Part shown: in pieces, positions 1 through 26,369 of the stretch
Layout of the letters: every line of letters begins with the position of its first letter
How positions within the stretch are numbered: the first letter of the stretch is position 1
From: a virus
Reading direction: 5' to 3' (one strand)
Length of the DNA stretch: 26,369 nucleotides
IMG/VR virus record: IMGVR_UViG_3300034104_003795
Span: 1 to 26,369 of that record
Made by a program: the position numbers and the translations under genes
The notes under the pieces: generated by a model
Databases searched by the model: none
What the model was told of the DNA's origin: nothing
What the model saw: only the letters and a program-made list of their open reading frames with translations

Positions 1-1615
1 TTCTTACAAAATCATAATAAGCAAAATTAGCTACTTCTCTAAATTCAGGTCTTGCCAATGTTTTACTTAATGAGAATCTATACTTTACTTTATCTAAATT
101 ATAAGAAAGGTTTAATGATGGTAAAATATCTAAATACTCTCTATTCACATTTACTTTACTTCCACTAAAATCTGCGGTATTAACATTGAATAGATTATAC
201 TCACCTCTTAAACCTGTATTTAGTTTCCACTTTCCCCATTCGTTTTCATACATTGAGTAAAGAGAACCTAAATCAAAATCGGCAGTGTATCTATCCGTAT
301 TATTTGTTATTTCATCCAACATATCAGTTGAAAGATATCTGAATATCCTTGCATTAAAGCCTCTAATCTTTTTTAGGTAACCACCACCTATTTTAATTTT
401 ACCAAAATCTTTGTTGATATTACCATTAAAACTATTCTCATCCATTACACTCCAAAAACGATATGTATCTCTCCATGCAGTAGCATAAGGTTCGTTTACA
501 CCTAATGATTTTGTAATTGGATTAACTCTATAATCTGGTTGTTCTCTGAATATAAAATTATATCCTAAATTGAAATCTAATGTTTTAATCTTCCCATCAA
601 ATTGAGAATTGATAACAACATTATTAATATGGTTAGATGAATTACTTAAAACATTTTGAACATTATCAAAGTTATCGCCATTACGAGTTAAATATGTATC
701 ATCCGCCTGATAGTTTACTAATGTTTTCCAGCTATATCGGTTTTTACCTAAATAAGTTAAGTTTAATAAACTATTTGCGGAAAATCTTTTCGTAAACAAA
801 GTATCTCTATAATCATATGCCAATTCAGTTGATGATTGATAATCAGTTCTTTCAATATAATTTAATCCAAATGTATTTCTAATTGTTGAACTAAACAATG
901 CATTAAATTTGTTTTTCTTTAAACCAAATGATAATCCACCATTTAAGTTTGGTGATGATGTAAACCCTTCTACAATTGGATTACCAAATTGTTTTGTGAA
1001 TAATCTTTTATCACCATTACTACTAATACGATATTTGTAAGTGGATGGGAATGTGGAAGGGAATTCGGTAGCTTGAACTAACTTAAAATCTTTAAGAGAT
1101 GAAACCAAACCCCAACCACTTCCCAATGAGATATTGAAAAAGTTATCGGATACTTCTTTTGTTGTAATTTGTACCAATCCACCACTCCAATCGCCCGGTT
1201 GGTTTGCGGATGCTGATTTGGCAACTATAATATTATCAATTAATGATGTTGGAATTATATCAAATGAAAATGCTCTCCTATCAGGTTCGGTTGATGGTAG
1301 GAGTGTTTTGTTTAGGATAGCTGAATTATATCTATCTGCCAATCCTCTTACCAATACAAACTTATCGTTTTGAATTGTTACACCACTTACTCTTTTAAGT
1401 GCATCACCAACATTTCTATCAGGTGTTTTTTTAATAAAATCTATTGATACTCCATCCGATACTACGGATGAATTACGAATGGTTGTTATTACAGCTACTT
1501 CTGTAGATTTCTTACCCGCTGAACGGACTGTAATTGTGGATAGTTGTTTGGAAAATAATGTGTCTTGTGAATACGTTAGAAATGGAAGTAACATTAATAA
1601 AAGAAACGCTCTCAT
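1..1615 (-). CDS. TonB-dependent outer-membrane receptor, C-terminus beyond window
   Basis: An open frame of 538 codons runs from ATG at 1615 to the window edge without a stop. Residues 1-17 (MRAFLLLMLLPFLTYSQ) form a signal peptide ending in the SQ typical of Bacteroidota. A short segment with a TonB-box-like STITV follows, then the plug domain with the family signatures VRGLADRYN, STEPDRRAFSFDIIP and DWSGGLVQI at about residues 85-150, then beta-barrel repeats rich in aromatic residues and asparagine. Family members are usually 800-950 residues, so about 60% is present. The N-terminal CarboxypepD_reg-like domain common in SusC-type receptors is absent. In cells such receptors import siderophores, vitamins or glycans using TonB energy. 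On a phage-like contig it could alter host uptake or block superinfection (inference). Its start codon lies inside a long inverted repeat. Confidence 0.9.
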   Translation of the reverse strand, partial: MRAFLLLMLLPFLTYSQDTLFSKQLSTITVRSAGKKSTEVAVITTIRNSSVVSDGVSIDFIKKTPDRNVGDALKRVSGVTIQNDKFVLVRGLADRYNSAILNKTLLPSTEPDRRAFSFDIIPTSLIDNIIVAKSASANQPGDWSGGLVQITTKEVSDNFFNISLGSGWGLVSSLKDFKLVQATEFPSTFPSTYKYRISSNGDKRLFTKQFGNPIVEGFTSSPNLNGGLSFGLKKNKFNALFSSTIRNTFGLNYIERTDYQSSTELAYDYRDTLFTKRFSANSLLNLTYLGKNRYSWKTLVNYQADDTYLTRNGDNFDNVQNVLSNSSNHINNVVINSQFDGKIKTLDFNLGYNFIFREQPDYRVNPITKSLGVNEPYATAWRDTYRFWSVMDENSFNGNINKDFGKIKIGGGYLKKIRGFNARIFRYLSTDMLDEITNNTDRYTADFDLGSLYSMYENEWGKWKLNTGLRGEYNLFNVNTADFSGSKVNVNREYLDILPSLNLSYNLDKVKYRFSLSKTLARPEFREVANFAYYDFVR

Positions 1616-1658
1616 AAAGTTATTTTAGGTTAGTTCCTCAATAACTATGAGAGCGTTT
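1604..1658 (-). promoter_or_regulatory. Long hairpin covering the receptor start codon
   Basis: The arms 1604-1624 and 1640-1658 are complementary over 19 bp with one 2-nt bulge and a 15-nt loop. The 3' arm on the transcript (AACTTTATGAGAGCGTTT) contains the receptor ATG at 1615-1613 and its first codons. The sequence after the hairpin on the transcript is T-rich (TTTCTTTTATT), so it could end transcription from the upstream genes, hide the receptor start from ribosomes, or do both. Confidence 0.65.
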
Positions 1659-1688
1659 GTCTAAATAGGTTATTTTAATATTAACAAA

Positions 1689-1904
1689 TTATGAAGAAAT
1701 TCCACAAAGTGTTAAAAACTCCTTTGCATTATGTATAACATCTTCTGATTTGAACTTTCTTAACATAGCTTCTGCTATTTCTTTTCTATTGGCCATATCA
1801 TCTACCATACGAAGTATTTCAGCAACACCCACAACCATATCTCTATCATTCTCATGTCCCTGTCCAACTTCTACTTCGTTGATTAAACTACTTAACTTTA
1901 TCAT
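1689..1904 (-). CDS. Small helical phage protein with capsid-targeting-like leader
   Basis: 71 residues. I chose ATG 1904 because it gives MIKLSSLINE, a leader matching the next two genes upstream, and because the upstream stop is one base away. A longer frame from 1991 would overlap the neighbour by 86 bp. After the leader the protein is charged and predicted helical (DMVVGVAEILRMVDDMANRK, then KEIAEAMLRKF and KEFLTLCG). The leader ends in INE followed by V, which fits the (I/L)-x-E cleavage pattern of T4-type prohead proteases. The function of the body is unknown. It lies just before the receptor, separated from it by the hairpin. Confidence 0.7.
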   Translation of the reverse strand: MIKLSSLINEVEVGQGHENDRDMVVGVAEILRMVDDMANRKEIAEAMLRKFKSEDVIHNAKEFLTLCGISS

Positions 1905-1905
1905 A

Positions 1906-2625
1906 TTATTTACAGGTTTTCCAGCCACCACCTTTTGATTTGTAGTTTTTTGCAGCCCATCCATTTGCATAAGCCGATGGATATACATCAAACTTCTTTT
2001 TAGCTGCAGCTTTAGATGCTGACCATTTAGCCGGGTCAGTTGGACAATTCTTTTCTAAGAATAATTCCATTTTTTGTTCTACGGTTAATTTCATATTTTC
2101 GTTTTTCTTTTTACCAGCACAATGTGCTTTTTGTGAGAAACCTTTTGGGTTACTACAATTTATTGAGTTCTTATATTTTTGAGACCATTTCTCATCAATC
2201 CCCTCACTAGCTCCTGTCTTTACAAACGTTGGTTTTTGACCTTTTGATTTTTCTCCACCTTTTTTAGCATCCCCTGCTTTAGATTGTGCAGCTCTTTTTC
2301 TTTTTACAAACGAAGCTCTACCATCTTTACCTAATTTATCAGCTTTTGCATTTGATAAACAGGCTGCATAGGCAGAACCTTTTTTAGAATCTCCACATTT
2401 TCCAACCTTCTCACCTTTGGTATTGTATCTATCCCAACCACCAGTTGGTCCACTTCCAAACCATTTACGAAGGTCTTCGCTAATTGGTGTATTATCATGC
2501 CCGCATTTGTGACATAGGTAAGGTTGAGTACCACCATCGGATATATCCCAATGCCAATTACATGAATCACAAGTAACTACATTAGCGTTCACACCTTCAT
2601 TTAATATATTAGTTAGTTTTATCAT
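1906..2625 (-). CDS. Zinc-ribbon, DUF5872-like basic protein with capsid-targeting-like leader
   Basis: 239 residues. Residues 1-10 are the leader MIKLTNILNE. A zinc ribbon follows with Cys19, Cys22, Cys38 and Cys41. Residues 51-145 resemble DUF5872 (DLRKWFGSG, GGWDRYNTKGEKVGKCG, ASFVKRKRAAQ), a module I know from phages and large DNA viruses. The C-terminal third is very Lys/Ala-rich and ends with a motif common in phage proteins (KKKFDVYPSAYANGWAAKNY, then KGGGWK). The strong basic charge and zinc ribbon suggest nucleic-acid binding. With a leader that resembles T4 internal-protein targeting peptides, a head-packaged, injected protein is plausible but unproven. It directly abuts the upstream gene (TAA then ATG). 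Confidence 0.8.
   Translation of the reverse strand: MIKLTNILNEGVNANVVTCDSCNWHWDISDGGTQPYLCHKCGHDNTPISEDLRKWFGSGPTGGWDRYNTKGEKVGKCGDSKKGSAYAACLSNAKADKLGKDGRASFVKRKRAAQSKAGDAKKGGEKSKGQKPTFVKTGASEGIDEKWSQKYKNSINCSNPKGFSQKAHCAGKKKNENMKLTVEQKMELFLEKNCPTDPAKWSASKAAAKKKFDVYPSAYANGWAAKNYKSKGGGWKTCK
2595..2624. repeat. 30-nt direct repeat, copy 1 (leader-coding)
   Basis: Exact 30-nt match to 2868-2897. It encodes most of the leader MIKLTNILNE at the start of the zinc-ribbon gene (ATG 2625). Synonymous positions are identical too, so this is a recent duplication or recombination between leaders rather than selection on protein alone. Confidence 0.9.
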
Positions 2626-2898
2626 TTATTTATAAAAATTGTTATAAATATGTTGCTTTATTTGAATTGGCATTCTTAATTTTCTATTTTCTAAATAATT
2701 ATCTAATTTTACTCCTTTAACAAAATACTTAAATGTAAAATTTGCATTTGGTTTTGATTTTAGTGTTATATCTACCAACGCATTTCCATTTTTATCCCAC
2801 CCTTTACTTGGATATGATAGTATAGTATCTTTGCTAAATTCTTCAAACGATACTTTTTTATCTTTTACTTCATTTAATATATTAGTTAGTTTTATCAC
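2626..2898 (-). CDS. Unknown small protein with capsid-targeting-like leader, GTG start
   Basis: 90 residues, beginning with GTG at 2898. Residues 1-10 are the same leader (MIKLTNILNE) as in the next gene. The body has alternating charged and hydrophobic stretches (VDITLKSKPNANFTFKYFVK), suggesting a small alpha/beta fold; I do not recognise it. It overlaps the 3' end of the 40-residue basic gene by 17 bp and its stop touches the next start. A weak GTG start inside another gene suggests translational coupling. Confidence 0.65.
   Translation of the reverse strand: MIKLTNILNEVKDKKVSFEEFSKDTILSYPSKGWDKNGNALVDITLKSKPNANFTFKYFVKGVKLDNYLENRKLRMPIQIKQHIYNNFYK
2868..2897. repeat. 30-nt direct repeat, copy 2 (leader-coding)
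   Basis: Exact 30-nt match to 2595-2624. It encodes the same leader at the start of the 90-residue gene. The match stops just short of the first base of the start codon, where this copy reads GTG and the other ATG. Confidence 0.9.
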
Positions 2899-3004
2899 TT
2901 TCTAATTTCTTTAAAATTGCTAAATTAGCTTTTACTAATTCTAATTTTTTAATACCACTTCTACGGCTTCTCATTGCTCTTGGTTTCTTTGCTTTACTTC
3001 CCAT
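2882..3004 (-). CDS. Tiny basic protein
   Basis: 40 residues from ATG 3004, three bases after the upstream CsgG-like gene stops. The first half is strongly basic (MGSKAKKPRAMRSRRSGIKK) and the second half is a short amphipathic helix (LELVKANLAILKKLE). It fills what would otherwise be a 110-bp gap in a compact operon, which supports it being real. The basic tail suggests RNA, DNA or membrane contact; nothing specific can be said. It overlaps the next gene by 17 bp. Confidence 0.5.
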   Translation of the reverse strand: MGSKAKKPRAMRSRRSGIKKLELVKANLAILKKLESDKTN

Positions 3005-3007
3005 AAA

Positions 3008-3736
3008 TTATTTAGTGAATACACCTTTTTTAATCATTTTATCTAATATATTTGCACAAGCTATATCTAATGCTTTTTTAGTTGAAATACTAATAGTTGA
3101 TTGGTTAAACTTAATCGGGTCTATTGAAGCATCTGAAACTAATGTTAATTGTCTATTTGTTTTAGCCTCACCCAAACCAGATGCTGCGATGATTGAACCA
3201 TTTTCAGCATTTGTGAAACGAACCTGTAAACCTAAACGAGTTACCAAATTATCTTTGATACCATCTTTTAAATTTATTGTTTCATCTTCGGATACTGAAT
3301 AATCATATACTTCAATTTCAACAAAGTAATGTGCTAATTTAATCTTTCCTCTACCTTCAATTTTGTTTTCAGAAATACCAGCATTTGATGCTTTGAATTG
3401 AGCAACCATTCTGTTCTTAATTTCTGTTTTATCTTCGGTGAATTCAAATCTATTAAGGTTATCCAAATATTCCAATACGATATTTGCAACACCCAATCCA
3501 ACTCTCTTTTCTTTTAATTCAGGATACATTTCGTACACTTCTTCACCAATACCACATTTAAGGATTTGAATATACTTCTTTGGACCTTCGTAATCTAAAT
3601 ATGCAGATATATCTTTCTTTTTTTCAAAATCTGCTTTGAATTCTTCTGTTTTAGTACTTCCTATTGTTTGAGCATGTAGGACACCCACACCACTCGTAAT
3701 TAACAATATACCTAATAATACGATTAATTTTTTCAT
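3008..3736 (-). CDS. CsgG-like secretion-channel or envelope protein
   Basis: 242 residues with a signal peptide (MKKLIVLLGILLITSGVGVLHAQ, cleavage near VLHA/QT). The mature part has the CsgG/HfaB-type pattern: a segment like GLGVANIVLEYLDNLNRFEF, then beta strands (KIKLAHYFVEIEVYDYSV; LVTRLGLQVRFTNAENG) and a C-terminal helix that opens with KFNQSTISISTKKALD. CsgG forms a nonameric outer-membrane pore that exports curli subunits. Unlike Escherichia CsgG there is no lipobox cysteine. A class 2 promoter and terminator lie directly upstream, so it heads a unit with the 40-residue gene and the leader genes. The family match is by pattern and remote. Confidence 0.65.
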   Translation of the reverse strand: MKKLIVLLGILLITSGVGVLHAQTIGSTKTEEFKADFEKKKDISAYLDYEGPKKYIQILKCGIGEEVYEMYPELKEKRVGLGVANIVLEYLDNLNRFEFTEDKTEIKNRMVAQFKASNAGISENKIEGRGKIKLAHYFVEIEVYDYSVSEDETINLKDGIKDNLVTRLGLQVRFTNAENGSIIAASGLGEAKTNRQLTLVSDASIDPIKFNQSTISISTKKALDIACANILDKMIKKGVFTK

Positions 3737-3750
3737 ACATAAATAATTTA

Positions 3751-3762
3751 TTATAAATATAA
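3751..3762 (-). promoter_or_regulatory. Class 2 (putative late) promoter motif
   Basis: TTATATTTATAA on the minus strand, 14 nt before the CsgG-like ATG at 3736 and directly after the T-tract of the preceding terminator. The same motif precedes several other genes in the window. Confidence 0.55.
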
Positions 3763-3787
3763 AAAAAGGGAGAAACGATGTTCTCCC
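3761..3787 (-). terminator. Rho-independent terminator
   Basis: On the minus strand GGGAGAA, a 6-nt loop, TTCTCCC and seven T follow the stop of the second DUF2589-like gene by 5 bases. It is nearly identical to the terminator at 5193-5218. Confidence 0.85.
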
Positions 3788-3792
3788 CTAAT

Positions 3793-4269
3793 TTACTTTA
3801 CATTTGGGTCTTCTAGATTTTTGATATATTCATCAATCAATCTACTTACTGCTTCAGGCTTTTCATCAGCCTTAAACTTAACCTTTATTTTAGCCATCCC
3901 TGCTTCACTTGGATTATATCCTGAATCAACTTCAATACCTTTGATATTGTGTTCGTATCCTTTTTTCTTAAATAAACCTAATAAAGATTTTTTAAGACTG
4001 GATACTTCCTTTTCTTCATCACCAAATATAAGTCTACAAGTAAACTCAATATCTAGCTCATCTAATCCAATAGATGAATGGTCCGCTAAAATATAAAGAG
4101 GTACAACCAAATCCTTACCACCTATATTAAAGGAAGTAGTTTTGGGTGTACCATCTTCATTGAAATAGTTTCGGAGAGCATTAATATGCTGTCTTTCACT
4201 TATACCTTGAGAAACCATAGCGGCCTCTAATAGACCGCCAACTAGTTCCTCTACATTTAATCTTGCCAT
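3793..4269 (-). CDS. DUF2589-associated protein (second of a pair)
   Basis: 158 residues, no signal peptide or membrane segment. It opens with VEELVGGLLEAAMVSQGISE, followed by a strand-rich segment (NIGGKDLVVPLYILADHSSIG; DELDIEFTCRLIF), a Lys-rich loop (LLGLFKKKGYE) and the C-terminal strand MAKIKVKFKADEKPE. The strand pattern and pairing with the gene upstream resemble the two-gene DUF2589 arrangement seen in Bacteroidota and other bacteria; the biochemical role of DUF2589 is unknown. The gap to the upstream gene is 24 bp and a terminator follows, so the two are one transcript. Confidence 0.6.
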   Translation of the reverse strand: MARLNVEELVGGLLEAAMVSQGISERQHINALRNYFNEDGTPKTTSFNIGGKDLVVPLYILADHSSIGLDELDIEFTCRLIFGDEEKEVSSLKKSLLGLFKKKGYEHNIKGIEVDSGYNPSEAGMAKIKVKFKADEKPEAVSRLIDEYIKNLEDPNVK

Positions 4270-4293
4270 AATATAACCTTTATTTTTTAATTA

Positions 4294-4890
4294 TTACTTT
4301 GCTTCTTCAGTAAGTGGAATTAAAGATGGTTCTAACATTTGAGTTAGGTAATCTGATAATTTCAACATACCTTCAGTTGCTGGTAATTGTTCAGCATGTA
4401 CTTTTACATTGTATTTAGCTGAGTTGTCAGTACTTCTAGTGTTCTCTTTGTTTGTAGCTACTTTACCAGAAATTTTTGCATTCCAGCTCATACCCCAAAA
4501 TCTACCACCAGCTGATACTTCAACACTGCTTTCAGTTTTTACATCACTTTTTTCTGTCTCTGAAGTTTTTACTTCCATAGCAAATTCAATATCTGCTGAA
4601 GTGATTGCTAATGAAGGAAGTGGTACTAATGGTAACATAGGAACTTTACTATACAATTTTTGTATAGTTTGTTGACCTGTTGCACCATCGGTTACAACTC
4701 TGTTCATTTCAACATCTAAAGAACGTGCTTTAGTTTTTTTAGTTTTCTCGTCCGTTACGAATGCTACTTCAGAAATGTATTTCCAAGTTACTTCGTTTAA
4801 TTTTGCTTGACCTTTTGCCATACCAACAATCGGTGAAACAATCAAATCTTCAATAGGAAGACCTGCGAATTGGTCTGCGATACCTGCCAT
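4294..4890 (-). CDS. DUF2589 family protein
   Basis: 198 residues. The start MAGIADQFAGLPIEDLIVSP and the following KGQAKLNEVTWKYI are typical of DUF2589. The central part (LVPLPSLAITSADIEFAMEV, then SAGGRFWGMSWNAKISGKVA) is a beta-rich domain with a Ser/Glu/Lys-rich linker, and the tail has LSDYLTQMLEPSLIPL. There is no export signal. DUF2589 has no known function; the beta sandwich and paired genes suggest a structural or assembly role (inference). Its presence between membrane-protein genes and a CsgG-like gene is notable. An AT-rich 75-bp gap lies upstream without a clear terminator. Confidence 0.75.
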   Translation of the reverse strand: MAGIADQFAGLPIEDLIVSPIVGMAKGQAKLNEVTWKYISEVAFVTDEKTKKTKARSLDVEMNRVVTDGATGQQTIQKLYSKVPMLPLVPLPSLAITSADIEFAMEVKTSETEKSDVKTESSVEVSAGGRFWGMSWNAKISGKVATNKENTRSTDNSAKYNVKVHAEQLPATEGMLKLSDYLTQMLEPSLIPLTEEAK

Positions 4891-4965
4891 AAATTTAAAT
4901 TTTTATAATTAATTTTTTGTAACTTGTTCCAACATAAATATCCCAAAAAAGATAAAACAACCCAA

Positions 4966-5169
4966 TTATCCAAATTTTACTATTCCTTTGTACTCTTTTT
5001 TGATTTTTTCTATCTCAATAAGTGCTTCTTTATATTTTTCCTTTATTTCATCGTTTACCGTAAAATCCAAAACGGTCTCACAATGTGGACAGGCTGAGAC
5101 TGGGTGTTTGAATATAAATTCTAAAGTTAAACCAATCGGTTTTTTACAAGCTGGACAGGGTAGAGCCAT
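4966..5169 (-). CDS. Small zinc-ribbon protein with C-terminal helix
   Basis: 67 residues. Cys5-x-x-Cys8 and Cys27-x-x-Cys30 form a classic four-cysteine zinc ribbon, followed by a charged helix (NDEIKEKYKEALIEIEKIKK) and a short tail (KGIVKFG). A class 2 promoter motif 13 nt upstream, preceded by a terminator, makes it the first gene of the unit that continues into the DUF2589 pair. A constant partner or chaperone of those proteins would fit, but no function is known. Confidence 0.75.
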   Translation of the reverse strand: MALPCPACKKPIGLTLEFIFKHPVSACPHCETVLDFTVNDEIKEKYKEALIEIEKIKKEYKGIVKFG

Positions 5170-5182
5170 AACATTTTATTTA

Positions 5183-5194
5183 TTATAAATATAA
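5183..5194 (-). promoter_or_regulatory. Class 2 (putative late) promoter motif
   Basis: TTATATTTATAA on the minus strand, 13 nt before the ATG at 5169, following a terminator T-tract. Same arrangement as at 3751-3787. Confidence 0.55.
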
Positions 5195-5218
5195 AAAAGG
5201 GAGAAACTATGTTCTCCC
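5193..5218 (-). terminator. Rho-independent terminator
   Basis: Minus strand GGGAGAA, a 6-nt loop, TTCTCCC, then six T. It lies 40 bp after the stop of the holin-like gene and closes the envelope operon that begins near 11976. Confidence 0.85.
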
Positions 5219-5257
5219 TTAAATACTTCCGCCCTTCCTACAGTTAAAGGAAATATA

Positions 5258-5536
5258 TTATCCTAATTCTTCTTCAGTCCCAGCATCCAATTTGTTCTTA
5301 TCGTGTTCCGCTTTTCTATTGATGTACTTATCAACCGAAGCGATACCAAATGCGCCCAATGTGATTACTAAGAATCCGTTGAAAATATATTCGTTGATTA
5401 GTAATTCCTTACCCATATAACCTGTTATCAAGTCTACGAATAATGCAAGTACCATACAACCAAATGATAAGAAACCAACTACTGATTTTTCGTTGATATC
5501 ATTGTTGTCTTTGAATAATTCTTTAAAGAATCCCAT
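5258..5536 (-). CDS. Holin-like two-helix membrane protein
   Basis: 92 residues with two hydrophobic helices (about 20-40 and 50-67) separated by a short loop containing GYMGKELLINEYIF, a charged N-terminus and a Lys/Glu-rich C-terminal tail (KYINRKAEHDKNK). Size and topology match class II holins, the inner-membrane proteins that time lysis, and similar proteins occur in phages of Bacteroidota. No endolysin is visible next to it, so the holin role is tentative; it may be another membrane factor of the envelope block. Confidence 0.6.
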   Translation of the reverse strand: MGFFKELFKDNNDINEKSVVGFLSFGCMVLALFVDLITGYMGKELLINEYIFNGFLVITLGAFGIASVDKYINRKAEHDKNKLDAGTEEELG

Positions 5537-5579
5537 AATTTTACAATTTAATTAATTAATGTAACAATACATAACTAAT

Positions 5580-6239
5580 TTATCCAGCTTGTTCAGCATC
5601 TTCATCTTTAATCTTTCCACACTTCAAACATTCTTCATCGCCATCTCCGTCTAAGTCACCCCAAACGTGCTCACATTGTCTATGTGCAAAATATACATCA
5701 ATCTTACCATCACCATCAAAATCAATACCATCCATTACACCATCACCATCTTCATCTACCTCAATACCGGTTCTTGGTTGAGCTTTAAAAGGGCTTTCAA
5801 TAATGTGAGGATTATTTGGTTCTGATTTTACTTCCACTTTATTTGCTTCGATAAGGTTAATTTCATGTGCGTTTTTTGCAGCTTGTACAAATGCATCTGG
5901 AATCAATGGAGTGTTATTTGGTGGAGTTACAGGCATATCAGCAGTATTGCTTAATGATGTACCATCTTCCTCATCCATCTTTTGTACTAACATCTTATCC
6001 TTATCGGTATCACTAAACCAATAATCTATAATCTTACCATAAGAACCGATGAAAGCTCCTAATAACAATAATAGAAGTTCTTTCCATTCTCCTTCTATTG
6101 CAGATTTGTTAAATATAGCAAAGAACATTCCTGCCATAATAAACATAAATCCACCCAACACCATAGCAGTAATCCACCATCTACGGCTCATCATTTTATT
6201 TAATAGGTCTTTAAACCCACTTGGTTGTTGCTCTGCCAT
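5580..6239 (-). CDS. Membrane protein with calcium-binding and zinc-like motifs
   Basis: 219 residues. Two transmembrane helices (about 20-45 and 53-73, LLLLLLGAFIGSYGKIIDYW) sit in a holin-like N-terminal region. A Pro/Asn-rich linker leads to acidic loops of thrombospondin-3/EF-hand type (DEDGDGVMDGIDFDGDGKID) near residues 160-180. The tail has a Cys/His cluster (CEHVWGDLDGDGDEECLKCG) that could bind zinc as well as calcium. The same GIDxDGDG loop pattern recurs in the large membrane protein at 17879-19294. Neighbouring genes are also membrane proteins; a calcium-stabilised domain attached to the inner membrane is what can be said. Confidence 0.7.
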   Translation of the reverse strand: MAEQQPSGFKDLLNKMMSRRWWITAMVLGGFMFIMAGMFFAIFNKSAIEGEWKELLLLLLGAFIGSYGKIIDYWFSDTDKDKMLVQKMDEEDGTSLSNTADMPVTPPNNTPLIPDAFVQAAKNAHEINLIEANKVEVKSEPNNPHIIESPFKAQPRTGIEVDEDGDGVMDGIDFDGDGKIDVYFAHRQCEHVWGDLDGDGDEECLKCGKIKDEDAEQAG

Positions 6240-6262
6240 TTTATATAAATTTTAGTTTTTTA

Positions 6263-6583
6263 TTACCATTCAGCTGGTTTCTCTTTGAATTCATCACCTT
6301 CTTTCTTCTTCTCCTTTGGAGCTGGTGCTGGTTGTGCCGTTCCACCATTTCCACCTTTGTTGATGATTACAGTTTTACCTGCTGCTTGAGATTGTTGGTT
6401 AGAGTTTGTAATGTTAATTACTGGAGCAGCTGCCGGTGCCGGAGTTGCTTCTTTATCATCACCGCCTGTTAATTTTGTTGTGAACCAACCACCCACACCT
6501 AATGTGATAGTTGATACAAGTCCTAATAGTATGTTCTTTATTGAACCACCACCACTTGATTGTTCTTGTTGTTCTTCTGCCAT
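6263..6583 (-). CDS. Single-pass membrane protein with low-complexity tail
   Basis: 106 residues. A short hydrophilic N-terminus rich in Glu, Gln and Gly precedes one hydrophobic helix (about residues 16-36, NILLGLVSTITLGVGGWFTT). The remainder is Ala/Pro-rich (ATPAPAAAPVINI), then Asn/Gln-rich, then a highly charged end (PKEKKKEGDEFKEKPAEW). No family recognised. The layout of anchor plus flexible tail suggests a tether or spanin-like spacer, without a lipobox. It lies 23 bp from the next membrane gene in the same operon. Confidence 0.65.
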   Translation of the reverse strand: MAEEQQEQSSGGGSIKNILLGLVSTITLGVGGWFTTKLTGGDDKEATPAPAAAPVINITNSNQQSQAAGKTVIINKGGNGGTAQPAPAPKEKKKEGDEFKEKPAEW

Positions 6584-6610
6584 TTTGTTTTTATTTTAAT
6601 GTTACAAATT

Positions 6611-6982
6611 TTATAACTTATTGAAATCAGTAATACCAATCATCTTACCATTTGCATCATATAGAGCTATTCTATAAGCTGATGCCGGTAAAGCGGTAGT
6701 ATATACTTTTAATATATTATCTCCAGAATTTGCGTACATTGTTTCTTTAGATACTACTCTATTTGCAATATCTAAAATTTTAACTGTCACATTTCCTGCA
6801 GTTTCTAGCTTTACGTTCATAGCCACTTCCGAAGTGACAAATTGAGATTGTAACTTAATACCAGCGGTTGCTGACATTTTTAATTCTGCGTTTGGATTTA
6901 CAGGTTGAATCATATCAATTGGAGATTTTCTACATCCAACCAAGATGATTACTCCAAATAACACTAATAATACTTTTTTCAT
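6611..6982 (-). CDS. Small lipoprotein, paralogue of the next gene upstream
   Basis: 123 residues. The signal sequence MKKVLLVLFGVIILVGCRKS carries a lipobox (LVGC), so the mature protein is a lipid-anchored envelope protein. The C-terminal half (NVTVKILDIANRVV, then NILKVYTTALPASAYRIALY) resembles the beta-sandwich tail domains of type IX secretion substrates. Here it is attached to a lipoprotein, so it more likely serves as a small beta domain than as a sorting signal. It aligns along its length with the protein at 6995-7348, from which it is separated by 12 bp. Confidence 0.75.
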   Translation of the reverse strand: MKKVLLVLFGVIILVGCRKSPIDMIQPVNPNAELKMSATAGIKLQSQFVTSEVAMNVKLETAGNVTVKILDIANRVVSKETMYANSGDNILKVYTTALPASAYRIALYDANGKMIGITDFNKL

Positions 6983-6994
6983 TTTAATTCTATT

Positions 6995-7348
6995 TTAATT
7001 TATTATCAGTAACGTTTTACCTATTTGGACACTATTCTCATCTTCCAAAGATAAATATAAATATCTAACAGGTAACGATTTTGTGTATAACTTTAAGGAA
7101 TTTTCCCCAATTTTACCAATTATTCTTTCTCTAGTAACTACTTGCTGACCTACTGAATCAAAAAGAGTAAGTGTATATATTCCTTCCGATTTTAAAGTGA
7201 ACTTAAATTGTTCTCCGTTTCCAATAGATGCTTCTTTAACAGAAAATATATCTTCTACTTTTGGTGGTGGGGTTGGTTCTACTTCTACTTTTCTACAAGA
7301 GATTATAAAAACAACACAACACAATAAGATTAATATTAACTTTTTCAT
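6995..7348 (-). CDS. Small lipoprotein, paralogue of the next gene downstream
   Basis: 117 residues with signal and lipobox (MKKLILILLCCVVFIISCRK). A Pro-rich linker (VEPTPPPKVED) leads to a beta domain (YTLTLFDSVGQQVVTRERI, ENSLKLYTKSLPVRYLYLSL) that matches the neighbour: both have the (E/D)N-L-K-(L/V)-Y-T core and an L/ALP turn. The start codon overlaps the stop of the large lectin-domain gene by one base (TAATG), so translation is probably coupled and the lipoproteins may anchor or fold those secreted proteins (inference). Confidence 0.75.
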   Translation of the reverse strand: MKKLILILLCCVVFIISCRKVEVEPTPPPKVEDIFSVKEASIGNGEQFKFTLKSEGIYTLTLFDSVGQQVVTRERIIGKIGENSLKLYTKSLPVRYLYLSLEDENSVQIGKTLLIIN

Positions 7349-9636
7349 TATTTCATTTTTACTTTTAATGTGTTTCCGCTTTTATTTACTGCATCGGTGA
7401 ATGAAATTGAAATTAAACCTAATACATTGTTCAATTTTGTTTGTGGTTTGAAACTGATTTTATATTCGGTAGTATTATCTAAAACCCCACCATCAGTAAT
7501 TAAAGAACCAAAATTTACATAATCACCTTTATCAGTTCCATAATTAGTTGGTGACCCCTTTGTCTTATAAGATACACTACTAAATTTCAATAAACTATTA
7601 TCGTAATTTAATTTGAATTGAGTTCCAACTAATTCTTGTTGTAATGGGTCAATCTTAATATATGCAGTAACACTATCTCCAATAATTTCAGTTATTATAG
7701 ATGCGTTTATTTGATTTGATATTGGTAAACTCATTGGTATAACACTCATACTTCTAATAGAAGAACCTGATATCGCAGGTGGAGTTTGTTGTGCTGAATG
7801 TGATAAATTTACATCACCTTTCCAAGTTACACTAACATTATATGTGTTATTAAGTGTTCCACTATTCAAATTAAATGGATATAAACTTCTAGTGTAATTG
7901 AATTGTGTATTCCAATTTGATTTTGTAATCGCATCATATTCCGATTTTCCATACAACTTCATCAAATAAGTTAATGTTGAATATTCATTAATAGGTTGTA
8001 CACCTATTAAATGTTGTAATAATTTATAGGTATCGGTTTCATTAAATACACCATTACCATCTACATCTGCGTTCATAAATTGAATACCAGATGTAAACTC
8101 TAATCCACTTTCGTTTCCAAATATTCCACTATTTGATAATTCTTTAAATGCCAAATACACATCGGATACACTTACTACACTACTATATAAATTATTTAGT
8201 TCGGTTTGATTAGTATATGATAAATCAATTCCATGTTGCTTAAACATCACATTAGGTGTAAATGTAAACTCTGCACTCAACCCCCAAAAAAATCCAGCTC
8301 TTCTTATATTAGATGAAAATGATGAACCTGCAAAATTAAGTTCCGTTGGTGTATAAATCCAATATGCGGCCCAAGTTCCATCATCCCATTGATAAGTTAC
8401 AGCCCCATTCCACAAATCAAATAATTGTAAACTTGTAACACTACTTGCTGAAGTACCTTGTGGGAATTCTCTTTTATCAATTAGGATTTGATATCTTTGG
8501 GATTGTGATTCATAATCATATACTACGCACCATTCTACTTGTCCGCCTGATGTTGTTGCTCTAACACCATTACCATTTACCTTTACAGTATCTAAATCAT
8601 TTGTTAAATCAACTTTACCTAATCCACTTATAGCTCTTGATGTGTTAGTTGTTGTTCCCCACACATTGTTTACAAAAGTATTTGCTTTTGCTGTAAATTT
8701 AGTTTCATCTACATTACTTCCAAAATCAAAATTAAATCTTGCTGTTAATACTTCCCCATTTGAATGTGTTACTGAATTTGTATAGAATTCTGTAAATGTT
8801 GCATCATCAGGGTTAGTCCAAGTTCCGTATTCAATTACATAAGGGCAACTAAATCCATTCGGTAAATCATTCCATTGAGAACCGTTCCATTTTGTTACCG
8901 CATAATCTTCGTTACCACTATTGTTTGGTTCACCAGGTGCCCAGTTATTATATTGACCTTGTATGTTTCCGGCTGTTTGTCCGTTTGATGTTTTTATTAG
9001 AGTTCCAGCTTCAGGACCGGCATCAATTCTCCATTGTCCCTCAACAGCTTCATCCGTTAATGCAAACCAAATGTTTGTTTGTGGAACATTGTTAAACACA
9101 AACGCATCTTCATCTGCGGAAGTGATTGTTACCAAATATCCTTGTTGCCCTTTAAATGTGGTATTTAACGCTGCCGCCCTTGCACCCGTATAACTTGTTC
9201 CTGTTGATATTGGTCTATAAAAATGACCATTTGTTCCATTGTAAAAGAACCCCGTTGGATTAACCGTAGCTGCTACCGATAATGCAATATTACCTCTTAC
9301 TGAACCTGTGTTTACTTTTAAAGATGCTAATGCCGTATTGATATTAGCCATTGTTCCCGTTACCACTAAACGAGTCTTATTACCTGCTAATGTAAATCCA
9401 CTAGCTGCAGTTAGACCTGTTGTTGTGGTTAAGTTAAATGTAGTACCTGTTGGTGGATTAACTAAACTGATTGAAGCTAATAGAGTTGCGGTTGAACCAA
9501 ATCCACTCAATACAAACCCACTCGCATCTTGTCCGTTTGTGGATGGTAAAAAAGATTTAGAGTCCGGTGCAGATACACTCTGACCGAACCCTAAATTTGT
9601 AATTAATAAAAATAAAAATATTAATAAGTTTCTCAT
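7348..9636 (-). CDS. Secreted modular protein: C-type lectin, dockerin-like and cohesin-like domains
   Basis: 762 residues. Signal peptide 1-19 (ends GFGQ). Residues 20-125 are a Thr/Ala-rich beta repeat. Residues 130-271 are a C-type lectin-like domain with the calcium and sugar-binding motif WAPGEPNN (EPN, 236-238, the mannose-type triplet) and WND at 255-257; only Cys264 of the usual disulfide cysteines is present. A beta-rich middle follows. Residues 523-545 are one dockerin-type calcium loop (DVDGNGVFNETD). Residues 645-762 resemble a cohesin (GTQFKLNYDNSLLKFSSVSY). Residues from about 480 to the end are paralogous to the next gene upstream. Likely secreted or surface-displayed glycan-binding protein. 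Both ends overlap neighbours by one base. Confidence 0.8.
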   Translation of the reverse strand: MRNLLIFLFLLITNLGFGQSVSAPDSKSFLPSTNGQDASGFVLSGFGSTATLLASISLVNPPTGTTFNLTTTTGLTAASGFTLAGNKTRLVVTGTMANINTALASLKVNTGSVRGNIALSVAATVNPTGFFYNGTNGHFYRPISTGTSYTGARAAALNTTFKGQQGYLVTITSADEDAFVFNNVPQTNIWFALTDEAVEGQWRIDAGPEAGTLIKTSNGQTAGNIQGQYNNWAPGEPNNSGNEDYAVTKWNGSQWNDLPNGFSCPYVIEYGTWTNPDDATFTEFYTNSVTHSNGEVLTARFNFDFGSNVDETKFTAKANTFVNNVWGTTTNTSRAISGLGKVDLTNDLDTVKVNGNGVRATTSGGQVEWCVVYDYESQSQRYQILIDKREFPQGTSASSVTSLQLFDLWNGAVTYQWDDGTWAAYWIYTPTELNFAGSSFSSNIRRAGFFWGLSAEFTFTPNVMFKQHGIDLSYTNQTELNNLYSSVVSVSDVYLAFKELSNSGIFGNESGLEFTSGIQFMNADVDGNGVFNETDTYKLLQHLIGVQPINEYSTLTYLMKLYGKSEYDAITKSNWNTQFNYTRSLYPFNLNSGTLNNTYNVSVTWKGDVNLSHSAQQTPPAISGSSIRSMSVIPMSLPISNQINASIITEIIGDSVTAYIKIDPLQQELVGTQFKLNYDNSLLKFSSVSYKTKGSPTNYGTDKGDYVNFGSLITDGGVLDNTTEYKISFKPQTKLNNVLGLISISFTDAVNKSGNTLKVKMK

Positions 9637-11318
9637 TAGTCTACTACAAGTTCTATCTTCTTACCAGTCGCATCAACAGCATCTGCTAGTACAAAGAAGA
9701 ATAAACCGGCAGTATTGCTTAATGGAACTTTTGGTGTGAAGATTAATTTATATGGAATACCAGTTTTGATTCTAGAAACTTTTATTTGGTCAATAGAACC
9801 AAATGTCAATCTACCATTATCATGCGTTGAGAAATTGGTGATTGTAGAACCAGCATCAAATATTACATTATCTAATGTTAATTTTGTTGAATCATAATTC
9901 ATAATAACCTGTAAACCCGCTAAACCTTCTTTGGTTAATCTAGTACTTAAAACAACTTTACCACCTTCTAATGTAGATACTACACTTAAAGATGCTTGTT
10001 CTAATTTAGCACTTTCATATGAATTTGATTGATATGAAGTCATTGCCATTGTTGACATACTCTTTATAGTAGCAACATCCGATGTACCAGGATTAGCTGC
10101 ATTTGTAAAGATACCACTTGCTATTCTTGCAGCTACAGTATCAGGATGAGATGAATGTGACCAATCCAAATCACCACCCCATGCAAATACAGCATCCACA
10201 GTTTGTGCAGGTTGTGTAACATATACTCTATATTTTGAAGTACCATCTAACCAACTCTGATTTAACAATCCACTATTCCATCTCCAAGAAGTTGCAGTTG
10301 ATGTTGGTATAAATGCGTTAGCCGATACGTCTTGTCCCATTACATAAGCAAATGCGTAATAAGAATCTGCTTCGGTGAAGGTCATATCATTTTTAGTAAT
10401 ATTACCAATTTTCTTTTCTAAATTTGGTCTTGTGAAATAATTTGCAACACCACTAATATCAGTTTGTGAAACACCTAAGAATGATTTGTATGCATCTGAT
10501 ACAGTTATAACATTGTTCATCCAAGTCTTTTGTGATGCAGGTGATACAAATACACCTAATGAATCACCAACTTTAATACCAGAAGTAAATAAGGCTTCAC
10601 CACTACCATCTAATGCTCTTTGTGCAATAGGTTGTTGTGACCAATCTATATCACCAGTACCATCGGTTTTTAATTTCATTAATTGAATGTTATGGTCAGC
10701 AATATTATATCCAGATGGAAATAATACTCTTACTTTAAAGAAAGAAGTATTACCAGTCACTCCGGTAATTGATAAAGGACCGGATGTTGTTTTTACATAT
10801 GGAATATTTGCACCAGTAGCACTATCTAAAGCATATGATAAATCCAATTTATGAAAGTTTTGATAAGTGTTTTGGTCTTTAATGATATACTTTTGTGTTG
10901 CTATCACACCATTTACCGATTGGTCTGCTCTTTGAACTGCTAATTGTCCAACATTCCAATCTGCATTTACAGCATATCCCCAAGGTGTAGTGGTATATTG
11001 ACCATATAAAGATGTATCACTCACATTTGCATTTGAGGTGAACTTATAGTTAGTCCAACCGGTATAATAAGTTTGTGATTGACTACCTTGTGAGAAAGCA
11101 GTAGATACATAAGTTAAAGCCTTATTATTAAATTGATATCTTAACCAAAAATAACGTGGTTTAGTTACACCTTTATCTACACTATATGTTACGGTTACAG
11201 TATCACCAACTTTATAAGGTCCTGCTGAAATAGATTGGTTTACAACTATTTGCGCTTCTGTCTTAAATGTTAATAGGGATATCACCAATACCCCTAAAAA
11301 TGTTAATAGTTTTTTCAT
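9636..11318 (-). CDS. Secreted modular protein with cohesin-like domains
   Basis: 560 residues with a signal peptide (about 1-23, ending TEAQ). Residues 30-135 form a cohesin-like beta domain (KVGDTVTVTYSV; NNKALTYVSTAF). Residues 269-400 match the lectin protein: VITVSDAYKSFLGVS against VVSVSDVYLAFKELS, and GGDLDWSHSS against KGDVNLSHSA. The segment 306-328 aligns with its dockerin loop but has lost most acidic ligands. Residues 440-560 are a second cohesin-like domain. No catalytic motif is seen. It looks like a surface scaffold or fibre component. Translation of the following gene is coupled by a TAATG overlap. Confidence 0.75.
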   Translation of the reverse strand: MKKLLTFLGVLVISLLTFKTEAQIVVNQSISAGPYKVGDTVTVTYSVDKGVTKPRYFWLRYQFNNKALTYVSTAFSQGSQSQTYYTGWTNYKFTSNANVSDTSLYGQYTTTPWGYAVNADWNVGQLAVQRADQSVNGVIATQKYIIKDQNTYQNFHKLDLSYALDSATGANIPYVKTTSGPLSITGVTGNTSFFKVRVLFPSGYNIADHNIQLMKLKTDGTGDIDWSQQPIAQRALDGSGEALFTSGIKVGDSLGVFVSPASQKTWMNNVITVSDAYKSFLGVSQTDISGVANYFTRPNLEKKIGNITKNDMTFTEADSYYAFAYVMGQDVSANAFIPTSTATSWRWNSGLLNQSWLDGTSKYRVYVTQPAQTVDAVFAWGGDLDWSHSSHPDTVAARIASGIFTNAANPGTSDVATIKSMSTMAMTSYQSNSYESAKLEQASLSVVSTLEGGKVVLSTRLTKEGLAGLQVIMNYDSTKLTLDNVIFDAGSTITNFSTHDNGRLTFGSIDQIKVSRIKTGIPYKLIFTPKVPLSNTAGLFFFVLADAVDATGKKIELVVD

Positions 11319-11319
11319 C

Positions 11320-11976
11320 TTACTTTGCGTTTTTACCGAATAGTTTTTTAATCAAACTATCCGATGCTTTTTTAAGGGCGTTGCTTAAGGATGTTTGATT
11401 GAATTTACCACCCTGGTCAACGATTAACGTAGACATTGATATTTCAGATGAACTTTCTTCCACCACCACTTCTTTCTCTTTCTTTCCATCTTTATAAAGA
11501 ATACCCTGTAGTCTTACAACCACTTCTTCTTCTCCTTTATGAAAAACTGAAATATTTGTTTTTGTAGATAACACATCCAAATAAACAATATTTACTTTTA
11601 ATTTGTATGGTGCATCCGGAGCTAAATCATATCCTTTTTCCTGAAGATATTCTTCTAATATATTTTTTACCCCAAATGCCAAATTACGATTTCCGGCTAA
11701 TTTACCAATCTTAACCTGGTTTTCAACACCTTCAACCCAAACGTGGTCTGATTCTTCATACCAAATATTTTCTGGATTATTTTTGAATGTACCGTCAATT
11801 CTATGAGTAATTTCATTAGAGAGTTCGGTAGCCCATTGTTCTCTACCACTAATTTGTAGAAATACAAAGAACAATTGGAATACGAGTGCAAATCCTATAA
11901 AAAGACCAACACCCAGTAAAAACATTTTGAACAATAACTCTTTAAAGTTCAAAACAGTTGATTTAATGTATTGCAT
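11320..11976 (-). CDS. Membrane-anchored periplasmic protein, CsgG-like
   Basis: 218 residues. One strong transmembrane helix (about 17-42, MFLLGVGLFIGFALVFQLFF) anchors a predicted periplasmic domain. The domain has LAFGVKNILEEYLQEKGYDL, two strands (YKLKVNIVYLDVL; VVVRLQGILYKDG) and a C-terminal helix opening GKFNQTSLSNALKKASDSL. This order, including the FNQ(S/T) start of the last helix, matches the CsgG-like protein at 3008-3736, so I read them as distant paralogues, here anchored in the inner membrane. It is the first gene of the envelope operon; the next gene starts one base after its stop. Confidence 0.6.
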   Translation of the reverse strand: MQYIKSTVLNFKELLFKMFLLGVGLFIGFALVFQLFFVFLQISGREQWATELSNEITHRIDGTFKNNPENIWYEESDHVWVEGVENQVKIGKLAGNRNLAFGVKNILEEYLQEKGYDLAPDAPYKLKVNIVYLDVLSTKTNISVFHKGEEEVVVRLQGILYKDGKKEKEVVVEESSSEISMSTLIVDQGGKFNQTSLSNALKKASDSLIKKLFGKNAK

Positions 11977-12070
11977 GATTTTTCCTGCTTATTATATTAG
12001 TATAACAAGTTACGGAACACTTATCACAACGAAATTTTGTAAAACTATTGCAGAAACTAATTGGACACAA

Positions 12071-12108
12071 ATAAAAAGAGTATCCAAACATAAATATTGG
12101 ATACTCTT
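12071..12108 (-). terminator. Rho-independent terminator
   Basis: A perfect 12-bp stem (AAGAGTATCCAA with TTGGATACTCTT), a 9-nt loop and a T-rich tail (TTTTTAT) on the minus strand, 27 bp after the DUF5856-like gene. The rest of the 158-bp gap to 11976 holds the upstream region of the envelope operon; I see no class 1 or class 2 promoter there, only a weak TTGTGA/TATACT pair. Confidence 0.85.
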
Positions 12109-12134
12109 AAAATAGTATTATTTTTAATATTAAA

Positions 12135-12500
12135 TTATAAATTTCTTAATTTATAGAGGGTAGAATATATTAACTTTTCAACATTATCAACTTCATTTTG
12201 AATCCAACTCGCTGATAATTCTTCGGTTTTTCTATTTGTTTGTACAAATTTTAATAGGTCTTCAAAGTATTCAATGATATTCTCAATTGATGCATCGTTA
12301 TCAATTCCCTTTACTGCTTTGAATTCAATCAAACCCGCCATTCCTTGATAACCTTCTACTAAACCATCTATTAATCCTACTATACCATCGTAGTATGCTT
12401 CTAAAGCAAGATGTGGAGCTAATCCGTTTGGAGATACTCTTAAATGAAACACATGCGCCTGTGTTCTGCTGTGTAATAACATTGAAGCTAAATCTGTCAT
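12135..12500 (-). CDS. DUF5856-like phage protein (Dps/ferritin-like helical bundle)
   Basis: 121 residues, mostly helical. The opening (MTDLASMLLHSRTQAHVFHL) and ALEAYYDGIVGLIDGLVEGY followed by QGMAGLI match a phage family annotated DUF5856, whose Dps/ferritin-like four-helix pattern includes His and Glu at metal-binding-like spacings. The activity is not established; DNA protection or metal binding is suggested by the fold. It has its own class 2 motif in the 3' end of the sigma gene and its own terminator, so it can be transcribed alone, probably late. Confidence 0.7.
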   Translation of the reverse strand: MTDLASMLLHSRTQAHVFHLRVSPNGLAPHLALEAYYDGIVGLIDGLVEGYQGMAGLIEFKAVKGIDNDASIENIIEYFEDLLKFVQTNRKTEELSASWIQNEVDNVEKLIYSTLYKLRNL

Positions 12501-12518
12501 ATTATAATCCTTTATAGA

Positions 12519-12529
12519 TTATAAATATT
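12519..12529 (-). promoter_or_regulatory. Class 2 (putative late) promoter motif
   Basis: AATATTTATAA on the minus strand, overlapping the stop codon of the sigma gene and 18 nt before ATG 12500. Confidence 0.45.
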
Positions 12530-13241
12530 CCTCTTTCCAAAAATCGTTACTTGGTGATGTAATCATTCCGTGGTCTAAATAATCATTCAACATCTTTACC
12601 TGATGTTTCTTCATTTCGTTTACCACTTTTGTAATGTAGTGAGTCTTACAATCTGTCATTTCTCTAATAAGAAGATATAAATGTTTCTTATTAAAGTTTT
12701 CTATAAATCTACTTCTGCGGAATAACTCTAATACCGCATCTGCAATTTGTATATCTCTTTTCTTTGTAAATACTTTGGTAAGATTCTGGTCCCAATATTT
12801 GAGCATTAAATCTTTGAATTCTACAAACTCATTTCCTTGCTCAACTTCTCTAAAGTCATCTTCAGGATTCCAACTTTCTGGCATTTCAGAAAGTAGTGCA
12901 GTCTTTTTGAAGCGTTTGTAGTTACCATTATTTTTTAGAATCAAATGGTTTTTTGCAACAATAGAAAAATAAGAGAATGCTTTACCCTTACCTTCTTTGA
13001 ACATATGTATTTTTTCAATGAGAGTAGATACCACTTCCATTTGAATATCTTCTTTGGATACATCAAAATATGAAAACTTAAATGTATTGAGAATATTTTC
13101 TGCTAATTTTTCAAATGGATATTTTATACTTTCTTCGTAAATTTTATTTCTAAATTTAAAATCTTCAGATTTGTTATATTCTATAATGGCTCTTTCAGTA
13201 TCCATTGTAAAATACATTTTTTCCTTCTTTTTTCTAGGCAT
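12519..13241 (-). CDS. T4 gp55-like late sigma factor
   Basis: 240 residues. After a basic start (MPRKKKEK) the region 35-115 fits sigma-70 region 2 as in T4 gp55: YPFEKLAENILNTFKFSYFD, EVVSTLIEKIHMF, GKAFSYFSIVAKNHLI and NNGNYKRFKK, where the aromatic residues contact the -10 element. There is no clear region 4, as expected for gp55, which uses gp33 and the clamp for upstream contact. The C-terminal half is helical and basic. It should direct host RNA polymerase to late promoters; the class 2 motif is the obvious target candidate. It lies 3 bp after the 13245-13532 gene and is driven from the class 1 promoter at 13551. Confidence 0.75.
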   Translation of the reverse strand: MPRKKKEKMYFTMDTERAIIEYNKSEDFKFRNKIYEESIKYPFEKLAENILNTFKFSYFDVSKEDIQMEVVSTLIEKIHMFKEGKGKAFSYFSIVAKNHLILKNNGNYKRFKKTALLSEMPESWNPEDDFREVEQGNEFVEFKDLMLKYWDQNLTKVFTKKRDIQIADAVLELFRRSRFIENFNKKHLYLLIREMTDCKTHYITKVVNEMKKHQVKMLNDYLDHGMITSPSNDFWKEEYL

Positions 13242-13244
13242 GTT

Positions 13245-13532
13245 TTAGATTTCGTTTTTATATGTTTCTATTGTTTCCTTTAATTCAGAAAACACAGCTC
13301 CTACTTCATCATCGGATTCAAATGAACCTCTAATATCAATTTCTTTCATTTTTTGGAGCATGGATTCTATTTTAATTTGAGTACCGATTTGTCTATCATC
13401 GTAATCTCTAATAGTATCCATTAATTGTTCATTTTGCTTGACAAAGTTTATCCCTCTAATTAATAGAAGGATATTAAATATTATTGAAGCTGGTAATAAT
13501 ATTATTAGTAAGAATCCAATTAAATAATCCAT
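13245..13532 (-). CDS. Membrane-anchored coiled-coil protein
   Basis: 95 residues. One N-terminal membrane helix (about 4-26, LIGFLLIILLPASIIFNILL) is followed by a charged coiled coil (NEQLMDTIRDYDDRQIG; KIESMLQKMKEI) and an acidic tail with VFSELKETIETYKNEI. Similar short membrane/coiled-coil proteins sit near gp55-type genes in T4-like phages, but none has a known role. It is the first gene after a class 1 promoter and shares the transcript with the sigma gene. Confidence 0.7.
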   Translation of the reverse strand: MDYLIGFLLIILLPASIIFNILLLIRGINFVKQNEQLMDTIRDYDDRQIGTQIKIESMLQKMKEIDIRGSFESDDEVGAVFSELKETIETYKNEI

Positions 13533-13550
13533 AAAATTTTAATTAATATA

Positions 13551-13582
13551 CAAATATACAATTTTTTATTGAAACTACCAAA
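13551..13582 (-). promoter_or_regulatory. Class 1 (Bacteroidota-type) promoter
   Basis: On the minus strand TTTG (13582-13579), a 20-nt spacer and TATATTTG (13558-13551), with TTTGGTAG at the upstream end. The ATG at 13532 follows after 18 nt. It matches the host primary-sigma consensus and drives the late sigma operon. Confidence 0.8.
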
Positions 13583-13583
13583 T

Positions 13584-13814
13584 TTAAGCTTCGCCCATTT
13601 TACCACCAAACATAGAACTATTAAAATAATCTATTTCCATTTCGTTTCTGGCTTTTTTTATTTCGTTTTGGGCCCATTCCATTTTAGCCTGAAATCTATC
13701 ATCAAGTTTTTCTTCCTTAATTTTTTTAGTTTCTATTAACTCATCTACTAATGCTTCTAATAACAATTGTAAGGTTAATATTCTTTCGTTTTGTGCTGCT
13801 AATAATTCTTTCAT
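13584..13814 (-). CDS. Small coiled-coil protein
   Basis: 76 residues, almost wholly helical with heptads (LLAAQNERILTLQLLLEALV, ELIETKKIKEEK) and a charged second helix (WAQNEIKKARNEMEIDYF). No signal or motif. ATGA overlap with the upstream gene (13811-13814) indicates coupled translation. It is the last gene of the UvsE-led run before the class 1 promoter at 13551. Function unknown. Confidence 0.65.
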   Translation of the reverse strand: MKELLAAQNERILTLQLLLEALVDELIETKKIKEEKLDDRFQAKMEWAQNEIKKARNEMEIDYFNSSMFGGKMGEA

Positions 13815-14056
13815 GCTAATTCAATTGAGCCACTATAAGCGGTTTGAAAGATTTGTGATAGTTCTGAATCCAAATCTTTTTTATATTCTATACCAAATGC
13901 TTTTCTTACTGATAACGATGTATATCCCATAGCTCCCGCCATTCTCATACACATTCTTTTGTATTCCCAAACATCCATATCGTTTGGTACTTCAAATTCT
14001 ATTTTAGAAGCTTCTCTATTTTCTTCTTCATCTATGATAAATATTAATTTTGCCAT
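13811..14056 (-). CDS. Unknown small phage protein
   Basis: 81 residues. It starts with two strands (KLIFIIDEE; ASKIEFEVPNDMDVWEYK), followed by a helix with CMRMAGAMGYTSLSVRKAFG and an acidic C-terminal helix (DLDSELSQIFQTAY). No family recognised. The compact alpha/beta makeup suggests a small soluble binding protein. Its stop overlaps the next start (ATGA). Confidence 0.6.
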   Translation of the reverse strand: MAKLIFIIDEEENREASKIEFEVPNDMDVWEYKRMCMRMAGAMGYTSLSVRKAFGIEYKKDLDSELSQIFQTAYSGSIELA

Positions 14057-14066
14057 TGTTTAGAAT

Positions 14067-14648
14067 TTAAATTACACTCCATCCTTTTTGTAGGTAAGAA
14101 TCAACCTTTTTGCTTTTTACAAATTCCATTTCACCCGCAGGTCCTTGTAACATAACTCTTTCATTTCTACCAGGTGCTTTATCTTTTGTAATAGTTTCTG
14201 AATATTGACGAGTTGGATGTGTAATATCAATACCATCAATTGCATCCAAAGCCCGTTGTACTAACACAGCTTCCAATAAGCCGGCATCACTAAAAAATTC
14301 ATCAGCACTTTTCCAATCAAATGTTTCACTCGTTGCTTTAAATTCAACTTTTCCCAAATTATCGGTTTCCAATACTATCCAAGGGTAACGAATTGTTTTT
14401 CTAACTTTATTTTCTTTATATGTATCTTTTTCAAAATATACCAATGGTCTATCTGATAATGATATTACTTTTGGGTTTACCAAAGTTAATTCATCTTCTT
14501 TATTTCCCAATCGTATAGTAATGATTCGTTTATCAATTAATACATCCGCGGCACTAAATACAATGCCTTCTAAAGAAGATATCAATGATTTATACGAAGA
14601 AACATCTTCGGCAGATATTGGAGCCTCACTAATTTTTTTTATTTTCAT
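14067..14648 (-). CDS. Peptide-deformylase-like protein lacking catalytic motifs, with leader
   Basis: 193 residues from ATG 14648, one base past the upstream stop; a start at 14696 would overlap by 47 bp. Residues 1-9 (MKIKKISEA) form an I-x-E/A leader. The body follows the deformylase strand order: VLIDKRIITIRLG (after a GLAAPQVG-like position), LVNPKVISLSDRPLVYFE, YPWIVLETDNLGKVEF and LLEAVLVQRALDAIDGIDI. The three metal and catalytic motifs are gone: no GxGxAAxQ, no EGCLS, and HExxH is replaced by QRALD at 131-135. So it is probably an inactive structural relative. The end (MLQGPAGEMEFVKSKKVD) is separate. Identification is by pattern and could be wrong. Confidence 0.55.
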   Translation of the reverse strand: MKIKKISEAPISAEDVSSYKSLISSLEGIVFSAADVLIDKRIITIRLGNKEDELTLVNPKVISLSDRPLVYFEKDTYKENKVRKTIRYPWIVLETDNLGKVEFKATSETFDWKSADEFFSDAGLLEAVLVQRALDAIDGIDITHPTRQYSETITKDKAPGRNERVMLQGPAGEMEFVKSKKVDSYLQKGWSVI

Positions 14649-14649
14649 T

Positions 14650-14913
14650 TTATTTATTTTTATATTTAATAGTATTTTCAAAAAATTCTTTATCAATTAA
14701 TTTCCATTTATTTGCAGGGCAAGCATTTTCAACTGGCGAATATATCTTACCGCTCAACGGACACCCACACAATCCGCATCTTGCAAAAGCAATTACTTGC
14801 TTATGTTCACATGAATTACAAATATCCATTCTTAAAGATGCTAACTGTTTTTGTGCTTCATTTGGATTGAATGAAGTTTTCCATGCTTTAAAAATTTCTT
14901 CAACTTTATTCAT
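14650..14913 (-). CDS. Small multi-cysteine zinc-binding protein
   Basis: 87 residues. Cys32-x-x-Cys35, Cys46-x-x-Cys49, Cys51 and Cys65 form a zinc ribbon of a type common in phages: LASLRMDICNSCE, RCGLCGCPLSGK and ACPANKW. The function is unknown, perhaps nucleic-acid or protein binding. It overlaps the gene upstream by 8 bp and ends one base before the deformylase-like gene. Confidence 0.75.
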   Translation of the reverse strand: MNKVEEIFKAWKTSFNPNEAQKQLASLRMDICNSCEHKQVIAFARCGLCGCPLSGKIYSPVENACPANKWKLIDKEFFENTIKYKNK

Positions 14914-15097
14914 TGTTGTTTGGATTTTTTATAATGTTATTATATTCTTTAATTTTTTCTTCTACATAATCTATTGAACCTTCGTGTTGAGATTCAAATC
15001 CCATATAACCCATATAGAATTTTATATTCTCCGGATATTCTTCTAATTCTTTTTTTATATCTTCTACACTTCGTAGATGTTTTGTTATCTTTGTCAT
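14906..15097 (-). CDS. Unknown small protein
   Basis: 63 residues, acidic and soluble, with a helix (HLRSVEDIKKELEEYPEN), a Gly/Tyr turn (FYMGYMGFESQHEG) and a second helix (DYVEEKIKEYNNIIK). It overlaps both neighbours (one base with the cupin stop, 8 bp with the zinc protein), which supports it being a real gene in a coupled operon. No family recognised. Confidence 0.55.
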   Translation of the reverse strand: MTKITKHLRSVEDIKKELEEYPENIKFYMGYMGFESQHEGSIDYVEEKIKEYNNIIKNPNNNE

Positions 15098-15483
15098 TAT
15101 TCTAAATCACTTGGTTGATTTCTGTATATTCGGTAACTATCTTCGTCAAAATGTTGGGTACTCGCTTCAAATATTGTAGCACCATCAGTTAGTGCCGTAA
15201 GTTGATGTGGTAATCCTTTTTTTATTTCTATCACATCACCTTGCTGTATTTGTGTGTAACATCTCTCACCATTTTCGGTATCAATCCAATCAAATTGAAA
15301 TGCTCCTTCTTGCACATACCAAGTTTCATCTTTAATCATATGATAATGCATTGAGAATTTATTTCCTGAATTATTAAATACTAATAACTTACCACAATAA
15401 TCAGTATCATTATGTATCCATAATTCATATCCCCATTTCTTTTCAACTCTTTTAGGATGTTGTATTTTTACATCGTATATCAT
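15097..15483 (-). CDS. Cupin-domain protein
   Basis: 128 residues. A single cupin barrel: motif 1 FSMHYHMIKDETWYVQEGAF supplies His, His and Glu ligands, and motif 2 QQGDVIEIKKGLPHQL supplies the last His. It begins like phosphomannose isomerase-type cupins (RVEKKWGYELWIHN). Such proteins bind a metal and often act on sugar nucleotides or phosphates; a role in modifying surface glycans or nucleotides is possible, but the substrate cannot be read from sequence. It follows thyA by one base. Confidence 0.8.
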   Translation of the reverse strand: MIYDVKIQHPKRVEKKWGYELWIHNDTDYCGKLLVFNNSGNKFSMHYHMIKDETWYVQEGAFQFDWIDTENGERCYTQIQQGDVIEIKKGLPHQLTALTDGATIFEASTQHFDEDSYRIYRNQPSDLE

Positions 15484-15484
15484 A

Positions 15485-16408
15485 TTAATTACTTAAAGGT
15501 GCTTTAATTGTTGGGTGTGATTGATATCCTTCTAATATGAAATCATCAGGTGTATTACAACATATACCGTCTATCTTTGCATCAGTTTTTAATTGTGGTA
15601 AATCAAATGATTCTCTACTGATTTGTTCTTTTGCCTGTTGGATATGGTTTAAATACAAATGAGTATCACCTAAATTACCAATCAATTCATCAGGTACCAT
15701 ATTCACTTCATTCGCTATAATATGTAACAATAATCCATATGAAGCAATATTAAATGGTAATCCTAAAAACGTATCCACACTTCTTTGATTCCACATTAAC
15801 GAAATTGCTCTTTTAGGTATATTTAATTCATCCAATTTAGATTCATCAAAATCTTCTGCGTAGTAAATACTTTTATTTATAGAATCGGTAAAATATTTTT
15901 TTCTTTCTTCAAAGCTTAATTCTCTTGTATAAACTTGGAATCCATAATGACAAGGCGGTAATACCATTTGGTCTAACTCACCTACATTCCAAGCACTCAC
16001 CATTAATCTTCTACTATCTGGATTTTCTTTTAAGTTTGTAACCAAATCATGTATCTGGTCAATCTTACCATTACTACCATTCCACTGTCTCCATTGTTTA
16101 CCATATATAGGTCCTAATTCACCGTCAGTTCTTCCACTCTTTTCATAATCACCATCCCATATATGATTATTATGTTTATGTAAAAAAGAAATATTAGTTT
16201 GACCTGTTAGAAACCAAAGTAGTTCCGATACAACTTGCTTCCACGCTAATTTTTTTGTTGTAAGAGCCGGAAATCCATCTTTCATATTATGTCTGATAGT
16301 GTATCCGAAAATAGATTTAGTACCAGTTCCGGTTCTATCTTTTTTCTCAACACCATAGTTGATAATAGTTTCTAATAATTCTTTATATTGTTTATCTAAA
16401 TTATTCAT
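15485..16408 (-). CDS. thyA: Thymidylate synthase
   Basis: 307 residues. It converts dUMP to dTMP with methylene-tetrahydrofolate, raising dTTP for phage DNA synthesis. Signatures: DRTGTGTKSIFG near 24, catalytic Cys153 in LPPCHYGFQVY, the phosphate-binding RR at 133-134, RSVDTFLGLPFNIASYG, and GDTHLYLNH near the end. A charged insertion at about 162-200 (FEERKKYFTDSINK...) separates the catalytic Cys from RSVD; insertions at this place occur in some family members. Belongs to the UvsE-led run. Confidence 0.95.
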   Translation of the reverse strand: MNNLDKQYKELLETIINYGVEKKDRTGTGTKSIFGYTIRHNMKDGFPALTTKKLAWKQVVSELLWFLTGQTNISFLHKHNNHIWDGDYEKSGRTDGELGPIYGKQWRQWNGSNGKIDQIHDLVTNLKENPDSRRLMVSAWNVGELDQMVLPPCHYGFQVYTRELSFEERKKYFTDSINKSIYYAEDFDESKLDELNIPKRAISLMWNQRSVDTFLGLPFNIASYGLLLHIIANEVNMVPDELIGNLGDTHLYLNHIQQAKEQISRESFDLPQLKTDAKIDGICCNTPDDFILEGYQSHPTIKAPLSN

Positions 16409-16409
16409 A

Positions 16410-16655
16410 TTAAATTATTAAATCATCCAGTTTTATATTGTGTTCATCCAATATTTCATATATCTTTTCATATACCATATCTAATGCCTCATACTTATCT
16501 ATTTCTTTACCTTCCATACTCCACTCTAACCTCTTTTTAGTATTATGGGTTATATCCCACAATGCTAATGCCATATCCAATGATTTAACAGCTCTTTTAT
16601 GTGCCATAGAATCATCGGCATCATTTAAATCATATTCTAGTTTTGCCTTTGCCAT
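16410..16655 (-). CDS. Small conserved phage protein
   Basis: 81 residues, helical. The start KLEYDLNDADDSMAHKRAVK followed by SLDMALALWDI, and the end ILDEHNIKLDDLI, match a small protein widespread in phages of diverse hosts and often near nucleotide-metabolism genes; no function is known. It is translated one base before thyA and overlaps the upstream membrane gene by 26 bp. Confidence 0.75.
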   Translation of the reverse strand: MAKAKLEYDLNDADDSMAHKRAVKSLDMALALWDITHNTKKRLEWSMEGKEIDKYEALDMVYEKIYEILDEHNIKLDDLII

Positions 16656-16950
16656 TTTTTTCAGTTTTAGTTTTGAAAAAGAAAAATAATTTTGATTCTA
16701 AATTATCCATTTGAGTCATAGCTATCCATTTACCCAATACACTACCACCAATATAAAATGGTAGTACCCACATATCACCTTTTAACAAACTATCTAATGA
16801 GAAATAAACCGAAGCAAGTGATACCAAATTAATCCATACTGAATTAAGCATCAATCTTGTCAATTGATTTTCATAAGTAAATTTAATTTCCAATACCTTA
16901 AAGATATTAAACATTATTTGAAAAGTTAATATGGCTATATAATTCATCAT
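16630..16950 (-). CDS. Small multi-helix membrane protein
   Basis: 106 residues. About three hydrophobic segments: residues 3-20, 36-53 (SVWINLVSLASVYFSLDSLL) and 60-77 (VLPFYIGGSVLGKWIAM), with a Lys-rich tail. Similar proteins occur in phages of Bacteroidota; function unknown. It starts in an ATGA overlap with the UvsE stop. The 3' end overlaps the next gene by 26 bp. Confidence 0.7.
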   Translation of the reverse strand: MMNYIAILTFQIMFNIFKVLEIKFTYENQLTRLMLNSVWINLVSLASVYFSLDSLLKGDMWVLPFYIGGSVLGKWIAMTQMDNLESKLFFFFKTKTEKNGKGKTRI

Positions 16951-17822
16951 TTAATAAAAGGTAGTATTGCTAATTCTTTTGCTTTTGCCTCAACCATAAT
17001 ATCCAAATTCAATCCATATGTGTTTGGTAATTGTTTAATATAATCAGCATGTGCTTGTGGTTTGTTTCCTTCTCTTGCTTCGGAATAATGTACTTCTTGA
17101 GTAATACCATTAGGCCAAGTTGCTGATGCTAATTTAAGAGCTTCTTCTTCGGTTAATCCACCTGTACAAAATTGGTGATGGTGGTAATCAAATACAATTG
17201 GAATATTTGTATGTTTGTGAATATACATAAGGTCTAAAACTGAATACATAGACGCCTTATCATCATTCTCTACTGTCAATCGTTTGCGAACCGATGGAGA
17301 GAGTCTTTTGAAGTTTTGGATGAATCTATCCATGGCGGATTTTTTATCACCATAAACACCATTACAATGAATATTAATATTATTATAATGAGTTTTAGAT
17401 AACCCCATCATATCAAATATTTTAGCATGTAATTCTAAATCTGCAATTGCGTTTTTAACTACTTCTTCTTTTGGAGAAGTTAATACAACAAATGGACCAG
17501 GATGTGAATTAATACGCATATCCCAAAACTTAGCGAAATCACCAGCTTTCTTTAACTCACTTTTAATCTCTTTGTAATCTTTTAATTGAGTTAAATCCAA
17601 ATGGTCACCCCAAGGCACAATGGTAGATGATAAACGGAATAATTTAATTCCATTCAATCTATTCCACTCTAAAATTTTAATAATATCTTTTGCATTGAGT
17701 AATGCAAGCTCAGAAACATAATCTAAACCTTTTGTTTGGAAAGTTCTTTTAACCATAGCTCGATTAGTAGATACTTTCTTACCCATACTCATATTGATAC
17801 AAGCGTATCCTAAATTCATCAT
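16947..17822 (-). CDS. uvsE: UV damage endonuclease (UvsE/UVDE family)
   Basis: 291 residues. A TIM-barrel endonuclease that nicks 5' of UV photoproducts, starting excision repair. Motifs: GYACINMSM at the start, KLFRLSSTIVPWGDH, MRINSHPGPFVVL, INIHCNGVYGDK, RLTVENDD, IPIVFDYHHHQF and QEVHYSEAR, which hold the three-metal ligands (His, Glu, Asp). Two adjacent ATGs (17822, 17819); the second gives MNLGYA, the usual family start. First gene after a class 1 promoter and so likely early, repairing sunlit phage DNA. Confidence 0.93.
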   Translation of the reverse strand: MMNLGYACINMSMGKKVSTNRAMVKRTFQTKGLDYVSELALLNAKDIIKILEWNRLNGIKLFRLSSTIVPWGDHLDLTQLKDYKEIKSELKKAGDFAKFWDMRINSHPGPFVVLTSPKEEVVKNAIADLELHAKIFDMMGLSKTHYNNINIHCNGVYGDKKSAMDRFIQNFKRLSPSVRKRLTVENDDKASMYSVLDLMYIHKHTNIPIVFDYHHHQFCTGGLTEEEALKLASATWPNGITQEVHYSEAREGNKPQAHADYIKQLPNTYGLNLDIMVEAKAKELAILPFIK

Positions 17823-17844
17823 TTTAGTATTATTTGTTGTTATA

Positions 17845-17876
17845 CAAATATACGAAAACTTTATGAATTTACCAAA
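17845..17876 (-). promoter_or_regulatory. Class 1 (Bacteroidota-type) promoter
   Basis: TTTG (17876-17873), a 20-nt spacer, TATATTTG (17852-17845), then 22 nt to ATG 17822. It lies in the 56-bp gap after the membrane protein gene and drives the uvsE-thyA run. Confidence 0.85.
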
Positions 17877-17878
17877 TA

Positions 17879-19294
17879 TTAGTATGATTTACTTGAGAAA
17901 TCGGTTGGATATTGAGAAGGTTTGATATGTTTTATCCAATAATTAACCGCATTTTGGTCATTTATCCAATGTTTACGGTCAGCCCAATTGAAATCAGGTC
18001 TAGCATAGTATGGTAACATATTTTGTATTGCTGCCGCTCTACCAGGATGCGATGCTATAACTCTATTTATTAAACCATCACCATCGGTATCTATACCATC
18101 AGTACTACCATCACCATCCAAATCAATAGCTCTTTCTGAATAATCAGTTTTAAGATTTAATAGTATTTCATCGGTGATTTCTGGTTCTAATGCTTTCTTT
18201 TCTTCATCCGTTAATGTAGAGTATTCCTCTTCCAAATTTGTTGGAGTGGCATCAGTTTCGTTTTTTTTTATGTCCTCATTATATTGAGTAGCTACATTAA
18301 CTAATTGTTCGTTTGGTTCTGATGGATTTTCTATTTCATTAAAGAATACTTCCGAATCTTTTTCTGATAGAGTTATTGGTTCATCGTATAATCCTAACTC
18401 TTGGTCATTTTTCATCATTTCGGCTAATAAATCCTCTCGTCTTTTCTTATCACCATATACCTCATAATTCTTATAATTCTCATCCATCAATTCATCCAAC
18501 CCATCTCCTAATGTAGCATCCCAATCTGATAAATCATCTTCTTCTTTTCGTTTCATCAATAATCCATTAAATGCTATAATCAATGCAACTGCTAACGGGT
18601 CAAATACAATTACTATAATGAATATAAAGAATTTTACAACTGTATTAAGTGGTACTCCAAATGCTTCTGCTACGAAACGAAATCCACCAACTTCTCTTTC
18701 TAATTCAATGTTGTTATTTTTGATTGCGTTAATTGAATCTAATGCAACATTGTTTTGTCTTGTCAGTTCATCAATACGTTTAGATACCGATGCAATTTCT
18801 TTATCGGCAGTTTTAATCATTTGCGATACTCTTGAAGTTGATTTATCTTTATCTATTTGTTTAGATAAATTAGCTTCTTGTGAGTTACGAATATTTTGTT
18901 GGTTAGTTAATTGAGTTGTATAACGGGCTATCTCTCCATCATTTTTAGTGATTTGAGTTTGATACACTGCAATATCTCTTTCAATCTTTTGTAATCCCAA
19001 ATTTTGTTGTTGGAATGCGTTTGATAGATACCCAAAGATACCTGCTGATGTGATAAGCATCAAAGTACCAACTGATATAGTTAAATACCATTTGTTAAAT
19101 CCTTTAAGGGTATCCCATTCTTGTTTTAGGTATGTTGCGGCAACTAATTTAGCAAGTTCCAATGAACCTGCCATTACCATTACCGAAACCGATGCTCCCG
19201 CAAATAGTACACCTAATCCAGTTACAGAGAAATAAGCCGCACATCCGGCAACAAGGATTGCTGAAAGCCCAACTAATACTTTTAACCAATTCAT
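17879..19294 (-). CDS. Membrane protein with coiled coil and calcium-binding loops
   Basis: 471 residues. N-terminal hydrophobic helices (about 4-55, including VTGLGVLFAGASVSVMVMAG, and 70-90), a long coiled coil (95-195, KIERDIAVYQTQITKNDGEI onward), a further membrane helix pair (about 213-245, FFIFIIVIVFDPLAVALIIA) and a long acidic cytoplasmic-like region. Near residues 393-415 come two EF-hand-like loops (DLDGDGSTDGIDTDGDGL). The tail is aromatic (FNWADRKHWINDQNAVNYW). Similar proteins occur in many phages of varied hosts without assigned role. The coil between membrane helices suggests a scaffold or sensor of the envelope. Six bases from the small helical gene upstream. Confidence 0.75.
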   Translation of the reverse strand: MNWLKVLVGLSAILVAGCAAYFSVTGLGVLFAGASVSVMVMAGSLELAKLVAATYLKQEWDTLKGFNKWYLTISVGTLMLITSAGIFGYLSNAFQQQNLGLQKIERDIAVYQTQITKNDGEIARYTTQLTNQQNIRNSQEANLSKQIDKDKSTSRVSQMIKTADKEIASVSKRIDELTRQNNVALDSINAIKNNNIELEREVGGFRFVAEAFGVPLNTVVKFFIFIIVIVFDPLAVALIIAFNGLLMKRKEEDDLSDWDATLGDGLDELMDENYKNYEVYGDKKRREDLLAEMMKNDQELGLYDEPITLSEKDSEVFFNEIENPSEPNEQLVNVATQYNEDIKKNETDATPTNLEEEYSTLTDEEKKALEPEITDEILLNLKTDYSERAIDLDGDGSTDGIDTDGDGLINRVIASHPGRAAAIQNMLPYYARPDFNWADRKHWINDQNAVNYWIKHIKPSQYPTDFSSKSY

Positions 19295-19299
19295 TTTTA

Positions 19300-19479
19300 T
19301 TATGCTAAATCTACAATGTTTGTTGTCAATTCAACCAATCTTTCAATTTCCTTTGCAGCTCTTTTTGCTTCATCTTGATTAACCGGTCTTTCACCATTTA
19401 ACATTTCGGAAATAACTTTAGCTCTTTTAGCAATTGCTTCTAAATTCTCTTGAGCTCTCATTTTGTATTCAGGTTTCAT
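19300..19479 (-). CDS. Small helical protein
   Basis: 59 residues from ATG 19479 to TAA 19300. Entirely helical and charged: MKPEYKMRAQENLEAIAKRA, a short loop (NGERPVN), then QDEAKRAAKEIERLVEL. It fills the space between the Hsp20 terminator and the membrane protein, with a class 2 motif 19 nt upstream, which supports expression. Helical hairpin; function unknown. Confidence 0.7.
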   Translation of the reverse strand: MKPEYKMRAQENLEAIAKRAKVISEMLNGERPVNQDEAKRAAKEIERLVELTTNIVDLA

Positions 19480-19498
19480 AAAACTATTATTTGTTTTT

Positions 19499-19510
19499 AT
19501 ATAAATATAA
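19499..19510 (-). promoter_or_regulatory. Class 2 (putative late) promoter motif
   Basis: TTATATTTATAT on the minus strand, 19 nt before ATG 19479 and just after the terminator T-tract. It would drive the small helical gene and the membrane protein gene. Confidence 0.5.
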
Positions 19511-19512
19511 GT

Positions 19513-19545
19513 AAAAAGAAAAAGGGTGGATTTTGATACCCACCC
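19513..19545 (-). terminator. Rho-independent terminator of hsp20
   Basis: Minus strand GGGTGG, a 10-nt loop, CCACCC, then TTTTTCTTTTT. Located 20 bp after the Hsp20 stop. Confidence 0.85.
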
Positions 19546-19565
19546 TCTTCTGTATTTTGATAGGA

Positions 19566-20045
19566 TTACCCTATTGAAATTGTTCTTTTCTTTGGTTTTT
19601 CAGGCTCCCTCTTTGGTATTTGTAACTCCAATACACCATCTTCAAATGATGCTTTTACCTTATCTAAATCAAAGATTTTAGAATCAGCTGTAAAACTTCT
19701 CAAGAAAGATGAACGTTTAACTTCTCTACGAAGATATACTCCACCTTCTTTTTCTTGTGATTTACTTGCTTTTTCTCCTTTTAAAGTAATTACATCACCA
19801 TCTACATCAATGGTAATTTGTTCTTTGGTTAGACCAGGAACTTCCGCTACAATCTCAATACGGTCATCAAAGTTAATGATGTCACATTTTGGATAAGCGT
19901 TTTGTTGGAATGGATTGATACCGATTTCCTTTGTTAATTCAGGAAATGCATCTGAAAATACTTTATCAAATAAAGTATCTAATGGTGAGAAGAACTCGTC
20001 CCTAAAATTTGGGGTAGGGAATCCCCTTTGAATTTGGTTTTTCAT
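19566..20045 (-). CDS. Small heat-shock protein Hsp20
   Basis: 159 residues. ATP-independent chaperone that holds unfolding proteins. The alpha-crystallin domain spans about 48-145: CDIINFDDRIEIVAEVPGL, DVDGDVITLKGEKA, and the hallmark FEDGVLELQIPK. The C-terminal TISIG carries the I-x-I motif that locks oligomers. Length is typical. It stands alone between a 100-bp structured leader and its own terminator. Phage Hsp20s are common in T4-like cyanophages and may aid capsid assembly or stress survival. Confidence 0.95.
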   Translation of the reverse strand: MKNQIQRGFPTPNFRDEFFSPLDTLFDKVFSDAFPELTKEIGINPFQQNAYPKCDIINFDDRIEIVAEVPGLTKEQITIDVDGDVITLKGEKASKSQEKEGGVYLRREVKRSSFLRSFTADSKIFDLDKVKASFEDGVLELQIPKREPEKPKKRTISIG

Positions 20046-20072
20046 TTTTTTACCTTTTTTAAGCGTTAATTT

Positions 20073-20119
20073 GTATCTCCTTTTGGATGATACGCCGATA
20101 TGCTGGCCAGCTCTATCGG
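20073..20119 (-). promoter_or_regulatory. Tandem hairpins in the hsp20 leader (possible RNA thermometer)
   Basis: On the transcript, hairpin 1 (20119-20095) pairs CCGATA with TATCGG and has the self-complementary core GCTGGCCAGC. Hairpin 2 (20093-20073) pairs GTATC-A-TCC with GGA-GATAC around an AAAA loop and buries an AGGAG sequence, the only Shine-Dalgarno-like element I noticed at a leader in this window, though it is about 30 nt before the ATG. Structured leaders of small heat-shock genes often act as RNA thermometers (known); whether this one does is inference. Confidence 0.5.
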
Positions 20120-20120
20120 T

Positions 20121-20132
20121 TTATAAATATAG
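20121..20132 (-). promoter_or_regulatory. Class 2 (putative late) promoter motif
   Basis: CTATATTTATAA on the minus strand, 75 nt before the Hsp20 ATG and immediately before its leader hairpins. The longer leader sets this copy apart from the others. Confidence 0.45.
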
Positions 20133-20145
20133 CCGTAGCTAAAAA

Positions 20146-20793
20146 TTATGCATTTTGTCTTTCAATAATTGTACTCATATGGTCAGCCCAATGTAGTATA
20201 TATTGAATTTTAGAACGAAGGTATTTTGAAGTATCATATACTTTAAAGTATTTTTCATTATCTTCATCATATAGACCATCGGTTAGTTTGATACCAAAGT
20301 ATTCATTCTCATTATACTGAACTCCATAATGATTTAATGTAAAGAATGTTCTATCGGTAATTGTCATAAAAGGAATATTTTCATTTCTTTTATACAATTC
20401 ACCTCTATTATCAATGTGCCATTTTGAATCATTTGGTACATAGTGTAATTCGTCTTTAATACCTAACTTGCCCAAATCATGATGAAGTGCTGCAAATAAT
20501 AACTGCTCATCGGTGAAATCGACTGTACCACCAGCTTCTTCGTAAAGTTTTTTCATACGAAGTGCGTTTTTACAAACATTCATAATGTGGTCAATATATC
20601 CACCCTCATATGCATTGTGATAATTGAGATTACCACTCGCAGGAGATATAATCAAATTAGGACCTAATTCTTCCATTGAATACATCTTTAATAGTTTCTC
20701 CAATCTTTCAGGATTAGAACTACATGCTTTACGAACCAAGTTTAGAAACTTTTCGTAATTTTCTTCCAATTGTTTTTCTGTGTAATTTTTCAT
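20146..20793 (-). CDS. HD-domain phosphohydrolase
   Basis: 215 residues. Metal-dependent HD superfamily: the HD core is HHDLGK at 104-109, with upstream ligands in NYHNAYEGGYIDHI (59-70) and a late Asp in ILHWADHMS. Members cleave phosphate esters of nucleotides, including (p)ppGpp, cyclic dinucleotides and dNTPs; the substrate here is not readable. No partner domain. It is driven by a class 1 promoter that lies only 4 nt upstream, so its mRNA may begin at or next to the ATG. Confidence 0.85.
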   Translation of the reverse strand: MKNYTEKQLEENYEKFLNLVRKACSSNPERLEKLLKMYSMEELGPNLIISPASGNLNYHNAYEGGYIDHIMNVCKNALRMKKLYEEAGGTVDFTDEQLLFAALHHDLGKLGIKDELHYVPNDSKWHIDNRGELYKRNENIPFMTITDRTFFTLNHYGVQYNENEYFGIKLTDGLYDEDNEKYFKVYDTSKYLRSKIQYILHWADHMSTIIERQNA

Positions 20794-20797
20794 AATA

Positions 20798-20829
20798 CAA
20801 ATATACGATTTTATTCTTGAATTTCCAAA
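20798..20829 (-). promoter_or_regulatory. Class 1 (Bacteroidota-type) promoter
   Basis: TTTG (20829-20826), a 20-nt spacer, TATATTTG (20805-20798). The -33 part lies inside the 3' end of the preceding gene. Only 4 nt separate the -7 element from ATG 20793. Confidence 0.8.
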
Positions 20830-21176
20830 TTTTCTTCAATGTCCTCTCCACAAAGAGCTGAATATAGAATATCCAATTCTTCCTCACTACTACAAAACCC
20901 TAACCCGTCCATATCCATTATTTCTATAAAAAATTGACCAGGCTTTATTCCAATTTCTTTCATTAAGAGTTGTTCATCAGTTGCACTTGATATTAACATT
21001 GGTGCAAATTCATCTTCTCTATATTTTGGAATCGGTATCGTCCAATAGTAATGCCCATCCTCATCATTTCCATTCTCATTCATACCATCACCGGCTATAA
21101 TTTTTTTCCAACCCTGTCTAATAAACGTTTCTTCGGTTATAGGGGTCATTGGTAGTTTAACTTCTTTCTTTCTCAT
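20811..21176 (-). CDS. Unknown small soluble protein
   Basis: 121 residues. Start at 21176 chosen for its ATGA overlap with the upstream stop; an alternative ATG at 21149 gives MTPITEETFIRQGWKKI. The body has YYWTIPIPKYREDEFAPMLI and an acidic tail (EDIEENLEIQE). The opening resembles phage proteins that begin with an ITEETFIRQGW-type turn, but no function is known. Co-transcribed with the lipoprotein and nucleotidase. Confidence 0.6.
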   Translation of the reverse strand: MRKKEVKLPMTPITEETFIRQGWKKIIAGDGMNENGNDEDGHYYWTIPIPKYREDEFAPMLISSATDEQLLMKEIGIKPGQFFIEIMDMDGLGFCSSEEELDILYSALCGEDIEENLEIQE

Positions 21177-21727
21177 TCAATTATTATTTTAGTATAAACT
21201 ATTTTTTTACTTAATGTGTTTTCCGCTTTCAATACCATTGTATCACCAATCATTTCTTTAATAGGACCAATCATATTAGAAAATTCACCATCTTTGGATG
21301 TATATGATGCAATATTTGTTGTTGGTACTAATTCAGATTTAAGAGCTATAAATGGTGGTAATTTTACAATTGTAAATTGACCTGTAAAATAATTTATATA
21401 AGTTTCGCTTATTGTTGCAATAGTATCACCTCTTTGTATTGACCAAAATAAATTACTTTCCCATTCTATTTTATGTGGATATTGTGCAGGTTTGTTATTT
21501 ACTAAAAATCTTCCAACTACTCTATGAGTTTGTTGTGTAGAATACGGATTGTTTATAACCAAATGATAATACCCATTACTATCTTTTGGTAGAGATTTAG
21601 TACCTGCTCTATTAAGTACCGAATCAATTCTTAATTCGTAATTATAAATTGGTTCAGGATATATTTCATCTTTTTGACAAGATATTAGTAAAAATAAACA
21701 AACAATAGGGGTTAATAGTTTTTTCAT
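21173..21727 (-). CDS. Lipoprotein of unknown function
   Basis: 184 residues from ATG 21727, one base after the nucleotidase stop; a longer frame from 21856 would overlap that gene by 128 bp and hide the signal peptide. The signal MKKLLTPIVCLFLLISCQKD has a clean lipobox (LISC). The mature part is beta-rich (YYHLVINNPYSTQQTHRVVG, HKIEWESNLFWSIQRGDTIA), perhaps an immunoglobulin-like fold. Phage lipoproteins can block phage receptors against superinfection; that would fit here but is inference. Confidence 0.7.
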   Translation of the reverse strand: MKKLLTPIVCLFLLISCQKDEIYPEPIYNYELRIDSVLNRAGTKSLPKDSNGYYHLVINNPYSTQQTHRVVGRFLVNNKPAQYPHKIEWESNLFWSIQRGDTIATISETYINYFTGQFTIVKLPPFIALKSELVPTTNIASYTSKDGEFSNMIGPIKEMIGDTMVLKAENTLSKKIVYTKIIIE

Positions 21728-21728
21728 T

Positions 21729-22211
21729 TTATAACAATTTTTTAAGGATACTTTCCCAAGTAGGATATTCGTTAAATAATTTTGTTTCGTAAGACCATCC
21801 GAATTGTAATAGTTCACCTTTGAATTCACCAGCACCATTTGCGGTTCTATCGTCAATTAAGTAATCACCAATCAATAAACCTTTAAGGTGAGTGATTGCC
21901 ATTTTCTTTTTGAATAGATTTCCAAAGTGTTCTTCAATCCAAAATCTTTTATCCATAGCTGCCATAGGATTTCCCCAAGGGGCCGCAGTAGCTATATACA
22001 ATTCGTACTTACCACTTTCCGCTAATTTGTTGATAGCTTCAATAGCTCCTTCAACTGGTTTTGGGTTTCTAAAAATACCAGGTATGTGGTCATATCTGCC
22101 TTTATAGTTTTCTTTTAAAAATACATTCTTTGATATAGTTTCTTCAACGTGCCCATTGAAATCAACAAGCACCCCATCCATATCAATCCATACAATCTTC
22201 TTTTGGGACAT
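21729..22211 (-). CDS. 5'(3')-deoxyribonucleotidase-like HAD phosphatase
   Basis: 160 residues. HAD superfamily: motif 1 WIDMDGVLVDF (nucleophile Asp10, acid Asp12), a threonine-type motif 2 in ELYIATAAPW, a Lys region (KKKMAITHLKG) and motif 4 LIDDRTANGAGEF. Family NT5C removes phosphate from deoxynucleoside monophosphates; length fits the phage version. It may tune nucleotide pools beside ThyA. First gene after a class 1 promoter. Confidence 0.85.
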   Translation of the reverse strand: MSQKKIVWIDMDGVLVDFNGHVEETISKNVFLKENYKGRYDHIPGIFRNPKPVEGAIEAINKLAESGKYELYIATAAPWGNPMAAMDKRFWIEEHFGNLFKKKMAITHLKGLLIGDYLIDDRTANGAGEFKGELLQFGWSYETKLFNEYPTWESILKKLL

Positions 22212-22234
22212 AATCTCTCAATTTGTTTACATAG

Positions 22235-22266
22235 TAAAGATACGAAAAATACCTGATATTACCAAA
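22235..22266 (-). promoter_or_regulatory. Class 1 (Bacteroidota-type) promoter
   Basis: TTTG (22266-22263), a 20-nt spacer, TATCTTTA (22242-22235), 23 nt before ATG 22211. It shares TTGGTAATATCAGG with the promoter at 25619-25650. The PhoH terminator ends one base upstream. Confidence 0.75.
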
Positions 22267-22314
22267 TAAAAAAGGGGAAATAACGTGTTGAAAATCAACT
22301 AGTTACGTCCCCTT
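22267..22314 (-). terminator. Rho-independent terminator of phoH
   Basis: A long interrupted stem on the minus strand: AAGGGG with CCCCTT, GTAAC with GTTAT, and GTTGA with TCAAC, followed by TTTTTT. Stop of phoH is 19 bp upstream. A partial copy of its inner part (AACTAATTGATTTTCAAT) lies over the phoH stop codon. Confidence 0.85.
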
Positions 22315-22332
22315 TTCATAAGTCATTGAAAA

Positions 22333-23184
22333 TCAATTAGTTATAACTTCCTCATTTTCAACGATTTCCTGTTCATCTTCATCTGGAAATGGTTTAAAAC
22401 TGAAATCTAAATCATAAGGGTTATTTTCCCCTAAAATTATTTGTTCTTCTAATTCATATCTTTCAAGTACTCTTTTAACAATACCTGAACGAATACAATC
22501 TTCTCTTGTAAATTCTATTTGATAAACTCCTTTTAATTTACCCAATCTTTTCCACACATCAAAGAATCCACTTTTTGTATAAGCGGGTGAACCATTAGTT
22601 CTGTATTTATCACATTGAGAAAGGTCACCTTCAATAATTAATTTTGTATCATCTGAAATACGAGTAATTAAAGTTTTTAATTGATGTGGTGATGCGTTTT
22701 GAGCTTCATCTAAAATTACATAACTTTTTTCAAAGTTTATACCTCTTAAAAAGTTAAGTACTCTAAACTCAATTTTACCTTGTTCTATTAATTTTTTTGT
22801 TTCAACTGGTCCTATAATTTTATGCATTATAAAAAGAGATGATTCGTTGTGAACTGCAATCTTCTCCATTAAATCTCCTGGCAAATGCCCTAACTTATCT
22901 TCGTTACCAACATCAACGGTTGGATTTATAATTATTAATTTTTCAATATGTGACAAACGATGTAATAATAACTCTAAACCTTTTTGAATTGATATGTATG
23001 TTTTTCCTGCTCCTGCTAAAGCATGACCCATTATAATATTATGATTGGGGTGCTCAATTGCTTTGTAAAATCTTTTTTGATTGAATGTTTTAAATTTTAT
23101 TTTCTTTATAACTTTTGGATAAGATAACTTATACTCTTTAACTACTTCCTTTGGAACTTCTTCCTCTCTAACCTTTTTAGCCAT
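22333..23184 (-). CDS. phoH: PhoH-family ATPase
   Basis: 283 residues. P-loop NTPase: Walker A GHALAGAGKT at 53-62, Walker B VILDEAQN at 156-163, and the PhoH signatures LGHLPGDLMEKI and LKTLITRISDDTKLIIEGDL. In bacteria it is a phosphate-starvation protein; phage copies are widespread and of uncertain role, perhaps RNA or nucleotide related. The start region is Lys/Glu-rich and the C-terminus acidic. It lies 6 bp after the 23191-23544 gene and so likely shares its class 2 promoter. Confidence 0.93.
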   Translation of the reverse strand: MAKKVREEEVPKEVVKEYKLSYPKVIKKIKFKTFNQKRFYKAIEHPNHNIIMGHALAGAGKTYISIQKGLELLLHRLSHIEKLIIINPTVDVGNEDKLGHLPGDLMEKIAVHNESSLFIMHKIIGPVETKKLIEQGKIEFRVLNFLRGINFEKSYVILDEAQNASPHQLKTLITRISDDTKLIIEGDLSQCDKYRTNGSPAYTKSGFFDVWKRLGKLKGVYQIEFTREDCIRSGIVKRVLERYELEEQIILGENNPYDLDFSFKPFPDEDEQEIVENEEVITN

Positions 23185-23190
23185 ATCAAT

Positions 23191-23544
23191 TTATTTTTTT
23201 AGTTTTTTGGCCGTAACACTTTGTGGTTTCCCTCTAGCTTTTTTTAATTTAATAAGTTTCAATTTATTATGTATATCTCTACACAATTCGTATTTTTCTA
23301 ATTTAATACAAAGGTTTAGTAAATGTTCTAATGCTAAGACGTACTCATCTCTACCGATTTTAGAAACAATATCGGAATCTTTAAAACGAAATAAAATGAT
23401 GTGAGATTTTTTAGATGTGATTGCGGATGTTAATCGTTGAAATGTCTGATGAAGAATATTATCACCGTAATCATTAAGATATCGGTTAATAATAGGATTA
23501 CTACTATTAAGGTATTTCTTCCATGCAACATTTGGATTAACCAT
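23191..23544 (-). CDS. Unknown basic helical protein
   Basis: 117 residues from ATG 23544 (MVNPNVAWKKYLN); an in-frame TTG two codons upstream is a less likely start. Helical, with DNILHQTFQRLTSAI, HLLNLCIKLEKYELCRDIH and a strongly basic tail (KKARGKPQSVTAKKLKK) suited to nucleic-acid contact. Family not recognised. Headed by a class 2 motif 18 nt upstream and followed by phoH. Confidence 0.65.
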   Translation of the reverse strand: MVNPNVAWKKYLNSSNPIINRYLNDYGDNILHQTFQRLTSAITSKKSHIILFRFKDSDIVSKIGRDEYVLALEHLLNLCIKLEKYELCRDIHNKLKLIKLKKARGKPQSVTAKKLKK

Positions 23545-23562
23545 CGGCAACCTTTTTATTAC

Positions 23563-23574
23563 TTATAAATATAA
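23563..23574 (-). promoter_or_regulatory. Class 2 (putative late) promoter motif
   Basis: TTATATTTATAA on the minus strand, 18 nt before ATG 23544. No hairpin precedes it, so the motif is not merely a part of a terminator. Confidence 0.55.
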
Positions 23575-23584
23575 GTAAAGAAGT

Positions 23585-25237
23585 TTATCCAAACGCAGTT
23601 TGTGTATTATTTTCTTTCTGTTGTTGTTTTTCTAAAATACTTCTTCCTATATTTTGGAAATATTTTTGAGTTGATGAAAATCTATCATCTCCCTTTGGTT
23701 TACCATCAATTGTTAATTTACCACTCTTGATTATATTATTAATTTCAAATTCAATATCTTCTTTTCGTTTAGTTAGACGTTCTAATTCAGCCATAGATTT
23801 ATCATATGCTTCTTTTTGTTTCTTAAATTCTTTCTTTTGTTTTGCTTTACCAACAAAGAATTTAACAATACCAACTGCCGCCATAATACCCGCACCAATT
23901 GGACCAGTAGCTGCACCTAATATCTTCGCCCCAACCCCTTTTACAATTCCTTTTGTAATAGCTTTTTTTACTATCGCTTTTCCTAATTCTATGGTTGCAG
24001 TTTTTCTTACTTCTTTTAGTACTTTTACTGCTACTGCTCCTTTTGGTTGAACACTTCCCTTACTACTTGCGACTACACCATTAACTGCTATTGCAGTTTG
24101 GATTGTAGCTGCACCAAGCTGTGTACCAGCCGCTCTATTGATTAATCCAGAAACTTGTTTAGTCTTATTACCTACAAATGTGGTAGCAGTTCCAACCGCT
24201 TTACCAACTTTAGTTACTGTATTTTTTACACTATTTACTGCGTTTTTTAAAGTAAATGCCCTTTTTGTTAGTTGCGCAGTTACAGTTGGGGCTCCAATTC
24301 TATTACCCAACGAGTCTACAAGTCCACCCGATACAACTTTGTTTTGTAAAGCGGTCATTCCGGCTTGATTTAAATCAGTTACCTTGGTAATTGCTCTTTC
24401 GGTTTTAATAATAGCTTCACTACCAGCTTTTAATGCCTTACTTGCTTTTTCTGCCGCTACAAGCGATTTAAGAGCAGTAGCTCCTTTTACTACACTAACA
24501 GCTCCCAATCCCAAACTAATAATTTCCAATACCGATGTTTTTCTTTTTGTTGGAGCAGCTGGTATATCACCCTGCATAGCCGCGATTGCCTCATCAATAT
24601 CTTCCAATTCCAAATATAAACTTTCTAGTCTATTTGCTAAAGCAACTGCTTTTGCACTATTTGGAGTAAACTCACCCGTTTCTTTATTATATTCTCCAAT
24701 TTCATAATCAGCAATTTTTTCAGCAGGTAAAACTCCATTATTATCATCATCATCTGGATTTACCTTTCCAACAACCCAATCTATATATTGAACTAATGTA
24801 ATGTAATCAACTGTATTATCTGCTACTAAAAAAAGATTTTGGTTTTGTTTTACACCCGTACCTAAATCTATTAATTTCAAATCATTAAATACCGCTATTT
24901 GTTTATCAAGTGTAACTCTTATAAATAAATTTTCATTTAAAGCGTTATTGATAAAATAGGGATTATTTTCAGTTATTGAAATTAACAAATCATCGTAAAA
25001 AGGCTGAGAAGTGAAATATCTCGTCTCATCGGATATATTGGATTCTTTGACTGCAAGGATAAATCTAAACGAAGTATTATCAATAATCTCTATATTGTCT
25101 AGATTTGGTTTTGTATATGGTTTTACGTTATCCCTTTCGTAATTACCAACCACGGCAAAGTTACCATCAAGAGTTCTTCCATAATTATCAACTGACGGAT
25201 ATACGTTTGGATATAGTAATAAGTTTTGATATTCCAT
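23585..25237 (-). CDS. Large membrane-active protein, possible virion or ejection protein
   Basis: 550 residues, no signal peptide. Residues 1-190 are a folded domain with many aromatic residues (NLLLYPNVYPSVDNYGRTLD, FRFILAVKESNI) ending at an acidic loop (NPDDDDNNG). A short coil (about 205-222) and an Ala/Gly/Val-rich stretch follow (IISLGLGAVSVVKGATALKS), then repeated basic amphipathic segments (KNAVNSVKNTVTKVGKAVG). Near 435-460 is a Gly/Ala membrane helix (ILGAATGPIGAGIMAAVGIV), followed by a highly charged coiled coil and a Gln-rich end. The mix resembles phage inner-membrane-penetrating or internal virion proteins, which is inference; I cannot name a family. Confidence 0.65.
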   Translation of the reverse strand: MEYQNLLLYPNVYPSVDNYGRTLDGNFAVVGNYERDNVKPYTKPNLDNIEIIDNTSFRFILAVKESNISDETRYFTSQPFYDDLLISITENNPYFINNALNENLFIRVTLDKQIAVFNDLKLIDLGTGVKQNQNLFLVADNTVDYITLVQYIDWVVGKVNPDDDDNNGVLPAEKIADYEIGEYNKETGEFTPNSAKAVALANRLESLYLELEDIDEAIAAMQGDIPAAPTKRKTSVLEIISLGLGAVSVVKGATALKSLVAAEKASKALKAGSEAIIKTERAITKVTDLNQAGMTALQNKVVSGGLVDSLGNRIGAPTVTAQLTKRAFTLKNAVNSVKNTVTKVGKAVGTATTFVGNKTKQVSGLINRAAGTQLGAATIQTAIAVNGVVASSKGSVQPKGAVAVKVLKEVRKTATIELGKAIVKKAITKGIVKGVGAKILGAATGPIGAGIMAAVGIVKFFVGKAKQKKEFKKQKEAYDKSMAELERLTKRKEDIEFEINNIIKSGKLTIDGKPKGDDRFSSTQKYFQNIGRSILEKQQQKENNTQTAFG

Positions 25238-25240
25238 AAG

Positions 25241-25250
25241 GATAAATATA
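25241..25250 (-). promoter_or_regulatory. Possible class 2 motif
   Basis: TATATTTATC on the minus strand within GGATATATTTATCC, only 3-4 nt before ATG 25237. A weaker match; if active, the mRNA would have almost no leader. Confidence 0.25.
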
Positions 25251-25265
25251 TCCCTATCAAATTCT

Positions 25266-25592
25266 TTACTTTTGTAGGTTTTCTATCTTTCTATTAAGGT
25301 AAAATGCGGCTTTCTTTAAATCTTCTAATTCCTTTTGTGGGTCTTTCTTGCCGGCTCTTGCTATGTATTTAGCTACATTGAATAGGTATGCATCTTTATC
25401 TAAACCCCATGCTTCACATACCTTAATTACTTCGTATGGATTATCAACCCCACCATAATAGACTGGATTCTTAACTGCTTCTCTTTGTGCTTGTCTTTGA
25501 ATTTCCTTCTCAGTTGGTTTTAATACTACTTGATTTTTTGAGTAATTTCCTACTAATAATTCGGATGTGCTTATCTTTGGTTTAGCGGGCAT
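25266..25592 (-). CDS. DUF3310 family phage protein
   Basis: 108 residues from ATG 25592, chosen because a class 1 promoter lies between it and the more distant ATG 25658. The C-terminal half is the DUF3310 domain: NPVYYGGVDNPYEVIKVCEA, then FNVAKYIARAGKKDPQKELE and DLKKAAFYLNRKI. The family is widespread in phages and sometimes labelled nucleotide kinase, without firm evidence. The N-terminus is a Lys/Gln-rich extension. Class 1 control suggests early expression. Confidence 0.85.
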   Translation of the reverse strand: MPAKPKISTSELLVGNYSKNQVVLKPTEKEIQRQAQREAVKNPVYYGGVDNPYEVIKVCEAWGLDKDAYLFNVAKYIARAGKKDPQKELEDLKKAAFYLNRKIENLQK

Positions 25593-25618
25593 ATAGTTAG
25601 ATATTTTTATTCGTTTCA

Positions 25619-25650
25619 CAAATATACGAATAATTCCTGATATTACCAAG
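25619..25650 (-). promoter_or_regulatory. Class 1 (Bacteroidota-type) promoter
   Basis: CTTG (25650-25647), a 20-nt spacer, TATATTTG (25626-25619), 26 nt before ATG 25592. Shares TTGGTAATATCAGG with the promoter at 22235-22266. Confidence 0.8.
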
Positions 25651-25799
25651 CAAAACAAACTATATTTGAAAAACTAAAAAATTTTTCCACATTTGTTTAC
25701 GTTTGGGATTTTTTGACAATAGTTATTGACACTAGACTATTTAACCAGGGAATAAGAAAGCAGTATAAATAAAGACTTTAACTAGGAACTTGGAGCAGC
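25651..25799. other. Non-coding gap with short repeats
   Basis: About 150 bp without a gene, the largest gap in this half of the window. It contains a direct repeat TTTAACCAGG / TTTAACTAGG 36 bp apart, TTGACA twice within 20 bp (TTGACAATAGTTATTGACA), and a TTTTCCACA one base from a DnaA-box. No terminator hairpin or tRNA is visible. Possibly a binding region for a regulator; nothing is proven. Confidence 0.4.
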
Positions 25800-26000
25800 T
25801 TACAGTTCTGAAAAACTCCCATCTTCATTCTTTATAGAAATTTTATAATCTCTACCATCGGCATCAGAATTTTTCAATTCATTTAATTTCAATTCAGCTT
25901 CTTCTAACGTAGAAAAAGAATGCAAATCATCACTATCGTTTATTTTTAATACCCAGATAAGTGTGTTTTTTGGTATAAGTTGTTTATGAATAACGTACAT
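25800..26000 (-). CDS. Unknown small protein
   Basis: 66 residues, soluble and acidic. Strand-helix-strand pattern (TLIWVLKINDSDDLHSFSTL, EEAELKLNELKNS, RDYKISIKNEDG). The pattern resembles the small phage proteins that start with a beta strand and contain a FSTLEEA helix; no function known. It begins one base after the upstream membrane gene ends. Confidence 0.6.
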   Translation of the reverse strand: MYVIHKQLIPKNTLIWVLKINDSDDLHSFSTLEEAELKLNELKNSDADGRDYKISIKNEDGSFSEL

Positions 26001-26001
26001 C

Positions 26002-26169
26002 TTATTTTATTAATTTTTTAAATAATATCTTTTTAGCCCATACACTTCTCAACCCTATCCATTGATAATATCTATATTTCAATTGTTGTGTAAAAATCAA
26101 AAAGAAAACAAAACCAAACACCAATAACAAAAGATTAAGTAACTTTGATATGGTGGTTGATATCATCAT
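26002..26169 (-). CDS. Small single-pass membrane protein
   Basis: 55 residues. One hydrophobic helix (about 9-27, KLLNLLLLVFGFVFFLIF), then a basic, aromatic tail (KYRYYQWIGLRSVWAKKILF). The ATG at 26169 uses the last base of the upstream stop (TAATG), so translation is coupled; a second ATG follows at 26166. Function unknown. Confidence 0.6.
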   Translation of the reverse strand: MMISTTISKLLNLLLLVFGFVFFLIFTQQLKYRYYQWIGLRSVWAKKILFKKLIK

Positions 26170-26369
26170 TATTTCTTTTTCAACAATGATTTAATATCAC
26201 AATAACAGGCATTTGCTCCGTGTGCTATTGCCATTAATATCCACATCCAAGTCATTTCACCTAATCCCAAAAGAGTTTTTGATTCCCCAACACTAATTAA
26301 TATGTTTGGAGAGCAATGAATGGTTGTTGATTGTGGTTCGTAAAAATAATATGCTAATACTAAAAAAGA
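26169..26369 (-). CDS. Membrane protein fragment, N-terminus beyond window
   Basis: 66 codons, open to the window edge. A hydrophobic N-terminal part (SFLVLAYYFYEPQ) and a second helix (MTWMWILMAIAHGANACYCD) flank a polar loop with CSPN. The C-terminus is Lys-rich (LLKKK). It heads the small operon of membrane proteins at the right end. No family recognised. Confidence 0.6.
   Translation of the reverse strand, partial: SFLVLAYYFYEPQSTTIHCSPNILISVGESKTLLGLGEMTWMWILMAIAHGANACYCDIKSLLKKK

Follow-up and report, generated by a model that had tools for sequence, protein, structure and literature searches.

The window analysed here covers positions 1–26,369 of a virus record 273,997 bases long (IMGVR_UViG_3300034104_003795). 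Three adjacent genes at positions 1689–2898, all on the minus strand and designated P1, P2 and P3, begin with a common N-terminal leader of ten residues and continue into bodies that are mutually unrelated, as the initial annotation of this DNA had described. P1 (1689–1904, 71 amino acids) joins the leader MIKLSSLINE (1875–1904) to a 61-residue acidic, probably helical body (VEVGQGHENDRDMVVGVAEIL...). P2 (1906–2625, 239 amino acids) joins MIKLTNILNE (2596–2625) to a body of 229 residues, and P3 (2626–2898, 90 amino acids), which starts at a GTG codon, joins MIKLTNILNE (2869–2898) to an 80-residue basic body. Each leader is an exact match to the pattern MIKL-x-x-(I/L)-(L/I)-x-E, and the junctions read MIKLSSLINE|VEVG in P1, MIKLTNILNE|GVNA in P2 and MIKLTNILNE|VKDK in P3.

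The largest of the three had been called a basic zinc-ribbon protein, and the P2 body indeed has a pI of 9.6 and a CxxC...CxxC arrangement of cysteines. It is made of four modules, which follow the leader in the order zinc ribbon, DLRKWFG, WSQKYKNSINC and KNCPTDPAKW, the last of them DUF5872-like. The zinc ribbon (residues 11–50; 2476–2595, minus strand) is a mobile module and ends at a second candidate cleavage site, ISE|DLRKWFG. Family searches returned nothing usable for P1 and P3, no PDB relative was found for P2, and none of the bodies in the window matched any capsid-protein family. At the DNA level, P2 and P3 share 29 of their 30 leader nucleotides; the P1 leader (ATGATAAAGTTAAGTAGTTTAATCAACGAA) has many other codons, so its likeness to the other two lies in the protein. 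A DUF2589 protein (E = 6.5e-13) is encoded a few genes upstream, at 3793–4269.

Leader layout and its T4 counterparts

The first ten residues of T4 IPIII are sufficient for entry into the head, with residues 4 and 7 serving targeting, residues 8 and 10 serving processing, and the cut falling after L/I-X-E (PMC9026906). P1, P2 and P3 fit this layout, having ten residues, hydrophobic side chains at positions 4, 7 and 8 and a glutamate at position 10. We expressed the layout as the rule M-x-x-Φ-x-x-Φ-Φ-x-E. Across 49 kb of T4 (65 ORFs), the rule picks ipII, ipIII and gp24 only, all of which are gp21 substrates. At internal positions it is matched at a frequency of 0.0021 per position, so that among the 41 ORFs of the window it was expected 0.085 times and seen four times, including P1–P3 (P for three or more about 1e-4), a comparison to be read with the fact that the rule was drawn up after the leaders had been seen, its positions being taken from the T4 experiments. 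The fourth match, MAKLIFIIDE at 13811–14056, is probably due to chance and was set aside.

The capsid-targeting sequences of T4 IPI–III (MKTYQEFIAE|A in ipII and ipIII) resemble the present leaders in their ten residues, hydrophobic positions 4, 7 and 8 and E10, as well as in the attachment of identical or similar leaders to unrelated bodies and the presence of an S77 protease in the phage (PMC9026906). The consensus found here is MIKL(T/S/K)xILxE, compared with MKTYQEFIAE in T4, and it occurs on many more kinds of body, enzymes included; in one subtype, unlike in IPI–III, the residue after the glutamate is often not small. The T4 sequence closest to the window leader is the propeptide of gp24, MAKINELLRE|S, which shares its length, K3, aliphatic residues at 4 and 7, L8 and E10. 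These are the first ten residues of gp24, which the protein loses through removal by gp21 (PMC9958956); gp24 is a shell protein, not cargo.

A further parallel comes from cyanophage S-SM1, whose cytidylyltransferase T4-GC190 starts MKKFSAFLNE|AERSF, one of two rule matches in about 145 kb of that genome. T4-GC190 is thus an enzyme with the same leader layout, and the window phage also has a leader-bearing cytidylyltransferase-like protein (described below), the similarity between the two being weak (24% over 99 amino acids, E = 0.007). T4-GC190 is reported in purified virions of this T4-like phage (PMC3037559), which is the nearest available approach to an experimental check; no description of its cleavage was found there. 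The S-SM1 protein T4-GC119, a relative of P2 modules, was considered as virion evidence but lends no support and weighs on the other side: it is annotated as hypothetical, not as virion structural, and carries no such leader. In large phages of the phiKZ/SPN3US type, many packed and ejected proteins are shortened by a gp21-like protease that cuts after x-x-E (PMC5694885, PMC9026906), but several of their propeptides exceed 100 residues and do not form a short common leader.

The initial annotation had counted a fourth gene of the window among the leader carriers, and this part of the proposal did not hold. The deformylase-like gene at 14067–14648 (ATG at 14648; Pfam Pep_deformylase, 2.8e-8) starts with MKIKKISEA, where the segment ending in glutamate has eight residues and lacks the Φ4/Φ7/Φ8/E10 layout. 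Among 31 relatives the glutamate is often replaced (MKIKKINHG, MKVQKINQT, MKVQKIEQS, MKIKKIDIA), so MKIKKISEA is simply the start of that domain.

Head genes and further leaders in the record

A capsid-targeting role for the leader had been expected to go together with a gp21-like protease and with further leader ORFs elsewhere in the genome, and both were found. A Peptidase_S77 domain (PF03420) is encoded at 236005–236598 of the record, within its head gene cluster (E = 8.6e-29; 97.7 bits against a curated cut-off of 27). The protein is 29% identical to T4 gp21 and conserves the GELxHP and SSRGxGS blocks around the His and Ser residues, which are invariant in an alignment of five phages. The record also encodes a Gp23 capsid protein in which the T4 maturation site is kept as LLDE|A, aligned with FLTE|A of T4. 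The form [LIV]xE|A is likewise kept at the capsid site of immuto, Mel-JY01 and the huge phage LR756508; in RM378, the maturation site was not visible in the same alignment. The nearest cultured relatives of the capsid protein are those of a Flavobacterium phage and a Microcystis phage, at about 52%, which leaves the Bacteroidota host named in the initial annotation as a candidate.

A degenerate search of the whole record revealed a fourth MIKL leader, MIKLTNILKE, on a 145-residue protein (240561–240998) encoded between the terminase and portal genes. With a looser search, we found MKGLAKFLVE at the start of a 971-residue protein encoded on the minus strand upstream of the terminase gene (243395–246310; L458:396-3311). 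This protein contains a cytidylyltransferase-like domain and DUF5661, shows (I/L)xE triplets where its domains seem to meet (KLKE|S, NLKE|S, ILDE|M, SLSE|S and LILE|G) and bears a KTDG motif in its C-terminal region, which we take to be reminiscent of nucleotidyl-transferring ligases. The stretches read around matches amounted to about 75 kb of the record including the window, and the tally of leader genes may accordingly miss others.

Spread of the leader and modular bodies

We searched IMG/VR with two patterns, MIKL(T/S)(D/N/E/K)IL(N/D/E/K)E and MI(K/R)LKx(I/L)LxE. The first was present in at least 119 contigs, with nearly all matches at true ORF starts, compared to 2 matches for a control having the same codons in shuffled order. 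Pooling both patterns gave at least 239 distinct leader proteins, whose bodies fell into at least 116 clusters when grouped by single linkage at BLASTP E<1e-3. Recognisable bodies included Fe/Mn superoxide dismutase, a zeta-toxin/AAA_33-type ATPase, nucleotidyltransferase, NUDIX, RimK-like ATP-grasp and HD proteins, RNase_T, M23 and Phage_lysozyme2. A phage Fe/Mn superoxide dismutase with the leader MIKLTDILKE (L125:5505-6203; Pfam E = 1e-30) may be carried in the head.

These numbers bear on the idea that the common starts are recent copies of a gene start, made by DNA duplication or gene conversion and having no function of their own. Such copying would account for the near-identity of the P2 and P3 leader DNA, but we regard it as highly improbable, given that P1 encodes similar residues with different codons, that the pattern precedes so many body families and that the codon-order control yielded so few matches.

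Leader contigs were also enriched for T4-type head genes. S77 or Gp23 was detected in 21 of the 30 listed leader contigs of at least 25 kb, compared to 2 of 17 contigs with an arbitrary pattern (P about 1e-4). Neither gene was seen in the remaining 9 of the 30, which counts against the reading, though most of the contigs are fragments, so the absence of head genes means little. A different destination, such as the tail, the baseplate or the host envelope, would leave the likeness to the T4 head leader partly convergent. What speaks for it, and counts against a capsid-targeting leader, is that a few of the bodies resemble tail or cell-wall enzymes (Phage_lysozyme2, Peptidase_M23) and not typical head cargo. 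We consider this very unlikely, since head leaders defined by experiment have the same layout, the enrichment concerns head genes and, in the record itself, a leader gene is placed between those for terminase and portal.

When position 10 was left free, it was E in 76 of 98 ORF-start matches, and several leaders without E10 had ILxE four residues on, for example MIKLTDILKNILKE|A. The initial annotation had described (I/L)-x-E followed by a small or hydrophobic residue; the motif itself is present in all three window genes (INE, LNE, LNE), while in this leader subtype a residue other than a small one often follows (in the window, G, V and V). I and V dominate the MIKL(T/S) set at this position, I being the commonest, which differs from the A, G or S of T4 sites and counts against the T4 reading. 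The MIKLK subtype mainly has A, S, N or G there.

Relatives of P2 consist of shuffled modules with (I/L)xE at the joints. Three leaders, MIELKSILNE, MIKLKSILSE and MIRLKNLLSE, are found immediately before the DLRKWFG body, as is the T4-like MKSFTNYFSE in another phage; the zinc ribbon is absent in some relatives, where the leader joins DLRKWFG directly. Glutamate immediately preceded the DLRKWFG module in 49 of 49 cases, with a hydrophobic residue at P3 in 45 of 49, and the KNxPTDP module was preceded by E and by a hydrophobic P3 residue in 25 of 25 each, against a background for [ILVMF]xE of 2.6% per residue. The conservation of this glutamate could in part belong to the modules themselves.

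The P1 body behaves similarly. As a separate gene and in fusion with P2 alike, it has INE, IKE or MKE before it, and in relatives it follows PIKE|, VMKE| or VIKE| in place of the leader. A P2-type zinc ribbon stands before it in L147, ending IKE|VEVAPGHEND, and in L142–L144 P1 is fused to P2 through the joint VMKE|VEV or VIKE|VEV; a hydrophobic-x-E thus precedes the P1 body in every case seen, whatever lies upstream. The P3 homologue in L147 has the same body behind the leader MIKLSSLLKE.

These observations also bear on the possibility that the leader is a helix that docks onto the scaffold or capsid to bring in cargo and is then either retained on the mature protein or cut no earlier than (I/L)xE sites further along. 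In its favour, the usual I or V after E10 in MIKL(T/S) would extend the hydrophobic face to residue 11, and several leaders whose position 10 is K, N or Q carry ILxE at residue 14. We judge it unlikely, because about four fifths of leaders retain E10 when the search does not require it, because A, S, N or G mainly come next in the MIKLK subtype and because modules start directly after the glutamate.

Other leader types were seen in two further phages. In 41 kb of the 484-kb uncultured phage LR756508.1 (L227, 151904-193517), at least 12 of 57 ORFs open with a leader of a second, longer family, MK(L/I)xxxKLRxIIKEEIxxLLxE. In Flavobacterium phage immuto, a similar long leader precedes the body ADRCxRIAxxKYDKPSAYxSGAIVRCR, which elsewhere carries MIKLTDILNE. 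The MIKL pattern was not found in immuto; its genome has the S77 protease, the capsid site and other leader-like starts, and no virion proteomics of this phage was found in the literature.

A putative head-loading route

We think it likely, with good confidence, that the MIKL-x-x-(I/L)-(L/I)-x-E leader is a capsid-targeting leader of the T4 kind, and would extend this, by analogy, to cutting by the S77 protease, packing into the head and injection. The leader most likely represents a form of the T4 capsid-targeting sequence that is distinct and occurs widely. This agrees with the interpretation first offered for the locus as regards the layout at positions 4, 7, 8 and 10, the protease and the further leader genes, and departs from it in leaving out the deformylase.

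Docking, cleavage, packaging and injection are steps expected from T4 biology. During prohead assembly, the hydrophobic face of a short helix (residues 4, 7 and 8) would attach the protein to the scaffold core. Cutting after (I/L)-x-E by the S77 prohead protease would then free the body inside the head, where it would be packed along with the DNA and so reach the next cell. A cut precisely at E10 is a less secure expectation than targeting, given that I or V often follows in MIKL(T/S) leaders. Since the bodies are in turn strings of modules linked at (I/L)xE, a single precursor may yield several pieces. The leader would act as a modular tag that unrelated bodies may acquire and exchange for other leader types; in this phage, the proteins so far predicted to carry it are P1, P2, P3, the 145-residue terminase-side protein and the 971-residue multidomain protein.

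We lean slightly towards a broader reading as well, according to which uncultured phages with T4-type heads would generally use the leader as an exchangeable tag for loading the head, making virion cargo of ordinary enzymes (superoxide dismutase, NUDIX, nucleotidase, kinase-like, nucleotidyltransferase, ATP-grasp and HD proteins). Strings of small basic modules would then be polyproteins cut at (I/L)xE, and the injected set could be read from sequence.

Along with its DNA, T4 delivers a small number of proteins, at least one of which (IPI) defeats a host defence. A tag on more than 100 unrelated proteins of environmental phages could be used to predict which proteins are packed in the head and probably injected. 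Should large environmental phages use the same tagging, candidate injected proteins could be listed directly for thousands of uncultured genomes, including enzymes not suspected as virion parts, and the leaders and modules would offer natural tags for bringing proteins into phage heads in the laboratory. A search of open-access papers found no description of this leader family.

Other genes of the window are of separate interest. A secreted-looking protein of 762 residues (7348–9636) has C-type lectin, cohesin-like and weak dockerin-like matches, which is unusual for a phage, and the interval 15485–23184 contains genes for thymidylate synthase, a UvdE-type UV endonuclease, Hsp20, 5'-nucleotidase and PhoH.

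Follow-up and report, generated by a model that had tools for sequence, protein, structure and literature searches.

Gene layout and transcription units

The DNA analyzed here (the window, 26,369 nucleotides) corresponds to the initial 26.4 kb of a virus record of 274 kb (IMGVR_UViG_3300034104_003795). Between positions 3008 and 11976 it contains a block of 12 open reading frames (ORFs) that a first-pass annotation had described as a same-strand array serving one surface assembly system. The genes proved to be real and correctly placed, and all 12 are on the minus strand, in the order GB, SEC1, SEC2, LP1, LP2, TMa, TMb, TMc, Zn (zinc ribbon), DUFa, DUFb, GA. The tight packing reported for GB to LP1 was also confirmed, the intergenic gaps from 11976 down to 6995 being +1, -1, and -1 bp.

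Terminators conserved across relatives divide the block into three transcription units. An intrinsic terminator with a 12-bp stem followed by a T run (12076..12108, minus strand; -17.5 kcal/mol, z=-4.05) lies 5' of the cassette. Unit 1 (GB-SEC1-SEC2-LP1-LP2-TMa-TMb-TMc) ends at a hairpin with a T tail (5197..5220, minus strand), and a terminator was present at 7/7 distinct TMc-Zn junctions. Unit 2, which consists of the zinc ribbon gene and two DUF2589 genes, ends at a near-identical hairpin and T tail (3766..3789, minus strand; 8/8 distinct DUFb-GA junctions), and the two hairpins bracket exactly Zn-DUFa-DUFb. Unit 3 starts with GA and, in relatives, runs on to a gene that we call OMB10. Terminators were also detected at 15/17 distinct DUF5856-GB junctions and 8/10 distinct TMc-GA junctions of relatives, and at none of their 59 GB-SEC, 35 LP-TMa, 31 TMa-TMb, 30 TMb-TMc, and 14 GA-OMB10 junctions; all these counts refer to distinct junctions with kinship among contigs ignored, and the mean for shuffled sequences was 0. 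Thus, the notion of one array holds for strand but not for transcription, and the proposal that the whole 9 kb forms a single assembly system had to be abandoned, the Zn/DUF2589 trio being an independent insertion. A search for the Bacteroidota promoter motif 5' of GB yielded a single candidate, TATGTTTG, located inside the terminator hairpin, so we claim neither a promoter class nor a timing of expression. An Rfam search gave no match.

The members of the trio were identified as previously annotated. The zinc ribbon protein (4966..5169, minus strand) has a CPxC...CPxC pattern, and DUFa (4294..4890, minus strand; PF11655, 2.6e-30, 106 bits) and DUFb (3793..4269, minus strand; PF11655, 6.5e-13, 50 bits) both exceed the Pfam cut-off of 23 bits. 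Many other viral contigs carry the trio by itself, and in some it is located 5' of GB. DUF2589 was found in 18/297 Bacteroidota genomes, with the zinc ribbon trio once, on a chromosome (L182), and had no match among INPHARED phages. In the window's lineage, the trio fills the slot between TMc and GA; other lineages have a glycosyltransferase (GT2) plus an LpxH-like enzyme, or a lipase, there. The trio is therefore separate mobile cargo with its own terminators.

Envelope proteins of the cassette

GA (3008..3736, minus strand), the first gene of unit 3, encodes a protein with a signal peptide. When its AF2 model (pLDDT 75) was compared with the PDB by Foldseek, CsgG structures ranked first (4uv2, 6l7c, and 4uv3; E to 3.5e-7, probability 1.00), with a TM score of about 0.47 and an identity of about 10%, and the best viral structural match was likewise annotated as CsgG. 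At the sequence level, GA had no PDB match, and no GA member matched Pfam CsgG at E<=0.05. These data uphold the earlier description of GA as an exported CsgG-like protein. In the window's branch the signal peptide has no lipobox, whereas the diverged GA of L151 carries a LATSC lipobox.

GB (11320..11976, minus strand), the first gene of unit 1, encodes a weakly YajG/TraT-like protein that resembles the CsgG superfamily. A single N-terminal transmembrane (TM) segment (residues 20-38) and the absence of a lipobox agree with the inner membrane anchoring assigned to it at first. GB matched Pfam Lipoprotein_16 (E=6e-5) and TraT (E=0.05), both under the curated cut-offs; 8/54 proteins scanned matched Lipoprotein_16, and the best TraT match was weak (0.0017). 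Profile comparison of GA with GB revealed a shared C-terminal motif only, and PDB sequence-profile searches with GA, GB, and DUF2589 returned no convincing match.

LP1 (6995..7348, minus strand) and LP2 (6611..6982, minus strand) are small lipoproteins whose lipobox cysteine is invariant in the alignment. They are 26% identical paralogs, as first annotated. LP2 weakly resembles DUF3244, FlgD_ig, and the T9SS sorting tail, and we did not retain a kinship of LP with T9SS tails, the match being weak (hhalign probability 65). Three small membrane proteins had been annotated downstream. This stands for TMb (5580..6239, minus strand), which has one or more clear TM segments, a DxDGDG motif, and a Cys-rich tail, and for TMc (5258..5536, minus strand), which has two TM segments; it is less clear for TMa (6263..6583, minus strand), which is small, only weakly hydrophobic, and rich in Pro/Ala in its tail. 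TMa is kept in all branches and adjoins GA in two deep ones (Flavobacterium phage immuto and L151). TMc is holin-like by its position beside endolysin genes in other lineages, where it precedes the spanin-like gene c24 in some. Neither TMc nor TMb matched a curated holin family; TMc, and perhaps TMb, may be lysis genes.

The outer membrane component, OMB10, belongs outside the 9-kb block. It is located after GA in every locus that extends 6 kb or more downstream (9/9 distinct loci), and in the closest relatives it comes after a TonB-dependent-receptor-like gene. The window's record ends inside this receptor-like gene (2..1615, minus strand), and OMB10 was not found in the record; the complete homologue of the truncated gene, in L084, matched OMP_b-brl_3 (2.6e-24) and Plug (1.6e-7). 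The OMB10 model, built from L039, comprises an N-terminal domain, a helix, a long disordered Ser/Lys-rich linker, and a 12-stranded barrel. Its PDB matches (OmpG, FapF, NanC, and others) are generic barrels; therefore, we describe OMB10 as a barrel that is FapF-like in general architecture only. No match to a PorP/SprF-type barrel was obtained.

Modular secreted proteins

SEC1 (9636..11318, minus strand) and SEC2 (7348..9636, minus strand) both carry signal peptides and lectin, dockerin-like, or cohesin-like domains, which bears out their annotation as secreted modular proteins. SEC1 has a C-terminal cohesin-like domain (residues 443-556; 2.8e-42 with an iterated home-made HMM). In the putative adhesin SEC2, a C-type lectin domain (residues 163-267; Lectin_C, 29.1 bits versus a Pfam cut-off of 22.6) is followed by a dockerin-like domain (501-543), whose match is under the Pfam cut-off, and a cohesin-like domain (643-759; Pfam match at 653-738), which at 21.0 bits is under the cut-off of 24.1 that some relatives exceed. 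The home-made HMM detected the cohesin-like domain in 100/113 distinct SEC proteins, including SEC1 and immuto gp015, the latter being called a cohesin independently by Pfam.

EPN and WND motifs are present in SEC2 and in 41/41 distinct lectin-bearing relatives. These motifs, of the Ca2+-dependent mannose type, have been conserved, which makes sugar binding by the lectin head probable. In relatives, PA14 takes the place of the lectin and LCCL occurs in the middle of SEC, and residues about 301-480 of SEC2 are the variable part within the window's lineage. Judged by sequence, the SEC pattern is that of a predicted binding protein in which exchangeable modules sit on a kept scaffold. No reverse transcriptase family match was found in the record, and diversification of the lectin by a DGR-type system was not retained. 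A T9SS sorting tail was found nowhere in the record, including SEC1 and SEC2.

Distribution among phages and bacteria

When GB and DUFa were used to search viral contigs, 160 loci were recovered, some of them on the same contigs. The order GB-SEC-SEC-LP-LP-TMa-TMb-TMc-...-GA-OMB10 recurred with varying neighbors 5' of GB, so the gene order can indeed be seen in other phages, as the first-pass annotation had proposed to check. Units 1 and 3 travel together as a cassette found in dozens of aquatic viral contigs with differing flanks. Dozens of other viral contigs share the protein families and the gene order, so the array is not a chance assemblage. Among 400 Flavobacteriaceae genomes, GA was found in one, on a 12.6-kb phage-like MAG contig that also carries an endolysin and most of the cassette. 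The block is thus not confined to bacterial chromosomes, and, within the sequences searched, the cassette is viral. In several lineages it adjoins a GH19 endolysin and c24, and in L165 the endolysin sits between GA and OMB10. The endolysin of the window's record is at 163 kb. If the ends of the record join, the cassette lies near tail genes.

A deep branch is represented by the cultured phage immuto (NC_055915), whose host is Flavobacterium sp. LMO8. There, gp013 is a lectin, gp014 a related protein, and gp015 a cohesin (36.7 bits, over the Pfam cut-off) with a T9SS type A sorting tail (2.4e-8; TIGR04183, 9e-12); gp016 corresponds to TMa, gp017 to GA (56% identical), gp018 to OMB10, and gp019 to GB. 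LP, TMb, and TMc were not found in immuto. Replication genes surround the set, which also adjoins a secreted NUC1-type nuclease. Endolysin and holin genes are annotated at 22 and 44 kb, at a distance of 6-27 kb from gp013-gp019, and the virion genes are at 82-90 and 119-160 kb. A second deep branch, L151, has a cohesin and a T9SS tail just under the cut-off (6.2e-6), in addition to the GA lipobox. SEC, TMa, GA, and OMB10 form the core common to the deep branches.

Proposed function and alternatives

The cassette is phage-borne and combines a CsgG-fold protein with secreted modular proteins, in line with the original idea insofar as it concerns export to the infected cell's surface. By a narrow preference, we read units 1 and 3 as a phage cassette that displays modular lectin/cohesin adhesins on the infected Bacteroidota cell; jumbo phages of aquatic Bacteroidota carry a portable gene set that probably makes the host export sticky, sugar-binding surface proteins. 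We infer the display on the infected cell, the export route, the timing, and the benefit as follows. SEC1 and SEC2, given their signal peptides, would cross the inner membrane by Sec and then take an envelope route made up of GA, GB, TMa, and OMB10. GA, with the CsgG fold predicted in a monomer model, would reside in the periplasm and may assemble into a ring, and GB would be its putative inner-membrane-anchored relative. As the cohesin protein of immuto and L151 bears a T9SS sorting tail, a curated domain in immuto, it is probably exported there by the T9SS of the host. LP1 and LP2 probably anchor the proteins at the outer membrane; speculatively, subunits could be linked through the dockerin-like and cohesin-like domains that share a chain, and the lectin head would provide sugar binding. 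The phage would probably gain by aggregating or capturing more host cells, or by keeping competing phages out; capture, exclusion, and lysis-linked roles each could apply. Counting against the display reading, GA of the window has neither a Pfam CsgG match nor a lipobox, no T9SS tail was found in the window's record, and OMB10, likewise not found before the record ends, resembles barrels in general. A bolder version of this proposal, which we regard as doubtful, is an undescribed surface-fibre system, distinct from curli, Fap, and T9SS, in which cohesin-dockerin chains with exchangeable lectin tips leave the cell through a CsgG-fold ring, TMa, and OMB10.

A role in lysis or outer membrane disruption would instead make TMb and TMc holins and have an envelope-spanning assembly of GB, GA, and OMB10 open or tear the outer membrane in place of spanins, the lectin/cohesin proteins acting on envelope glycans at release. 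The position beside the endolysin and the spanin-like gene in several lineages also fits lysis and counts against display; the endolysin between GA and OMB10 in L165, TMc before c24 in some lineages, the long linker joining the N-terminal domain of OMB10 to its barrel, and the lysis role that Buchholz et al. proposed for the CsgGF of phage Melnitz (PMC9004378) point the same way. However, the endolysin is remote in the window's record and the lysis genes of immuto are several kilobases from the set, and lectin, PA14, and LCCL heads as well as T9SS tails would be unnecessary for lysis; on balance, we find this explanation unlikely. Superinfection exclusion, in which the TraT/YajG-like protein and the surface proteins mask receptors or block entry, seems to us distinctly unlikely: GB resembles YajG and weakly TraT, a surface exclusion protein, relatives carry envelope-altering cargo (GT2 and the LpxH-like enzyme) at the same place, and the nuclease adjoins the set in immuto, but the TraT match is weak and exclusion does not need a large modular lectin.

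Tail proteins often have C-type lectin or beta-sandwich folds, and the binding modules of SEC exchange and vary; with the possible proximity to tail genes, this would suit SEC1 and SEC2 as virion-associated fibres or decorations and the block as a receptor-binding module. Against such a role, which we hold to be improbable, the signal peptides of SEC1 and SEC2 and the lipoproteins of unit 1 take products away from the cytoplasm, the site of virion assembly; in addition, relatives have T9SS tails (immuto and L151), and SEC had no PHROG tail match. That the genes were simply acquired from bacteria and play no role in infection is barely credible. The DUF2589 trio does occur in Bacteroidota chromosomes, but GA was not found in 399/400 Flavobacteriaceae genomes, and diverged phages have conserved the gene order, the terminators, and the lectin motifs. 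For the display of adhesins, a specific sugar target is suggested by the conservation of the lectin motifs together with the exchange of binding heads. As the cultured pair of immuto and Flavobacterium sp. LMO8 holds a relative of the cassette, the capture, exclusion, and lysis timing proposals are directly testable.

Comparison with known systems

Immuto gp013-gp019 resembles the cassette in grouping a lectin, a cohesin, TMa, GA, OMB10, and GB in one stretch but has the cohesin with its T9SS tail on a separate protein; its genes are annotated as lectin, cohesin, or hypothetical, and no function for them was described in the literature searched. FapF, the secretion pore of Pseudomonas functional amyloid, was among the top Foldseek matches of OMB10 and shares a 12-stranded barrel after a helix and linker, whereas OMB10 is about 10% identical to it, has its own N-terminal domain and a Ser/Lys-rich linker, and is accompanied by no identified Fap fibre genes. 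Cohesin and dockerin-like domains recall the cellulosome, but here one short chain bears both, the heads are lectin or PA14, and no enzyme domain was detected. As in T9SS substrates, a type A sorting tail ends gp015 and, at borderline score, the SEC of L151; SEC1 and SEC2 of the window differ in having none, and LP is weakly similar.

In the literature searched, the only phage-borne surface export modules are curli of ocean phages, whose function was not tested. Published work describes curli (T8SS) operons with CsgG in both pelagiphages and Melnitz, an OM43 phage, with capture, exclusion, and lysis as proposed roles, none of them proven (PMC7029224, PMC9599517, PMC9004378). The earlier statement that no such phage system had been described thus needs qualification, although the gene set of these operons differs. 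The presence of another module, built in a different way, in dozens of aquatic phages that probably infect Bacteroidota suggests that altering the infected cell's surface is a strategy adopted repeatedly. No Pfam match to CsgA/CsgB curlin repeats, CsgF, or CsgE was obtained with the block proteins or their relatives, and GA, unlike curli CsgG, has no Pfam CsgG match and, in the window's branch, no lipobox; the cassette is therefore not a member of the curli family, despite its similar outline. Like phage curli, it is phage-borne, absent from hosts, built around a CsgG-fold protein with several envelope and secreted proteins, and able to move between lineages. In contrast to phage curli, it is carried by Bacteroidota phages, its cargo consists of lectin/cohesin adhesins, and it possesses a 12-stranded barrel, a second CsgG-like protein, lipoproteins, and, in relatives, T9SS tails.

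Additional genes in the phage record and in immuto

A phage-encoded gene for a TonB-dependent-receptor-like protein (2-1615, minus strand) lies 3' of the gene for the CsgG-fold exported protein GA in the lineage of the window. It is incomplete, being truncated by the record end, and its complete homologue at a related locus (L084:12826-15078) contains Plug and OMP_b-brl_3 domains. The whole phage record, G000, carries a second TonB-dependent-receptor-like gene on the opposite, plus strand (28749-32009, equivalent to L169:2450-5710 in the numbering of stretch L169), whose 1,086-aa product has a CarboxypepD_reg domain. Within the window, the membrane proteins encoded at 17879-19294 and 5580-6239 (TMb) share DxDGDG calcium-loop-like repeats but are otherwise dissimilar.

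G000 also encodes a NUC1-type nuclease with a signal peptide (about 168838-169443, L168:13839-14444), related to gp012 of the cultured Flavobacterium phage immuto (NC_055915), likewise a NUC1-type nuclease with a signal peptide. Relatives of the G000 nuclease adjoin the proposed adhesin cassette in immuto and in some contigs, and a role against incoming DNA is possible. In immuto, genes encoding glycosyltransferase, aminotransferase, and epimerase enzymes are clustered at positions 49172-59988, and the products of this cluster may also change surface glycans.

Elsewhere in G000, L169:11045-14557 contains about 10 small tandem genes (products of 90 to 156 aa) that look paralogous, many products beginning like "MLTIxN." Finally, the window encodes a phage peptide deformylase (14067-14696; Pfam, 2.5e-8), an enzyme also reported in pelagiphages.
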